From an uncultured Piscirickettsiaceae bacterium (GTDB taxonomy: Bacteria > Pseudomonadota > Gammaproteobacteria > Methylococcales > Cycloclasticaceae), in NCBI GenBank assembly GCA_913061075.1, contig CAJXSK010000004.1, positions 124,001 through 188,000 of the forward strand: DNA of 64,000 bases, written 5' to 3'. Under the pieces are notes generated by a model. The model was not told the DNA's origin and made no database searches. It saw only the letters and a program-made list of their open reading frames with translations. Below are positions 1 through 64,000 of the stretch, piece after piece (the stretch's first letter is position 1; each line of letters opens with the position of its first letter). The position numbers were made by a program, and so were the translations under genes.

Positions 1-1252
1 CGAATTGCCCAGAACGCGTGGACATTTGCATTTTTTCGCCATTTTTATACAGCACAGCAAACTGAACGAGTAGCACAGTTAAGCGGCTAGGGTCTGCCCC
101 CATCGCTTGTAACGCGGCTTTTACACGCGGAACGTAACCGTGGTGGTCTGACCCCCAAATATCCACAATGTCGTAACCGCGATCAAGCGTGTGCAGGTGA
201 TAAGCAATATCGGATGCGAAATAGGTGGTTTGACCGTTATCTCGAATAACAACACGGTCTTTTTCATCACCAAATGTTGTTGACTTAAACCACCAAGCGC
301 CTTCTTTTTGGTACATGTGGCCGGAATCTTTTAGTTTCTTTATCGCCGTAGAAATGGCTTTGTTGTCCATTAACGAACGTTCTGAAAACCAATTGTCGTA
401 GTTAACGCCAAAGCCTTTAAGGTCTTCTCGAATATCACTTAAAATTGAGTTTAAGGCGGTATCGAACACATGTTTGTAATTGTCTTCCCCAAGTATTGTT
501 TTGGCGTTGTTAATTAATGCATCAATGTGTTTTTCTTTATCGCCACCAGCGGGTTCGTCAGCAGGAATGTTGTTAAAAACATCCGCAGTAGTGGCTTTAA
601 AGGCATCGCCATTTTGTTTTTTGATGTCAGAAGCAATGTCTAAAACATAGTCACCCTTATAGCCATTACTTGGGAAAGTGATTGTTTCGCCGCACTGCTC
701 AAGATAACGTAGCCAAACGCTCGCGGCCAAAATATCCATTTGGCGCCCAGCGTCGTTGACGTAATATTCTCTGTGCACATCATAACCAATAGCGCTTAAT
801 AGATTCGACACGGTGGCGCCGTATGCCGCGCCGCGGCCATGACCCACGTGTAGAGGTCCAGTTGGGTTGGCAGAAACAAATTCAACTTGAACTTTCTTAC
901 CATTAGCGATGTTTGATGTACCGAATGCTGAACCTTGTTCCAAGATAGTGTTGATAATGGTGTTTTGGCTTTCTGGGTTGATAAAGAAATTGATAAAACC
1001 TGGACCGGCTATTTCAACCTTCGATACATTTTTATCGTCTGGTAAATGTTGAATAATGGCTTCTGCGATTTGGCGAGGGTTCTTTTTTGCGGGTTTCGCC
1101 AGCATCATGGCTACGTTGCAAGTAAAATCGCCATGGGCGGCATCACGCGCATGCCCAATTTGTACGTCTACGGATAATTCTTCGGGCAACCAGCCGTTAG
1201 CTTGTAGTGAAGATATAGCTTGTTGGAGCAATGAAGCCAAACGTGTTTTCAT
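1..1252 (-). CDS. argS: Arginyl-tRNA synthetase, N-terminal part (cut by left edge)
   Basis: Class Ia arginyl-tRNA synthetase, which charges tRNA-Arg in the cytoplasm. The reading frame is open from an ATG at 1250-1252 to the left edge, giving about 417 of the usual ~580 residues; the C-terminal anticodon-binding domain is outside the window. The N-terminus ([12 protein letters not shown]) and the following Arg-tRNA synthetase N-domain look normal. The class I signature appears as [15 protein letters not shown], encoded around 830-870. It lies upstream of priA on the same strand, separated by about 115 bp; the argS-priA neighbourhood is also known in Pseudomonas. Identification is secure; only the right end of the gene can be described. 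Confidence 0.95.
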
Positions 1253-1368
1253 AGTAATTATCAGTTGTGTGGTAACGCCGGGGAGCAATGAGGGCCTCGT
1301 TGCTTAAAGTTAGTGTGTATTATCGCTTGTAGGGTAAAACATGCAAGTACAAGTGTGACGCAATGAAG

Positions 1369-3567
1369 CTAATACAAATCAACGGGGTCAACATCTATGG
1401 ACCAGCGAACTTGTCGCGAAGATTTCAGTTGTTCAATTTGAGATAGTAGCGTTTTTATGAATAAGTGTAATGGTTTGCGTTCAGCTGTTTGAAGGAGTAA
1501 CTGATAACGAAACCGCCCAGCACGTTTTAACATGGGAGCTGGCACTGGGCCAAAAATAGATACGTTAGGTGCGTTTAATAGATCTGTTATTTGACTAACG
1601 TCGTTTAAAAAGCTAAGCACGGTTTGTTCGTTGATAGCGTTAACGCGTAATAAGGCTTGATGGTGATAAGGTGGTAGTTCGGCTTGATGGCGTTCTAGTA
1701 ATGCATCGTTAGCAAAATGGCCATAACCTTGTTTTATTAAGGTATTTAAAAACGGGTGATCGGGGTGATGTGTTTGAATGAGTACGTGGCCTTGTTTATC
1801 TTCGCGCCCAGATCGTCCGGCTACTTGAATGATGAGCTGAGACATGCGCTCCCCGGATCTAAAGTCACAACTGAATAAACCGGCATCAATATCTAACATA
1901 CCGACTAGGGTGACATTAGGGAAGTGGTGACCTTTTGCGAGCATTTGTGTGCCGACTAAAATCTGCGCCCCGCCTTTGTGGACTTGATCGATAACCGTTT
2001 GCATGGCGCCTTTTTGTCGAATGCTATCACGATCAATTCTTGTGACAGGGGTGTTGGGGTATAAGGCGTTGAGGGTTTCTTCAATCCGCTCAGTGCCTAA
2101 GCCAAGTGGGAAAAGCTCAGCTTGTTGGCATGATGGGCAGGTGGTGGGAATACGGTGTTCTAATCCACAGTGGTGGCATTTTAATACGCCTGACTTTTTA
2201 TGGATGACCATGCGCGAATCACAGCGGCGACACTGATCGGTCCAGCCGCAACTATGGCACATGAGCACAGGGGCAAAGCCTCTACGATTGACGAATAAAA
2301 TAACCTGCTCATCTCGTTCTAGCGTTTTTTTAATGGCTTTAATTAAAGATGGACTTAAATGATTTTTAAGGCGCTGGTTTCTGCAATCTATGATTCGAAT
2401 ATCTGGGTGAGATGCCTCAGCGGTGCGTTCAGGTAATGAGAGGATCTTAAAGCGCTTCTGTTGAACGTTATACAAGCTTTCTAGCGATGGGGTTGCAGAA
2501 CCTAAAACGATCGGTATGTCGTAGTCACGCGCGCGCATAATGGCGATATCACGGGCGGAATATCTAAACCCCTCTTGTTGTTTAAACGACGTGTCATGTT
2601 CTTCGTCTAAGATAATAAGTCCGGGGTTTTTCATCGGTGTGAAAACGGCAGATCGTGTTCCAAGTAATATATTGGCGATACCACTTTTTAGCGCTAACCA
2701 GGCTTGGGCACGTTGTGTATCGTTAAGGCCCGAATGTGAAATAACCATGTGCGCGGCGAGACGCTGCCTAAACCGGCTGGCAATTTGTGGTGTTAATGTT
2801 ATTTCTGGTAATAAAATTAATACTTGTTTGTTCGCATCAATCGCTTGTTGAATGAGTTGTAAGTACACTTCTGTTTTGCCACTGCCGGTTACACCGTCTA
2901 ATAAAAATGTTTGAAATGACGATGTGTTTGATATGTCATCAATGGCGGATTGTTGGGCGGCATTTGGTTTAAAACTTGGCTGTACAGTAGCGTGAGCTGT
3001 TCGAGCGGTGTGCTCTGACACGGTGATCCATTGTTTTTGAACCATGCTTTTTAGCGGTGCGCGCCAGTCCCAGTCCAATTCTGAAAAAATAATGTCTTGA
3101 ACAGAACTTCCCGCTTTATTTAGAAGTTGCCAGACTAACGCCTGCCTTGGTGAGCGCTTCAGGTCTTTTTCTTGTAGGGTTTTGCCGGATTCAGATAAAG
3201 AGTACTGTTTTTCTTTGGTGAGAATAATATGTTGGTCAGATCGAAGTTTTTTGGGTAGAGCTTGAGCAAAAACCTCACCAATAGGGTGATGGTAATAGTC
3301 TGCAGCCCAACGGTACAAAGAGATGTCTTTCGGTGACAGAAGTGCCTTATCATCAATTAAGCTGTTGATGGCTTTTAGTTGAGCTGCTTTTAATTCTGTT
3401 TTTGTCGACGTACTTAAAATAACACCTGTTTTTGTTGTTCTTCCAAAAGGCACGTTTACGCGTGCGCCAGGTTCGTAATTCGAGATCTTTGTCTGTTCTA
3501 GAGGCAGGTAGTCAAAAACCCTAAATAAAGGCGTGTCGATGGCGACGTTTAAATAAAATTTTGACAT
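1369..3567 (-). CDS. priA: Primosomal replication restart helicase PriA
   Basis: PriA is a superfamily 2 3'-to-5' DNA helicase that recognises stalled forks and D-loops and starts reloading of DnaB. The 732-residue length is normal. After an N-terminal DNA-binding region, Walker A GVTGSGKT lies at residues 225-232 and the Walker B/DEEH box at 321-324. Eight cysteines in CxxC-type pairs around residues 440-480 form the two zinc sites typical of PriA. The C-terminal helicase motifs (VGTQMLAKGHHFP, QVAGRSGR) are present. The start ATG at 3565-3567 follows an AT-rich 609-bp spacer containing DnaA-box-like sites. No sign of damage is visible. Confidence 0.97.
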   Translation of the reverse strand: MSKFYLNVAIDTPLFRVFDYLPLEQTKISNYEPGARVNVPFGRTTKTGVILSTSTKTELKAAQLKAINSLIDDKALLSPKDISLYRWAADYYHHPIGEVFAQALPKKLRSDQHIILTKEKQYSLSESGKTLQEKDLKRSPRQALVWQLLNKAGSSVQDIIFSELDWDWRAPLKSMVQKQWITVSEHTARTAHATVQPSFKPNAAQQSAIDDISNTSSFQTFLLDGVTGSGKTEVYLQLIQQAIDANKQVLILLPEITLTPQIASRFRQRLAAHMVISHSGLNDTQRAQAWLALKSGIANILLGTRSAVFTPMKNPGLIILDEEHDTSFKQQEGFRYSARDIAIMRARDYDIPIVLGSATPSLESLYNVQQKRFKILSLPERTAEASHPDIRIIDCRNQRLKNHLSPSLIKAIKKTLERDEQVILFVNRRGFAPVLMCHSCGWTDQCRRCDSRMVIHKKSGVLKCHHCGLEHRIPTTCPSCQQAELFPLGLGTERIEETLNALYPNTPVTRIDRDSIRQKGAMQTVIDQVHKGGAQILVGTQMLAKGHHFPNVTLVGMLDIDAGLFSCDFRSGERMSQLIIQVAGRSGREDKQGHVLIQTHHPDHPFLNTLIKQGYGHFANDALLERHQAELPPYHHQALLRVNAINEQTVLSFLNDVSQITDLLNAPNVSIFGPVPAPMLKRAGRFRYQLLLQTAERKPLHLFIKTLLSQIEQLKSSRQVRWSIDVDPVDLY

Positions 3568-3666
3568 GAAATTGAGCGTAATGTTTATCTTTGTTAAGTT
3601 AGCTTAATTATATTGAATCAGTCTACAAAAACGCGCTAAGTTAATGAGTTATTTAATGTTTTCATG

Positions 3667-3701
3667 TTATCCACATTTTCTGTGGATAACTTTGTGGATT
3701 A
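3667..3701. promoter_or_regulatory. DnaA-box cluster upstream of priA
   Basis: TTATCCACA is present at 3667-3675, its exact reverse complement at 3681-3689, and a one-mismatch copy (TGTGGATTA) at 3693-3701. The first two match the DnaA box consensus TTATNCACA perfectly and face each other across 5 bp. They lie 100-134 bp upstream of the priA start codon. A further perfect box lies at 3873-3881. The inverted pair could also fold as a 9-bp hairpin, so the site may not be a DnaA site. Confidence 0.5.
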
Positions 3702-3872
3702 ACGTTTAAAAAACAGCCTTAAACCTTATTTAAAAAGGCTTGTCCTTACATTGTAACAAAATAAATCAATTTTAAATTTACTTTAAAAAACAAGGATTTA
3801 CGTATTATAACAAAGTCTTTGATGACGCAATGCAATAATAATTAAATGTAATTTTTTGTTGACAACAGTGGA

Positions 3873-3881
3873 TGTGCATAA
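3873..3881 (-). promoter_or_regulatory. DnaA-box-like site
   Basis: TGTGCATAA on the plus strand is the exact complement of TTATGCACA, a perfect match to TTATNCACA. It lies in the same AT-rich spacer about 170 bp from the other three boxes. Confidence 0.4.
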
Positions 3882-4014
3882 AGTCCTTTTACAGCATGGT
3901 TTTCGCGGAGAATTAGGCTGGTAAAAAGCTGAATTATCAGTGTGGGTTTCTTAATATTTAAAAAATTAAAATGTTGGTAATTTTAATGCAAAATTATGGG
4001 TACGTTTTGAAATG

Positions 4015-4044
4015 AGTAACCAATTAATAAATTGGTTACTTTTT
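4015..4044 (+). terminator. Stem-loop followed by T run (possible terminator)
   Basis: An 11-bp perfect stem (AGTAACCAATT at 4015-4025 pairing with 4030-4040) with a 4-base loop is followed by TTTTT. The stem is AT-rich, so strength is uncertain. No plus-strand protein gene precedes it, so if real it would end an untranslated transcript from the spacer. Confidence 0.45.
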
Positions 4045-4176
4045 ATCATGCAGGGTTGCGCCTTGTATTCTCCCATCAGGTATACCAAAATGTCATTAAG
4101 CAATGGGTGGTGACAAGGATGTTTTTATAATGTTTAGTTTAATTATTTGTAAGATAGCAAAAGCTATCAAGGTCTA

Positions 4177-4689
4177 GTGTTGCAAGAGAAACAAAAACAA
4201 CTTGAGTATGAGCGGTTAGTGCTGGTGTATAGCGATGAACTTTTCCGTTATGCGCTTTGGCGATGTCGTGATAAGAGTAAGGCGGAAGACCTCGTTCAAG
4301 AAACGTGTATGCGGGCTTGGAAGTCGTTAGATAAATTACGTGATGTGTCGTCTAGTAAAGCTTGGTTGATGACGATTTTGCGAAATGAACATGCTCGGTT
4401 ATATGCGCGTTATAGACCAGAGATGGTCGATATGGAGCTGGATACAGTGAGCCTAAAAGATGTGAATAATGATACAACCCCAGAAGCATTTGCTTTAAAG
4501 CAGGCGCTGGCTGAATTGGCTGAAGAATATCGTGAACCGTTGCTATTACAAGTTATTGGTGGACTCAGTTGTGAAGAAATTGCTTCTGTTTGTAATATCA
4601 GCAAAAGCGCAACGATGACTAGATTATTTAGAGCCAAGCAAAAATTAAGAGATGTTTTAAGGCCCGAAGAAGGGCAGGTGAATGCATGA
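4177..4689 (+). CDS. ECF-type RNA polymerase sigma factor
   Basis: A 170-residue extracytoplasmic-function sigma factor that directs RNA polymerase to a small stress or envelope regulon. Region 2 is visible around residues 15-75 (core-binding segment AEDLVQETCMRAWKSL, then the region 2.3/2.4 helix), joined by a short acidic linker to region 4 at about 110-165, with the helix-turn-helix LSCEEIASVCNISKSATMTR. The chosen start is GTG at 4177 with an AAGG about 6 bp upstream; the next codon is TTG, so the exact start is uncertain by one codon. The stop overlaps the ATG of the anti-sigma gene (ATGA), implying coupled translation. The target regulon cannot be read from the sequence. Confidence 0.92.
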   Translation: MLQEKQKQLEYERLVLVYSDELFRYALWRCRDKSKAEDLVQETCMRAWKSLDKLRDVSSSKAWLMTILRNEHARLYARYRPEMVDMELDTVSLKDVNNDTTPEAFALKQALAELAEEYREPLLLQVIGGLSCEEIASVCNISKSATMTRLFRAKQKLRDVLRPEEGQVNA

Positions 4690-5387
4690 TGAAATGTGAA
4701 AATTTTGAATTTGAATACGTGGCGGCGCCTGATGAGATTGCAGGGGATGCCTGCGAGCATTTGAACACATGCTCAACATGCCAATCATTTGTTGCGAAAG
4801 AAAAGCTGTTCCAAGAAAAGTTAACTGCTGTGATTAATTGCGATGTGCCTGAAGGGTTCAGGCATTCGGTTCGATCTCATGTCGTTAACAGTAATACCTC
4901 ATTTTGGTCGATGCCTAGGGCGTCGATGGCTTTGGCGGCCTCTATGTTATTGGCAGTCGGGTTGGTTACGCTTAATTCAAGCTTTTTTAACTCACAAGGT
5001 ATACCGTTGGACAAATTGGTTTTAGAACATTTGGAATATGATGGTGCGTCTTCGGTTCTGGCTTCAACTGAATTGGAAACGCAAGAATTGCAAACGATTG
5101 CTCAGAGATTTGGAGTCCGCGTTAAACAGTCCAGTCATGTAATGTTTGCTGAAAAGTGCCCAATTGGCGATAGTTATGGTTTGCACATGGTGTATCAATA
5201 CCAAGGCAAGCCCATTACTGTGATTTATATGCCTGAAATTTCTTCTGAAGAAGCCGTTATGGTGAATTACGCGGGTGTTAAAGGTTGGGTTAAACCGCTT
5301 AAAAAAGGTTCTATGGCTGTTTTAACAAGTACAGCAAATGAATTACCTTCGGTAGAACAGGCTGACCAATCTATTGAGTGGCTGTAG
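4686..5387 (+). CDS. Membrane anti-sigma factor, zinc-binding type
   Basis: A 233-residue partner of the preceding sigma factor. The cytoplasmic N-terminus carries H25-xxx-C29-xx-C32, the HxxxCxxC pattern of zinc-associated anti-sigma domains. A single membrane segment follows at about residues 79-100 and a periplasmic domain of about 130 residues after it. It resembles the DUF3379-type anti-sigma proteins that accompany ECF sigma factors in marine gammaproteobacteria. The start overlaps the sigma stop by 4 bp; a second ATG follows immediately. Function is inferred from motif, topology and pairing. The signal sensed by the periplasmic domain is unknown. Confidence 0.8.
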   Translation: MMKCENFEFEYVAAPDEIAGDACEHLNTCSTCQSFVAKEKLFQEKLTAVINCDVPEGFRHSVRSHVVNSNTSFWSMPRASMALAASMLLAVGLVTLNSSFFNSQGIPLDKLVLEHLEYDGASSVLASTELETQELQTIAQRFGVRVKQSSHVMFAEKCPIGDSYGLHMVYQYQGKPITVIYMPEISSEEAVMVNYAGVKGWVKPLKKGSMAVLTSTANELPSVEQADQSIEWL

Positions 5388-5389
5388 TT

Positions 5390-8300
5390 TTATTTGACCG
5401 AGTGGTCTCTAGCTAATAGCAGATAAAATGCGGGTACGATAAAGAGAGTGAAAAGGGTGCCGATACCCAAACCAGTGGCAATGACTAAGCCAATATCAAA
5501 GCGGCTAACAGCGCCGGGGCCAGAAGCCAGTAATAAAGGAATCATCGCAACAATCATCGAAACAGTGGTCATTAAAATAGGCCTTAGGCGAACAGCAGCA
5601 GCTTTTTCAACAGCATCTAATGCCGACAGTTTTTCTGTTCTTTGCAATTGATTGGCAAACTCAACGATTAAAATACCATTTTTGGCGATAAGCCCAATGA
5701 GGGTAATAAGCCCAACCTGTGTGTAAATATTCATACTGGCCGCACCTAACATGATGAATGCCATCGCGCTGGCAAGTGATAGGGGGACGGATACTAAGAT
5801 AACTAATGGGTCTTTCCAGCTTTCAAACTGCGCAGCAAGCACTAAATAGATAACCAGTAAGGACATGAAAAAGGTGAGAACGAGTGCGCTGCCTTGTTGT
5901 ATGAACTGTCTTGAACTGCCCGTGTAATCCCATTTAAATCCTTTAGGGAAAGAGTTTCTCGCTTCTTCTTCAAGGTAAGTTAAGCCATCTCCCATTGTAA
6001 TCCCAGGGCGTAAAAGTCCTTCGATAGTTAAGCTATTTAATTGTTGGAATTGGGTGCGTTTGCTGGGCTCTACTTGTGTGGAAATACTTAATATACTACT
6101 AATAGGAACTTGTTCTCCGGTACTGGTTTTAAGGTAGATATTGTTTAATTTCTCAATATCGGAACGGTCATCATCGGCCACTTGAGGGATTACTTTATAG
6201 CTACGGCCTTGCATGCTAAAGCGGTTGACGTAGCCTTCACCAAAGTAGCCCGATAAATTACGGCCAATGTCTTCCATGCTAATACCTAAATCAGCTGCAC
6301 GGTCTTTGTTTATGACTAAATTTGATTTTGGCCGGTTAAACTCAACGCTCTTTTGTAGAAATATAAAATTACCGCTTTGCATGGCTTTGCCAATCAATTC
6401 GCCAGCAACTTCACTAAGTTGCGCGTAACTGGCATCAGAAATAACGACAAATTGCACCGGTAGGCCGCCACCGGCACCAGGTAAGCCAGGCCGTTGTACA
6501 ACAGCAGTTCTGAGCCCTGTGATGGCCGACAGCTTTTTCTGTAATTCGGGTTTAACTTCCATTTGGGTGCGCTCTCGCTCTGACTGATGCCCCATTTTAA
6601 ATCCACCCAACATCTTATGACTGTCTCCGCCAAAACCGAGCAATATGAAGCTATGGTCAAATTCCGGAATGCTTTCGAAAACGTCCACGAGCTTTTTAGT
6701 TTGTTCTTTTAAAAAGTCCAATGTGGCCGTTTGAGGGGCGCTACCAAAGGTGATTAAAAAGCCTCTATCTTCTGTAGGAGCAAGTTCCTTTTTAGATAGC
6801 ATGTACATCGGGTATAAGCTAAGTAGGACCACCAAGGAGAATGCAATAGGAATAGAGGGAGTGGTTAATAATGGGTGTAATAATTTTTTATACCGGTTTG
6901 TCAAACGATCAAAAAACGATTCAACGGATTGTTCGAAAGGGCTAGCTTCGCTCGTTTCTTTTAACACGCGTGCGCATAGCATTGGGGCCAGGGTTAACGC
7001 GATAATGCCGGATATTAAAACGGCCGCCGCTAAAGAGAAAGCGAACTCAGTAAAAAGCGTTCCGACTAAACCATCCATAAAGCCAATAGGGAAGTAAACG
7101 GCCATGAGCGTGGTTGTCATGGCGATGATGGGTAAAGAAAGTTCTTTCGCACCATCGATGGCCGCTTGGGTGCGGCTTTTGCCCATGTCTATATGGCGAT
7201 GAATGTTTTCAACCATCACAATGGCGTCATCCACAACCAAACCAATGGCTAAAATGAGGGCTAATAACGTTAATAAGTTAAGCGAGAAGCCAAGCAGTAA
7301 CATTAAAAACATACAGCCAATTAATGATAACGGCACCGTTATAGCGGGTATTAACGCAGCCCGAAAAGAACCTAACGAAAGAAAAATAACGATAATGACG
7401 ATACTCAGTGCTTCAAATAACGTTAAGCCAACTTCATTGATAGAGTCGCTAATAAACTTACTGGCGTCATAGGGTAAATAAACATTTAAACCGCTAGGTA
7501 AGTTTTGTTTAATTTCATCAATAGCCACATGTACTTTTTGTGCAACGCTTAGCGGATTCGCGCCGGGTGATTGGTCAATGGCCATAAAAATAGCAGGTTT
7601 GCCATTGAATAGGTTTTGGCTATCGTAACCTTCTGCTCCTAGTTCAGTATCGGCCACATCAGATAAACGAATAAGCGTGCCATTTTGTTTGCCAACTACG
7701 AGCGAATAAAAGTCTTTTTCTTCAGAAACATCAGTGGTGGCGCCTAGGTCAATGCTGACAAGGGAGCCTTTGGTTTTGCCAACACTAGATAGGTAGTTGT
7801 TTTGACGTAAGACTTGAGTGATATCGCTGGCCGTCACACCGAGTGCAGCCATTTTTTTGGGTTTTAACCATATGCGCATCGCATAAATACTATTGCCGAG
7901 CAGTCGCGCTTGACCCACGCCTTCAATAGACTGAAGTCGTGGTTGAATAACACGTAGAAGGTAATCGGCAATTTGAGTGCCTTTCATCGTGTCGCTAAAA
8001 AAGGCTAAATAAATTAATGAAGTAGTAGAGCCAGTTTTAGACGTAATAACGGGGTCTAATGCCTCTTGGGGTAGCACGCTGCGTTGGCTAGCGACTTTGG
8101 CTTGTATGTCTGCAATGGCGGCATTGGCGTCGTAATTTAGGCGCATATGAGCCTGAACAGAGGAGCGCCCTTGGGTGCTGGTGGCAGATATATAATCAAT
8201 CCCCTCAGCTTGAGCGATAGCCTGTTGCAATGGCGTTGTGATAAAGCCTTTTATGAGTTCGCTGCTAGCCCCAGGATATGCAGTGTTGACGGAAATAACG

Positions 8301-8428
8301 GTATCTTTTGTTTCTGGGTATTCACGTATTTCTAATGAGAGCATTGAGCGCACACCCAACACTAAAATCAGCAAGCTAACGACGCTAGCTAAAACGGGGC
8401 GCTTAACAAAAATAGTAGTGAAGTTCAA
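5390..8428 (-). CDS. RND efflux transporter, inner-membrane permease
   Basis: A 1012-residue proton-driven RND pump of the HAE1 type (AcrB/MexB superfamily), exporting drugs, detergents or metabolites from inner membrane and periplasm. It has the usual duplicated plan: one N-terminal helix, a large periplasmic loop, six helices, then the repeat. The proton-relay pair D400-D401 (GLVVDDAIVMVEN) is present. It lies 8 bp downstream of the adaptor gene on the same strand and must be one operon with it. No outer-membrane TolC-type gene is adjacent, so a distant one is presumably shared. Convergent with the sigma/anti-sigma pair (2 bp apart). Substrate cannot be predicted. Confidence 0.95.
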   Translation of the reverse strand: MNFTTIFVKRPVLASVVSLLILVLGVRSMLSLEIREYPETKDTVISVNTAYPGASSELIKGFITTPLQQAIAQAEGIDYISATSTQGRSSVQAHMRLNYDANAAIADIQAKVASQRSVLPQEALDPVITSKTGSTTSLIYLAFFSDTMKGTQIADYLLRVIQPRLQSIEGVGQARLLGNSIYAMRIWLKPKKMAALGVTASDITQVLRQNNYLSSVGKTKGSLVSIDLGATTDVSEEKDFYSLVVGKQNGTLIRLSDVADTELGAEGYDSQNLFNGKPAIFMAIDQSPGANPLSVAQKVHVAIDEIKQNLPSGLNVYLPYDASKFISDSINEVGLTLFEALSIVIIVIFLSLGSFRAALIPAITVPLSLIGCMFLMLLLGFSLNLLTLLALILAIGLVVDDAIVMVENIHRHIDMGKSRTQAAIDGAKELSLPIIAMTTTLMAVYFPIGFMDGLVGTLFTEFAFSLAAAVLISGIIALTLAPMLCARVLKETSEASPFEQSVESFFDRLTNRYKKLLHPLLTTPSIPIAFSLVVLLSLYPMYMLSKKELAPTEDRGFLITFGSAPQTATLDFLKEQTKKLVDVFESIPEFDHSFILLGFGGDSHKMLGGFKMGHQSERERTQMEVKPELQKKLSAITGLRTAVVQRPGLPGAGGGLPVQFVVISDASYAQLSEVAGELIGKAMQSGNFIFLQKSVEFNRPKSNLVINKDRAADLGISMEDIGRNLSGYFGEGYVNRFSMQGRSYKVIPQVADDDRSDIEKLNNIYLKTSTGEQVPISSILSISTQVEPSKRTQFQQLNSLTIEGLLRPGITMGDGLTYLEEEARNSFPKGFKWDYTGSSRQFIQQGSALVLTFFMSLLVIYLVLAAQFESWKDPLVILVSVPLSLASAMAFIMLGAASMNIYTQVGLITLIGLIAKNGILIVEFANQLQRTEKLSALDAVEKAAAVRLRPILMTTVSMIVAMIPLLLASGPGAVSRFDIGLVIATGLGIGTLFTLFIVPAFYLLLARDHSVK

Positions 8429-8436
8429 AACGCTGT

Positions 8437-9510
8437 CTACTTTTCGTTACTGTTAGTAATAGTGACTGTTTGACCGTTTCTGAGTTTTACGTGCCCCTCA
8501 TCAACAACGGTATCATTTAGAGATAAACCTTTAATGACTTCAATACGACCATTGCGGCGAGAACCCGTTTCAATGTTTCGTAATTCAACACTGTTTTTGT
8601 CGTCCTTTTGATTAACAAAATAAACATTTTCGCCATAAGTGCTAAACAGAATGGCTGTTTCGGGTAATGTTAAGACCGGCTTTGGTGACGATGTGATGAC
8701 GCTAATATCCGCGAACATGCCAGCTCTTAACTTTTCATCAGGGTTATTTATAACGGCTCTTACAGCTATTGTTCGAGTGTCATCATGTAAGCCTGGGTTA
8801 ATCGCTTGGATGACGCCGTCAAACGTCATATCAGGGTAGGCCTGGGCTTTAAGTTTAACCACTTGCCCCGTTTTTAATTGCGCAAAATGACGTTCGGGAA
8901 ATGCAAAATCAGCAATGGTGTTTTCCAAAGATACCAGTGGGATTATTTGAGTGCCTTTGTCTATGTATTGGCCAAGACTGACTTGCCTAATACCTAGTTT
9001 TCCAGAGAAGGGCGCACGTATTTTCTTTTTGTTGATGAGGCTTTGTTGTTCAATAACCGAGGCGCTAGCGACATCTAACTCAGCACGTGCTTCATCAAAG
9101 CTAGATGTGGATGTTGCTTTGCGTTTAAGCAAGGTTGATAAACGGTTGAACTTAATCTGTGCCAATTTTTTATTGGCGAGCAAACCATTAAGCTTGGCTT
9201 GATCAGTAGATGTGTCTAATTCAAGAATTAAATCACCTTTGTTAACGGCGTCTCCAGACTCGCTATTAAGTTCGGACACCGTGCCGGCAACCTCATTGCT
9301 TATAACCACGCCTAACTCAGGGTTGACTGTGCCAATGGTTGACAATGCGCTTTGCCATTGTTCTTGGATAACTTGAGTTGTTGTAATGGTTGGTGGAGGC
9401 GGTGGTTTCCTAGAGGACATAGCCTTGTTAATCTGAAGGAATTTAGATCCAAATAACCCTCCAAAAAGCACAATCACAAAGACCACTAATAAGATAATTT
9501 TTTTACTCAA
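8437..9510 (-). CDS. RND efflux periplasmic adaptor (membrane fusion protein)
   Basis: A 357-residue adaptor linking the RND permease to an outer-membrane channel. An N-terminal hydrophobic anchor (residues 5-25) is followed by a proline run. A biotinyl-lipoyl-like half motif (around 65-105), a short helical hairpin (about 105-165), the second lipoyl half with RAPFSGKLGIRQVSLGQYI, a beta-barrel and a membrane-proximal domain follow. The short hairpin resembles the MdtA/MexA type. It is the first gene of the two-gene operon. No regulator gene adjoins. Confidence 0.94.
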   Translation of the reverse strand: MSKKIILLVVFVIVLFGGLFGSKFLQINKAMSSRKPPPPPTITTTQVIQEQWQSALSTIGTVNPELGVVISNEVAGTVSELNSESGDAVNKGDLILELDTSTDQAKLNGLLANKKLAQIKFNRLSTLLKRKATSTSSFDEARAELDVASASVIEQQSLINKKKIRAPFSGKLGIRQVSLGQYIDKGTQIIPLVSLENTIADFAFPERHFAQLKTGQVVKLKAQAYPDMTFDGVIQAINPGLHDDTRTIAVRAVINNPDEKLRAGMFADISVITSSPKPVLTLPETAILFSTYGENVYFVNQKDDKNSVELRNIETGSRRNGRIEVIKGLSLNDTVVDEGHVKLRNGQTVTITNSNEK

Positions 9511-9724
9511 CAGATACTCCAGGCGGGTTTGTAAATCATGTTAGTAATTAATAAAAGGTTTGGAAAGCATAATGTCATTGTACGACTATAATATGACATA
9601 CTCAAAACACTATATAAGAAAACATTAATGTGTATTCTAAATAAGCGGGGTATTGTTATAAACCTATATGGTTTATAACTCAAAGATAAAATGTATAAAG
9701 ATTGACTAGACAAATAGGCACCTT

Positions 9725-10141
9725 ATGAACAATGTTAAATGGTTTGGCTTTTTTTTGATAATTGCTGCGTTAACGAGTGGTTGTGCGCATTTATCTTCCG
9801 AAAAAAAATATGAAAAGTTAGAGGCTACGCAAAAGCTGTTTTGGAAATCTCTTCGCTGGAAGTCATATGAAGGTGCTGTAAGAGTTATTCGTTTTAGAAA
9901 CCCTGCGCGAAAACTGGCATCTATTGACAATTTAAATAGAATCACGTTGACGAATTACGAAGAAGGTGCGTCCATTTCGACAGGTGAAGAAGATGTTTAT
10001 ACAACGGACGTTATCTTCTCTTATGTGCAAGATGAAACTGGGCGGTTATTGCAAGTTAAACATAAAGAAACGTGGTGGTACGACAAAGAAACCAAAAATT
10101 GGTTTTTAGATAGTGATATGCCCGATTTTAAGTTTGATTGA
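9725..10141 (+). CDS. Small outer-membrane or periplasmic lipoprotein, unknown function
   Basis: A 138-residue protein with a lipoprotein signal peptide: a hydrophobic stretch and lipobox LTSGC, with the lipidated cysteine at residue 20. The mature part is about 118 residues, mixed in charge, with alternating beta-like segments and a C-terminal Trp-rich portion (ETWWYDKETKNWFLDSDMP). This resembles small proteobacterial lipoproteins of the NTF2/DUF4440-like size class, though I cannot assign a family. It stands alone, divergent from the RND operon across 214 bp and convergent with the next gene (14 bp). Lipid anchoring is well supported; function is unknown. Confidence 0.8.
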   Translation: MNNVKWFGFFLIIAALTSGCAHLSSEKKYEKLEATQKLFWKSLRWKSYEGAVRVIRFRNPARKLASIDNLNRITLTNYEEGASISTGEEDVYTTDVIFSYVQDETGRLLQVKHKETWWYDKETKNWFLDSDMPDFKFD

Positions 10142-10155
10142 TTCGATTAGCATAA

Positions 10156-11310
10156 TTATTTATCAGCTAGCTTGAATGGAAGTAAGCGTTGCAATTGTTC
10201 AACGTAGGCGTCAATTTGTTGTTTTTCATCGTCGATAAAATTATTAATAGCCTGACTGAATTCTGGGTGAAAAATAACGTGGTTTGAATAGGTTTTTATG
10301 GGTTTAAAGCCGCGAGGGATTTTATGTTCCCCCTGTGCGCCAGGGTCAAAACGCGTTAACTTATTGGCTATGCAAAACTCAATGCCTTGGTAATAACAGG
10401 TTTCAAAGTGTAAAAAATCATATTCTTTTTCACAACCCCAGTATCTGCCGTATAACGTTTCATGATCTTTAAAACAAAGAGCCGCGGCTATCAATGCGCC
10501 GTTTTCTTCAGCGCAAACCATCATTAAATTATTGGCCATGTCTTGTAGCAGTGCATTAAAGAAAGCTAAGTTTAAATAGCCGTGTTGGCCGCTACGTTTT
10601 AAATAGGTTAGGTGATAAAAACGGTAAAACTCTCCCATTAATTGGGTGTCAATGTTTTCACCTAGGACGATGCGCATTTCAAAGCCTTGTTTAACGACGG
10701 CTTGTCGTTCTTTTCGAACGTTTTTTCGTTTGCGGGATTTAAATGTTTGTAGAAAGTCATCGAACGAATCGAAATTATTGTTAAACCAATGATACTGAAT
10801 GCCAACACGCTGCTGCCACTGGCATTGTTGAAGTTGGGTAGATAATGTTTCGGTGGGAAACAAGAGGTGCCAACTAGAAATACCAGTTAGGCCGAACTTA
10901 TTTCTAATTGCTTGGTCAATAGTCCGTATCAGTGCGATTTGCTCGTCTTGGCTGCTGTGGTTGCTATCAATAGCTAAACGGGGGCCGGTGGCGGGTGTAA
11001 ATGGAATAGCAGCTAATAGTTTTGGGTAGTAATCTAGGCCATGCTGTTGATAGGCATTTGCCCAAGACCAATCAAAAACATACTCACCATATGAATGTGT
11101 TTTTAAATAACAGGGTATAGCAGCGATGAGCGCGCCATTTTCAATGACGGTGATATGTTGAGGTTGCCAGCCGGTAGAGAGGGTTACACAACCACTAGTT
11201 TCTAGTGCACTTAAAAACGCGTGTTTGGTGAAGGGGTGATCAGCATTAAATAATGCGTCCCAATGTTGAGGGCTGCAATCGTTTATGTTGTTGAGAAACT
11301 GAACCTCCAT
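10156..11310 (-). CDS. FemAB/GNAT-like acyltransferase (COG3146 type)
   Basis: A 384-residue protein of the widespread proteobacterial family related to peptidoglycan FemAB transferases and GNAT acetyltransferases (COG3146, DUF482). Typical features are the N-terminal WDAL segment followed by a substrate-side half. Further on comes the basic patch FLQTFKSRKRKNVRKERQAV (about residues 186-205), and then the C-terminal GNAT-like fold with RYWGCEKEYDFLHFETCYYQ and RFDPGAQGEHKIPRGF. The biochemical substrate is not known for this family. It is a single gene with its own 154-bp upstream spacer, divergent from the MutS-like gene. Confidence 0.85.
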   Translation of the reverse strand: MEVQFLNNINDCSPQHWDALFNADHPFTKHAFLSALETSGCVTLSTGWQPQHITVIENGALIAAIPCYLKTHSYGEYVFDWSWANAYQQHGLDYYPKLLAAIPFTPATGPRLAIDSNHSSQDEQIALIRTIDQAIRNKFGLTGISSWHLLFPTETLSTQLQQCQWQQRVGIQYHWFNNNFDSFDDFLQTFKSRKRKNVRKERQAVVKQGFEMRIVLGENIDTQLMGEFYRFYHLTYLKRSGQHGYLNLAFFNALLQDMANNLMMVCAEENGALIAAALCFKDHETLYGRYWGCEKEYDFLHFETCYYQGIEFCIANKLTRFDPGAQGEHKIPRGFKPIKTYSNHVIFHPEFSQAINNFIDDEKQQIDAYVEQLQRLLPFKLADK

Positions 11311-11464
11311 GCTGATAAACTTGTTTAATGTAAAGTAATGAAGAGATGATTATGACGGCTTTAATTCAAAAGAGCATGATTATTCTTAGAAATGCCTAAA
11401 TGACTTAACACTTTTTTAGCAGAATAAAAAAAGCACGGGGTTGTTTCAATTGAGGAGATGAGGT

Positions 11465-13075
11465 TTGAAAAAAAATAAAAAAATGCGTGGTTTGTTTTCT
11501 CATATTCGAGAGATTATGCTGAATAACAAAACATTACGAGGAAATGGCGATGTGCCTGAGGGTAAAGGCCTGATTTCAGCGTCATCATATGATGTTATAG
11601 AAGTTGATAATTTATTGGACGTGGTTGACCATTCAAAAACGCTGGTGGGCAAACAAACGATACATACTGCATTTACACAAACATGCCCTACCGTTGATGA
11701 AATTAAACGTAAACAAGACGCACTTCGTGAGTTGGATGAAGATGAAGAAATCCTTAACGGCGTTGAAGGGATACTGGATAAAGCTGTTGAATATGAAGAT
11801 TCGTTTTATCGTTTATTATTTTCACAATTTACGGGATTTCTTTTTGCACCAGAGCCTTCTAGATTAGAAGCGGCTGGGTATGGCTATGGTTTATATGCAA
11901 AAGGGTCGAAGCTGTTGCCAGAAGTGGTTGAGCAAGTAAAAAAAACCAAAACACCTAAGAGTGAATACCTTAAGAGCTTGCTCGCAGAACTATCCTCTTT
12001 TGCGGATACAAGAGAATACAAGCTGATGCGTGGCCCTGTATATATGTTGCTAGGGCGTTTTTTGCTGGCCGATGAGAAAACGCTGCTTACCCCAGCTATT
12101 AAGCTTCGATTGAGTTTATTTAAACCGGCTTTACTCGTCATTTTGTTTTTTGTGACGATAACAATGCCCTATGTGCTTAATGTTTCGATGGCACAATTTA
12201 CGGTGTTTTCGTTAATACCGTTTGTCTTAATGGTGTTTTATGTACCGTTGGTTGGCGGCTTTGATAAAGATTCGTTTATTCTTCCCCTAAGGCGCATCTA
12301 TGCACGCTCTGAAAATACAGAGAAAGCAATGAGAGCGATAGGTTTGTTAGACGAATTGCTGTCTTATCACCAATATGCAAAAAACAGTGCCCATAAAACA
12401 GTGTTACCCACCATTAAGCAGGAAGGTCAGCATGTGATCGACATCAAAAATGCGGTGAACCCTGTGTTGGGGTTTGCTGATAGTCAATATGTTCCGAATG
12501 ACTTTGATGCTAGCAAGCATAATTTGGCCTTTTTCACGGGGCCAAATAGTGGCGGTAAAACAGCGTTTTGTAAAACGATTGCGCAAATTCAGCTAATGTC
12601 TCAGGTAGGTTGCTATGTACCCGCAGAGCACGCTAATTTATCTATTGCGGATAGAGTGTTTTACCAAACGCCTGAAATTAACTCGCTGGATGAAGACGTT
12701 GGGCGGTTTGGTACTGAGTTAAAGCACACGCGGGATATATTTATAGAAGCGACACCAAATAGCCTGGTCATACTTGATGAGTTGGCTGAAGGAACGACGC
12801 ATAAGGAAAAAATTGAAACATCGCTGATGATTTTAGATGCTTTTAAAAAGCTGGGTTCTTTAACGTTGTTAGTGACCCATAATCATGAATTGGCTGAATC
12901 TTTCGAAGAAGGAGACAGAGCTGTCTTTCGACAAGTAGAATTTGATAATGGTAATCCAACACATCGTTTTATAGAAGGGGTGTCAGTGATTAGTCATGCA
13001 GACCTTGTTGCACGCTCTGTTGGTTTTTCTAAAGATGATATTGCCCGTATTTTAAAAGAGAAATTAAACGCGTAA
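11465..13075 (+). CDS. Membrane-anchored MutS-like ATPase
   Basis: A 536-residue protein with the MutS-family ATPase at its C-terminus: Walker A GPNSGGKT at 359-366, Walker B LVILDELAEGT at 434-444, and a signature-like segment SLDEDVGRFGTELKH between them. It lacks the N-terminal mismatch-recognition domain of true MutS. It has two hydrophobic helices at about 220-240 and 242-262 inserted before the ATPase, implying membrane attachment. The start is TTG at 11465, preceded 7 bp upstream by GAGGAG; an in-frame ATG lies six codons later. It is followed 8 bp later by a MOSC gene, probably one operon. It is not a mismatch repair MutS; the cellular role is unknown. Confidence 0.85.
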   Translation: MKKNKKMRGLFSHIREIMLNNKTLRGNGDVPEGKGLISASSYDVIEVDNLLDVVDHSKTLVGKQTIHTAFTQTCPTVDEIKRKQDALRELDEDEEILNGVEGILDKAVEYEDSFYRLLFSQFTGFLFAPEPSRLEAAGYGYGLYAKGSKLLPEVVEQVKKTKTPKSEYLKSLLAELSSFADTREYKLMRGPVYMLLGRFLLADEKTLLTPAIKLRLSLFKPALLVILFFVTITMPYVLNVSMAQFTVFSLIPFVLMVFYVPLVGGFDKDSFILPLRRIYARSENTEKAMRAIGLLDELLSYHQYAKNSAHKTVLPTIKQEGQHVIDIKNAVNPVLGFADSQYVPNDFDASKHNLAFFTGPNSGGKTAFCKTIAQIQLMSQVGCYVPAEHANLSIADRVFYQTPEINSLDEDVGRFGTELKHTRDIFIEATPNSLVILDELAEGTTHKEKIETSLMILDAFKKLGSLTLLVTHNHELAESFEEGDRAVFRQVEFDNGNPTHRFIEGVSVISHADLVARSVGFSKDDIARILKEKLNA

Positions 13076-13083
13076 TAGAGCTA

Positions 13084-13848
13084 ATGGCAACGCTTAATAA
13101 AATCATTGTTTACCCTATAAAAGCGTTGGTGGGTGTAGAACTACCTTCGGTGGAAGTGACCGAGGGTGGAACATTGAAAGATGATAGACGATGGGTAATG
13201 GTTGATAGAAAAGGCCAGATGCAAAATGGGAAAAACAACAAACATGTTTTTTCATTAAGGCCGACGTTTGATTTAGACGAAGAAATGATTAGTTTTGAGG
13301 GTGAGTCAGAACGGTTTGAATTGTCTTGTAATGCGTTATTGCAAGACTATTTAAGTGATAAATTAGCGAAGCCCATTACGTTAAAAGAAAATGTTCGTGA
13401 AGGGTTTCCAGATGACCCGAAGGCCTACGGGCCTACTATCGTATCCCGTTCTTCATTACAGACGATTAGTTCTTGGTACCCCGGGATGCCTCTAGAAGAG
13501 GTGCGCGCTCGATTTAGGATGAATTTAGAAATAGCGGATACGCCGGCCTTTTGGGAAGACCAAGTTTTTCGTTATCAATTGGAGCCTAAATCCGTTCAAA
13601 TAGGTGATGTGTCTATTAATTCAACAAACCCATGTGCACGTTGTGCTGTACCGATGAAGTCGCCTGAAACGGGCGAGCCATTTCTCGAGTTTTATGAAAC
13701 TTTTTTGAACAACAGAGAAAAGTATAAGCCAGATTGGTTGGATGCGCGGTGTTTTGACCATTGGTATAGGCTGGGTTTAAATACGCGAATTTCGTATAAA
13801 CAGCATGGAGCCAAACTAAGTTTGGACGATTCAGTAAAAATAATTTAG
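13084..13848 (+). CDS. MOSC-domain protein (YcbX-like)
   Basis: A 254-residue protein with an N-terminal MOSC beta-barrel (residues 1-100, beginning LNKIIVYPIKALVGVELP) and a C-terminal MOSC core (about 105-245). In the core, the pattern NPCARCAVP carries the conserved cysteine that in relatives binds molybdenum cofactor. YcbX-type proteins reduce N-hydroxylated compounds using Moco and an electron donor. It is shorter than E. coli YcbX because the C-terminal 2Fe-2S ferredoxin domain is missing. It probably shares a transcript with the MutS-like gene. The moaB gene lies 5 kb away, consistent with Moco use. Confidence 0.85.
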   Translation: MATLNKIIVYPIKALVGVELPSVEVTEGGTLKDDRRWVMVDRKGQMQNGKNNKHVFSLRPTFDLDEEMISFEGESERFELSCNALLQDYLSDKLAKPITLKENVREGFPDDPKAYGPTIVSRSSLQTISSWYPGMPLEEVRARFRMNLEIADTPAFWEDQVFRYQLEPKSVQIGDVSINSTNPCARCAVPMKSPETGEPFLEFYETFLNNREKYKPDWLDARCFDHWYRLGLNTRISYKQHGAKLSLDDSVKII

Positions 13849-13868
13849 AATTCAGTTAATAAAATTAA

Positions 13869-13890
13869 AACAAGGGTTTATGCCTTGTAT
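13869..13890 (+). terminator. Weak stem-loop after MOSC gene
   Basis: A 6-bp stem (ACAAGG at 13870-13875, CCTTGT at 13883-13888) with a 7-base loop lies 21 bp after the stop codon and is followed by ATTT rather than a real T run. It is a possible weak terminator or just a chance repeat. Confidence 0.25.
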
Positions 13891-13964
13891 TTAAGGTAAC
13901 AGTTGTAGAGAAACAGCTAATACCATAGAGTATCAATATAAAACGATAAAAGGTGGGGAAGCGA

Positions 13965-14411
13965 ATGGCCAGTCAATCAGCCGGAACATATAAAAAACGT
14001 GAACAAACAAATCATGTAATTGGCGAACTGTTAGATGAAAGAGCTCAAGTTTGGAATTTGTACTGTAGTGCAGCGGGCATGGAGCCTTATCAGCCAAACA
14101 AAACCATAGAAGATTTGGTTAAAGAATTTTGCCAATTGTCTGTGGACTATATTTCATTAGGCCACTTTGGCTTATACCAGCGTATTTTAGAGGGCAATGA
14201 AAGGCGTAAATCAGTCGCCGATGTAGCAGAAAAACTGTACCCAGAAATTGCAAAAGCAACGGAAGCTGTTTTAAGTTTTAATGACAAATATCAAACGTTA
14301 ACACCAGCGAAAATATTGAATCAATTGTCAGGCGACTTATCATTAGTTGGCGAACAATTGGCAACGCGTATTGAGCTTGAAGACCAGCTCATTGAGACAA
14401 TGACGTCATAA
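13965..14411 (+). CDS. rsd: Rsd/AlgQ family anti-sigma-70 regulator
   Basis: A member of the Rsd/AlgQ family, all-helical proteins that bind region 4 of the housekeeping sigma factor and shift RNA polymerase to alternative sigma factors. The pattern VKEFCQLSVDYISLGHFGLYQRIL (around residues 46-69) is the family hallmark, followed by three more helices ending ARIELEDQLIE-like. I place the start at ATG 13965 because AGGTGGGG sits 6 bp upstream; an upstream GTG at 13953 overlaps that ribosome site and would add four residues. The product is 148 residues, a normal length. It is followed 7 bp later by a Nudix gene. Confidence 0.88.
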   Translation: MASQSAGTYKKREQTNHVIGELLDERAQVWNLYCSAAGMEPYQPNKTIEDLVKEFCQLSVDYISLGHFGLYQRILEGNERRKSVADVAEKLYPEIAKATEAVLSFNDKYQTLTPAKILNQLSGDLSLVGEQLATRIELEDQLIETMTS

Positions 14412-14418
14412 AACGCTG

Positions 14419-14961
14419 ATGAGGTTTTGCCCCCAATGTGGAAGCGCGATCAGTATTGTCGTTCCAGCGGGGGATAATCGCGAGCGGCATGTTTGTTCAG
14501 CATGTGACTCTATTCATTATCAAAATCCACGGATTATTGCTGGATGTATACCCGTTTGGGAAGATAAAGTACTGCTTTGCAAGCGCGCGATTAATCCGCG
14601 TAAGGGCTATTGGACGTTACCTGCAGGATTTATGGAGCTTGATGAAACCACCGAGCAGGCGGCCATTCGAGAAACGTTAGAAGAAGCAGAAGCAGTTGTC
14701 AAAACGGATGAACTGTATGCTGTGTTTAACCTCCCGCATATCAATCAAGTGTATATGATGTATCGCTCAGTACTGCTTAAGCCAGAGTTTTCCAGTGGTA
14801 TAGAAAGTCTTGACGTTCGTTTATTTTCAGAGCATGAAATCCCATGGGATGAGTTAGCATTTGAAACCATGCGCATGTCTTTGGAGTATTTTTTCAAAGA
14901 CAGACAAACGGGTGCTTATATGTTTAGATCAACGGATATTAACAAGCCAATGCCTCGATGA
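14419..14961 (+). CDS. Nudix hydrolase with N-terminal zinc ribbon
   Basis: A 180-residue Nudix pyrophosphohydrolase. The N-terminus carries four cysteines in two CxxC pairs (C4/C7 and C26/C29), a zinc ribbon like the one in NudC. A Nudix box follows at about 67-90 (GFMELDETTEQAAIRETLEEA, matching GX5EX7REUXEE). The protein is much shorter than NudC (about 260 residues) and lacks its N-terminal domain, so it fits the zinc-ribbon Nudix group acting on NADH-, ADP-ribose- or FAD-like substrates. The substrate is not determinable here. It lies between rsd and a second Nudix gene, with short gaps indicating one operon. Confidence 0.88.
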   Translation: MRFCPQCGSAISIVVPAGDNRERHVCSACDSIHYQNPRIIAGCIPVWEDKVLLCKRAINPRKGYWTLPAGFMELDETTEQAAIRETLEEAEAVVKTDELYAVFNLPHINQVYMMYRSVLLKPEFSSGIESLDVRLFSEHEIPWDELAFETMRMSLEYFFKDRQTGAYMFRSTDINKPMPR

Positions 14962-14981
14962 ATGGTTGTCGCGGATAGCTG

Positions 14982-15563
14982 ATGGAGCGCGAAAAAATCA
15001 TAGGTGTATTAGAGCTTATTAGTAGACTGGAACCTTGGAATCACCAACAACGCGAAGATGGTTTGCGCGACGCAGCAGTGCTTGTTCCTTTGATAGAACG
15101 CGAGCAATGGTATGTGTTGTTAACCAAACGCACAGACCATTTGCATCATCATCCGGGGCAAGTCAGCTTCCCTGGTGGTCGTGCGGATAAAGTAGATCTC
15201 TCGCCCCTTCACACAGCCTTAAGGGAAACAGAAGAAGAAGTAGGTATATCGGCTGATTTTATCGATATAGCAGGGATCATTGAGCCGTATTTAACGGTGA
15301 CCGACTTTAATGTGATTCCTATCGTAGGATTCGTTAAGCCAACCTTTAGCCTTAAACTTGATGAGTTTGAAGTCGCGGAAGTTTTTGAAGTGCCTTTGTC
15401 TATTCTCGCAGAACCATCAAACTATCAACAAAAAGAGATTTTTTGGGAAGGTAAAAATCGACAATTTTGGGAGTTGATGTACAACGGCTATCAAATTTGG
15501 GGGGCGACAGCATCTATGTTGTATGCGTTTGCGAACCGTCTTAAAAATGAGCAACAACCATAA
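14982..15563 (+). CDS. nudL: Nudix CoA pyrophosphatase (NudL/PCD1-like)
   Basis: A 193-residue Nudix hydrolase of the coenzyme A diphosphatase group, which splits CoA to 4'-phosphopantetheine and 3',5'-ADP. The UPF0035-type signature LLTKRTDHLHHHPGQVSFPG precedes the Nudix box (ADKVDLSPLHTALRETEEEVGI), the combination that defines NudL. Length and order of motifs are normal. It is the last gene of the rsd-Nudix-Nudix group, 20 bp after the previous stop, and convergent with ogt. Activity is inferred from family motifs. Confidence 0.88.
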   Translation: MEREKIIGVLELISRLEPWNHQQREDGLRDAAVLVPLIEREQWYVLLTKRTDHLHHHPGQVSFPGGRADKVDLSPLHTALRETEEEVGISADFIDIAGIIEPYLTVTDFNVIPIVGFVKPTFSLKLDEFEVAEVFEVPLSILAEPSNYQQKEIFWEGKNRQFWELMYNGYQIWGATASMLYAFANRLKNEQQP

Positions 15564-15599
15564 CGATTTATGCGCGAATTAATGCGCTTAAATTTCGAG

Positions 15600-16103
15600 T
15601 TAACGTTGTTCTAGTTTTAGTAACCGTTTTTTAGCAGGTAATCCACCAGCATATCCTGTTAGTTCACCATTGCTGCCAATTACCCGATGGCAGGGAATAA
15701 TAATACTCATCGCATTGGCGCCATTTGCGCTGGCAACGGCGCGCACGGCTTTTTTATTGTTTATCGACTCTGCCAATTCAAGATAAGAGGTGGTTGAACT
15801 GTATGGAATATTAATGAGCGCATTCCAAACAGATTGTTGAAAATCTGTTCCTGCCATTAATAATGGGATGTCGAATTGTGTGCGTTTTTGTTGGAAATAC
15901 TCATCCAGTTGGACAATAGTGTTGTTGATAACATCAGAATTTTGTTCAATATAGTTAGCAGCTAACGACGTTTGGATGCGCTTATCAATCGTTGTACGCA
16001 TGCGTCGGTATTGCCAGTCACACAAACAAAGCTGTTCGTTAAAGGACCCAAGTAACAACTCACCGTAGGGTGTTTTGTGCGACTGGGTTGAAATAGTGTT
16101 CAT
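15600..16103 (-). CDS. ogt: Methylated-DNA-protein-cysteine methyltransferase
   Basis: A 167-residue suicide enzyme that transfers the methyl group of O6-methylguanine to its own cysteine. The active-site motif IIPCHRVIGSNGELTGYAGG is present near residues 130-150, with the acceptor cysteine in PCHRV. The helix-turn-helix before it has the usual arginine finger region (NNKKAVRAVASANGANAMSI). The C-terminus GLPAKKRLLKLE is typical. The start ATG overlaps the last base of the pepN stop codon, so it is translated with pepN as the last gene of the minus operon. Ogt and Ada C-terminal types cannot be fully separated; no AdaA domain is present. Confidence 0.93.
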   Translation of the reverse strand: MNTISTQSHKTPYGELLLGSFNEQLCLCDWQYRRMRTTIDKRIQTSLAANYIEQNSDVINNTIVQLDEYFQQKRTQFDIPLLMAGTDFQQSVWNALINIPYSSTTSYLELAESINNKKAVRAVASANGANAMSIIIPCHRVIGSNGELTGYAGGLPAKKRLLKLEQR

Positions 16104-18730
16104 TATGCGTTTAGACTGCGGTTAACTATTTCCAGCACATCATTTGAAAGAGCGGATTGAGATTGAATGCGTGATAACTGTTGTTTCACTAACTCTTGGC
16201 GTTGCGAATCAAATTTTTTCCAGCGGCTTAAAGAGCCGGCAAGTCGAGCAGCGATTTGCGGGTTAATAGCGTCTAGCTTGATGATGCTATCTGCAATAAA
16301 TTTATACCCAGAACCATCAGCAGCATTAAAGTGTAGTGGGTTGCCCATTGCAAATGCACCGATAAGGCTGCGTACTCTATTGGGTGTTTTTATATCAAAA
16401 TCTGGATGGTTTTGTAGTTGAAGTACGTCTTGCAGTGCGCCGTCTCGTTCTGAGCTGGCTTGTAAGCTAAACCATTTGTCGATTACTAAGTCTTCGTTTT
16501 TCCATTGTTCATAAAACGCACTGAAGTATTGGCCGCTAACTTCCTTCTTGAGGTAACTGATTTGAACTAATGCAGCTATTTGGTCGGTCATGTTATTGGC
16601 ACTAATGAACTGCTGTGTGCATAGGTTGGAATCAGGGCTTTTTGATGCCATTAAGTAATCTAAACACAGGTTTTTAAATGAACGTTGGGCAATATCTACA
16701 GCGCTGTTGTCAGCGTCTGGACAGTGATTGCTCTTATAATTACTGAGCCATAACGGCCTTAATGCATCGACCAGTGATTGCTTAATAAAGTGATGCGCCT
16801 GATACAGAGCTTCTATATCAATAACGTCCATTTGTTCAGCTAAGTAGGCTTTAGATGGCAAACTAAGCAGTTGAGTTTGGTAGGCTAGATCGTTTAATGG
16901 TTGCTGTAATACAGTTTTAAATGTTTCAACAATAGCGACGGGCACTGCTTTGGGCGTTTGTTTGTTTTGTATTGCATCAACAGCGCTAAAGATTAGGCCA
17001 CTTAAACAGTTTTGGCCGGCTTCCCAGCGGTTAAATGTATCGCTGTCGTGTTGGAATAAGCGTATTTGTTGTTCAAAAGACAGTTGTTGATTCAGTTTTA
17101 TAGGCGCTGAAAATTGTCGCAAAATAGAGGGCGTAGGCTCGGCGTCAATGCCTTCAAATGTAAATGTTTGTTTGCTCTTGATTAGTTCTAATGTGGTGGA
17201 TGTTAGCTGATTAGATAGGATGATTTCTTTGCCTACATTATCCAATAAGCCAATGGTAATGGGGATATGGAAAGGCTCGTTCGTTGCTTGATCGCTAGGG
17301 GCTTTGCACTGTTGGTCAAAAGTAATGGAGTAACTGTTGGTAGCAGCATCGAAGTGTGTTTCTACATTGACGACAGGCGTGCCTGCTTGGCTGTACCAGT
17401 GTTTGAATTGAGTTAGATCTTTGGCAGATACATCTTCCATTGCTTTTACAAAGTCTTCGGTAGTGACGGCTTGTCCATCGTGACGCTTAAAGTATAGATC
17501 AGAGCCTTTTCTGAAAAGTTTTTCACCTAATAGGGTGTAAAGCATGCGTACTACTTCCGCACCTTTTTCATAAATGGTGAGTGTGTAAAAGTTATTGATT
17601 TCTACAAATGAAGCAGGTCGAATGGGGTGCGAGAGCGGGCCAGCATCTTCTGCAAATTGGTGGGTGCGTAGCATGTTAACGTCATTAATACGTTTAACAG
17701 CATTTGATGTTTGATGTGCCGTAAATTGTTGGTCACGGAAAACAGTAAAACCCTCTTTAAGGCTTAACTGAAACCAATCGCGACAAGTGACTCGGTTACC
17801 CGACCAGTTATGGAAGTACTCATGGCCAATAACAGCTTCTATGTTTTCGAAGTCTGTATCGGTCGCAGTTTGGGTGCTGGCCAGCACATATTTCGTGTTA
17901 AAAATATTAAGGCCTTTGTTTTCCATAGCGCCCATATTGAAATGGCTTACAGCCACAATCATATATAAATCAAGGTCGTACTCACGGCCAAAGGCTTTTT
18001 CATCCCAGCGCATGGCCTCTTTTAGTGACTGCATGGCGTGGTCAGTTTTATCAAGGTCTTGTTCTTCAACGTACACTTCCAATGAAATGTTTCGACCAGA
18101 ACAGGTGGTGAAGTTATCTTTTAAACAGGCTAAGTCGCCTGCGACTAAGGCAAATAAATAAGCAGGTTTAGGGAAAGGGTCGTGCCAGCTAGCTTGATGC
18201 TGCTCATTATCCAACGTAATGTGCTCGGTTCGATTGCCGTTGGATAATAAAATCGGGTATTTGCTCTTATCGGCAGCTAACGTGACGCTAAATGTCGACA
18301 TGACGTCTGGCCTGTCTAAAAACCATGTGATGCGCCTAAAGCCTTCGGCTTCGCATTGTGTGCAAAGCATGTCGTTGGATTGATATAAGCCACTTAGTGC
18401 GGTGTTCTTGGCTGGGTTAATACGGTTAGTGATGTCTATCGTGAATTCGCCGTCAAGCCCCGGTATGCTTAACATTTTGTCCGTCAACGTGTACTGTTGT
18501 GGCGTTAATTCCTTACCGTTGAGTGAAATGGACTCGAGAATGAGTTCCTCACCTACCAGTGTTAAGTCAGGATTTGTTTTAGCACACGCCGGATTGCGGT
18601 GTATGGTGAGTTGTGAGCGAACCTGGGTGTCGTCGGCAGACAAGTCAAAGTGCAAGTTTGTTTGCGTAATTAAAAATTCTGGAACGGTGTAATCTTTTAA
18701 ATAAATGGTGGTTTGTTCAGCGTTTGGCAT
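16103..18730 (-). CDS. pepN: Aminopeptidase N (M1 family)
   Basis: An 875-residue zinc metallo-aminopeptidase of the M1 family, the main broad-specificity aminopeptidase of gammaproteobacteria. The substrate-anchoring GAMEN motif is at 267-271. The zinc site HEYFH is at 303-307 with the third ligand E326 in LKEG, giving the HExxH-x18-E spacing. The length matches E. coli PepN (870). The C-terminal helical DUF3458-type domain covers about residues 450-875. It overlaps ogt by one base at its 3' end and starts 5 bp after the DUF423 gene. Confidence 0.96.
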   Translation of the reverse strand: MPNAEQTTIYLKDYTVPEFLITQTNLHFDLSADDTQVRSQLTIHRNPACAKTNPDLTLVGEELILESISLNGKELTPQQYTLTDKMLSIPGLDGEFTIDITNRINPAKNTALSGLYQSNDMLCTQCEAEGFRRITWFLDRPDVMSTFSVTLAADKSKYPILLSNGNRTEHITLDNEQHQASWHDPFPKPAYLFALVAGDLACLKDNFTTCSGRNISLEVYVEEQDLDKTDHAMQSLKEAMRWDEKAFGREYDLDLYMIVAVSHFNMGAMENKGLNIFNTKYVLASTQTATDTDFENIEAVIGHEYFHNWSGNRVTCRDWFQLSLKEGFTVFRDQQFTAHQTSNAVKRINDVNMLRTHQFAEDAGPLSHPIRPASFVEINNFYTLTIYEKGAEVVRMLYTLLGEKLFRKGSDLYFKRHDGQAVTTEDFVKAMEDVSAKDLTQFKHWYSQAGTPVVNVETHFDAATNSYSITFDQQCKAPSDQATNEPFHIPITIGLLDNVGKEIILSNQLTSTTLELIKSKQTFTFEGIDAEPTPSILRQFSAPIKLNQQLSFEQQIRLFQHDSDTFNRWEAGQNCLSGLIFSAVDAIQNKQTPKAVPVAIVETFKTVLQQPLNDLAYQTQLLSLPSKAYLAEQMDVIDIEALYQAHHFIKQSLVDALRPLWLSNYKSNHCPDADNSAVDIAQRSFKNLCLDYLMASKSPDSNLCTQQFISANNMTDQIAALVQISYLKKEVSGQYFSAFYEQWKNEDLVIDKWFSLQASSERDGALQDVLQLQNHPDFDIKTPNRVRSLIGAFAMGNPLHFNAADGSGYKFIADSIIKLDAINPQIAARLAGSLSRWKKFDSQRQELVKQQLSRIQSQSALSNDVLEIVNRSLNA

Positions 18731-18735
18731 AGTGT

Positions 18736-19110
18736 TTATTTGGATTTATAAGAAGCGTAAGCGAAAAGCGTCCAAGCAATTAGAAAGAAGACGCCACCGA
18801 TGGGGGTGATGGCGCCAAGAACTTTAATGCCTGTGAGGCTTAGTGCGTATAGGCTGCCAGAAAAAACAATGATCCCTGCAAACATTAACCAGCCAGCTTT
18901 AACGAGCAGGCGAGCGTTGTTTTGTTGAGCAAATAGGCCAATCAGAATTAACCCAATACTGTGCCACATTTGGTAGTCAACAGCGGTGTGAAATATCGAA
19001 AGATGTTCAGCGGATAAGGAGTTTTTTAGGCCATGTGCGCCAAACGCGCCGAAGGCAACAGCAAGAAAAGCTAATGTTGCGCCCAGTGTGATAAAAGGTG
19101 ATTTGTGCAT
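18736..19110 (-). CDS. DUF423 family small membrane protein
   Basis: A 124-residue integral membrane protein with four predicted helices. The motif AFGAFGAHGLKNSL near residues 20-34 is the DUF423/YgdD hallmark, followed by YQMWHSIGLILIGLF and a C-terminal GG-rich helix. No function is established for the family. It sits within the tight minus-strand operon between moaB (6 bp) and pepN (5 bp). Confidence 0.9.
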   Translation of the reverse strand: MHKSPFITLGATLAFLAVAFGAFGAHGLKNSLSAEHLSIFHTAVDYQMWHSIGLILIGLFAQQNNARLLVKAGWLMFAGIIVFSGSLYALSLTGIKVLGAITPIGGVFFLIAWTLFAYASYKSK

Positions 19111-19115
19111 ATGGT

Positions 19116-19640
19116 TTATTTTTCAAGCAGTCGGGGCATTACCTCAACAAGATTACATGGGCGGGTTCTATAATCCAATTGTGCACTGATTAGTTTGTCC
19201 CATGCGGTTCTACAGGCACCAGAAGAACCGGGCACACAGAATATATAGTGCCCATTTGCAACGCCAGCAATCGCACGTGATTGGATGGTTGATGTGCCGA
19301 TCTCCTCATATGAAATACTGCGAAAAACCTCGCCAAAACCATTAAGCTCTTTGTCCAACAAAGGTTGTACTGCTTCTGGTGTTCCATCTCGCCCAGTAAC
19401 GCCAGTGCCGCCGGTTGAAATAATGGCGTTGATCACAGGGTCTGCAATCCATTCGGACATTTTTTCGCGTATTAAATAAATATCGTCGGCGACAATGGCT
19501 TTTTCATGACATTGATGTCCGGCTGCTGTTAGCTTATTAACGAGCGTTTTGCCTGATGTGTCAGTCTCTTCTGTACGAGAGTCTGAGACGACCATGATGG
19601 CAATATTGAGCGGAAGAAATTCACGTTCTTGTTTAGACAT
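19116..19640 (-). CDS. moaB: Molybdenum cofactor biosynthesis protein MoaB
   Basis: A 174-residue MoaB/MogA-fold protein, involved in adenylylation of molybdopterin during molybdenum cofactor synthesis. The conserved segments are IAIMVVSDSRTEETDTSGK near the N-terminus and ISTGGTGVTGRDGTPEAV at about 94-111, followed by FCVPGSSGACRTAW. The length is normal for MoaB. Other Moco genes are not adjacent, but the MOSC gene about 5 kb upstream in this window is a possible cofactor user. Embedded in the minus operon behind the protease gene with 4 bp between. Confidence 0.93.
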   Translation of the reverse strand: MSKQEREFLPLNIAIMVVSDSRTEETDTSGKTLVNKLTAAGHQCHEKAIVADDIYLIREKMSEWIADPVINAIISTGGTGVTGRDGTPEAVQPLLDKELNGFGEVFRSISYEEIGTSTIQSRAIAGVANGHYIFCVPGSSGACRTAWDKLISAQLDYRTRPCNLVEVMPRLLEK

Positions 19641-19644
19641 AGGG

Positions 19645-21012
19645 TTACCTGATTAGGATGAAAAAAGCGCTATTCTCACGTTGAATATTAAGCAACAAAG
19701 AAGGTTTTCCTTTAGTAAAATTAATAAGATCTACGATACTTTTAACGCTGATACGGTTGGCCGTTCTAATAATATCCCCTTTACGTAAACCTGCATTCCA
19801 TGCAACTGAATTACGTGTGACAGCGAGTAATTTAACGCCAAATTTAATATGGCCTTGTTTATCTTGGTCAGATAAATTTGATAAAGTGGCGCCTGACAGT
19901 TTTTTGTGAACACGACTTCCTTCTGATGTGGCTGTTTTCTTTTTAGCTATTCTAAGAAAAATGGTTTCTTGCCTGGCGTTCCTAAGTATGTTGAGTTTAG
20001 CGGCATCCCCAACGCTTAATAGGCCAAGGCTATTACGTAAACTAGCACTATTTTTTACTGCTCTATCGTTGATAGATAATACGATGTCGCCGGAGCGTAA
20101 TCCTGCTTTTTCTGCAGGCGAGCTTTTTTGCACCTGACTAATAATCGCGCCGCTGTTACGCGATAAGTTGAATGCTTGTGCTAAGTCGGGCGTTAAATCT
20201 TGAACATTAATACCAATTTGCCCTCTATTAACTTCGCCAAATTTAACCAATTGGTTTTTTAAACTAATGGCCATATTGCTAGGGATAGCAAAGCCGATGC
20301 CCACGTTGCCGCCGCCAGGCGCGATAATGGCGGTATTAATGCCAATCAATTCACCTTTAAGGTTAATGAGTGCGCCCCCAGAGTTGCCGGGGTTGATAGA
20401 TGCGTCAGTTTGAATAAAGTCCTCATATCCTTCAATACCTAAGCCGGTTCGGCCTAGGGCACTAACAATGCCAGATGTGACGGTTTGGCCAAGGCCAAAA
20501 GGGTTACCAATAGCAACGACAAAGTCGCCAACGCGTAACTTGTCTGAGTCTGAGATAGACAGCTGAACTAGATTTTTTGCATTTATTCGGATAACGGCTA
20601 CATCTGATTCGAGGTCACTACCAACAACTTTTGCGCTAAAGCTTCTGCCGTCTCGCAAGGTGACTGTGATTTCATCGGCTTTATCTATAACGTGATGGTT
20701 GGTGAGAATGTAGCCTTTGCTGTCATCAATAATAATGCCTGAACCAAGGCTTTGTGAGGAACGTTTTCTTGGTTGATTTGGTATTTTAAAAAATCGGCGG
20801 AAAAAGGGGTCGCGTAACAGAGGGTTCTCACGCTCTTTAATAGAGGTTTTGGTGGCGATATTAACGACGGCAGGCGTCACTTTCTCTAAAATAGGTGCAA
20901 GACTAGGGAGTGGTGTCTCACCTATAAAGCTAGGTAGCGCTGCGATAGAAGTGCCGCTATTTAATAGCAACATTAACGCAATAAATAAGCCAATATTTGT
21001 ACGTTTTGTCAT
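19645..21012 (-). CDS. Do-family periplasmic serine protease (DegP/DegQ-like)
   Basis: A 455-residue HtrA-type protease acting on unfolded periplasmic proteins. A signal peptide covers about residues 1-24. The trypsin-like domain has catalytic His in TNHHVID (about residue 106), Asp in ESDVAVIRI (about 136) and Ser in INPGNSGGAL (about 211). Two PDZ domains follow (about 255-345 and 375-455), the second rather degenerate. The length and two PDZ domains match DegQ/DegP rather than DegS. First but one gene of the six-gene minus operon. Whether it is DegP or DegQ cannot be decided. Confidence 0.92.
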   Translation of the reverse strand: MTKRTNIGLFIALMLLLNSGTSIAALPSFIGETPLPSLAPILEKVTPAVVNIATKTSIKERENPLLRDPFFRRFFKIPNQPRKRSSQSLGSGIIIDDSKGYILTNHHVIDKADEITVTLRDGRSFSAKVVGSDLESDVAVIRINAKNLVQLSISDSDKLRVGDFVVAIGNPFGLGQTVTSGIVSALGRTGLGIEGYEDFIQTDASINPGNSGGALINLKGELIGINTAIIAPGGGNVGIGFAIPSNMAISLKNQLVKFGEVNRGQIGINVQDLTPDLAQAFNLSRNSGAIISQVQKSSPAEKAGLRSGDIVLSINDRAVKNSASLRNSLGLLSVGDAAKLNILRNARQETIFLRIAKKKTATSEGSRVHKKLSGATLSNLSDQDKQGHIKFGVKLLAVTRNSVAWNAGLRKGDIIRTANRISVKSIVDLINFTKGKPSLLLNIQRENSAFFILIR

Positions 21013-21024
21013 TTGCTTTTTTTA

Positions 21025-21444
21025 TTAATTATCAACATCGTCTGCATCAACTTGCCCACTCATTCGTCGGCGAATATGTGACCAAGACATGCCTGTGGCC
21101 AATATAAGACATAAGATGATTTGAGTAATGTATGTAACGGCTTCTATATTATCTGTAGAGACAAGACCCCAATCAATAATCATCCAGAACAGCGTGCCAA
21201 ATACGGCGACTGCTAAAACAATGCCAATAATGCCTAATGAACGTAAGGTGGCACGTATAAAGATAATCCAGCCAACCAGTAAAAGGATGCCAGCAAACGC
21301 TTTAACTGGGTTTATGTCAGGTAAAGGTATTATGGCCCAGTCGTAAAATGAGGTGCCTGTTGGGTTGTAACTAGCAAAAACCAACACCATTGCAATGACG
21401 AATCGGGTGATAAAGTTTAACCACGAAAATTGATTTGTTTTCAA
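21025..21444 (-). CDS. Four-helix membrane protein, DUF6524-like
   Basis: A 139-residue integral membrane protein with about four hydrophobic helices. The motif ASYNPTGTSFYDWAI in the first loop is what I recall from the DUF6524 family of proteobacteria; no function is known. The C-terminal tail is short and acidic (VDADDVDN). It appears to be the first gene of the minus operon that continues through the protease, moaB, DUF423, pepN and ogt, with gaps of 1 to 13 bp. The promoter should lie in the 200-bp spacer upstream. Confidence 0.8.
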   Translation of the reverse strand: MKTNQFSWLNFITRFVIAMVLVFASYNPTGTSFYDWAIIPLPDINPVKAFAGILLLVGWIIFIRATLRSLGIIGIVLAVAVFGTLFWMIIDWGLVSTDNIEAVTYITQIILCLILATGMSWSHIRRRMSGQVDADDVDN

Positions 21445-21644
21445 CGTTAAGAACCAGTCTGATTATGTTAGATAAGTATTCTAACCGAAAAATAATCCTC
21501 AGAAGAGATGTAAGAGACTAAAAACGGTGATGCGTAACGTGACAGGATTCGCATAATGATTCAATGGGTAGGGGTGAAGCTAGCAGTTTCAGGTAAGTAA
21601 CCTACACTTTAAAGACAATAACTTTAATTAGTGGCCATGTTTTT

Positions 21645-24600
21645 ATGAGCGCGATGTTGAAACCTAAAGATTTAAATTTACTAAAGCGTTTTATTCCGCT
21701 GAATACGCTGTCTGATGAGCAATTTGCACAATTAATTAGCGAGTTGGATATTGAGGAGGTTGAAAAAGGTGGTTTGGTATTTGATCAGGGTGATTTTACA
21801 AAAGAATTCATCTATTTAATCAGTGGAAGTATTGCGCTATATGCCGGCGAAATGGAAATGGAAGTCATCACCACGGGGTCAGAAGCGGCTAGATTCGCTA
21901 TCGCTCATCAATTGCCTCGTAAAGTAAAAGGCGCGGCTAAAACCAAGTCACGCATTGTTCGCGTACCCACCAACAAGTTAGATAAAGAAAAAAAACCTAA
22001 GCCGGCTGAGACCTACATGGTTGATGAGCAGGCTAGCCAAGGTGGTGATTGGATGGCAACGATGTTGCAATCCCCTGTATTTCAAAAACTGCCCGCTGCT
22101 AATTTGCAAAAAGTGATGATGAAAATGGAAGAGGTTGCTTTTGAGCCAGGTCAAATGGTTGTTAAGCAAGGTGATCCGGCAGATTATTACTATATTATCA
22201 AACAAGGTACTTGTGAGTTAACTAGGCAATCAGGAAAAGATTCAAAACCTATTAAATTGGCTGAACTGCATGACTGTGCGAGCTTTGGTGAAGATGCATT
22301 GCTATCTGATGCGCCACGTAATGTAACAGTCACAATGAAGGGCAACGGGCAATTGCTAAGATTGACTAAGGAAGATTTCATTACGTTGGTGAAAGAGCCT
22401 GTTTTGCAATATGTGGATTTCGATGAGGCAAGTGGAAAGGTACAAGAAGGCGCGGCGTGGTTAGATGTTCGTGATGCTGATATATATAAAGATGGGCATA
22501 TAGAAGAGAGTAACAATATTCCGTTCTTTTCGTTACGCATGAAAATCAGTGCGTTAAAGCATGATCAGTTGCAATTACTGGTTTGCGAAAACGGTAGAAC
22601 AAGTGAGGCAGCTGCCTTTTTATTGCTAAAGTTTGGTTTTAATGCGTTGATTTTAAAAGGTGGAATGGATGCAATTAAAACAATTAAAAAGAAGACAGAA
22701 AAAACGTCCAACGTAAACGTTACGCCATCAGAAAAAGAGCCGGTTATTCAGGCTGAGGTAACAGAATTACCATCGAAGGATGATTTGTTGGGGGAAGCGC
22801 AACATAAGATTAGTGAATTGGAAGCGCTTTGTGCGACTCTAAATGAAGAACAAAACCAAATTTCATTAGAGCGAGATGCGTTACAGAAAGATAAAAACTC
22901 ACACAATGAATTACTGGCCACATCTCAATCCACGTTGACGTTATATAAAGAGCAAATTGAAGCGTTGGAAAAAGCGCAGCTAAATTTGGGCAATGAATAT
23001 CAAGAAGTACTGAAAAAAACAGCCCAGGAAAAAAACAACCTTGAAGATCAACTAAAAGGTGCTCAAGAAAAGTTGGTTGCTCTGGAAAGAAATGTGCTTG
23101 AAGAAAACAATAGTAGCGAATTGTTGCAGCAACAACTTAAAGACCTAAATAACGAATTACAAACAAAAGACCAGGAGCTTGAAAAGCAATGTAAGGCGCT
23201 AAATATAGCTCAAAGCAAGTTAACTGATTCGGAGCAAGAGGTATCTAAACGCTTGGCCTTGCTAGAAAAAGAAAATCAACAACTTAATCTTGATAAAGAA
23301 AAGTTAGGTAAAGAGCGAGAGTTGGCTAATACGAATTTGAAAGCTCTTGAAGAAGAAAAGGTTGAATTTCAAAAAACGATTGAATTGCATGCCGAAACCA
23401 GTGGAACAGAAAATGCAGAACTGGTTGAAAAAGCCCAAACATTAGAATCTGAAAAAGCGGCGTTAGAACGCGAGGTTGTAGAAGCAAGGAGCTGTCAGGC
23501 ATCATTAAAGGAACAAGTTGATAGTTTAAGCAATGACTTAAAGAGCAAAGATGATGAAATTCAAAAGCAGTTTAATAACCTAGATAAGGTTCAAGTTGAA
23601 TTAGCCGAAGAAAAGCAAAAAACAGGTGACCGTTTGGAGTCGCTTGAAAAAGAAAATCGTCAACTTATTAATGATAAAACCTGGTTAGGTGATGAGTGTG
23701 AAGCTGTTAATAAGACGATGAGTGCGCTAAAAAGGGAAAATGCTGATCTACAAAAAAAGGTTGAATCACATAACGAATCAAAAGATGTAGAAAGCACGAA
23801 TTCGGCGAAAAGAATTGTTGAATTACAGTCTGAAAAGATGGCTCTTGAAGAGCGACTATTAGTTTTAGAGGAGCAGCTTAGTTCAGTTAATTCAGAAACT
23901 AGCAATTTAAACGATAAGCTTTCTGATGCTCATTCTTTACTTGATGAGCAATCAAATAAAAATAAAACATTATTGGTTACACTGGCCGAATATGAAAAGA
24001 AAACTGAAAAGAATAATGTTCTTCATGAAAAGCTGGATAAGCTTGAAGAGTCTCAGCGGTTGGATAATACAAAATTGTATGAGTTGTCTGGCAAAAATGA
24101 ATCGTTACAAGATAAGCTTGAAAGGGAGCGGCAACAACTCACGGAGGTTCAAGCCAAGCTAGATGAGTCTATAAATGAAGTCGGTCGATTAAAAAGCCAA
24201 AAATCATCGCAGTCTGACGAATCTGAAGATTATGCTAATCAGGTGGCTGAAGTTGAAAAGTTATCAAAAGAGCTAGCTAATGCTAAAGAAAATGAAGAGG
24301 CTGTTAGAGGTAGCTTTGACGAGCTAGGTGAACGGGTTGTTACGCTAGAAAAGCAATTAGACAAAGCTTATTCTGTAATTGAAACCGTTCAAGCTGATTT
24401 AGATAAAGAGCGTGGAGTTATTTCTGAATTAAATGTGCAGTTAAAGTCGGCCGAACAGTTGGCGCAAGATTCAAAAGGCACGATGGACATGTTAACTACT
24501 GAGAAACAATCAATGGAGGATGGTCTTAAGCAACAGTTGAATGATCTTAAGAACGAGCTTATTACAGAGCAAGAAGTTAGAAAAGTTGCAGCGAAAGGTT

Positions 24601-25358
24601 TATCTGATGTTGAGCTAAGTTCTGAAGCATTATCATCAACGGTTGATCGCCTAACTGAAGAGCTACAACAGGTAAAAGTTAGCAAGCAAGCGGATGTTGA
24701 ACGGATAAGGCAGCTTGAAAAAAGTCTACTTGAGAATGACCAAAAAAGTTCAGATGGGATCGGTAAAGTAGAAGCATTGGAGAGTGAGTTAGCTGACGAA
24801 AAATTAGCAAATGAAGAGAAAGTTCAACAATTAACGTTGTCTTTACAGTCATCACAAAAAGAGATGGGTGCCTTGTCATTAAAGCTAGATGAGCTATTGG
24901 ATGCTAAAACAAGGTTAGAAAATGAAAAAATCTCAATGGACCAAAAAGTTGCGTTGTATGAGCAAAACAAACAAGCATTAACAGACAATATTAAATCACT
25001 TGAAGAAAAGCTTTCAAAACCGGAAGAAAGCCAGGAAACATCGGAAAAAATTAAGTTATTGGAAGAGCAGCTTGATGAGGCTAAAACTGCCCTAGTGGAT
25101 ATGGAGATCAAGTTTGATAATATCGATGAAGAAACGAAGAGTGAAGGTGCTGAAGATAGCGAGTTATTAGCTGTCAAATCAGAATTGTTGTTGGTTCGAG
25201 AACAAACAGAAGGCGATATTGCTGCAATGAAAGAGATGTTGGACAATAGTAATAAAATGAATCTGGCATTGAAAAAAGAGCTATTATCTTTGCAGGCGGC
25301 TTCAAATGAAGCAAATTTACAAGAACCACAAAAAAAGAAAAAAGGGTTGTGGAGATAG
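21645..25358 (+). CDS. Giant cNMP-binding / rhodanese / coiled-coil protein
   Basis: A 1237-residue soluble protein. Residues 10-110 look like a first cyclic-nucleotide-binding fold (GLVFDQGDFTKEFIYLISG). Residues 140-255 form a better conserved second one whose phosphate-binding cassette is SFGEDALLSDAPRNVTV (213-229). Residues 262-345 are a rhodanese domain with active-site loop C314-ENGRTS. From about 380 to 1225 the sequence is an almost unbroken heptad-rich coiled coil of Glu, Lys, Leu and Gln, ending KKKKGLWR. No signal peptide or membrane segment is visible. The start is ATG 21645 (an ATG also follows at codon 4). It overlaps the Rieske gene by 10 bp, suggesting a functional pair. Role unknown: possibly a ligand-responsive scaffold. 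Confidence 0.85.
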   Translation: MSAMLKPKDLNLLKRFIPLNTLSDEQFAQLISELDIEEVEKGGLVFDQGDFTKEFIYLISGSIALYAGEMEMEVITTGSEAARFAIAHQLPRKVKGAAKTKSRIVRVPTNKLDKEKKPKPAETYMVDEQASQGGDWMATMLQSPVFQKLPAANLQKVMMKMEEVAFEPGQMVVKQGDPADYYYIIKQGTCELTRQSGKDSKPIKLAELHDCASFGEDALLSDAPRNVTVTMKGNGQLLRLTKEDFITLVKEPVLQYVDFDEASGKVQEGAAWLDVRDADIYKDGHIEESNNIPFFSLRMKISALKHDQLQLLVCENGRTSEAAAFLLLKFGFNALILKGGMDAIKTIKKKTEKTSNVNVTPSEKEPVIQAEVTELPSKDDLLGEAQHKISELEALCATLNEEQNQISLERDALQKDKNSHNELLATSQSTLTLYKEQIEALEKAQLNLGNEYQEVLKKTAQEKNNLEDQLKGAQEKLVALERNVLEENNSSELLQQQLKDLNNELQTKDQELEKQCKALNIAQSKLTDSEQEVSKRLALLEKENQQLNLDKEKLGKERELANTNLKALEEEKVEFQKTIELHAETSGTENAELVEKAQTLESEKAALEREVVEARSCQASLKEQVDSLSNDLKSKDDEIQKQFNNLDKVQVELAEEKQKTGDRLESLEKENRQLINDKTWLGDECEAVNKTMSALKRENADLQKKVESHNESKDVESTNSAKRIVELQSEKMALEERLLVLEEQLSSVNSETSNLNDKLSDAHSLLDEQSNKNKTLLVTLAEYEKKTEKNNVLHEKLDKLEESQRLDNTKLYELSGKNESLQDKLERERQQLTEVQAKLDESINEVGRLKSQKSSQSDESEDYANQVAEVEKLSKELANAKENEEAVRGSFDELGERVVTLEKQLDKAYSVIETVQADLDKERGVISELNVQLKSAEQLAQDSKGTMDMLTTEKQSMEDGLKQQLNDLKNELITEQEVRKVAAKGLSDVELSSEALSSTVDRLTEELQQVKVSKQADVERIRQLEKSLLENDQKSSDGIGKVEALESELADEKLANEEKVQQLTLSLQSSQKEMGALSLKLDELLDAKTRLENEKISMDQKVALYEQNKQALTDNIKSLEEKLSKPEESQETSEKIKLLEEQLDEAKTALVDMEIKFDNIDEETKSEGAEDSELLAVKSELLLVREQTEGDIAAMKEMLDNSNKMNLALKKELLSLQAASNEANLQEPQKKKKGLWR

Positions 25359-25726
25359 ATACAGTTATAGATCAGGGTGCGGAGTTTTTTTTAGCAGGTG
25401 ATGTTTTTGACTTGGATGTTATGGCCTCTAGAGCATTTTGTGTCGAGGTGGGAGATAATCAGCTCGAAGGTTTTTTTGTTCGAGCGGAAAACGGCGATTT
25501 ATTTGCCTATAAGAATAGTTGTCCGCATACGGGCGCGCCTCTTAACTGGACGCCTGATCAGTTTTTAACATCATCGGGTCGTTATATTCAATGTTCTATT
25601 CATGGTGCAATGTTTAAGCTTGAGTCGGGGGAATGTTTTGCGGGGCCGTGTTCGGGAAAATTTTTACAAGCAATGAAGGTGGTTGAGCGCGAAGGACAGG
25701 CTTTTGTCGGAGCTGAAAGCTTATAG
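25349..25726 (+). CDS. Small Rieske-type [2Fe-2S] protein
   Basis: A 125-residue protein with a complete Rieske cluster motif: C-P-H (CPHTGAPLNW, about residues 56-65) and, about 18 residues later, C-S-I-H (CSIHGAMFKLESG). This gives the C-x-H...C-x2-H ligand set. It has no transmembrane anchor or signal peptide, so it is a soluble ferredoxin-like Rieske such as those feeding dioxygenases or nitrite reductases. The start is GTG at 25349, inside the last codons of the preceding gene (10 bp overlap), so expression is translationally coupled to it. No oxygenase gene is nearby. It is followed by a strong terminator. Confidence 0.88.
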   Translation: MEIDTVIDQGAEFFLAGDVFDLDVMASRAFCVEVGDNQLEGFFVRAENGDLFAYKNSCPHTGAPLNWTPDQFLTSSGRYIQCSIHGAMFKLESGECFAGPCSGKFLQAMKVVEREGQAFVGAESL

Positions 25727-25744
25727 CATGAGGCTTTAATTTGG

Positions 25745-25786
25745 AATCATAAAAAAACCCGTCTATTGACGGGTTTTTTTATGATT
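25745..25786. terminator. Bidirectional rho-independent terminator
   Basis: A near-perfect inverted repeat: AACCCGTC pairs with GACGGGTT across a 4-base loop, flanked by seven A on the left and seven T on the right, with further pairing outward (AATCAT/ATGATT). It serves both the plus-strand cNMP-Rieske operon and the minus-strand rpmB-rpmG operon, which converge here. Confidence 0.93.
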
Positions 25787-25803
25787 CAGTTGCACAGAGT
25801 AAG

Positions 25804-25959
25804 CTATTTTATTTTAGCTTCTTTATACATAACGTGTTGCCTAATGGTTGGGTCAAACTTTTTGATCTCCATTTTTTCTGGCATGGTGCGTTTGTTTTTT
25901 GTAGTTGTATAAAAGTGCCCAGTTTTGGCGCTAGAAACTAATTTAATTTTCTCTCTCAT
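25804..25959 (-). CDS. rpmG: 50S ribosomal protein L33
   Basis: A 51-residue ribosomal protein too short for ordinary gene calling. It begins [20 protein letters not shown] and ends with [13 protein letters not shown]. Length and basic composition are exactly those of L33. It lacks the four zinc cysteines, so it is the zinc-independent (C-minus) form. It lies 9 bp after rpmB on the same strand, the conserved rpmB-rpmG pair of the large ribosomal subunit. Confidence 0.96.
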
Positions 25960-25968
25960 GATGTGTCC

Positions 25969-26205
25969 TTATACCTTGTCGCCACGTGAGCGAATTTCTG
26001 CTAACACTTTATCAATGCCGCGTTTGTCAATTGTGCGAAGGCCATTGGCTGAAACACGTAAGCGAACCCAGCGGTTTTCGCTTTCCACCCAAAAACGGTG
26101 GTGGTGTAAATTAGGTTCAAAACGACGACGTGTTCTGTTAAGCGCATGTGAAACATTGTTTCCTGACATTGGGCGCTTGCCGGTGACTTGGCATACTTTA
26201 GACAT
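25969..26205 (-). CDS. rpmB: 50S ribosomal protein L28
   Basis: A 78-residue L28 protein of the large subunit. It begins [20 protein letters not shown], the conserved L28 start, followed by the basic [17 protein letters not shown] segment. The single early cysteine does not form a zinc site, again the zinc-independent form, matching rpmG. First gene of the rpmB-rpmG pair; its promoter must lie in the 130-bp spacer before radC. Confidence 0.96.
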
Positions 26206-26335
26206 GATAAAACCTCAGTTATTTTTTAATTGAATAGCAAATTGCTACGAAACGGTGCGAATTTATACCAGAATTGATTATTTGAGTAAAGAAAAATCGG
26301 TTTTTTTTAGCGAATGTGTGACGCAAGCTGGTTAA

Positions 26336-27016
26336 TCATATCAGACCTCTTTCCGCTAAAGAAACAACGTCATGGGAACCAATGACAAGGTGGTCCAGGG
26401 TTCGAACGTCAATCAAGTTTAGAGCGCTCTTGAGCTGGGTAGTTATATCGATGTCTGAACGACTCGGTTCAGGGTTGCCCGATGGATGATTGTGAGCAAA
26501 AATTACTGCAGCAGCATTATGCTTAAGCGTCGCTCTGACGACTTCTCTTGGGTGTACGCTTGCGTTATCAATCGTGCCGAAAAATAGTTCCTCATAACAA
26601 ATGACTTGATGTTTATTGTCTAGAAATAGGCAGGCAAATATTTCTTGTTGTTTATGCGCCAAGTGGCCTAGAAGAAACTTTTTTGTATCTTCAGGGTTGT
26701 TAGTAACGTTTCTTTTCTGGATGGTTTCTTGAAGATGTCTGCGCGCCATTTCTAGTACGGCTTGTAGTTGTACGTATTTTGCAGCGCCTAAGCCGTGGCC
26801 TTCGCAGAATTCATTTTGGCTTGCGTGCATTAAGTTTTTTAATGAGCCGAATTGCGTTAACAGAGATCTCGATAAATCAACAGCGCTTTGTCCTTTAACG
26901 CCTGTTCTAAGAAAAATAGCCAATAACTCAGCATCTGAAAGCGATGCGGGCCCACGTTGTAATAATTTTTCACGTGGGCGTTCGTGCGCAGGCCAATCCG
27001 TAATAGGCATATTCAT
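26336..27016 (-). CDS. radC: RadC family JAB/MPN+ protein
   Basis: A 226-residue protein of the RadC family. A helix-hairpin-helix-like N-terminus (about residues 15-90, [14 protein letters not shown]) is followed by a JAB/MPN+ metalloprotease-like domain. Its metal motif H-x-H-x10-D reads [14 protein letters not shown] near residues 170-185, with the upstream Glu/His in SVHPREVV. Despite the name, radC was historically mislabelled and a DNA-repair role is unproven. It is divergent from coaBC with 55 bp between, and sits between rpmB and coaBC as in Pseudomonas. Confidence 0.93.
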
Positions 27017-27071
27017 TCCATGAAGAGTTTGTCATAATGTAGCATAGTATTCTTTTAAGAGTTGAAAGCTG

Positions 27072-28280
27072 GTGAGTAAACTACAGAATCGTCGAATATT
27101 GCTTGGGGTTACAGGCGGCATAGCAGCGTATAAAGCGGCTGAGTTTTTGCGCGTGTGCCAAACATTAGGCGCTAAAGTGAGAGTGGTGATGACACCCGCA
27201 GCTACTGAGTTTGTGACGCCGCTTACGTTCCAGGCATTATCGGGCATGCCGGTTCATACAAAACTGTTAGACGCAGAACAAGAAGCCGGTATGGGGCATA
27301 TAAGTCTCGCAAGGTGGGCGGATGTGATTATTGTGGCCCCTGCGAGTGCCGATTTTGTTGCGCGGCTAGCATCAGGAATGGCTAATGATTTGTTGTCGAC
27401 AGTTGTGTTGGCGTCGACAAAAAAATTAATGTTGGCACCTGCGATGAACCAAGTGATGTATACAGACGAAAAAACGCAGCAGAACTTAGCTAAATTAGCG
27501 GAGCTGGGAGCAACTATTTTAGGCCCCGATGCAGGCCTGCAAGCCTGTGGTGATGTTGGATTCGGCCGCATGCTGGAACCTGAAGCGTTGGCTGAAGAGA
27601 TTATGAATTATTTTCACACAGGTGAGTTGGCCGGCTTGAAGGTTTTGCTAACAGCGGGGCCTACACGAGAGGCGATAGATCCTGTGCGTTACATTAGTAA
27701 CCACAGTTCTGGAAAAATGGGGTATTCGGTGGCACAGGCTTGTGTTGAAGCTGGGGCGACCGTTACCCTCGTTTCTGGCCCTGTGCAAATAGAGCCACCT
27801 TCAGGCGTTGAAACGTTGGATGTTGTCAGTGCTGAAGATATGTTTGAAACTGTAATGGCTCGGTCAAAAGAAGCGGATATATTTATTGCCGCGGCAGCGG
27901 TGGCAGATTATACGCCGTTGAATGTAGAGAGCCATAAAGTTAAAAAGAACAAATCAGAAATTCAACTAAACTTAAGCAAAACCAAAGACATTTTGCAAAA
28001 AGTCGCTGGTCTGCCGGCTGCACCTTTTTGCGTGGGGTTTGCCGCAGAGACAGAAAACGTTGAAGAATATGCACGAGTTAAGCTCGACAAAAAGAAGCTG
28101 GATATGGTGGCTGCTAACCTAGTGGGGGTGGAAGACAGTGGGTTTAATAGTGATAATAATGCGCTGACAGTTTTATGGTCAAATGGACGTGCTGAACTGG
28201 GTAGTAAACCGAAGTCAGCATTGGCAAAGGAATTGGTTACATTGATAGCGAAAAGGTTTTATGAAAAAAATTCAGTTTAA
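27072..28280 (+). CDS. coaBC: Bifunctional phosphopantothenoylcysteine decarboxylase / phosphopantothenate-cysteine ligase
   Basis: A 402-residue fusion enzyme of coenzyme A synthesis. The N-terminal flavoprotein CoaC half (about 1-190) starts [20 protein letters not shown] and contains the substrate-binding PAMNQVMY motif and the essential cysteine in [12 protein letters not shown] (about residue 157). The C-terminal CoaB ligase half starts [20 protein letters not shown] and includes the SGKMGY and AAAVADYTP segments. The start is GTG at 27072 with only a weak ribosome site. It overlaps dut by 20 bp, which indicates coupling. Confidence 0.95.
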
Positions 28281-28716
28281 GATATTAGATGCTCGTTTGG
28301 GAAATGAAATATCCATGCCGGAGTATGCTACAGCGGGTTCTGCGGGTATAGATCTTCGAGCGTGTTTAAATGAATCGCTATTACTAAAGCCCGGGCAAAC
28401 AGAATTAATTCCTACGGGGATGGCTATACATATTAAAGACCCGGCATTGGCTGCGGTCATTTTGCCTCGATCAGGTTTAGGCCATAAGCATGGGATTGTA
28501 TTAGGCAACTTGGTTGGTTTGATTGATTCAGATTACCAAGGTCAATTATTTGTTTCATGTTGGAATAGAGGGCAAACTGATTTTATTATTGAAATTGGTG
28601 AAAGAATCGCTCAGCTTGTCTTTGTGCCGGTAGAGCAGGTTGTTTTTGAGCAAGTGGAATCATTTGATGATAGTGAGCGCGGAGCAGGTGGTTTTGGCCA
28701 TACAGGGACGCATTAA
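28261..28716 (+). CDS. dut: dUTP diphosphatase
   Basis: A 151-residue trimeric dUTPase that hydrolyses dUTP to dUMP, supplying dTMP synthesis and keeping uracil out of DNA. All five motifs can be seen: motif [11 protein letters not shown], motif [17 protein letters not shown], motif [16 protein letters not shown] with the catalytic Asp, motif [12 protein letters not shown] and the C-terminal motif [11 protein letters not shown]. Normal length. The start ATG lies inside the end of coaBC; the coaBC-dut order is a conserved pair. Confidence 0.96.
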
Positions 28717-28721
28717 ACAAG

Positions 28722-31067
28722 ATGAATAAAATATTCTATTACTTAAGTGGTTTGGTATTGCTTTGCGGTATAGGCGGGTATTTGTATCTGAATCAAGCCA
28801 ATGAGAGTAAGTTGCATCAAGTGGAAGCATATAAGACTGAAGCCATCAAGATGGCAAGCAATGTTTCCAGTCTTGTAAAAAAATGGAGAATGTTAGTTGT
28901 TGAGTTGTCTGATAATGCGCCTATATCCAATGGTTCATTGGATGTTAAAGGAAGTTTGTTAGCAAATTGGGTCGATAATCAATTAGCCGCGCATCCTGAG
29001 TTAACTAGTTTAAAGATGCTAGTCCCAGGGCATCTTAAAATTGACCGTAATAGTAATCCGCCCATAGATTATGCGGGATTAGGTTTGTTGCGGGCTGTTG
29101 AGAGCTCTAAAAAAAATCAAATGCCAGAAATTCACCTGCGAGGTAGTGCGGGGGAACATGTGGCTGTATCTGCTCCGATTTTGAGGGAACAAGAGTTACA
29201 AGCTATTGTGTTGGCCACTTTTGATGTTCAAGCATTGTTGAACGTATTTAAAAGCGGGCCGTCAGATGCTTTGTTTGAATTAAAGCAAGGAACATTGGTT
29301 GTGCAGGCTGTTGGCAACCAAAGCGAAGAGAACAGTGAGAGTGTAGAAGAGACATTTATATCTGGAACGCGTTGGCGAATCTCTATCAAAAAAATGTTCC
29401 CAAAATTTCCGTTTACTGAAATTGATGTGCTTTTTTATGCAGGGGTGTTGTTGGCTCTAATTATTTTGGTGGGTATGGGTGTTGGTATGTTTACAAATCG
29501 AGAACGCTCAAAAGCATTGCTAAATAAAGTGACAGGTCATACGGATGAAGATGACTCCAAGCCATTTAGTGAAGCCGTTGAAGAGGTGGAGAACGCTATA
29601 GATAAAGAAATGGAAGCGCTCGAATTGTCTTCTACTGAAACAACGAACCCCATTTTCTTAAAAGATGATGCCATTAAGCTGGGTGTTGAGAGCGAGGTGC
29701 CAAAATCTATTTTCAGGGCATACGATATACGTGGCGTGGTTGATGAAACGTTAACAGAAGAGTTAGTAGTAAGAATTGGTCAAGCCATCGGTAGTGAAGT
29801 GCGAAAGGTAGGAAAAAACCAGGTGGCGATAGGCCGCGATGGGCGACTGCATAGTTTAAGGTTAAGTGAAGCATTGGCTAAAGGGTTGCAATCATCGGGC
29901 TGTGATGTTGTTGATGTTGGGCAAGTACCAACCCCCGTTTTATATTTTGCCACTCATCATATTGAAAATACAACGTCAGGCGTGATGATTACTGGTAGTC
30001 ATAATCCGCCAGAATATAATGGTTTAAAAATAGTGGTGGATGGAGTGACGTTGTCTAATGATGGCATACTCCAGCTATACGAGAGAATTCAAGAAAACAA
30101 CTTTGAAACGGGGCAAGGGTCGCTGAAAAAGCAAATGATGTTGCCTGATTATATCGGCACCATTAGTGCGGATGTGAAAGTTGGGCGAATGATGAAAGTA
30201 GTGGTTGATTGCGGTAATGGAGTAGCGGGTGAAGCTGCGCCAATGCTGTTATCAACGTTAGGGTGTGAAGTGGTGCCGCTTTACTGTGATATTGATGGGA
30301 CGTTCCCAAATCATCACCCGGACCCAAGTAAGCCTGAAAATTTAAAAGAGCTTATCGATAAAGTGCGTGAAGAAGAGGCTGAATTAGGATTGGCTTTTGA
30401 TGGCGATGGTGACCGTTTAGGTGTGGTTGATGCGAGTGGAAATATCATTTGGCCCGATAGGCAAATGATGTTGTACGCTGCGGATGTTCTATCTAGACAG
30501 TCCGGTGCTGATATTATTTTTGATGTTAAATGTTCTAAAAATTTAGCCAAAGAAATATCGCGTCATGGCGGTAAGCCAGTGATGGCTAAAACGGGGCATT
30601 CTTTAATCAAAGCGAAGATGAAAGAAACTAATGCTGAGCTGGCAGGAGAAATGAGTGGGCATATTTTCTTTAAAGAACGTTGGTTTGGCTTTGATGATGC
30701 GTTATACACCGCAGCAAGGTTGGTTGAAATTTTGTCCGCTGAGTTTAGATCCACAACAGAGATATTTGCCGAGTTACCTGACAGTATTAGTACGCCAGAG
30801 TTAAATGTAACAATGGAAGAAGGTGAAAACTTTACATTCATTGAAGAAATGCAAGCAGTTGCAGACTTTGATGATGCTAAAGTAATTGATATTGATGGTA
30901 TGCGAGTTGAGTTTATAGATGGCTGGGGATTGGTGCGGGCATCGAATACAACGCCATCATTGGTATTACGTTTCGAAGCGGATAGTGAAGAGGCTTTAGA
31001 AAGAATAAAAGGTAATTTTAAAGACGTGATGCTTAAAGTTAAGCCCGATATAGTATTGCCTTTTTAA
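28722..31067 (+). CDS. algC: Phosphomannomutase/phosphoglucomutase with membrane-anchored N-terminal extension
   Basis: A 781-residue AlgC-type hexose mutase interconverting 1- and 6-phosphates of mannose and glucose for polysaccharide synthesis. The catalytic part begins near residue 328 (SIFRAYDIRG), carries the phosphoserine loop TGSHNPPEYNG with S426, and the magnesium loop FDGDGDR. The first 320 residues are a two-helix membrane module: TM about 5-23, a periplasmic region of about 210 residues, TM about 236-257, then an acidic linker. Pseudomonas AlgC is also known in a long form with such an extension. Its function is unknown; a sensing role is possible. It lies 5 bp after dut. Confidence 0.92.
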   Translation: MNKIFYYLSGLVLLCGIGGYLYLNQANESKLHQVEAYKTEAIKMASNVSSLVKKWRMLVVELSDNAPISNGSLDVKGSLLANWVDNQLAAHPELTSLKMLVPGHLKIDRNSNPPIDYAGLGLLRAVESSKKNQMPEIHLRGSAGEHVAVSAPILREQELQAIVLATFDVQALLNVFKSGPSDALFELKQGTLVVQAVGNQSEENSESVEETFISGTRWRISIKKMFPKFPFTEIDVLFYAGVLLALIILVGMGVGMFTNRERSKALLNKVTGHTDEDDSKPFSEAVEEVENAIDKEMEALELSSTETTNPIFLKDDAIKLGVESEVPKSIFRAYDIRGVVDETLTEELVVRIGQAIGSEVRKVGKNQVAIGRDGRLHSLRLSEALAKGLQSSGCDVVDVGQVPTPVLYFATHHIENTTSGVMITGSHNPPEYNGLKIVVDGVTLSNDGILQLYERIQENNFETGQGSLKKQMMLPDYIGTISADVKVGRMMKVVVDCGNGVAGEAAPMLLSTLGCEVVPLYCDIDGTFPNHHPDPSKPENLKELIDKVREEEAELGLAFDGDGDRLGVVDASGNIIWPDRQMMLYAADVLSRQSGADIIFDVKCSKNLAKEISRHGGKPVMAKTGHSLIKAKMKETNAELAGEMSGHIFFKERWFGFDDALYTAARLVEILSAEFRSTTEIFAELPDSISTPELNVTMEEGENFTFIEEMQAVADFDDAKVIDIDGMRVEFIDGWGLVRASNTTPSLVLRFEADSEEALERIKGNFKDVMLKVKPDIVLPF

Positions 31068-31086
31068 TGTTAGTTAAGACGGTTAA

Positions 31087-32945
<1,859 letters not shown>

Positions 32946-33186
32946 GATACTTTTTTATATTTAAACAATGGAATTAAATCACGGTGCTGATGAATGTAAT
33001 GTTAATGCTCTTTTTTTGATTAAATGCATTGTTGTTAATGTGGTTTTAAGTATAGTTGAAGAAGAAAATTAGGTGTAAGTGCTAGGTATAGAAATACTTA
33101 TTAATAGTGCTTAAACAATAAATCTAGCAAATAGTATCATGTGCCTATCAGGCCCCATGGGTTAGGAAGAAATTATAGAGGTTAAG

Positions 33187-35856
33187 ATGACAGATACAAA
33201 CAACATCAATGCAATCGATGAAGATCCCCAGGAAACAGAAGAATGGCTAGCAGCTTTAGAGGCTGTAATAAAAGTTGAAGGTGAGGGAAGGGCGCATTAT
33301 TTATTAGAAACGTTAATTGAAAAAGCCAGAATGTCCGGAGCAGATATTCCTTTTAGTGCTGAAACAGCTTACGTTAATACAATTTCGATTCCTGACCAAG
33401 CCCAATATATTGGCGATACATCATTGGAGCATAAGATACGTTCATACGTCCGCTGGAATGCGATGGTGATGGTTCTTAGGGCCAACAAAGACACCAATGT
33501 GGGTGGGCATATTGCTAGTTTTGCTTCATCAGCAACTCTTTATGACGTGGGGTATAACCATTTTTGGCATGCGGCCAGTGAAACACATGGTGGTGATCTA
33601 GTGTTTGTTCAAGGACATGTGGCAACGGGGATTTATGCTCGTGCTTTCATGTTGGGCCGTTTAACTGAGCAGCAAATGGATGGGTTTAGGCAGGAAGTGG
33701 ATGGTGGTGGTTTATCGTCTTATCCACACCCGTGGTTAATGCCTGATTTTTGGCAATTTCCTACTGTCTCAATGGGACTAGGGCCAATTATGGCCATTTA
33801 TCAAGCGCGTTTTATGAAGTATATGGAAGACCGTGGTTTTGCAGACACGGAACGTCGCAACGTGTGGGCATTTTTAGGTGATGGTGAAACAGATGAACCG
33901 GAATCCTTGGGTGCGATTGGAATGGCTGGTAGAGAGAAGTTGGGTAATTTAGTGTTTGTTGTTAATTGTAATTTGCAACGACTTGATGGGCCAGTAAGAG
34001 GAAATGGCAAGATCATCCAAGAACTTGAGTCAAACTTTCGAGGCGCTGGTTGGAATGTTATTAAGGTAGTCTGGGGCAATCGATGGGATGCTCTGTTGGC
34101 ACGTGATACGGATGGACACCTTCGTCGTCGCATGATGGATTGTGTGGATGGCGATTACCAAACCATGAAAGCGAAAGATGGTGCTTACGTTCGTGAGCAT
34201 TTCTTCAATACACCTGAATTGCAAGCGATGGTTGCAGATTGGTCAGATAAAGATATTTGGGATTTAAACCGAGGCGGGCATGATCCTGCGAAAGTGTTTG
34301 CGGCGTATGATGCAGCGACTAAAGAAACAGAAAGGCCTACCGTTATTTTAGCGAAAACGATTAAAGGCTATGGAATGGGAGAGTCAGGAGAGGCTCAAAA
34401 CACGACTCATCAACAAAAGAAGATGAGTCATAACGCCCTGTTACAATTTAGGGACCGGTTTGATTTGCCTATTTCTGACGATGATGTGGATAACTTAGCG
34501 TACCTAACCTTCGAAGAAGGGTCGCCTGAACAAGAGTACATGAAGCAAAAGCGTGATGATTTGGGTGGGTACTTGCCCGAGCGTCGCCAAAAGTCTGATG
34601 CGTTGACTATTCCTGATTTATCGGTTTTCGAACCGTTGTTAAAAGGTACATCTGAAGGGCGTGAAATTTCAACAACAATGGCGTTTGTTCGAATTTTAAA
34701 TATTTTATTAAAAGATAAAGAAATTGGTGAGCGTATTGTGCCCATCGTGCCGGATGAATCACGAACATTTGGCATGGAAGGCTTGTTCCGTCAATTAGGT
34801 ATTTGGTCACATGTGGGGCAGTTATACACACCGCAAGATTCAGATCAGTTGATGTTCTACAAAGAAGATAAAACCGGGCAAGTGTTGCAAGAAGGTATTA
34901 ATGAAGCAGGGGGTATGTGTGACTGGATAGCCGCTGGAACATCGTACTCTACGCATAATTCACCGATGATTCCGTTTTATATCTTTTATTCTATGTTTGG
35001 TTTTCAACGTATTGGAGATCTTATTTGGGCAGCAGCAGACCAACGTGCTCGAGGGTTTTTGTTAGGCGGTACAGCCGGGCGAACAACGCTAAATGGAGAA
35101 GGACTTCAGCATGAGGATGGGCATAGTTTATTGTGGGCATCATCAGTGCCTAACTGTGTGTCTTATGACCCTACGTTTAACTATGAATTAGCCGTCATTA
35201 TGCATGACGGGTTAAAGCGAATGTACCAAGAGCAAGAGGATGTTTTTTACTATTTAACTGTGATGAACGAAAATTACGCACATCCAGCTATGCCTGAGGG
35301 TGCTGAAGAAGGCATTATCAAAGGTATGTATCTGTTTAATCAAGTGGGTGGCAGTGGCCAATTAAGAGTTCAGCTTTTAGGCTCGGGTACGATATTTAAT
35401 GAAGTGATTAAAGCATCGGCGATGTTGCAGGAAGAATGGGGTGTGGACAGTGATTTATGGAGCTGTACTAGTTTCACAGAGTTGGCTCGTGAAGGTCAAG
35501 CGTGTGAGCGAGAAAACCGCTTGCACCCAACGAAAGAGAAACAAGTGCCTTACGTTGCTCAATGCCTTAATAGCCGGCCTGGGCCAGTCGTTGTTTCAAC
35601 GGATTATGTGCGCTTATTAGCGGATCAGATACGCCCCTTTGTGCGTAAGCATTGTACGGTGTTGGGCACTGATGGCTTCGGACGTTCTGATACGCGTGAG
35701 AATTTAAGACGATTTTTTGAAGTAGACCGTTTTTATGTCACTGTAGCAGCTCTTAACGCCTTGGCGGATGTGGGGCAAATTGAGGCATCAGTTGTAGAGC
35801 AGGCTATTCAAAAATATGATTTGGATGTGTCAGCACCAGCACCATGGCTGGTTTAA
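33187..35856 (+). CDS. aceE: Pyruvate dehydrogenase E1 component (homodimeric)
   Basis: An 889-residue homodimeric thiamine-diphosphate-dependent E1 that decarboxylates pyruvate and loads acetyl groups on E2 lipoyl arms. The TPP/magnesium motif GDGETDEPESLGAIGMAGREKLGNLVF starts near residue 230. The active-site His loop GGHIASFASSATLYDVGYNHFW is near residues 100-125. Length matches E. coli AceE (887). It is the first gene of the aceE-aceF-lpd operon, with a 241-bp leader. A GAGG ribosome site precedes the ATG. No pdhR regulator is in the window. Confidence 0.97.
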   Translation: MTDTNNINAIDEDPQETEEWLAALEAVIKVEGEGRAHYLLETLIEKARMSGADIPFSAETAYVNTISIPDQAQYIGDTSLEHKIRSYVRWNAMVMVLRANKDTNVGGHIASFASSATLYDVGYNHFWHAASETHGGDLVFVQGHVATGIYARAFMLGRLTEQQMDGFRQEVDGGGLSSYPHPWLMPDFWQFPTVSMGLGPIMAIYQARFMKYMEDRGFADTERRNVWAFLGDGETDEPESLGAIGMAGREKLGNLVFVVNCNLQRLDGPVRGNGKIIQELESNFRGAGWNVIKVVWGNRWDALLARDTDGHLRRRMMDCVDGDYQTMKAKDGAYVREHFFNTPELQAMVADWSDKDIWDLNRGGHDPAKVFAAYDAATKETERPTVILAKTIKGYGMGESGEAQNTTHQQKKMSHNALLQFRDRFDLPISDDDVDNLAYLTFEEGSPEQEYMKQKRDDLGGYLPERRQKSDALTIPDLSVFEPLLKGTSEGREISTTMAFVRILNILLKDKEIGERIVPIVPDESRTFGMEGLFRQLGIWSHVGQLYTPQDSDQLMFYKEDKTGQVLQEGINEAGGMCDWIAAGTSYSTHNSPMIPFYIFYSMFGFQRIGDLIWAAADQRARGFLLGGTAGRTTLNGEGLQHEDGHSLLWASSVPNCVSYDPTFNYELAVIMHDGLKRMYQEQEDVFYYLTVMNENYAHPAMPEGAEEGIIKGMYLFNQVGGSGQLRVQLLGSGTIFNEVIKASAMLQEEWGVDSDLWSCTSFTELAREGQACERENRLHPTKEKQVPYVAQCLNSRPGPVVVSTDYVRLLADQIRPFVRKHCTVLGTDGFGRSDTRENLRRFFEVDRFYVTVAALNALADVGQIEASVVEQAIQKYDLDVSAPAPWLV

Positions 35857-35865
35857 AACTGAATA

Positions 35866-35892
35866 AAGTAGAAGAGGGATTATCTTCTGCTT
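35866..35892 (+). promoter_or_regulatory. Intercistronic stem-loop between aceE and aceF
   Basis: A 10-bp stem with one G-U pair (35866-35875 with 35883-35892) and a 7-base loop begins 10 bp after the aceE stop. No T run follows, so it is more likely an mRNA stabiliser or partial attenuator that tunes E1 against E2/E3 than a full terminator. Confidence 0.4.
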
Positions 35893-35940
35893 CAATACAA
35901 CTTATGCCCTTTTATGTAACAGGGGTGATAGGAGAAATTA

Positions 35941-37524
35941 ATGAGTGAATTAATAGATGTTGCCGTTCCAGATATTGGCGATTTCGATGCTGTTGAAGTT
36001 ATTGAGGTTCTGGTCTCAGTTGGAGATTTGGTTGAGGTTGAGCAAGCACTGTTGACGCTAGAGAGCGATAAGGCGAGCATGGAAATACCTTCATCTTCAG
36101 CGGGTGTTGTTGAAGAAATATTAGTGAATATTGGGGACTCTGTGTCCGAAGGAAGTGTTGTAGTGCGCTTGAAGGCTGATGCTAGTAAACCAGCTAACAC
36201 TTCAGCTTTAGAACCAGAGGCGGTATCAGCAGGGGCAGACGCTGTGATTGACATTCATGTGCCAGATATTGGCGACTTCGACTCTGTAGAAGTTATAGAA
36301 GTAAATGTTGTTGTTGGAGATACAGTAGAAGAAGAGCAATCACTGATTACGCTTGAGTCAGATAAAGCCAGTATGGAAATCCCTTCTACGACGGCGGGTA
36401 TTGTGAAAGAACTAAGGGTGGCGGTGGGAGATGATGTAAAGCAGGGTGATTTAATTGTTATCGTTAGTGGAAAAGCAAGTGCCCCAGCTGTGCCTGTAAA
36501 GCAGATTGCTGAAGGTGCAGAAAGGCCTAAAAAAGCCACCACTCCCGATCCCGAGCCGAATAAAACTGTAAAAACTAATTCGCCAGCTGCAAGTGTTTAT
36601 GTATCAAAACCAAGTGGGCAAATACATGCGAGCCCAGCGGTAAGAAAATTTGCAAGAGAGCTGGGTGTAGACTTGTCAGGGGTAAAAACAGCATCAGGTC
36701 CTAAAGGCCGACTGCTTAAAGACGATATAGTTGGTCACGTTAAAAACATACTGACAGGGGTGCAAACACCTGCTTCTTCAGGTGGATCAGGTATTCCACC
36801 TATTCCAACGATTGATTTTTCAAAATTTGGCGACATTGAAGAAAAACCGTTGAGTAAAATCAAGCGTTTAACTGGTACAAATCTCACTAGGGCTTGGTTG
36901 AACGTGCCAATGGTGACGCATCATGAGTTGGCGGATATTACTGACATGGAAGCTTTCAGAAAATCACTAAAGGCAGATGCTGAAAAACGTGGCGTTAAGG
37001 TGACATTCTTAGCGTTTATTATGAAAGCGTTGGTAGCCGCGCTTAAAGAGTTCCCCGAATTTAACGCATCACTCTCAGGGGATGGAAAAAGTTTAATTTA
37101 TAAGAAGTATTACAATTTAGGCATTGCTGTTGCGACGCCAAACGGTTTAGTTGTTCCAGTGTTTAAAGACGTTGATAAAACCAATATTTTTGACTTGGCA
37201 GAACAAATGAGTGAGGTCAGTAAAAAAGCGCGAGATGGCAAGTTATCTCCTAAGGAAATGCAGGGTGCCTGCATGACTATCTCTAGTCTAGGTGGTATTG
37301 GTGGAACGGCGTTTACGCCTATCGTCAATGCGCCAGAAGTTGCTATTCTTGGTGCTACCCGTGCCGAAATACAACCTGTTTGGGATGGTAAAGAGTTTTT
37401 GCCTAGGTTAATGTTGCCGCTAGATATGACATACGATCACCGTGTTATAGACGGGGCAGCAGCTGCGGCATTTATGGTCGCTTTGTCTGGGTATCTTAAT
37501 GATATTCGTCGTGTGTTGTTATAA
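35941..37524 (+). CDS. aceF: Dihydrolipoyl acetyltransferase (E2) with two lipoyl domains
   Basis: A 527-residue E2 core enzyme of the pyruvate dehydrogenase complex. Two lipoyl domains (1-80 and 101-178) each carry the lysine in [10 protein letters not shown], at K44 and K142. A peripheral-subunit-binding domain follows (about 230-270, ASPAVRKFARELGVDLSGV), then the catalytic acetyltransferase domain with DHRVIDG (H500). E. coli AceF has three lipoyl domains; two here is a common number. It is 10 bp before lpd and encoded with it. The start is ATG 35941; a GGAG lies about 7 bp upstream. Confidence 0.96.
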   Translation: MSELIDVAVPDIGDFDAVEVIEVLVSVGDLVEVEQALLTLESDKASMEIPSSSAGVVEEILVNIGDSVSEGSVVVRLKADASKPANTSALEPEAVSAGADAVIDIHVPDIGDFDSVEVIEVNVVVGDTVEEEQSLITLESDKASMEIPSTTAGIVKELRVAVGDDVKQGDLIVIVSGKASAPAVPVKQIAEGAERPKKATTPDPEPNKTVKTNSPAASVYVSKPSGQIHASPAVRKFARELGVDLSGVKTASGPKGRLLKDDIVGHVKNILTGVQTPASSGGSGIPPIPTIDFSKFGDIEEKPLSKIKRLTGTNLTRAWLNVPMVTHHELADITDMEAFRKSLKADAEKRGVKVTFLAFIMKALVAALKEFPEFNASLSGDGKSLIYKKYYNLGIAVATPNGLVVPVFKDVDKTNIFDLAEQMSEVSKKARDGKLSPKEMQGACMTISSLGGIGGTAFTPIVNAPEVAILGATRAEIQPVWDGKEFLPRLMLPLDMTYDHRVIDGAAAAAFMVALSGYLNDIRRVLL

Positions 37525-37533
37525 GGTGCCGAG

Positions 37534-39276
37534 ATGACTGATTTAATAGAAATTAAAGTCCCTGATATAGGTGAATTTGAAGATGGCGTAGATGTTATCG
37601 AAATACACGTGGCTATTGGCGATACGGTAGCGTTGGAAGACAGTATTGTCACATTAGAAAGCGATAAAGCATCAATGGAAATACCCAGTAGTGCTGCAGG
37701 TGTTGTGCAAGAAATAAATGTGTCTGTTGGTGATAAGGTACTAGAAGGTAGCTTGCTTCTAAAGCTATCCGTGAACAGTGTGGTAGATGATGGCATACCT
37801 GTTGCAATGCCCATCGCGACACCAGAAGTGGTTGCTGCAACAGGTACATCAAAATCAGCAGAAGGTGCCGACATACAAACGGAAGTTGTTGTATTGGGTG
37901 CGGGGCCGGGTGGTTATACGGCCGCATTTAGAGCGGCCGACTTAGGGAAAAAAGTGGTACTCATTGAGCGTTACTCTTCTTTGGGTGGTGTTTGTTTGAA
38001 TGTGGGGTGTATTCCTTCAAAAGCTTTGTTGCATCAGGCACAGGTAATTCATGAAGCTGAAGAAATGGCGGCACATGGTGTTAAGTTTGCTAAGCCTGAA
38101 TTGGATATAGATGGGATTCGAGGCAATAAAGAACAAATTATTCAACGTTTAACTGGCGGTTTGGCTGGATTAGCCAAGCAACGAAACGTGACAGTGGTAA
38201 ATGGGTATGCAGAGTTTTCCTCTAGTCATTCTATTGTTGTAGCGAATGATGGTAATAAACAGACAATATCTTTTGATCATGCAATTATCGCGGCAGGTTC
38301 ACAGCCCGTAAAAATCCCTGGGTTTCCATATGAGGATGATCGGTTAATGGATTCAACAGGTGCACTTGCTTTAGCAGATGTGCCTGAAAAAATGTTGGTC
38401 GTGGGTGGCGGGATTATTGGCTTAGAAATGGCTACGGTCTACCATGCGCTAGGGTCTAAAATATCAGTTGTTGAACTGATGGACCAGTTGGTGGCAGGTT
38501 GTGATAAAGACTTGGTCAAGCCATTACATAAGCGGCTATCTAAACAATTAGAAAATATTTACCTAAAGGCCAAGGTGCTAGCGATAGAGTCCGTAGATAA
38601 CGGCTTAAAAGTTAGCTTCGAAGGTGAAGGTGTGCCCGATTCTGACGTGTTTGATAGAGTGCTGTTATCAGTTGGTCGTAAACCGAATGGCGCCTTAATT
38701 GGTGCGGATAATGCAGGCGTAAAAGTAGATGAGCGCGGCTTTATTCCGGTTGATAATCAAATGCGTACCAATGTGTCGCACATCTATGCGATAGGTGACA
38801 TTGTTGGTAACCCCATGTTGGCGCATAAAGCGGTTCACGAAGCAAAAGTTGCCGCCGAAGTGATTGCAGGTGAAAAGGTGGCGTTTGACCCACTAACTAT
38901 TCCATCCGTTGCCTATACTGATCCTGAGATTTCTTGGATGGGCCTAACTGAAACAACGGCAAAGGCGGATGGCATTAAATATGAGAAGTCTGTTTTTCCA
39001 TGGGCAGCTAGTGGTCGTGCATTAAGTATCGGGCGTGACGAAGGGCTGACTAAAATTCTTTGGGACCCAGAAACTAAGCGTATATTAGGGGCAGGTATCG
39101 TTGGAACAAATGCTGGCGAGTTGATTGCGGAAGCAGTGTTGGCGTTGGAAATGGGCGCAGATGTTGATGATATGTGTTTAACCATTCACCCTCACCCTAC
39201 GTTATCTGAAACGCTATGCTTCGCCGCTGAAATGCATGCGGGCAGTATTACGGACCTATATATTAAGAAAAAATAA
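37534..39276 (+). CDS. lpdA: Dihydrolipoyl dehydrogenase (E3) with fused N-terminal lipoyl domain
   Basis: A 580-residue E3 flavoprotein that reoxidises the lipoyl arms with NAD. The first 80 residues are an extra lipoyl domain with K45 in [10 protein letters not shown], then an Ala/Pro/Thr-rich linker. The flavoprotein proper follows: FAD motif [13 protein letters not shown] (about 119-130), redox-active pair C154/C159 in [16 protein letters not shown]-binding [10 protein letters not shown], and the C-terminal catalytic His in IHPHPTLSE. Such lipoyl-E3 fusions are known from several beta- and gammaproteobacteria and belong to the pyruvate dehydrogenase complex. It ends the operon. Confidence 0.96.
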
Positions 39277-39314
39277 TATATTTTTAAGAGCATTAGTTTT
39301 AACAAGGAGATGTT

Positions 39315-39869
39315 ATGCGTAAAGTAATAGTGTTTGTTTTGGTGATGTTGTCATTTTCGTTGCATGCGTTAGAGGTTGAAGGTGTTAAGTTGCCGGACAC
39401 GATGCAGTTAGGTGAAAGTAAATTGGTGCTTAATGGTGCAGGGACGAGAAGTAAGTTCTTTATCGACCTGTATGTAGGGTCGTTATATCTACAGAAAAAA
39501 AATAATGTGTCGAATGATGTAATAAACGCCGAAGAAAAGATGGTGATTAGGTTGGATATTACTTCTTCAATGATTAGTTCAGAAAAAATGACTAAGGCCA
39601 CGCTTGAAGGGTTTGAAAATGCGACTAACGACAATATATCGCCTATCAAAACAGAAATAGACCAATTTATGTCAGCCTTTAGCGAAGAAATTAAAGAGGG
39701 AGACACGTTTGAATTTGCCTATGTGCCGACAGAAGGTGTTGTAGTGACAAAGAACGGCACGATTAAGGAAACTATTTCATCCAAACCTTTTAAACGAGCA
39801 TTGTTTGGTATATGGCTGTCGGATGATCCTGCTCAAGATTCATTGAAGGAAGACATGCTGGGTAGGTAA
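39315..39869 (+). CDS. Chalcone-isomerase-like periplasmic protein
   Basis: A 184-residue exported protein. A signal peptide (residues 1-18, cut after LHA) precedes a chalcone isomerase-like fold: LEVEGVKLPDTMQLG, LNGAGTRSKFFIDLYVGSLYL, then the TKATLEGFENATND helix, ending FKRALFGIWLSDDPAQDSLK. Bacterial members of this family have no known flavonoid function; their role is unknown. A strong AAGGAG (39304-39309) sits 5 bp before the ATG. It ends one base before the next gene, implying a two-gene unit with the hydrolase. Confidence 0.87.
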   Translation: MRKVIVFVLVMLSFSLHALEVEGVKLPDTMQLGESKLVLNGAGTRSKFFIDLYVGSLYLQKKNNVSNDVINAEEKMVIRLDITSSMISSEKMTKATLEGFENATNDNISPIKTEIDQFMSAFSEEIKEGDTFEFAYVPTEGVVVTKNGTIKETISSKPFKRALFGIWLSDDPAQDSLKEDMLGR

Positions 39870-40649
39870 ATGAAGTTAAGTTATACCCAAGCAGGAGAAA
39901 GTGGGCCACCTTTAGTCATAATGCACGGCCTATTCGGCAGCGCAAGAAATTGGCAAGGCATTGCCAAGCAGTTAGCAAACCATTACACAGTCTATGCGTT
40001 AGACTTGCGTAACCATGGTTTATCTCCTCATGCAGCTACGATGGGTTATCAAGAAATGGCTGGCGATGTGGTCAAGTTTTTAGATAATCAACAAATAACG
40101 GACTCAGTAATTCTTGGGCACAGTATGGGTGGCAAAGTGGCAATGGAATTAGCTTTGAGCCAACCGGACCGTGTGAATAAGCTTGTGGTTGTGGATATCG
40201 CTCCCGTTACATATAAGCATGACTTTAACGATATTTTAGACGGCTTGTTTAGTATTCCGTTGGATAATGTCACCTCAAGGAAAGACGCAGACCAATACCT
40301 AGCAAGAACAATTAAAACATTAAGTCTTCGTCAATTTTTACTACAAAACTTAGTGAAAATGCCTGATAACGGTTATCAATGGCGGGTTAATTTAAATAGC
40401 ATTCAAAAAAACATGAATCACATTATGGGGTTTCTTGAGGCCAAGTCGAGCAACTCATTTAGTAAGAAAGCATTATTTATTCGTGGTGGGGCTTCTAGCT
40501 ACTTATCACCTTCTCACCAAGTTAGAGCGTTAGACTTATTTCCTAATGGCAAGGTTGAAACGGTGAATAAAGCAGGGCATTGGCCGCATGTGGAATCACC
40601 TCATGTGTTTTTGGGTCTTTTAACGCCATTTTTAGCTGAAATAGCGTAA
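39870..40649 (+). CDS. Alpha/beta-hydrolase (YbfF-like esterase)
   Basis: A 259-residue cytosolic alpha/beta hydrolase. The oxyanion region HGLFGSARNWQGIA (about 19-32), nucleophile elbow LGHSMGGKVAM with the Ser near residue 92, an acidic residue in the ALFIRGGASSYLSP region and the final His in NKAGHWPHVESPH make a complete triad. Motif order and length are those of YbfF/acyl-CoA-type esterases of E. coli; the natural substrate is undetermined. Its ATG follows the previous stop by one base, so translation is coupled. Confidence 0.88.
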   Translation: MKLSYTQAGESGPPLVIMHGLFGSARNWQGIAKQLANHYTVYALDLRNHGLSPHAATMGYQEMAGDVVKFLDNQQITDSVILGHSMGGKVAMELALSQPDRVNKLVVVDIAPVTYKHDFNDILDGLFSIPLDNVTSRKDADQYLARTIKTLSLRQFLLQNLVKMPDNGYQWRVNLNSIQKNMNHIMGFLEAKSSNSFSKKALFIRGGASSYLSPSHQVRALDLFPNGKVETVNKAGHWPHVESPHVFLGLLTPFLAEIA

Positions 40650-40691
40650 ATCGACTATAAAGTTTTACCGCTATTTGCCGATACATTGGCT

Positions 40692-41840
40692 ATGAAGATA
40701 ATAATAACCATCGCTAGCGCACTATTAAGTGTTCTTTTTTGCTTAAATGCCAACGCTCACTCATATCAAGCGCCAGTAACCAACTCACAATGGCAATTTA
40801 CAGGTAGCCGAGTTGCGTGCCATTTATCGCACTCAGTTCCTAAATATGGTGTTGGGGTTTTTAATCAACGTTCTGGTGAGCCATTAGAATTTAAGCTTCG
40901 AGCTGAAGCCTATGTACCATCTGTTCAAACAGCGGTATTAACGTCTGTGCCACCTAGGTGGATGCATGATGCGCCTACGTATAAGTTGGCGTCATTAAAA
41001 GCGTCTGCTAAAACGTTGACGGTAAAAAGTGATGCATCTGAAAGGATGTTGCAAGAATTATCTAGTGGCATGTTTCCTCAGTTCAAATATAAAGCCAACC
41101 ATACGAAGGTGGTTGTTGGTATTTCATCCATAAATTTTCTTGATGCGATGAGTCAGTTTGAAGCCTGCCGACAAAATTTATTGCCATACAGTCGCGGTGA
41201 GGTCCATCAACAGTTGGCTTTGTTCACCCAAAATAGCGCATTGGTGACACACAAGAATCGGAAGCTATTGAACAAAGCAAGTACTTATATTAAAGAAGCT
41301 GGCGACAAAGAACGTATTTATTTAGTGAGTGGTACCGAAGCGTTTTCAGTAAAAGATGGCCGCCGAATCTATGATAAGCGTATTCAAAGTATTCGCGAAC
41401 AGTTGCAACAGTCCGGGTTGTCTGAAGATAGAGTGATTGCATTAGCTGACCCAGAGGCACTGGATACACCTGAAGGAAGCATACGTTTAAAAGTTGCAGG
41501 GCCAGAACCATTTAAGCAAATATTCTTCAACTCGGGTTCCATTAAGTTAAGCGAAAAAGATAAGTCTAAATTAGACTACATGTTAGAGTATTTACGATTA
41601 CAAAACCCGAAAGGGAAGCTTGTATTAAAAGGCCATACGGATAGTAAAGGTAGTCGTTTTGCCAATAGTAAAGTGGCTAAAAAGCGTGTTAATGTGGTTA
41701 AAAAATACCTGGAATCTAAAGGCGTAAAAACGAAAAAGATACTGACCAAATCATATGGTGAGAGTAAGCCGACAACAACGAATAGGTATCCAGGTGGTCG
41801 ACAATTAAATAGGCGCGTTGAAATTTCAATTATAGGATAG
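40692..41840 (+). CDS. MotY-like flagellar/envelope protein with OmpA C-terminus
   Basis: A secreted OmpA-family protein of 382 residues from the ATG at 40692; a TTG six bases upstream would add two residues, and no clear ribosome site decides. A signal peptide ends near residue 22. Residues 25-165 resemble the N-terminal domain of MotY, the sodium-motor T-ring protein (YQAPVTNSQWQFTGSRVACHLSHSVP, then AVLTSVPPRWM, then VVVGISSINFLDAMSQFEAC). The end (278-382) is a normal OmpA peptidoglycan-binding domain (GHTDSKG, RRVEISI). Between them lies an additional OmpA-like stretch (about 178-250). MotY proper is ~290 residues, so this protein is longer. No flagellar genes lie nearby. Confidence 0.8.
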   Translation: MKIIITIASALLSVLFCLNANAHSYQAPVTNSQWQFTGSRVACHLSHSVPKYGVGVFNQRSGEPLEFKLRAEAYVPSVQTAVLTSVPPRWMHDAPTYKLASLKASAKTLTVKSDASERMLQELSSGMFPQFKYKANHTKVVVGISSINFLDAMSQFEACRQNLLPYSRGEVHQQLALFTQNSALVTHKNRKLLNKASTYIKEAGDKERIYLVSGTEAFSVKDGRRIYDKRIQSIREQLQQSGLSEDRVIALADPEALDTPEGSIRLKVAGPEPFKQIFFNSGSIKLSEKDKSKLDYMLEYLRLQNPKGKLVLKGHTDSKGSRFANSKVAKKRVNVVKKYLESKGVKTKKILTKSYGESKPTTTNRYPGGRQLNRRVEISIIG

Positions 41841-41867
41841 CGCCTACAACACCTTTCACCAATCAGG

Positions 41868-41873
41868 TATAAT
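41868..41873 (+). promoter_or_regulatory. Possible -10 element of argG
   Basis: TATAAT occurs in the 70-bp spacer before argG, 38 bp ahead of its ATG. No good -35 hexamer is found at the standard spacing, so it is only a candidate. Confidence 0.3.
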
Positions 41874-41910
41874 TTACGATTATTAAAATTTAAGTCGTGA
41901 GTTATTCAAC

Positions 41911-43128
41911 ATGTCAAAACAAGCCGTAAATAAAGTTGTCCTTGCCTACTCGGGCGGTCTGGACACATCCGTTATTCTTAAATGGTTAGAAGATGTTTAC
42001 GATTGCGAAGTCGTTACGTTTACTGCCGATTTAGGTCAAGGTGAGGAAGTGGAACCTGCTCGCGCAAAGGCCGCCGCTTATGGCATTAAAGAAATTTATA
42101 TTGATGACTTAAAAGAAGAGTTTGTTCGCGACTTTGTATTCCCAATGTTTCGTGCCAATACGATTTATGAAGGCGAATATTTGTTGGGCACCTCTATTGC
42201 TCGCCCACTTATTTCAAAACGATTAATTGAAATTGCGAATGAAACGGGTGCTGATGCTATTTCGCATGGTGCTACGGGAAAAGGTAATGACCAGGTTCGT
42301 TTTGAGCTAGGTGCTTACGCGCTAAAGCCAGATGTGAAAATTATTGCTCCATGGCGTGAATGGGATTTGAATTCGCGTGATTCATTACTGGCCTATGCTG
42401 AAAAAGCGGGTATTGCGGTTGAAATGAAACGCGGTAAAAAATCACCGTATTCAATGGATGCCAATTTATTACATATTTCTTATGAAGGCGATATTTTGGA
42501 AGACCCTTGGGTTGAGCCAGAAGAGGATATGTGGCGTTGGTCAGTGTCACCAGAGGCAGCACCAAGCGAGCCAACGTATATTGAATTGGACTATAAAGCG
42601 GGCGATATCGTTGCGATTGATGGTCAAGCTATGTCACCTGCTAATGTGTTAGCAGAATTAAATAAAGTGGGTGGTGCTAACGGCATTGGCCGTGCGGATA
42701 TCGTTGAAAACCGTTATGTGGGTATGAAAGCACGTGGCTGTTATGAAACGCCGGGTGGGACTATTATGTTAAAAGCACATAGAGCCATAGAGTCTATTAC
42801 GCTTGATCGTGAAGTCACGCATTTAAAAGATGAACTAATGCCTCGTTACGCGAGCTTAATTTATAACGGTTACTGGTGGAGTCCAGAACGTGAAATGTTG
42901 CAAACAATGATTGATGCATCTCAAGTGACGGTGAATGGTCGTATTCGTTTAAAACTCTACAAAGGTAATGTGATTGTTGTAGGTCGTGAATCGGCCACCG
43001 ATAGCTTATTCGACGAAAATATTGCGACGTTTGAAGACGATGGCGGCGCGTATGATCAAAAAGATGCAGAAGGATTCATTAAATTAAATGCGCTGCGTAT
43101 GCGAATTGCGGCAAGAAAACGTAGCTAG
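41911..43128 (+). CDS. argG: Argininosuccinate synthase
   Basis: A 405-residue PP-loop ATP pyrophosphatase that joins citrulline and aspartate in arginine synthesis. The PP-loop is at residues 11-20 ([10 protein letters not shown]). Conserved segments follow: [37 protein letters not shown], and [20 protein letters not shown]. Length is normal. It is a single gene, 70 bp after the MotY-like gene and followed by a hairpin. ArgB in the same window belongs to the same pathway but is in a separate operon. Confidence 0.97.
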
Positions 43129-43136
43129 CAAAAAAA

Positions 43137-43159
43137 CGCCCTCCAAGTTGCAGAGGGCG
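43137..43159. terminator. GC-rich stem-loop after argG
   Basis: A 7-bp stem (CGCCCTC at 43137-43143, GAGGGCG at 43153-43159) with a 9-base loop begins 8 bp after the argG stop. Downstream on the plus strand come A residues, not T; the A run lies upstream, so the T run would exist only on a minus-strand transcript. Position favours an argG terminator; structure favours the opposite direction. Confidence 0.45.
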
Positions 43160-43276
43160 AAAAGGACTCTTATGTTCGAATGAGGTCGAGAGCGCAGTAA
43201 ATAAGCAAGGATAATAGGGTATCCGTCATTACTGTTAAGAGTTGCAAATAGAATACTGCGTTTTTTGGCGGTTGGA

Positions 43277-43297
43277 AATGTGGCAAATTGTCGCACC
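43277..43297. promoter_or_regulatory. Candidate operator upstream of the CobW gene
   Basis: The right half TGTCGCACC (43289-43297) is identical to that of the perfect palindrome at 44278-44298; the left half matches 5 of 9 bases. It sits 27 bp before the proposed CobW start codon, where a repressor or activator could control transcription. The regulator is not in this window. Confidence 0.45.
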
Positions 43298-43324
43298 TTG
43301 AAAAGCCTTAGGGAATCACCGATT

Positions 43325-44260
43325 ATGCATTCTCAAAACAAGTTATCGAATATTCCAACTCATGTCTTTATGGGTTTTTTGGGTTCGGGTAAAACGAGCG
43401 CGATTCTAAATCTATTTGAACAAAAGCCGAAAGGTGAGCGTTGGGCGGTGCTTGTTAATGAGTATGGCAAACTTGGTATTGATGGAGCGCATTACCAATC
43501 GGAAGGCGTTACGGTAAAAGAAATCCCGGGTGGTTGCATGTGCTGTGCGGCGGGTGTGCCCATGCGGGTCGCCATAAATCAACTACTTCGAGCATCTCGC
43601 CCCGATAGATTGTTTATAGAAACAAGCGGCTTAGGCCATCCTGATGGTGTGTTAAAAACCCTCACAGACGAACACTTCAAGACAGTACTATCATTAAAAG
43701 CGAACATATGTCTCGTTGATCCAGAAAAGCTCCTAAACCCTTTAATGTACACGAGCGGTTTGTTTGAACAACAAATTGCGCTAGCTGATGTATTGGTGGC
43801 TAACAAAGTTGACATAGCATCGGATGAAGCTATATCGAAATTCGATGCGTTAGCGGATACATTTGTATTGGCTAAATTTGCTATCGTTAAAACATCCTTT
43901 GGGGCAATGAACACTGACTGGTTAACGTGGGATAGTGCTGAGGGGCGAGAAAAAGATGTTGTTAGTTTAAATGTTGAAAATGAACGTCAACAACACAATA
44001 TAATGGTTGTTAGTAAAAAATTTGATGGGAAGGTGGTTTTTTCTCTACAACAGCTCAAGCGTTTATTTGTTGAGCTAAAGCCCATTCGAATAAAAGCCAT
44101 TTGCTATACAGATGATGGTTGGGTGTTGCTCAGTGGTGAAGGGAAACGGTTGTCTGTTAGCCATGTTACTGTTCAAGAAGAAAGTCGATTTGATGTCATT
44201 GTGTCCTCAAAACAGTCGCAGGCAGAGCTTATTGAGGCGCTTGAAAAGGTCAGCAGATGA
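43325..44260 (+). CDS. COG0523/CobW-family GTPase (metal chaperone-like)
   Basis: A G3E P-loop GTPase. Walker A GFLGSGKT is at residues 17-24, the metal-binding CxCC motif C71-M-C-C74 follows a conserved Gly-Gly, and the NKVD base-specificity motif is present. The C-terminal CobW domain lies at about 220-310. The family delivers metals such as zinc, nickel or cobalt to client proteins. I use the ATG at 43325 because its N-terminus begins next to the P-loop strand; longer readings with TTG start at 43265 overlap the candidate operator. Its place just before a TonB-dependent receptor, with a shared upstream motif, suggests a metal uptake and delivery pair. Confidence 0.88.
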   Translation: MHSQNKLSNIPTHVFMGFLGSGKTSAILNLFEQKPKGERWAVLVNEYGKLGIDGAHYQSEGVTVKEIPGGCMCCAAGVPMRVAINQLLRASRPDRLFIETSGLGHPDGVLKTLTDEHFKTVLSLKANICLVDPEKLLNPLMYTSGLFEQQIALADVLVANKVDIASDEAISKFDALADTFVLAKFAIVKTSFGAMNTDWLTWDSAEGREKDVVSLNVENERQQHNIMVVSKKFDGKVVFSLQQLKRLFVELKPIRIKAICYTDDGWVLLSGEGKRLSVSHVTVQEESRFDVIVSSKQSQAELIEALEKVSR

Positions 44261-44277
44261 GCTGCTCCAAAACAAGG

Positions 44278-44298
44278 GGTGCGACAATATGTCGCACC
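44278..44298. promoter_or_regulatory. Perfect 9-3-9 palindrome before the TonB receptor
   Basis: GGTGCGACA, three bases, then TGTCGCACC: a perfect inverted repeat with 9-bp arms. It lies 17 bp after the CobW stop and 60 bp before the receptor start. The same half-site occurs 27 bp before the CobW gene. The arrangement suits a dimeric repressor site; I cannot match it to a known regulator. A hairpin role in mRNA is an alternative. Confidence 0.55.
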
Positions 44299-44358
44299 TC
44301 ACAGGATATTTAACGCTGTAAAATCCTTTTGTTGTAAAAATACAAAAGAGATGGTTTT

Positions 44359-46419
44359 ATGAAACAGTTTAAATTAAGTTTATTATCAACGGCTATTGTT
44401 GCAATGTCTGCACAAGCAGCTGATTACAGTAATCAGACGATTATTGTAGAAGGTACCAGCATGCGCCCAGGCGCGTTTGGTGTTGCGCCAGATTCGTCTG
44501 CGTTAAAAGACACAGCAGCATTATTAAAGAGAGTACCCGGTGCAAACATTAACCGTAATGGCCCGTTAACAGGCATTGCTTCATACCGTGGCCAATATGG
44601 CGCGCGCGTTAATACGGTGGTAGACGGTATGTCATGGAAAGAAGTAGGGCCAAACAGTATGGATCCCCCACTAAGTCATGTTCCTGCATCATTGACTGAA
44701 ACACTCACCGTTTACCGCGGTATTGCGCCGGTTAGTAGTGGTATTGAAACAACCGGTGGCACCATAGTTGCTGAGTCTCGCAAAAGTAAGTTTGGGCAAG
44801 GCGCTGATTTTGAGTCCCATGGTGTGGGCACAATAGGTTATAGCTCAGTAGATGATGGCCTCACAGCCAGCGTATTTACAGAATATTCTAATGAAAACCA
44901 TCGGCTGCATTTAAGTCGAAGCCTTGAAAAAGGCAGTGACTATGAATTTGATGGCAGTGATACGGTTGACCCAAGCCAATATGACCGTGATGCATATACA
45001 GTGGGTTATGGCTTCCGCCAAGGCGTGCATGATGTTGGCTTTAATTACAGCAATAATGATACAGGCCATACAGGCACACCATCATTACCGATGGATATTA
45101 TGTCAGTAAGAGGCGGTATATTGTCTGCCGATTACAGCGTACAACTTGGCGCAGGCCGTTCATTAGAAACGTCATATTACTACCAAGATATGCGTCACTG
45201 GATGAATAATTTCCAATTGAGACCTAATGGTGCTCTTGCTAGCCAGTTTAGACAAGCGCAAACCGAAGTGGATGGTGGTGGTTTATCGGCTGTTTATAAA
45301 ATGCAAGCGTCGGGCGGAGAATTAAGTATTGGCCTAGAAGGGGATGAGTCGAATCACGAAACATACATTTCTGATCCGACGTCACCTTTCTTTGTGGATA
45401 ATTTTAACGGTGTTGAGCGTGACAGGTATTCTGTCTTTACAGAGTGGGATGGAGCGATTGGCGAGGGTTTAAATCTAGAAGCTGGTCTGCGCTATACACG
45501 TATTGATATGGATGCTGGTGATGTTGATATTATTGGCGGTGCACCGTTACCAGCGCGTAATTTGCGTGATGCGTTTAACGCCAGTGACCGTTCAGAGTCG
45601 GATGATAATTGGGATGTAAGCTTAGTTGCTACGCAACAAATGTCGAATGAATTATCAGTAGAAGTTGGCTTCGCTCGTAAAACACGTTCAGCATCTTACC
45701 AAGAGCGTTACCTTTGGTTGCCGTTGGAAGCGACCAGTGGTTTAGCAGATGGGCGTTTGTATATTGGTGATATTAATTTAGACCCAGAGGTCGCTTACCA
45801 GTTTGAACTGGGTGCAGAATTTGCTTCAGGCAATTTATACTTTGCGCCACGTGCTTTCTATCATCGCATAAATGACTATATTCAAGGTGAAGCGAGCACA
45901 AATGGTTTTGCTAATATGGTTTCAATGGCAAATTCAGGCCAAGGTGCGTTGCAGTTCGCTAACGTAGATGCAGAGTTATATGGCATGGATGTTGAGTGGG
46001 GTTATGAGCTAGGTTCGAACTTACGTTTAGATGGCACAGTAAGCTACGTTCGTGGCAAACGACGTGATGGTGGTGATAATTTGTATCGAATTGCTCCACT
46101 AAACACACGGGCTCAGCTAACGTTTGAACAAGATAACTGGTCTGTGGCGACTGAAGTGGAAGCATACTCAGCTCAAAATGATGTTGCAGCTTACAATGCC
46201 GAGCAAAAAACTGGCGGATATGGCTTGTTGCATGTAAGAGCTGAACTGCAGCCTGCGCTAGGCTTTAATGTTGGCTTAGGTGTAGAAAATATTTTAGATA
46301 AAAACTACGCGGACCACACATCAGCAATTAATAGGGCGGCAGGTTCGGATGTAGCGGTGGGTGATAAAGTGCCAGGCCAAGGAAGAAACGTGTACTTAAC
46401 AGCGAGTTATGAATGGTAG
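44359..46419 (+). CDS. TonB-dependent outer-membrane receptor
   Basis: A 686-residue outer-membrane active transporter driven by TonB. A signal peptide (residues 1-20, cut after AQA) is followed by a TonB-box-like strand (QTIIVEGTS), a plug domain (about 35-145, TAALLKRVPGANINRNGP to ETTGGTIVAE), and a 22-strand barrel rich in aromatic alternating strands ending with the terminal Trp of NVYLTASYEW. The ligand cannot be read from sequence. Next to a CobW GTPase and with the same upstream motif, a metal or metal-complex substrate is plausible. A terminator follows. Confidence 0.93.
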   Translation: MKQFKLSLLSTAIVAMSAQAADYSNQTIIVEGTSMRPGAFGVAPDSSALKDTAALLKRVPGANINRNGPLTGIASYRGQYGARVNTVVDGMSWKEVGPNSMDPPLSHVPASLTETLTVYRGIAPVSSGIETTGGTIVAESRKSKFGQGADFESHGVGTIGYSSVDDGLTASVFTEYSNENHRLHLSRSLEKGSDYEFDGSDTVDPSQYDRDAYTVGYGFRQGVHDVGFNYSNNDTGHTGTPSLPMDIMSVRGGILSADYSVQLGAGRSLETSYYYQDMRHWMNNFQLRPNGALASQFRQAQTEVDGGGLSAVYKMQASGGELSIGLEGDESNHETYISDPTSPFFVDNFNGVERDRYSVFTEWDGAIGEGLNLEAGLRYTRIDMDAGDVDIIGGAPLPARNLRDAFNASDRSESDDNWDVSLVATQQMSNELSVEVGFARKTRSASYQERYLWLPLEATSGLADGRLYIGDINLDPEVAYQFELGAEFASGNLYFAPRAFYHRINDYIQGEASTNGFANMVSMANSGQGALQFANVDAELYGMDVEWGYELGSNLRLDGTVSYVRGKRRDGGDNLYRIAPLNTRAQLTFEQDNWSVATEVEAYSAQNDVAAYNAEQKTGGYGLLHVRAELQPALGFNVGLGVENILDKNYADHTSAINRAAGSDVAVGDKVPGQGRNVYLTASYEW

Positions 46420-46443
46420 TAGTTTAATATTGTATCAATAAAC

Positions 46444-46468
46444 AACGCGGACTTGTTCCGCGTTTTTT
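46444..46468 (+). terminator. Rho-independent terminator after the TonB receptor
   Basis: An 8-bp stem (AACGCGGA at 46444-46451, TCCGCGTT at 46457-46464) with a 5-base loop is followed by TTTT (then ATT). It starts 25 bp after the receptor stop. Confidence 0.88.
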
Positions 46469-46535
46469 ATTGAAAGTAGAATCTTTTTACAGCGCATGTT
46501 AACATTAGATAATAATAATAAAGAGTAACAAAGCG

Positions 46536-47855
46536 ATGCGATTTTTATCTAAGATTCAATACTTCATTACTCTGCTATTAATTGGTTTTACTACGGTCAG
46601 TTTCGCGGGTGGTGGGTACTTCTCAATTGGTTATGGTCCCACAGCAAAACAAACAGCCGGGGCAGTAACGGCTGTAGCTGGTGATGCATATGCTGGCGCT
46701 TCAAATCCTGCAAAGTTGACTGCTTCAGGCAATAAATTTGAAATAGGGACTGAGATATTCAACCCATACCGAGAAGTTAAGCGTACGGGAGCAACGGGCC
46801 CAGCGGCAATTTATAATTTTAAATCGAAGAGTAGAAATTCCCTCTTCTTTATCCCAGAGATGGCCTATTCTCACCAAGTAAACGATAAGCTTGCCGTAGG
46901 TGTTACTGCGTATGCGAATGGTGGATTGAATAGTGAATATAATGACACGACTGGCATACCCGGAACTAGTGCTAGCCCTGCAGCGTGTGGAGTACGACCA
47001 GGTAACTTCTTTGGAGGTTGTGGTGAAGCGGGGTTTGATTTAGCACAATTAATCATAGCGCCTACTGTTGCATGGGAAGTTGCGCCGGGGCATAGCATTG
47101 GCGTTGCACCATTAATTGCTATTCAGCGCTATAAGGCATTTGGCTTGCAGGCTTTTCAAGGGGTTTCGCGTTACCCAAATAATCAAAGCAATAAAGGCTA
47201 TGACCACGCATTAGGTGCAGGTGTGCGGATAGGCTGGTTTGGTGAAATCACACCATGGCTTAGCTTAGGTGCGGCCTATGCGACGAAAGTTTACATGCAA
47301 GATTTCGACAAATATAAAGGTTTGTTTACTGATGGTAGTTTTGATATACCGGCAAACTATAGTATTGGAGCTGCCATTAAACCGAACGATGACTGGTTAA
47401 TAGCAGTTGATGTTCAACGTATTATGTTTAAAGACGTTGGGGCGGTCGGTAATAGCCTGCTTAATTCATTGGTTAATCCGGTATCAAACCCACTCGGAGA
47501 TTCATCAGGCAGTGGTTTTGGTTGGAGTAGAGATCAAACCAATTATCGATTGGGTGTTACGCATTTTGCAACGCCTCGCTTAACACTGAGAGGCGGTTAT
47601 GCTTACGGTGAGCGAGCCTATGGCAATGGACTAAAATCGACTACTTTTAGTTTGTTAACACCGAATCCAATTCACCAAGCAACGTTAGGCTTGAGTTGGA
47701 AAACAACGACAGGTGATGAAATGCATTTTGCATTGATACATTACTTCGAAGAAACATTGACAGGCCCGTCAGCACTTTTTCCTGGTGCTAGAGAGTCAGT
47801 TACACCACATGTCAATGCGGTTAGCGTGACCTATAGTTGGGCTTTGTCAGAATAA
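46536..47855 (+). CDS. FadL/OmpP1-type outer-membrane channel
   Basis: A 439-residue outer-membrane protein. The N-terminal signal peptide ends near residue 24 (SFAGGG). The rest has FadL/TodX-like features: an early NPA motif (AGASNPAKL, near residue 57) as in the FadL hatch region, alternating amphipathic strands, and a C-terminal strand VSVTYSWALSE. FadL proteins move hydrophobic substrates such as fatty acids or aromatic hydrocarbons across the outer membrane by lateral diffusion. The substrate here is unknown. Its stop codon overlaps the end of thiE by 9 bp (convergent). Confidence 0.85.
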   Translation: MRFLSKIQYFITLLLIGFTTVSFAGGGYFSIGYGPTAKQTAGAVTAVAGDAYAGASNPAKLTASGNKFEIGTEIFNPYREVKRTGATGPAAIYNFKSKSRNSLFFIPEMAYSHQVNDKLAVGVTAYANGGLNSEYNDTTGIPGTSASPAACGVRPGNFFGGCGEAGFDLAQLIIAPTVAWEVAPGHSIGVAPLIAIQRYKAFGLQAFQGVSRYPNNQSNKGYDHALGAGVRIGWFGEITPWLSLGAAYATKVYMQDFDKYKGLFTDGSFDIPANYSIGAAIKPNDDWLIAVDVQRIMFKDVGAVGNSLLNSLVNPVSNPLGDSSGSGFGWSRDQTNYRLGVTHFATPRLTLRGGYAYGERAYGNGLKSTTFSLLTPNPIHQATLGLSWKTTTGDEMHFALIHYFEETLTGPSALFPGARESVTPHVNAVSVTYSWALSE

Positions 47856-48470
47856 TTTAGAAAAAGCCTGGCATGCTTGTCGCGTGTCAGGCTTTGCAAA
47901 CACACCTTCTACGACAGCAACAAAATTAGCACCTGCTTCAATAATAGGTGAGGCATTGCTACGCATTATTCCACCTATCGCAACGATAGGCAGGTTGATG
48001 TTTTTCTTAGCATTATTAAGAGTGTCTATATTTGCTAATGGTGTGCCGGGTTTGGTGCCGGAGTTGAAAAACCGACCAAAGGCGACATAGTCGGCCCCTT
48101 GTTCTTGCGCGGTGATCGCAAGCGACACGTTGTGATGACAAGTGACACCGACAATAGCGTGTTCCCCTAATAATTCACGTGCATTTTGTACAGAGCCATC
48201 AGACTGACCTAAATGCACGCCTTCTGCTTTACACGCTAACGCCAATGTTGAGTCGTCGTTAATAATTAATGGGACGCCGTAGCCTAAGCATAATGTATGT
48301 AATGTATTAGCACGTTCCAATCTTTCTTCAGCAGAATTGGTTTTATCACGGTATTGCAGTAAAGCAATGCCGCCTATTAAAGCTTGTTCAACTTTAGAAT
48401 ATAGCGCACTCGAATCTAAGCTATCAGGCGTAATAGCGTATAAGCCGTTATTAGGCAGCTTGTCCTTCAT
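47847..48470 (-). CDS. thiE: Thiamine phosphate synthase
   Basis: A 207-residue TIM-barrel enzyme joining HMP pyrophosphate and thiazole phosphate to thiamine phosphate. The pyrophosphate-binding regions are YRDKTNSAEERLERA, LIINDDSTLALACKAEGVHLGQSD and ADYVAFGRFFNSGTKPG, with the C-terminal VVAIGGIMRSNA. Its ATG overlaps the thiD stop by 4 bp, so thiD and thiE are translated together. No TPP riboswitch is recognisable upstream, and an IS element lies there. Confidence 0.93.
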   Translation of the reverse strand: MKDKLPNNGLYAITPDSLDSSALYSKVEQALIGGIALLQYRDKTNSAEERLERANTLHTLCLGYGVPLIINDDSTLALACKAEGVHLGQSDGSVQNARELLGEHAIVGVTCHHNVSLAITAQEQGADYVAFGRFFNSGTKPGTPLANIDTLNNAKKNINLPIVAIGGIMRSNASPIIEAGANFVAVVEGVFAKPDTRQACQAFSKLF

Positions 48471-49252
48471 GTTGTGCGCTTAGGGAATAACTGCCCTTTA
48501 CCGATTTGCACGGCGTTTTTTAACGCGTTATCGGTGTAATGTTGTGCGACTTGAACGGCTTCAATAATAGGCTTGCCTAACGCAAATTGTGCGGCAATTG
48601 CTGTAGCCAATGTGCAGCCAGAACCATGAAATTCACCAACTAGTCTTTCCCAAGAGTTTTGCTCTATTGTTTGCCCATTATGAAATAACGTATTGATAAT
48701 AGAGTTGCCATGTTCATGCCCGCCGGTAATTAGAGCGTAATCAACGCCCGTATCTAATAAACGCTGGCCTAAAAGCTCGACACTAACATCAGATGAAAGC
48801 CCGGTTAGTTGACGTGCTTCTAATGTATTTGGCGTGAGTACGGTAACAAATGGTAGAAGACGTTTTTTGATCGATTCGATTAACTGATTGCTCGCTAACG
48901 ATGTGCCGTCACCGCTCGCTAACACAGGATCAAATATGACGGGAATGTTAGGGTGTTGTTGAATAATGTCGGCTATTGCTTCTACACATTCAACGGAGCC
49001 GGTTAAGCCAATTTTAATAACATCAATCGCTATGTCATCAAACAAAACGGTTGCTTGTTCAATTATGCCATTCGGATTTAAAGGAATAAGCTTATGGACA
49101 GTTGATGAATCTTGAACAGTCAGGCAAGTGAGTACAGAGCATGGGTGGCAATTAAAGTGAGTTAATACCTCAATGTCTGATTGCACGCCAGCACCACCAC
49201 TTGGGTCGTGGCAGGAGAAACATAAAACGGTGGGCATATGAGGTGTTGTCAT
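48467..49252 (-). CDS. thiD: Hydroxymethylpyrimidine/phosphomethylpyrimidine kinase
   Basis: A 261-residue ribokinase-fold kinase phosphorylating HMP to HMP pyrophosphate. The N-terminus VLCFSCHDPSGGAGVQSDIE is close to the family SGHDPSGGAGIQADIE; the C-terminal anion hole reads FHGSGCTLATAIAAQ. The gene begins 17 bp inside (to the left of) the insertion sequence whose left end is at 49269. That insertion must therefore separate thiD from any upstream promoter, so expression may now depend on the element or on sequence in the last few bases. Confidence 0.92.
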   Translation of the reverse strand: MTTPHMPTVLCFSCHDPSGGAGVQSDIEVLTHFNCHPCSVLTCLTVQDSSTVHKLIPLNPNGIIEQATVLFDDIAIDVIKIGLTGSVECVEAIADIIQQHPNIPVIFDPVLASGDGTSLASNQLIESIKKRLLPFVTVLTPNTLEARQLTGLSSDVSVELLGQRLLDTGVDYALITGGHEHGNSIINTLFHNGQTIEQNSWERLVGEFHGSGCTLATAIAAQFALGKPIIEAVQVAQHYTDNALKNAVQIGKGQLFPKRTT

Positions 49253-49265
49253 TAAAAATTTTAAA

Positions 49266-49268
49266 TGT
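49266..49268. repeat. Target site duplication (left), TGT
   Basis: TGT directly left of the IS end; matches TGT at 50555-50557. A 3-bp duplication is typical for IS3-family elements. Confidence 0.6.
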
Positions 49269-49316
49269 AGAGGTGGTCCTACTTTGTTGGACAGATTTGC
49301 GGCAATGCTAAGTTCC
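49269..49316. repeat. IS left terminal inverted repeat
   Basis: Left end: AGAGGTGGT at 49269-49277, GGA/AG matches inside, and TGCTAAGTTCC at 49306-49316, each matched by the reverse complement of the right end with a roughly 9-base length difference between the blocks. Confidence 0.7.
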
Positions 49317-49327
49317 CTTTGTTTGGG

Positions 49328-50182
49328 TTATGCCGCTTGTTTTAGATATTGAGGGGGTACCCCCTCAATATCTAAAACGGGATTATAAACTTCGCTTGGT
49401 GTAAGTCCATTAAAAGTTGAATGTGGTCTAGTATGATTGTAAAAATATAGCCATGCACCTATCTCTTTCCTAGCCTGAGAGCCATTTTCGATGGCATTCA
49501 AGTAAACACATTCATATTTCAAAGACCGCCACAGGCGCTCGATAAATACGTTATCCATCCATCTCCCCTTACCATCCATTGAAATTTTGATATCATTTGC
49601 TTTGAGTACATTGGTGAATTCACTGCTCGTGAACTGGCTGCCTTGGTCGGTGTTGAAGATATCTGGCGTGCCATGCGTACGCAAAACTTCTTCCAGAGCC
49701 TCAACGCAAAATCCAGCCTCCATAGTATTGGAAAGTCGCCATGACAGCACCTTTCGACTATACCAGTCCATCACAGCTATCAAGTACAAAAAACCGCCTT
49801 TGATAGGAATATAGGTAATGTCAGTGCACCAAACCTGGTTCGAGCGATTAATTTTTAGCCCTCGCAAAGCATAAGGATAAATCTTGTGATCTGGGTGCGG
49901 GTCACTGGTTTTAGGGACTTGGTAGATCGCTTGAATACCCATTTTTCTCATCAGTCGCCGCACGCGGTGACGGCTTACACAGTAGCCTTCGCGACGCAAA
50001 TGCCGTGCCATCTGGCGGCTTCCATAAAAGGGGGTTTTCATGAATTGCTCATCGATCAAGCGCATGAGCTTTAGGTTCAAAAGGCTCTCACCCTTAGGCG
50101 TGTAATAGAGCCCGGAGCGTGAGATACATAGCAATTTGCATTGATTCTTTATGGTTAGCTTATCGTTAGAATGTTCAATCAT
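49328..50182 (-). CDS. IS3-family transposase OrfB (DDE catalytic subunit)
   Basis: From ATG 50182 the protein has 284 residues: an HTH_21-like segment (YGSRQMARHLRREGYCVSRH) followed by the rve integrase core. The catalytic triad is D121 (CTDITY), D179 (NTDQGSQF) and E215 (FIERLW), with 35 residues between the second D and E, as in the family. The open frame extends further upstream but that part is out-of-frame orfA sequence. The start ATG overlaps the orfA stop as ATGA, so OrfB can be made by translational coupling or as an OrfAB fusion by frameshifting. Confidence 0.92.
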   Translation of the reverse strand: MIEHSNDKLTIKNQCKLLCISRSGLYYTPKGESLLNLKLMRLIDEQFMKTPFYGSRQMARHLRREGYCVSRHRVRRLMRKMGIQAIYQVPKTSDPHPDHKIYPYALRGLKINRSNQVWCTDITYIPIKGGFLYLIAVMDWYSRKVLSWRLSNTMEAGFCVEALEEVLRTHGTPDIFNTDQGSQFTSSEFTNVLKANDIKISMDGKGRWMDNVFIERLWRSLKYECVYLNAIENGSQARKEIGAWLYFYNHTRPHSTFNGLTPSEVYNPVLDIEGVPPQYLKQAA

Positions 50183-50487
50183 TTCTTGGCGCCTCCTAAC
50201 CCCAATCGGGCGGAGGCATCTGCTAAAAAATCCCGTTCCACCGTGAGCTGCCCGATCTTTGCGTGCAGCTCTTTGACCTCCGATTGGTGATCTTTTTGGT
50301 TCTTGGCGGGACGATCTGAAAACCCGATCTCCATCGCAGACATCGCTTCGCGCTTCCAACGCTGAAGCATTTTGCCATGAACACCATATTTTACTGCCAA
50401 TTCTGATAACGGCGCATCCTCCCGCAGCATCGCAAGCACTGCCTCCGACTTGAATTTAGGGGGATGGTTTTTTCGTGTTCCAGTCAT
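50179..50487 (-). CDS. IS3-family transposase OrfA (DNA-binding subunit)
   Basis: A 102-residue HTH_Tnp_1-type protein (RKNHPPKFKSEAVLAMLRED, then PLSELAVKYGVHGKMLQRWK) with a leucine-zipper-like C-terminus (EVKELHAKIGQLTVERDFLADAS). It binds the IS ends. Its stop overlaps the start of orfB by 4 bp. It begins 67 bp inside the right end of the element. Confidence 0.92.
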   Translation of the reverse strand: MTGTRKNHPPKFKSEAVLAMLREDAPLSELAVKYGVHGKMLQRWKREAMSAMEIGFSDRPAKNQKDHQSEVKELHAKIGQLTVERDFLADASARLGLGGAKK

Positions 50488-50515
50488 ATTTTTGACCCTC
50501 CTATGGTCATAATGT

Positions 50516-50554
50516 GGAACTTAGCACCCTATCCGAATTTTTGGTACCACCTCT
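50516..50554. repeat. IS right terminal inverted repeat
   Basis: Right end: GGAACTTAGCA at 50516-50526 and ACCACCTCT at 50546-50554, the reverse complements of the two matching blocks at the left end. Confidence 0.7.
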
Positions 50555-50557
50555 TGT
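50555..50557. repeat. Target site duplication (right), TGT
   Basis: TGT directly right of the IS end, matching 49266-49268. Confidence 0.6.
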
Positions 50558-50655
50558 GGTGGTGATTTAGTGTAATAAATAACGCTCAAGAAGTGTCTGT
50601 TATGGCACGAAAAGCGTAAAATGCGCGTTTATTCTATCTAATAAAGTACGGTCTG

Positions 50656-53600
50656 ATGGCACAAACAGCAAAACACACCCAGCTTTTAAGCGCATTAAAA
50701 GAGCGCATCTTGATCTTAGATGGCGCAATGGGGACGATGATTCAGTCGTATAACTTCACGGAAAGCGATTACCGTGGTGAACGCTTTGCTGATTGGCCAA
50801 GCGATATTAAGGGCAATAACGATCTGTTGTCACTCACTCAGCCTGATACCATTCGAGCCATTCATCTTGCTTACTTGGAAGCAGGTGCGGATATTGTTGA
50901 AACTAATACGTTTAATTCAACTCGCGTCGCGATGGCCGATTACGACATGGAAGATTTGTCGTATGAAATTAATGAAAAGTCAGCGCGCATTGCACGAAAA
51001 GCAGCGGACAATATTGAAGCTAAATATCCTGGCCGTGAATGTTATGTGGCGGGCGTGTTGGGCCCTACAAATCGCACCGCGAGTATTTCACCGGATGTAA
51101 ACGATCCAGCGTTTAGAAATATCAGCTTCGATGAGTTGGCCGTAGCTTACACAGAATCTATCGATGCCTTATTGAAAGGCGGCGCAGACATTTTATTGGT
51201 CGAAACAATTTTCGATACCTTGAATGCAAAAGCGGCTTTGTACGCGATTGAAAAGTATTTTGAAGACAATGATGTAACCTATCCGGTGATGATTTCCGGC
51301 ACGATTACCGATGCCTCAGGTCGTACATTATCAGGCCAAGTAACAGAAGCATTCTGGAATTCTGTTCGTCATATCAATCCGATTAGCATCGGCTTTAACT
51401 GCGCATTGGGTGCGGAAGAATTACGCCAGTATATTCAAGAGTTATCACGCGTTGCGGATACTTACATAACCGCTCACCCCAATGCTGGCTTGCCAAATGA
51501 ATTTGGTGGTTACGATGAAACGCCAGAAGACATGGCTGGGCATATTCGGGAGTGGGCGCAAAGTGGATTTTTAAATGTTATTGGTGGTTGCTGTGGCACA
51601 TCGCCAGAATTTATTGCGGCGATGAAAGACGCTGTGAGCGACTGTGCGCCAAGACAAATTCCTAAATTAGACGTGGAATGTCGTTTATCGGGTTTAGAGC
51701 CGATGAATATCACCAAAGATTCATTATTTATTAACGTGGGTGAAAGAACCAATGTGACAGGTTCCGCACGCTTCAAACGCTTAATCAAAGAACAAGATTA
51801 CGAAACGGCTCTAGACGTAGCGCGTCAACAAGTTGAAAACGGTGCACAGATTATTGATATCAACATGGATGAAGGCATGTTGGAGTCAAAAGCGGCGATG
51901 GTGCGATTCCTCAGTTTGATTGCCGCTGAGCCGGATATTTCAGTTGTTCCTGTGATGATAGATTCATCCAAATGGGACATTCTCGAAGCAGGCCTAAAGT
52001 GTGTGCAAGGCAAAGCGATTGTTAACTCAATCAGCCTGAAAGAAGGTGAAGAAAACTTTATTCACCAAGCAAAAACGATTATGCGTTACGGTGCGGCGGC
52101 GATTGTGATGGCCTTTGATGAAAAGGGTCAAGCCGATACGTATGAGCGCAAAGTGGATATTTGCACGCGTGCCTACAAGGTGTTAACCGAAAAAGCTGGC
52201 TTTCCACCGCAAGATATTATTTTTGATCCGAATATATTTGCCGTAGCAACGGGGATTGAAGAGCACAATAATTACGCCGTTGATTTTATAGAAGCCACCA
52301 GAACTATAAAACAAACCTTACCACACGCGATGGTATCAGGCGGCGTGTCTAATGTGTCATTCTCATTCCGTGGTAATAATGTGGTGCGCGAAGCGATTCA
52401 CGCGGTGTTTTTATATCACGCTATTCAAGCTGGAATGGACATGGGTATTGTCAACGCAGGGCAACTGGCGGTGTACGACGATATTCCTGAACAACTACGC
52501 GAAGCAGTTGAAGATGTCATTTTAAACCGCACGCCAACAACGGGTGACAGTGCGACAGAAAACTTATTAGACGTGGCGGCGAAGTACTTAGATATCGATT
52601 CGGAAGAAGCGGTTAAAGAAGCGGCTGAATGGCGTTCATGGCCCGTTAAAAAACGTTTAGAACATGCGTTAGTTAAAGGTATAGCCGAATTTATTGAAGA
52701 AGACACCGAACTGGTTCGCCAAGAAGTTGATAGGCCTCTGCATGTGATTGAAGGCCCATTAATGGACGGCATGAACGTGGTGGGCGACTTGTTCGGGGCG
52801 GGCAAAATGTTTTTGCCTCAGGTGGTGAAGTCCGCGCGTGTCATGAAAAAAGCAGTGGCGTATTTAATGCCGTTTATGGAAGAAGAAAAAGGCGATGTGA
52901 TAGCCAGCAATGGCAAAATTCTAATGGCGACGGTAAAAGGTGATGTGCATGACATTGGCAAAAATATCGTGGCAGTGGTGCTGCAATGTAACGGTTTTGA
53001 AGTAGTTGATTTGGGCGTGATGGTAGCGGCCGATACCATTCTAAAACAAGCGCGTGAACATAATGTTGATGCAATTGGTTTAAGTGGCTTAATAACGCCA
53101 TCGTTGGACGAAATGGTACACATGGCGAAAGAGATGGAGCGCCAAGGCTTTAATGTACCGTTAATGATTGGCGGGGCAACGACATCACGCGCGCACACGG
53201 CGGTTAAAATTGAGCCGAATTATCACGGCGCGAGCGTATACGTGACGGATGCGTCAAGATCGGTGGGCGTGTTAACGAATTTGATGGATCAAAATGCGGC
53301 TAATGATTACCAGCAAAAAATTCGCGAAGAATACGCGGAAGTACGTGAGCGACACAAAGGGCGCCAGTCAACCAAGCGCCAATTAAACATTGAGGATGCG
53401 CGCAACAACGCAACGGAAGTTGATTGGCCTAGCTTTACGCCCGTTAAGCCGAGTTTCTTAGGCAATAAAGTGCTGAATGATTTCCCGTTAGAAGAAATTG
53501 CGACGTTTATAGATTGGTCACCTTTTTTCCAAACATGGGAGTTGGTGGGCAGTTACCCCAAAATTTTAGATGATGAAATAGTGGGTGAACACGCGCGTGA

Positions 53601-54369
53601 CTTGTTTAAAGATGCGCAAGCGATGTTAAAGCAAATCATTGATGAAAAATGGTTAACAGCGCGTGCAGTATTCGGTTTTTACCCAGCCAATAGCCGTGTG
53701 GACGATGTGGTGCTTTACGAACACGAATCACGCGAGTCAGAACGCGCCGTATTACATCACTTGCGTCAGCAAAACATCAAGCCACCGGGGCGTAAAAACT
53801 ATTGCTTATCGGACGCCGTTGCGCCAGAAAACTCAGGTATTAATGATTACGTTGGCGCGTTTGCAGTAACCGCGGGTATAGGCATTGAAGAGCATGTGAA
53901 ACGCTTTGAAGCAGAGCACGATGATTACCAATCCATCATGATTAAAGCGTTAGCTGACCGATTAGCCGAAGCGTTTGCAGAATGTTTGCACCAACAAGTG
54001 CGTAAAGAACATTGGGGTTATGCTAAAGATGAATCGTTAGGCAATGATGAGCTAATTAAAGAAGGCTACAAAGGCATACGCCCTGCGCCGGGTTACCCTG
54101 CGTGCCCAGATCATACTGAAAAAGCGACGTTATTTACTTTATTAAATGCCACAGAAGAAACAGGCATTGAACTAACTGAAAGTTTCGCCATGTACCCAAC
54201 AGCCGCGGTCAGTGGTTGGTATTTTGCACACCCAGAAGCGCAGTACTTCAATGTTGGAAAACTTAAGAAAGATCAAGTAGAAGACTATGCAGCACGCAAA
54301 AATGAATCAATGGACTATATCGAGCGTTGGTTAGCGCCAAGTCTCGCTTACGACCCCGATGACAACTGA
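50656..54369 (+). CDS. metH: Cobalamin-dependent methionine synthase
   Basis: A 1237-residue MetH that methylates homocysteine using methylcobalamin and methyltetrahydrofolate. Four modules in order: homocysteine domain with zinc ligands C249, C312 and C313 (GGCCGTS); folate pterin-binding domain (from about 355, [20 protein letters not shown]); cobalamin domain with the B12-binding His765 in DVHDIGKN; and the AdoMet reactivation domain (about 910-1237). Length matches E. coli MetH (1227). It begins 102 bp after the IS right end, so its promoter may lie partly next to the insertion. It overlaps the glutaredoxin-like gene by 11 bp. Confidence 0.97.
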
Positions 54370-54616
54370 GTTAACGTTTTATACGACTGATGGCTGTCAT
54401 TTGTGTGAAGAGGCAAAAGAGCTTCTTCAACAATTATTGTCTGCCTGCCCAGAGCAGTATCAAATTGAAACAATTGATATAATTGAAGCGGAGTCCTTGA
54501 TTCAGCAGTACGGAACGCGAATCCCTGTGGTTAAACGAAATTCCTCCGTATCTGATTTGGGTTGGCCCTTTGATTATGAAGGGCTACTCAAGTTTGTTGG
54601 GTCGAATAATGAGTAA
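54359..54616 (+). CDS. Glutaredoxin-like thioredoxin-fold protein
   Basis: An 85-residue DUF836/glutaredoxin-type protein. It begins [20 protein letters not shown] with the redox CxxC (C13-H-L-C16), and the cis-proline is in [10 protein letters not shown]. The family is often annotated as glutaredoxin 2-like; the partner is unknown. Its ATG lies in the last codons of metH and its stop overlaps the next small frame, so the three are probably one transcript. Confidence 0.85.
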
Positions 54617-54788
54617 CGGCAAAAGCAAATTTTCGTTAATAATGATTATATTGAGTATTGTTGCGGTGTTATTGGGCGTGGGCGTTTTTTATTGGCTAAG
54701 CCAGTTTGAACCATTACCTACAAGTTATTCATCCAGCTCATTAGTGCTAGATCGACTGTTGGCGTTTAATAAGGTTTATTTTCTATAG
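54609..54788 (+). CDS. Tiny single-pass membrane protein, unknown
   Basis: A 59-residue frame starting ATG 54609, which overlaps the end of the glutaredoxin-like gene. It has a basic N-terminus (MSNGKSKF), one strong hydrophobic helix (about residues 9-29) and a short Ser-rich tail. No family is recognised. Tight coupling to the upstream gene and the positive-inside pattern favour a real gene, but length makes this uncertain; it could be a remnant of a longer thioredoxin-type membrane protein. Confidence 0.45.
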   Translation: MSNGKSKFSLIMIILSIVAVLLGVGVFYWLSQFEPLPTSYSSSSLVLDRLLAFNKVYFL

Positions 54789-54863
54789 ACTTTAATATCT
54801 GCCATTAATTTTCTATTCAATAGCTATACTTAGGCAAAAAGATAGCTCGGTTAAAAACAACAA

Positions 54864-56186
54864 ATGTACTTAGATTACTTTGGCTTAAAAAAACAACCGT
54901 TTGGAATTACGCCCGACACTTCATTGTTCTTTAAAGGGGCAGAACGGGGTGATGTACTTGATGCGGTGTTATATGCTCTAAATTCTGGCCAAGGAATTAT
55001 CAAAGTGGTTGGTGAAGTGGGCAGTGGTAAGACTATGTTGTCACGCATGCTGGTCAATAAAGTGCCAGATGATACGGTGTTTGTCTATTTATTAAATCCG
55101 AGTATAGAGGCGGAGCAAGTGCTTTATGCCATTGCTTATGATTTGGGCTTGCAAGTTGACCCCAGCGATAAATCTATTCAAATACTTCATGTACTTCAGC
55201 AAAAGTTACTCGAATTTTATCAAGAAGGCAAAAAAGTTGTTTTAGTGGTAGATGAAGCGCAACAAATGCCGCTTAAAACGCTGGAAGAAATTCGCTTGCT
55301 GAGTAATCTAGAAACAGAAACTGAAAAACTATTACAAATTATATTATTTGGCCAACCTGAGCTAGATGAGCACATTGATACCCCGAGTGTTAGACAGCTG
55401 CGCGAAAGAATTACCTATAGTTTCTACCTAAGTCCGTTAGATTGGCAAATGACTGATAAGTACTTGCACTTTCGTCTTGAGAAGGCGGGGCATCAAGGCC
55501 GAGCGATTTTTGATAAAAGTGCAATAAAACGACTAACAAAATATGCAGATGGTACGTTAAGAAGGCTCAATGTATTGGCAGATAAATCACTGTTAGCTGC
55601 CTTTTTGCAGAAAAGCCCAGTGGTAGAAGTTAAGCACGTTAAATTAGCATTAAAAGACAATATTAAAGGGCATAAAAAGTCTGAAGCGTTTAGCTACGTG
55701 GCTCTTGCGTTTTTATTTGCAGCTTGTGTTTTTGCTGCGGCATATTTCTTAATGCCTATTAACAATCAAGGTCTGACTTCAGAGGCTTTGCCTATTGGTG
55801 AAGAAAGCACTGAAAATCAAGCGCTGAACCTAGATCAGGGCAGCGTTGATGAGAAAAAAGATACAGTAAATCAGCCCAGCGAATTAAACAACTTATTACA
55901 ATCTCGCCTCAGTGCGTTTAATTCATTGGTCAAATCAACAAGCAGTGCTTATACGATAAGACTGATGACTGAATCCTCTAGATCTACTGAAAGAGTGACA
56001 CGCTTTATACGTTCTGCATTCTCACCGCAAACTGAAGATAAAATATTTGTTAATAAAACACCTGATGATATTTATATTGTTTATTACGGCGAGTTTGCTG
56101 ATTATTCCCAAGCGAAAATAGCGTTGGCTAACTTAGCGCCGGGCGTGCGTAAATATAAACCCTATATCGTTAATACTAACAAATAA
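54864..56186 (+). CDS. mshM: ExeA/MshM-type AAA ATPase with membrane and SPOR-like tail
   Basis: A 440-residue AAA ATPase of the ExeA/MshM group, which helps insert or assemble the secretin through the peptidoglycan. Start YFGLKKQPFGITPD is the family signature. Walker A GEVGSGKT is at 50-57 and Walker B LVVDEAQ at 127-133. A membrane helix follows at about 277-297, then an acidic linker and a C-terminal domain (about 362-440, YTIRLMTESSRS...YYGEFADYSQAKIAL) that looks like a SPOR peptidoglycan-binding fold. MshM of Vibrio is about 280 residues, so the tail is extra. It opens the MSHA cluster. Confidence 0.87.
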   Translation: MYLDYFGLKKQPFGITPDTSLFFKGAERGDVLDAVLYALNSGQGIIKVVGEVGSGKTMLSRMLVNKVPDDTVFVYLLNPSIEAEQVLYAIAYDLGLQVDPSDKSIQILHVLQQKLLEFYQEGKKVVLVVDEAQQMPLKTLEEIRLLSNLETETEKLLQIILFGQPELDEHIDTPSVRQLRERITYSFYLSPLDWQMTDKYLHFRLEKAGHQGRAIFDKSAIKRLTKYADGTLRRLNVLADKSLLAAFLQKSPVVEVKHVKLALKDNIKGHKKSEAFSYVALAFLFAACVFAAAYFLMPINNQGLTSEALPIGEESTENQALNLDQGSVDEKKDTVNQPSELNNLLQSRLSAFNSLVKSTSSAYTIRLMTESSRSTERVTRFIRSAFSPQTEDKIFVNKTPDDIYIVYYGEFADYSQAKIALANLAPGVRKYKPYIVNTNK

Positions 56187-56326
56187 AGAAAATTACCTTA
56201 GCAGGGTTGGTCTGGGTTTTGGTAAGTAAAATCAATACGGTATCATTAAAAATTAATTCTTTTTGTTAGCTGGCATTTTTCATTTCATCATCTACACTTT
56301 GTACAAAATTAATAATAAAGCGTGTT

Positions 56327-58015
56327 ATGGAAATGCAAAAAATAGTTCTCTCATTTTTTATGGTTATGGCTTTATCGGCTTGCAATACAGTCTCTTTTAA
56401 GCCATCCGACCAACATATAAAGGAATCACCAAAGCAGGTTGGCAAGCCTCCACAGGTGCTGCAAGCTATCCCGTTACCTGAGAGGCCATCTGCAAGAAAA
56501 CAAGTAGAAGTGTTTACTGTTGTAGTGAATGATGTGCCTGTGCGTGAGTTGTTGTTTGCAATAGCGCGTGATGCAAGTGTCAATATAGACATAGCTGAAG
56601 ATGTATATGGTGAGGTGACGCTGAACGCTATAGACCAAACATTTGAAGAAATCCTAGATAGAATAAGCAAACAAGTTGAAATCAGGTATAGCCACGTCAA
56701 TGGCATTATTAGCGTTGAACAGGACGCGCCTTATCTAAAACACTACGAAGTTAGTTATGTGAATATGGATAGAAGTAGCGAAGCAACTATTGCTATCGCA
56801 ACAGAAGTCTCTTCAACAGGTGGCGGGTCTGGTACAGAATCTACAATTGGCAACACGTCAAACACGAGTATTACGAATAGTTCAACCCACCGGTTTTGGA
56901 CCACAGTCGTAAATAACATTAGAAATATTGTGAGACAAGGTGCGGTAACGGAAGAAGCTGACACGGTCTCCGATGCTACCGAAGTTGCAACGAGCTCAGA
57001 TGGCACTGAATCTGATCCAGCAGCGTCAACTGACGCAAATGCCGAGGAAGAGGGGAGTACAGCTGCGAGCGTCCAAGACGTAATGGCGAGTCCTGAAAGT
57101 GGCATGATTTCAGTCAATGCAACACAGCGCCAACACCGTGAGGTTGAAAAATACTTAGAGTTGGCATTAGAAGGCGTGCAGCGTCAGGTGTTTATTGAAG
57201 CAACGATAGTTGAAGTAGAACTAAATGATGATTATCAAGCTGGTGTTGACTGGAGTCGATTATTAACCAACCCAGCGGGGGATGGTTTTAGTTTTCAACA
57301 GTCACTCACGGGGAATAATTTGTTGGAAGCGCCCGCTACAGCGCTTCAATATGTCGCGACAGGTGATAAATTTAATGTGACAGCAACGGTTAGATTGCTT
57401 AATCAGTTTGGTAACGCCAAAATTTTATCCACGCCTAAAATAATGGCATTAAATAACCAAACAGCCTTGCTGAAAGTAGTTGATAACCGTGTGTACTTTA
57501 CAATTAATGTAGAAACGGAGACAAATGAGAACACGACAATTAGAACGTTTGAATCAGTTATTCATACATTACCCGTTGGCTTGGTGATGAGTGTTACACC
57601 ACAAATATCACCGAATGATGAAGTGACGTTAAACGTAAGGCCAACTATTTCACGTATATTGCGATTTGTACCCGACCCTAACCCAGCATTGGGCGATGTT
57701 GAAAGCCTAGTGCCTGAAGTGTCTGTGCGGGAAATAGAGTCTATCTTACGTATTAAAAATGGAGATGTAGCGGTTATTGGTGGCTTAATGCAAGATAACC
57801 GTAGTGACAGTACTGACGGGGTTCCACACGTTGCAAAGTTACCGTTTGTGGGCGACTTATTCAGTTATAAAGATAATAAAGCGTCTAAATCCGAATTGGT
57901 TATTTTCCTAAAACCCATCGTGGCTAATAAACCGTCGTTAGGTGGTGAATTTGCTAAATATAAACGCTTTATCGAAAACGAAGAAGAAATCCCAAGGTCA
58001 GGTAATGCAAAATGA
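56327..58015 (+). CDS. mshL: MshL/PilQ-type secretin
   Basis: A 562-residue outer-membrane secretin that forms the pore through which the MSHA-type pilus passes. It has a lipoprotein signal (lipobox LSAC, Cys19), a secretin N-terminal domain (about 60-120, VNDVPVRELLFAIARDASVNIDI), an acidic Ser/Thr/Glu-rich insert (about 205-245), and a C-terminal secretin domain (about 280-545) with VPHVAKLPFVGDLFSYK and SELVIFLKP. It overlaps mshN by 4 bp. The acidic insert appears unique to this copy as far as I can judge. Confidence 0.9.
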   Translation: MEMQKIVLSFFMVMALSACNTVSFKPSDQHIKESPKQVGKPPQVLQAIPLPERPSARKQVEVFTVVVNDVPVRELLFAIARDASVNIDIAEDVYGEVTLNAIDQTFEEILDRISKQVEIRYSHVNGIISVEQDAPYLKHYEVSYVNMDRSSEATIAIATEVSSTGGGSGTESTIGNTSNTSITNSSTHRFWTTVVNNIRNIVRQGAVTEEADTVSDATEVATSSDGTESDPAASTDANAEEEGSTAASVQDVMASPESGMISVNATQRQHREVEKYLELALEGVQRQVFIEATIVEVELNDDYQAGVDWSRLLTNPAGDGFSFQQSLTGNNLLEAPATALQYVATGDKFNVTATVRLLNQFGNAKILSTPKIMALNNQTALLKVVDNRVYFTINVETETNENTTIRTFESVIHTLPVGLVMSVTPQISPNDEVTLNVRPTISRILRFVPDPNPALGDVESLVPEVSVREIESILRIKNGDVAVIGGLMQDNRSDSTDGVPHVAKLPFVGDLFSYKDNKASKSELVIFLKPIVANKPSLGGEFAKYKRFIENEEEIPRSGNAK

Positions 58016-59271
58016 GCTTGTTGCTAGATGCCTTAAAACAGGCTGAAAAAGAGAAAAATGCTGAAAAAGGCAATGACACTGAGCAACAAGAACGCGCTAC
58101 TAAATCTGTAGAGCTATCTAAAGACGCATCGGTTTCAGAAGAGCGTGCACAGCCTGTCGTCAATATTGGTCTAAATAAACAAAGCGTGGTCAGCGAAAAC
58201 GAGATTCAATTTGAAGAAGTTGAATCAGAAGATATAAGGCCTCACTCATTCGTAACGAGTGAACCTATTTCGCAGGTTGCGGCTGAAGTTAAAAACACCC
58301 AAGAAACGCCAACCGGTGATGTGGCCCTTGATGCTAGCTTAAATGTGTTTGCTGTAGGAAATACACAACCTAGGGCGGCCTCTTTTAAAAAAACATCGGC
58401 CATTGCAGCAGTTGCTATTGCAATTATGATGCTGATGGCTGGTGTATTGATTTACTTAGAAAATGAATCAACAAATGAGGTGTCTGAACAGATTCTAGAA
58501 GATGATCCCTTGTTTGAAGAGCAAAAACAGCAAAACAGTAAAGAAGTAGTGGTTTCCCAGGCACCTGTACAGGCTGCAGCCAATATCATTTCCAATATTA
58601 AAAATACAGGTATGGAATTACAGGCTGATTCACAAGATAAATCGCCAAGCATGGCTATTGAGACGAATATTAAGATTAAAAAAAGGGTTATTTCAACGGG
58701 TGTTTATTCACAGTTGGACTCTGCATACCAAGCATTGAAAATAGGCAATTTAGGGTTGGCAAAATCCATATATTCAAAAGTGCTTAAATCAAGGCCTAAT
58801 CAAGTAGATGCCTTATTAGGGCTTGCAAATATTGAAAGTCATCAAGGCGCAAAACGAAACGCGCGAGAGCTATATGAAAAAGTCCTTGTTCAAGAAGCGA
58901 CAAACACAACGGCACAAATAGGATTACTACAAACGTATTCAGATAAAGCACCGTTAGCCAAACAACATGTGTTGGAAGATCTATCGAATAAGTATCCCAA
59001 TAATATAAATATTTTGATGGCGTTGGGCGAGTCATTGTCATCGCAGTCAAAGTGGCCACGGGCCCAAGAGGTTTATTTTAAAGGGGTTTCTTTGCAACCG
59101 AATAGCACCACGTTTACTTACAACTTGGGTGTAAGTTTAGATCAATTAGGTAAAACGGCTGCTGCTATTACCTATTACAAAAAAGCAGTTAGTTTGAATA
59201 AGAAGGCATCTAACCCTTTGGACATGAGTGTGATAACAAAAAGGTTACAGGAACTTGGAGAAGTGAAATGA
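58012..59271 (+). CDS. mshN: MshN-like inner-membrane TPR protein
   Basis: A 419-residue bitopic protein: the cytoplasmic N-terminus starts MSLLLDALKQAEKEK, the motif common to MshN and GspB-like proteins. A membrane helix lies at about 124-146, and several tetratricopeptide repeats cover about residues 230-400 (YQALKIGNLGLAKSIYSKVLKSRP). MshN is thought to be a scaffold of the pilus base. It overlaps both neighbours by 4 bp. Confidence 0.85.
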   Translation: MSLLLDALKQAEKEKNAEKGNDTEQQERATKSVELSKDASVSEERAQPVVNIGLNKQSVVSENEIQFEEVESEDIRPHSFVTSEPISQVAAEVKNTQETPTGDVALDASLNVFAVGNTQPRAASFKKTSAIAAVAIAIMMLMAGVLIYLENESTNEVSEQILEDDPLFEEQKQQNSKEVVVSQAPVQAAANIISNIKNTGMELQADSQDKSPSMAIETNIKIKKRVISTGVYSQLDSAYQALKIGNLGLAKSIYSKVLKSRPNQVDALLGLANIESHQGAKRNARELYEKVLVQEATNTTAQIGLLQTYSDKAPLAKQHVLEDLSNKYPNNINILMALGESLSSQSKWPRAQEVYFKGVSLQPNSTTFTYNLGVSLDQLGKTAAAITYYKKAVSLNKKASNPLDMSVITKRLQELGEVK

Positions 59272-60974
59272 GTGACGCTCAACCTAAAAAAAGAATAGGT
59301 GATCAGTTAATCGATAAAGGGATTATTTCACTTGATCAGCTTAAAATTGCCTTACAAGAACAGAAAATTAGTGGTAATCAATTAGGTAAAGTGCTTATAG
59401 ATATGGGCTTTCTAACAGAAAGCTTGTTAAAAGAAGTATTAAGTGATGGAGTTAGCGATGAGACGATTAATTTGGAAGAAGTTGTCCCAGATGAAGATGC
59501 AATCGCTCTAATAAAAAAATCTTTGGCAGAACAATTAAATGTTTTGCCATGTAATTACAATAAAAAAAATAAAACATTGCAGTTAGCAATGGCGGATACG
59601 TTCGATATTATAGCGTTGGATAAAATTAAGTCTATTATTCCTGCGGACATTCTAGTCATGCCTATTTTGGCCGGGATTAAAGAAATTCAAAGTAATATTG
59701 ACCATTTTTATGGTTATGAACTGTCAATTGACGGTATTTTGCGAGAGATCGAAACGGGTGAGTATGATGCGATTAGTCAACGCGTAGCGGCTTCAGAATA
59801 TACTCACCCATTAGTAAGGTTAGTGGACGCTTTTCTAACAGACGCGGTGAAACGCGGCGCGTCGGATATTCATTTTGAACCCGAAGAAGGTTTTTTAAGG
59901 ATTCGTTACAGAATTGATGGCGTGTTACACCAAATTAGAAGCTTGCATAATAAGTATTGGTCATCAATCGTTGTGCGCTTAAAAGTTATGTCTACGATGG
60001 ATTTAGCAGAAACTAGGGCACCGCAAGATGGGCGGATTCATCTTAAAGTTGCAGGTCACCCTATTGATTTTCGTGTGGCAGCGCAACCAACGATTCATGG
60101 TGAGAACTTTGTTTTAAGGATTTTAGATCGTGAAAAATCCATTGTGCCTTTGGAAGACTTAGATTTAGCTGAAGAAAACCGTCAATTATTAAAATTGATG
60201 ATGGCTCGCCCTGAAGGAATCATTTTGGTGACAGGGCCTACTGGTAGCGGTAAAACAACAACGCTTTATTCAATGTTAAGTTATTTGAATAATGAATCAG
60301 TGAACATCATGACGCTTGAAGACCCTGTTGAGTACCCGATCCCGATGATTAGACAATCATCTATTGGGCAATCTTCAAAAATGAATTTTGCAGAGGGGAT
60401 TAGGTCATTGATGCGACAAGACCCAGATATCATTCTAGTGGGCGAAATGCGTGATTTAGAAACGTCTGAAATGGGTTTTAGAGCCGCTATGACGGGTCAT
60501 CAGGTTTTTTCTACACTGCATACAAACTCGGCAATAGGCGCATTTCCGCGGTTACTTGATATAGGTGTTTTGCCCGACATTATGGCAGGTAATATTATTG
60601 GTGTTATTGGTCAGAGGTTAATTAGGCGGTTGTGCAAATCATGTAAGTCTGAACAACCGATTACAGAGGTGGAAAAGAACCTACTAGGTGATGGAGGGCT
60701 AGATTTAACGACTATATTTCATGCCGAAGGGTGTAAAGAATGCAATAACACAGGGTATAAAGGCCGAATAGCACTCTTAGAAATTTTAAGGATGGATACG
60801 GATTTAGATGAACTGGTGGTAAAAAAAGTGTCCCAGCGCGAGTTATTAGAGGCGGCAAAACAAAAAGGTTATTCGACGCTTGCAGATGATGGAATTGCGC
60901 AGGTTCTTAAAGGCCGCACCACGTTAGATGAGTTATCTCGAGTTGTCGACTTTACATCGAGGTTAGCGGGTTAA
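59268..60974 (+). CDS. mshE: MshE/GspE-type pilus extension ATPase
   Basis: A 568-residue hexameric secretion ATPase. The N-terminal MshEN domain carries a perfect 24-residue motif (R9-I-G11 to Q32), a 5-residue spacer, and a second partly degenerate copy starting at Q38; the pair is the c-di-GMP-binding site in MshE. The catalytic part has Walker A GPTGSGKT at 323-330, Walker B DPDIILVGEMRD, and a tetracysteine zinc motif (CKSCK, CKECNNTGYKGR). It overlaps mshN by 4 bp and is 1 bp before mshG. Confidence 0.94.
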   Translation: MSDAQPKKRIGDQLIDKGIISLDQLKIALQEQKISGNQLGKVLIDMGFLTESLLKEVLSDGVSDETINLEEVVPDEDAIALIKKSLAEQLNVLPCNYNKKNKTLQLAMADTFDIIALDKIKSIIPADILVMPILAGIKEIQSNIDHFYGYELSIDGILREIETGEYDAISQRVAASEYTHPLVRLVDAFLTDAVKRGASDIHFEPEEGFLRIRYRIDGVLHQIRSLHNKYWSSIVVRLKVMSTMDLAETRAPQDGRIHLKVAGHPIDFRVAAQPTIHGENFVLRILDREKSIVPLEDLDLAEENRQLLKLMMARPEGIILVTGPTGSGKTTTLYSMLSYLNNESVNIMTLEDPVEYPIPMIRQSSIGQSSKMNFAEGIRSLMRQDPDIILVGEMRDLETSEMGFRAAMTGHQVFSTLHTNSAIGAFPRLLDIGVLPDIMAGNIIGVIGQRLIRRLCKSCKSEQPITEVEKNLLGDGGLDLTTIFHAEGCKECNNTGYKGRIALLEILRMDTDLDELVVKKVSQRELLEAAKQKGYSTLADDGIAQVLKGRTTLDELSRVVDFTSRLAG

Positions 60975-60975
60975 T

Positions 60976-62178
60976 ATGGCGACCTTTAGCTACAAAGCGG
61001 TTAGGCATGACGGTAAAAGAATTAGTGGCAGGCAAGATGCGCTGAATATTTACGATTTAGAGTCAAAACTTGAAAAAACTGGAACGGTTTTGATTACCGC
61101 AAAAGAAAGAACGGCGGGACTATTTGCGAGAAGAAAGAAGATAACAAGGCGGGATATTATTGACTTCTATATTTATATGGAACAAATGTTTGAAGCCGGT
61201 ATTCCTGTAGTAGAGGCGCTTGTAGACTTTAGAGATGCCTTAGAGCCTAGTCAATTTAAAAATGTTGTAAGCTCGATAATCGACCAAATTGAAAGTGGCA
61301 AATCATTATCAAAAGCGATGTCAGAATACAAAAATGTGTTCAGTAATTTAATGGTTGAGCTGGTCCGAGTCGGTGAAATGAGTGGTGAATTGGCTTCGAT
61401 CTTTGGAGAGCTTAAAAAGTCTCTTATGTGGCAAGATGAGTTAATTGTTAAAACCAAAAAAGTGATGATGTACCCCATGTTTGTGGGAACGGTTGTGTTC
61501 GGTGTATTGTGTTTTATGATGATTTATTTAGTGCCTCAAATGGTTGGGTTTATTACTGAAATGGGTGGAGAGTTGCCGTTTCATACGCTGGCATTAATTG
61601 CGGTGTCAGAGTTCTTTGTTGACTACTGGTATCTTCTATTAATATCGCCCGTTTTACTATTCATCATTACCAAGCTGCTGATTAACAATAATAGCAAAGC
61701 GAGAATGATGTTCGATAAGAACATTCTATTGATACCTTGGTTCGGGGCAATTTTAAAGAAAATAATTTTGGCTCGTTTTTCAACCAATTTTGCGTTGATG
61801 TATCGTTCTGGTATTGGGGTTTTGGACGGTTTGAAAATAACTAAAGGTGTGGTGGATAATGTGTATGTTGCTGGTGAAATTGAGTTTATTCATTCACAAG
61901 TAACCGAAGGTGTAGGTATTTCGGACGCATTTTCAAGAACCGAACTTTTCCCACCGCTCGTTATGCGGATGATTCGAGTTGGTGAACAAACAGGTGGCAT
62001 TGATAAATCTTTAGTGAATGTCAGTTATTTCTTTAATAGGGATGTAGAAGATTCAATTGAGAAGCTACAAAGCATGATAGAGCCGGCGATGACCGTTATT
62101 TTGGGTGTTATTTTAGGCTGGGTGATGATGTCTGTGTTAGGCCCCATTTATGATTTGATTGGGGGGCTAGAGCTCTGA
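60976..62178 (+). CDS. mshG: MshG/GspF-type inner-membrane platform protein
   Basis: A 400-residue polytopic protein with two T2SSF domains (about 65-190 and 265-390) and three hydrophobic helices around 165-190, 215-240 and 370-395. It recruits the assembly ATPase. Start ATFSYKAVRHDGKRISG and the signature GEMSGELASIF then GEQTGGIDKSL are the usual paired motifs. Its stop shares the A of the next gene start (overlap of one base). Confidence 0.92.
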   Translation: MATFSYKAVRHDGKRISGRQDALNIYDLESKLEKTGTVLITAKERTAGLFARRKKITRRDIIDFYIYMEQMFEAGIPVVEALVDFRDALEPSQFKNVVSSIIDQIESGKSLSKAMSEYKNVFSNLMVELVRVGEMSGELASIFGELKKSLMWQDELIVKTKKVMMYPMFVGTVVFGVLCFMMIYLVPQMVGFITEMGGELPFHTLALIAVSEFFVDYWYLLLISPVLLFIITKLLINNNSKARMMFDKNILLIPWFGAILKKIILARFSTNFALMYRSGIGVLDGLKITKGVVDNVYVAGEIEFIHSQVTEGVGISDAFSRTELFPPLVMRMIRVGEQTGGIDKSLVNVSYFFNRDVEDSIEKLQSMIEPAMTVILGVILGWVMMSVLGPIYDLIGGLEL

Positions 62179-63725
62179 TGAATAAAAAATATGCCATTTA
62201 TTTAAGTGACTCAACCTTTGTGTTTTGTGAGGTTAGTTCATTGGGCGTCGAATTGTTGTTTGAAGAGTACGCATCTAATCAAGATTTTGAAGAGAAATGT
62301 AAGGCGATTCTTGAGAAATATAAAGAGACTGATGTCGCCGTTTTTCTAGACTTAATTGGTGAAGAATATAAACACGAGTCAATTCCGCATGTGGGGGGTA
62401 AAGATAGAGAGCTTTTATTAGCTAGGAAGCAGCAATCATTATTTCCAGGGGCTGATTTAGTATGGAAAACGCACGTTGAACGTGAGAAAACGGGGCGTAA
62501 AGATGATGTTTACTTAATGATGGGTATACAGTTGCCAAAAATGGTAAAGGGTGTCTTTAGTCTATTGATTGAAAACGAACAAGCTGTTTCCGGCGTGTAT
62601 TCAATATCCATTCTGGAAACAGAACTTCAAAAGATATTGCCGAATTCGGAACAACACTTGACGATCTCTAGGGTATTAGGCAGGCAACAATCAGACCGTT
62701 CTTATAGGCAAACCTTTACTAAAAATAGAGAGATAGTCATCAGCCGAGTTACACGAGCAAAGGGCGGCGATATAGATGAGGCAATGGTTTCGTTAATGAC
62801 TGAAATTGAACGTATGCATCACTTTCTTAATGGTGCAAAACATTTGAATGCTAACCATGCCTTAAATGTTATAGGTGCATTGGGGGAGCATGAAAATCGT
62901 AAGCTTTTAAATAATAAAGCGAGTAACAATATTGAGTTTAGGTATGTTGATCTTTACGAGTTAGCATTAAAACTAGGATTAAAACGACCTAAGTCATTAC
63001 TCAGTTTGCCGGAGTTGCTAACAAATTTGGCGGTAACCAAACAGGTTAAACCACATTTTAAGCCTGAAGACTTGTGTGCAAAATTCCAACGAAATTATGT
63101 TAGTGGCCTATTGAAAAAAACATCGGTGGCGATTGTTTTGTTGGCTGTTATAGGGTCGGCAGGGTTATGGTGGGGTACTCAACACAGCAAAGATGATGTT
63201 GCTTACTTACAGGCCCAAATTGAAGAGTTAAATGGTCAACATGAAAATATCGGCATGGAATTATCTGGGGAGGATATTTCACCGCAGTTAATGAAAAGCG
63301 TGGTCGATGCTTATGATGCTATATCTAACAATCAATATGCACCAGAAGATGTGTTAGGCGTCATTGCAGAAGCCTATGTTGGCTTTCATGATATTTCTAT
63401 CTTGGAAATTAATTGGGTAACAGAAAAGTCTAACGAACGTGATGGTCAAGGAGATCAGCAGGAAGCGTTACTAGACACAATAAAGAAACCTAGGCAATTC
63501 TCTATCAAGTTAGGGCTTTCTCCATCGTTAAGTGACAGAGAGTTGGTCAACCGTGTGAATAGTTTCTCAGAATCTTTGCTTAATCATGGAAAAATAACAG
63601 ATGTTGAGCAAACTTCTGCAGCTATTAATACTCAGAGTAATGCCTCAATGGAAAGGACGGTCAACGCTGAATCTGAGGATGGAAAACCGATCGAATTTAC
63701 CTTATTGGTCACAATGAAATTATGA
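62178..63725 (+). CDS. mshI: MshI-like protein (PilM/PilN-type assembly component)
   Basis: A 515-residue protein with a cytoplasmic PilM/GspL-like N-terminal part (about 1-300), one membrane helix at 315-333, and a periplasmic C-terminus with a coiled stretch (about 335-360) and a PilN-type ferredoxin-like fold. In Vibrio the equivalent MshI lies upstream of mshL, so its place after mshG is a rearrangement of the usual order. Sequence similarity to MshI is at the level of topology, so the symbol is tentative. The stop overlaps the next start as ATGA. Confidence 0.7.
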   Translation: MNKKYAIYLSDSTFVFCEVSSLGVELLFEEYASNQDFEEKCKAILEKYKETDVAVFLDLIGEEYKHESIPHVGGKDRELLLARKQQSLFPGADLVWKTHVEREKTGRKDDVYLMMGIQLPKMVKGVFSLLIENEQAVSGVYSISILETELQKILPNSEQHLTISRVLGRQQSDRSYRQTFTKNREIVISRVTRAKGGDIDEAMVSLMTEIERMHHFLNGAKHLNANHALNVIGALGEHENRKLLNNKASNNIEFRYVDLYELALKLGLKRPKSLLSLPELLTNLAVTKQVKPHFKPEDLCAKFQRNYVSGLLKKTSVAIVLLAVIGSAGLWWGTQHSKDDVAYLQAQIEELNGQHENIGMELSGEDISPQLMKSVVDAYDAISNNQYAPEDVLGVIAEAYVGFHDISILEINWVTEKSNERDGQGDQQEALLDTIKKPRQFSIKLGLSPSLSDRELVNRVNSFSESLLNHGKITDVEQTSAAINTQSNASMERTVNAESEDGKPIEFTLLVTMKL

Positions 63726-64000
63726 TTAATAAAGAAAGAAATAATACCTGGCAGCCATTTAAATTAGAGTTAATGGCTTTGATAGGTTCCATTATGTTGG
63801 CACTGGTTTTGTTTGTTATTTTCTGGGGCGATTACCAAGCGGTTGTTACGGAGGAACAAGCAACAAATCAACAGTATGAACAACTAAGCAATAATCTTAG
63901 TGACTCCATACAAGGCAAAGCGTTATTAAAAGAGGTGGGTGCTTCGTTTAAGGCGTTAAAAGCACAAGGTTTTTATGGCGATGAAGATAGGCTAGCATTA
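63722..64000 (+). CDS. MshJ/PilO-like component, partial (cut by right edge)
   Basis: The frame starts at ATG 63722, overlapping the previous stop, and stays open to the right edge (93 residues). It has a short cytoplasmic N-terminus, one membrane helix at about residues 18-36 (LMALIGSIMLALVLFVIFW), then a charged coiled region. This matches the topology of MshJ/PilO, the partner of MshI/PilN. Identity is inferred from position and topology alone. Confidence 0.65.
   Translation, partial: MINKERNNTWQPFKLELMALIGSIMLALVLFVIFWGDYQAVVTEEQATNQQYEQLSNNLSDSIQGKALLKEVGASFKALKAQGFYGDEDRLAL

Follow-up and report, generated by a model that had tools for sequence, protein, structure and literature searches.

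The window analyzed here, a stretch of 64,000 nucleotides from a Cycloclasticus genome, encodes a protein that combines two cyclic-nucleotide (cNMP) folds, CNB1 and CNB2, with a rhodanese domain and a heptad coiled coil in one chain, and the end of its gene overlaps the gene of a soluble Rieske protein. Our favored reading, which we hold with moderate confidence, is that the coil protein serves as a scaffold and cyclic-nucleotide receptor of the PKA-R kind, which controls a rhodanese that carries a persulfide; the Rieske protein would often be its redox partner. Support for the receptor part is good and comes from the phosphate-binding cassette of CNB2 and from the association with cyclases; the sulfur/redox output we infer, together with the identity of the ligand, dimerization, allosteric control of the rhodanese, and electron transfer. 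The features are collected in Table 1.

All of the elements listed in a prior sequence-only reading (two cNMP folds, rhodanese, long coil, and overlapping Rieske reading frame) were recovered by ORF analysis, Pfam, and a heptad test. Its remark that no system of this layout had been described agrees with our search of the open-access literature, which returned no description of a CNB-rhodanese-coil architecture; subscription journals could hold one. Orthologues of the coil protein occupy the same locus, degQ - gene - rpmG, in the genus and the order, and the conserved neighborhood of the sensor/Rieske pair comprises degQ/moaB/pepN on one side and rpmG/radC/coaBC on the other. A scan of genome contigs for relatives yielded 10 loci, and a search of plasmids returned only single-CNB matches of 24-34% identity. 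Intact Cycloclasticus copies span 1102-1513 residues in total length.

Table 1. Positions of the coil protein, the Rieske protein, and their features within the window
Feature	Coordinates	Strand	Basis
CNB-CNB-rhodanese-coiled-coil protein, 1237 aa	21645..25358	+	ORF; ATG start; Pfam; same-locus orthologues
CNB1, residues about 18-112, degenerate cassette	21696..21980	+	Second cNMP_binding stretch; conservation; AF2 beta-roll
CNB2, residues about 146-250, canonical fold	22080..22394	+	Pfam residues 164-250; VIA-align
CNB2 phosphate-binding cassette FGEDALLSDAPRNVTV, E216 and R225	22284..22331	+	G215/E216 invariant; R225 90% or more
Rhodanese domain, residues 262-345	22428..22679	+	Pfam 7.4e-12; VIA-align
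Rhodanese active-site loop C314-E-N-G-R-T-S	22584..22604	+	Sequence; Cys in 84/96 homologues compared
Long coiled coil, residues about 360-1190, poorly conserved, variable length	22722..25214	+	Heptad periodicity
Conserved C-terminal coil end and basic-aromatic tail KKKKGLWR	25095..25355	+	Identity comparison
Rieske [2Fe-2S] protein, soluble, 125 aa, GTG start	25349..25726	+	ORF; Pfam
Rieske cluster ligands C58-P-H60 and C82-x-x-H85, 21-residue spacer TGxPL[DN]WxPxxF	25520..25603	+	Invariant in alignment A2
Extra Rieske cysteines C96 and C101 in GxCxxGPCxG	25634..25651	+	Invariant in 18 sequences
Hairpin CCCGTC-TATT-GACGGG-T7, 3' of Rieske gene	25752..25784	+	Direct sequence reading; absent from pattern-scan list

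CNB domains and rhodanese

The domain search proposed earlier (CAP_ED, Rhodanese) returned cNMP_binding (PF00027) in two stretches (8.9e-24, 83.7 bits against a gathering threshold of 27.5) and Rhodanese (PF00581, 46 bits against a cut-off of 22.2). By profile and by fold, the tandem CNBs match PKG and PKA-R structures best, CNB2 aligning with PKG I CNB-B at Z 19.0 and with PKA RI-alpha CNB-A at Z 18.8 (VIA-align). The AF2 model of the protein has a pTM of 0.57, so the orientation of the domains is not fixed by it. CNB2 contains the G-E ... P-R signature of the cassette (FGEDALLSDAPRN), with G215 and E216 invariant in all 46 aligned homologues and R225 kept in 91-94% of those compared; the claim that one of the two folds has a conserved phosphate cassette thus holds for CNB2, which is canonical and PKA-type. 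CNB1 is without the GE of this signature and has a conserved motif of its own, A[RK]FAxAHxxPRK (A-R-F-A-x-A-H-x-x-P-R-K).

The protein shares with PKA and PKG regulatory subunits the tandem CNB arrangement and, in CNB2, the F-G-E-x-A-L-x4-P-R cassette at equal spacing. It differs from them in a CNB1 that lacks the glutamate, in having no kinase or dimerization/docking domain, and in being a bacterial protein with a rhodanese and a coil, whose ligand binding is putative. Regulatory subunits of this class have two intact cassettes and a kinase partnership, whereas here CNB1 is degenerate and the protein contains no kinase domain; it would work like a PKA/PKG regulatory subunit and is not a member of the class. 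N226 stands at the position of Ala in PKA and Thr in PKG, so that the choice of ligand is not readable from the sequence; the protein probably senses cyclic AMP. We propose that the PKA-regulatory-subunit-type tandem CNBs would read cAMP (or cGMP) at CNB2, and that CNB1, its ribose-binding glutamate lost, is probably structural or a binder of something else.

The rhodanese has the complete C-x-x-G-x-T-S loop with C314 that had been reported for it. This cysteine is present in all 23 Rieske-linked proteins versus 61 of the 73 others; it is replaced in the remaining 12 unlinked homologues. Its replacement in some homologues (L108-L110, L113, and L114) implies that catalysis is not essential everywhere. 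The domain aligns with the rhodanese domain of a Shewanella persulfide reductase at Z 17.8-18.1 (VIA-align), and its comparison with the rhodanese domains of NADH-dependent persulfide reductase (Npsr) and CoADR-RHD gives an rmsd of 1.2-1.6 Å over 96-100 residues (Z about 17.4-18.1, 26-27% identity) and a common six-residue loop of the CxxGxT/S type. Unlike those enzymes, the window protein has no flavoprotein reductase part; its rhodanese is fused to CNB domains, and a Rieske protein, not a flavin, is the possible redox partner. In the proposed mechanism, the ligand state would be relayed through a short linker to the single-domain rhodanese, in which C314 would hold a persulfide or dock a partner.

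A cNMP-binding domain (PF00027) joined to a protein assembly is known from Family 2B encapsulins, and the cysteine-desulfurase operons of Family 2A encapsulins often contain rhodaneses (PMC8346489). The Pfam scan of the window protein detected no capsid family, which sets it outside Family 2B; it differs from those proteins in lacking the HK97 capsid domain, in carrying CNB and rhodanese in a single chain, and in sharing no operon with them.

The coiled coil and the association of the core with cyclases

The coil, about 850 residues that are rich in E/L/K/S/Q and contain 0.6% Pro and 2.4% Gly, exceeds shuffled sequences in heptad periodicity (p<0.05) in 40 of 59 coil windows versus 1 of 22 in the core. 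Its conservation is limited to the last ~120 residues and the tail (here KKKKGLWR, usually KKK[GS]WWK), with 46-55% identity at the C-terminal end within Cycloclasticus versus 13-26% in the mid-coil, and its length differs between species. The sequence-only reading had held that a coil proving variable or an unstructured linker would count against it: the length does vary, but the segment is a genuine heptad coil and no unstructured linker. Similarity to the crescentin rod (PF19220; 17.3 bits against a cut-off of 100) and, in the coil region only, to SMC (TIGR02168; 48 against 567 bits) is of the generic coiled-coil kind, and we reject a relationship to either. We suggest that the coil would serve dimerization and set the reach of the protein, and that its conserved C-terminal end may recruit a partner or the membrane.

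The 345-residue CNB-CNB-rhodanese core was found in 125 of 276 sampled gammaproteobacterial genomes (about 45%). The region behind it varies among nothing, a short coil, a TM end, an acidic tail, a long coil, and a long coil followed by an FGE-fold domain, which the window protein lacks. Catalytic FGE has its active-site cysteines in the segment after RGG(S/A/G); the relatives' domain has no Cys there, and FGE activity is unlikely. A first tree, in which several core-only rows were mis-extracted (flagged long branches such as L145, L130, L126, and L141), is used for coarse grouping only.

Carriage of the core tracks that of cyclases. A class I or III cyclase is encoded in 123 of 125 core-positive genomes versus 62 of 151 core-negative ones, and in 67 of 68 versus 32 of 73 when one genome per family is counted (p about 4e-14). 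The association holds within Rieske-positive and Rieske-negative genomes separately, and genome size may account for part of it. The window genome has a class I CyaA, and a search of it for a class III cyclase found none; core-only relatives adjoin CyaA (L224), a CHASE2-cyclase (L230), or CHASE2-protein kinases (L226 and L227). Of the suggestion that the protein senses a nucleotide or a sulfur species, the nucleotide half is strongly supported by the CNB2 cassette and by these cyclases, whereas no test supports sulfur sensing.

The same data bear on the notion that the CNBs are unresponsive to ligand and, with the rhodanese, form inactive docking folds on a cytoskeleton-like or envelope-tethering rod. 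The lost cassette of CNB1, the unlinked homologues without the rhodanese cysteine, the weak crescentin-rod and SMC matches, and the variable length are consistent with such a rod. However, the GE of CNB2 is invariant in all homologues examined, the core follows the cyclases, and core-only proteins without a rod are common, and we regard this explanation as rather unlikely.

Known bacterial cAMP effectors are mostly Crp-type transcription factors. A tandem-CNB receptor carried by about 45% of the gammaproteobacterial genomes sampled, almost all of which also encode a cyclase, would amount to a large unstudied branch of cyclic-nucleotide signaling with a sulfur-transfer domain as its fixed partner. 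In the boldest form of the receptor reading, one that we rate as quite improbable, the protein would correspond in bacteria to the regulatory subunit of PKA and stand for a widespread kind of cAMP effector that has gone undescribed. Here cAMP would gate the rhodanese persulfide and a co-translated Rieske protein would supply reducing equivalents, placing sulfane-sulfur chemistry under direct cAMP control without transcription.

The Rieske protein and its linkage to the coil gene

The Rieske assignment (PF00355; 1.1e-11, 44.9 bits against 20.3) is accompanied by the CxH/CxxH ligands, and the GTG is the likely start, preferred because V-E-[IM] is conserved across the genus. The protein has the fold and the C-x-H / C-x-x-H ligands of the soluble Rieske ferredoxins CarAc, BphA3, and NDO-F, and it differs from them in its 21-residue spacer with the conserved TGxPL[DN]WxPxxF, in the extra GxCxxGPCxG Cys pair, which is also found in most unlinked relatives, and in having no oxygenase neighbor. 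Identity with NirD or a dioxygenase ferredoxin was rejected on score (TIGR02378, 25.0 against 74.65 bits; NF042948, 24.3 against 150 bits). Cycloclasticus is a hydrocarbon degrader, and this host, along with the resemblance of the Rieske model to the CarAc, BphA3, and NDO ferredoxins, would suit a ferredoxin of its ring-hydroxylating dioxygenases and a gene pair belonging to aromatic degradation. This origin is very improbable and is rejected by the gene neighborhood described above, which contains no oxygenases; against the NCBIfam models of HcaC and other dioxygenase ferredoxins the scores fall far short of the cut-offs, and the same family with the extra Cys pair is present in 103 of the 276 gammaproteobacterial genomes.

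The coil and Rieske genes overlap by 10 nt (25349-25358). When its conservation was checked, the overlap proved fixed in Cycloclasticus copies (10 of 10 loci with an intact 3' end), and the arrangement recurs in f2 (L089), L071, and L231. Linkage, scored by profile-based distances that replaced first-tree labels derived from a strict motif, occurs in about ten families besides Cycloclasticus, in 15 genomes versus 0.4 expected, and in 11 of 21 long-tailed forms versus 3 of 33 core-only forms. Rieske linkage is thus recurrent and non-obligatory.

These counts argue against an explanation to which we still assign a substantial probability, that the coil protein is a cyclic-nucleotide receptor and the Rieske protein a functionally unrelated general ferredoxin that shares locus and transcript for expression level only. 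The Rieske family is mostly unlinked, its genes usually lying elsewhere or next to the gene of a PfkB sugar kinase, and KHK-like PfkB-Rieske pairs exist without a CNB gene. Linked and unlinked Rieske proteins are intermixed in the tree (14 changes versus 18.8 in shuffles), and two Cycloclasticus genomes (L239 and L240) retain the Rieske gene in the absence of the sensor gene. At the genome level, the association with the main Rieske is marginal after accounting for cyclase presence (p 0.04-0.05).

The earlier proposal that the protein acts with the Rieske carrier is therefore upheld in part, by the fixed overlap and the above-chance linkage, and weakened by the Cycloclasticus genomes that keep the Rieske gene alone and by the homologues, most of which have no Rieske neighbor. 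That lack had been named beforehand as evidence against the proposal; it is found in many homologues, and linkage recurs in others. Under the favored receptor-scaffold reading, coupled translation of one transcript in Cycloclasticus and several other lineages would also yield a Rieske protein of a general gammaproteobacterial type, probably as redox partner of the assembly. The hairpin that follows the Rieske gene is the probable terminator of this two-gene unit.

Organization of the sensor and Rieske genes

The sequence-only reading had described a protein with two cyclic-nucleotide (CNB) folds, here CNB1 and CNB2, a rhodanese domain, and a long coiled coil, whose gene overlaps that of a soluble Rieske protein. 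Both frames and their overlap are confirmed, and a Pfam search returns two cNMP_binding domains and one Rhodanese domain in the sensor protein and a Rieske domain in the second protein. The coiled coil is likewise genuine: heptad-type hydrophobic periodicity (3.5 residues) is significant against shuffled sequences in 40 of 59 segments of residues 361–1237, versus 1 of 22 segments of the CNB-CNB-rhodanese core. The sensor gene lies between degQ (divergent) and rpmG (convergent) in a genome of 2.26 Mb, a position common to core-bearing genes across Cycloclasticus and partly so in other families of the order. By direct reading, a CCCGTC-TATT-GACGGG-T7 hairpin is present in the intergenic sequence 3′ of the Rieske gene, and a pattern scan of the + strand within the sensor gene revealed no promoter-like site upstream of the Rieske gene; the two genes therefore probably form a single transcription unit.

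The ligand pairs of the Rieske protein are separated by a 21-residue spacer with TGxPL[DN]WxPxxF, and two additional invariant cysteines, Cys96 and Cys101, are found in GxCxxGPCxG. Its AF2 model (pLDDT 89.6) has the usual Rieske ferredoxin fold. The spacer motif and extra cysteines appear to be absent from the descriptions of the weakly matched NCBIfam models, and the GxCxxGPCxG cysteines mark a widespread, apparently uncharacterized Rieske subfamily.

A conserved core with interchangeable extensions

The N-terminal 345 residues of the sensor protein define a protein family, which 61 relatives place in almost every taxonomic family of the order. Of 276 gammaproteobacterial genomes that are ≥90% complete, 125 carry the core (E ≤ 1e-40), often in 2–6 copies each. 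The region C-terminal to the core is interchangeable among relatives, and the core also occurs without any extension (core-only).

Coordinates of the genes and related features, and C-terminal extensions of the core
Feature	Locus or taxon	Coordinates	Size or detail
Sensor gene	Window	21645-25358 (+)	1237 aa
Rieske gene	Window	25349-25726 (+)	125 aa; 10 nt overlap with sensor gene
Sensor gene missing between orf139 and Rieske gene	L239 (G015:C217)	5470-6412	
Sensor gene missing between orf139 and Rieske gene	L240 (G002:C91)	3565-4807	
Rieske gene beside DsrC/TusE-like genes	L233	2346-5374	
FGE-sulfatase domain	L216 (G000:C4)	17891-18655	In 716-aa frame
Extension: none (core-only)	Legionellales and many others		342-390 aa
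Extension: short coil	Family f8		Protein of about 450 aa
Extension: TM-like end	Families f3, f4		
Extension: acidic tails	Family f6		
Extension: coil, often from paired genes	L168, L170-L172, L181		About 450 residues
Extension: long coil	Cycloclasticus, f2		
Extension: long coil and C-terminal FGE-sulfatase fold	L070, L071, L147-L149, L151-L163 (in part), L165, L184, L185		

Within Cycloclasticus, identity is about 70% in the core, 13–26% in the mid-coil, and 46–55% in the last ~90 residues, which end in KKK[GS]WWK or KKKKGLWR; the length of the rod is therefore free, whereas both ends are constrained. The paired CNB-CNB-rhodanese proteins of L168, L170, L171, L172, and L181 (tandem or divergent, about 800 aa) have a common C-terminal motif of the type HDQxLLxxLAxxL. 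The single FGE-sulfatase domain of the window genome (L216) is encoded elsewhere on the contig that holds the sensor gene.

No description of the CNB-CNB-rhodanese-coil architecture was found in the open-access library searched. The nearest published theme is that of the Family 2 encapsulins: in Family 2B the capsid carries a fused cNMP domain, and in Family 2A the operons encode rhodaneses alongside cysteine desulfurase (PMC8346489).

Probable ligand and cyclase association of the core

Profile and fold comparisons both rank the tandem CNB domains of PKG and PKA-R first. In homologue alignments, Gly215 and Glu216 of CNB2 are invariant and Arg225 is kept in >90%, with a Glu-to-Arg spacing identical to that of PKA. 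The Glu is missing from CNB1, where a family-specific A[RK]FAxAHxxPRK motif is found instead. We consider it likely that the core binds a cyclic nucleotide.

The strongest indirect test of what the core senses is its co-occurrence with class I or class III cyclases, which are found in 123 of 125 core-positive versus 62 of 151 core-negative genomes. With one genome per family, the counts are 67 of 68 versus 32 of 73 (p about 4e-14, genome size uncontrolled), and the association holds separately inside Rieske-positive and Rieske-negative genomes. Crp, which many of these genomes carry, would itself show part of the same association. The window genome has a class I CyaA; a search of it for a class III cyclase found none. 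Core-only genes adjoin cyaA in one relative, a CHASE2-cyclase in another, and CHASE2-protein kinases in two. Others lie beside glnK (P-II) and/or amtB (L072, L074, L075, L218, L220, L222, and L223), suggesting a link with nitrogen status; aroE is on the opposite flank in most of these loci.

Every one of the 23 Rieske-linked proteins retains a complete rhodanese Cys loop, as do 61 of the 73 others. The persulfide-binding domains of Npsr and CoADR-RHD are among the nearest rhodanese structures, a resemblance in fold which suggests that the rhodanese may be a persulfide carrier.

Linkage of the Rieske gene to the core

The proposal that sensor and Rieske proteins act together gains partial support. 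The Rieske match begins 9–15 nt before the sensor gene end in each of the 10 Cycloclasticus loci whose 3′ end is intact; the likely GTG-GA(A/G)-AT(A/G) start arises because the sensor gene ends in W-(K/R)-stop, and V-E-[IM] recurs. The overlap is also seen in L089 (another family of the order), L071, and L231, and direct or one-gene-removed linkage in L148, L149, L151, L152, L154, L155, L159, L162, and others. In the class sample, core and Rieske genes lie within 9 kb of each other in 15 genomes, versus 0.4 expected from random placement, and linkage is commoner for long forms (11 of 21) than for core-only forms (3 of 33).

An obligate partnership, however, is disfavored, because the Rieske family, present in 103 of 276 genomes, is mostly away from the core; linked and unlinked Rieske proteins form no separate clades in the tree; and in two Cycloclasticus genomes, L239 (99% complete) and L240, orf139 is followed directly by an intact Rieske gene. 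The absence of the sensor gene in L239 and L240 is apparently a natural deletion, but may be an assembly error. A further genome (G016, 98% complete) has neither gene. A functional link between the two proteins is plausible, at slightly under even odds.

Architecture, conservation, cyclase association, and recurrent Rieske linkage are established. In the proposed mechanism, CNB2 would bind cAMP, the coil would dimerize the sensor protein, the rhodanese would be under allosteric control through a linker roughly 10 residues long, the conserved coil end would recruit a partner, and the Rieske protein would have a redox role. The full reading in which cAMP gates persulfide chemistry and electron transfer is improbable.

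Unlinked Rieske genes are often paired with a PfkB kinase gene, whose product we take to resemble ketohexokinase. The pair is conserved in L200, L205, L207/L237, L238, and L232, often without a nearby CNB gene; it sits behind adk in L237 and L238, and reads as one frame in L232. In L233, the Rieske gene is beside two genes resembling those of DsrC/TusE sulfur-carrier proteins and, near the contig end, a 606-aa coil ORF. Downstream of the Rieske gene in L146, L148, L154, L155, and L232 is a conserved opposite-strand gene, the product of which (about 170 aa) starts with MRRRLYFLLP and has glycine-rich hydrophobic segments.
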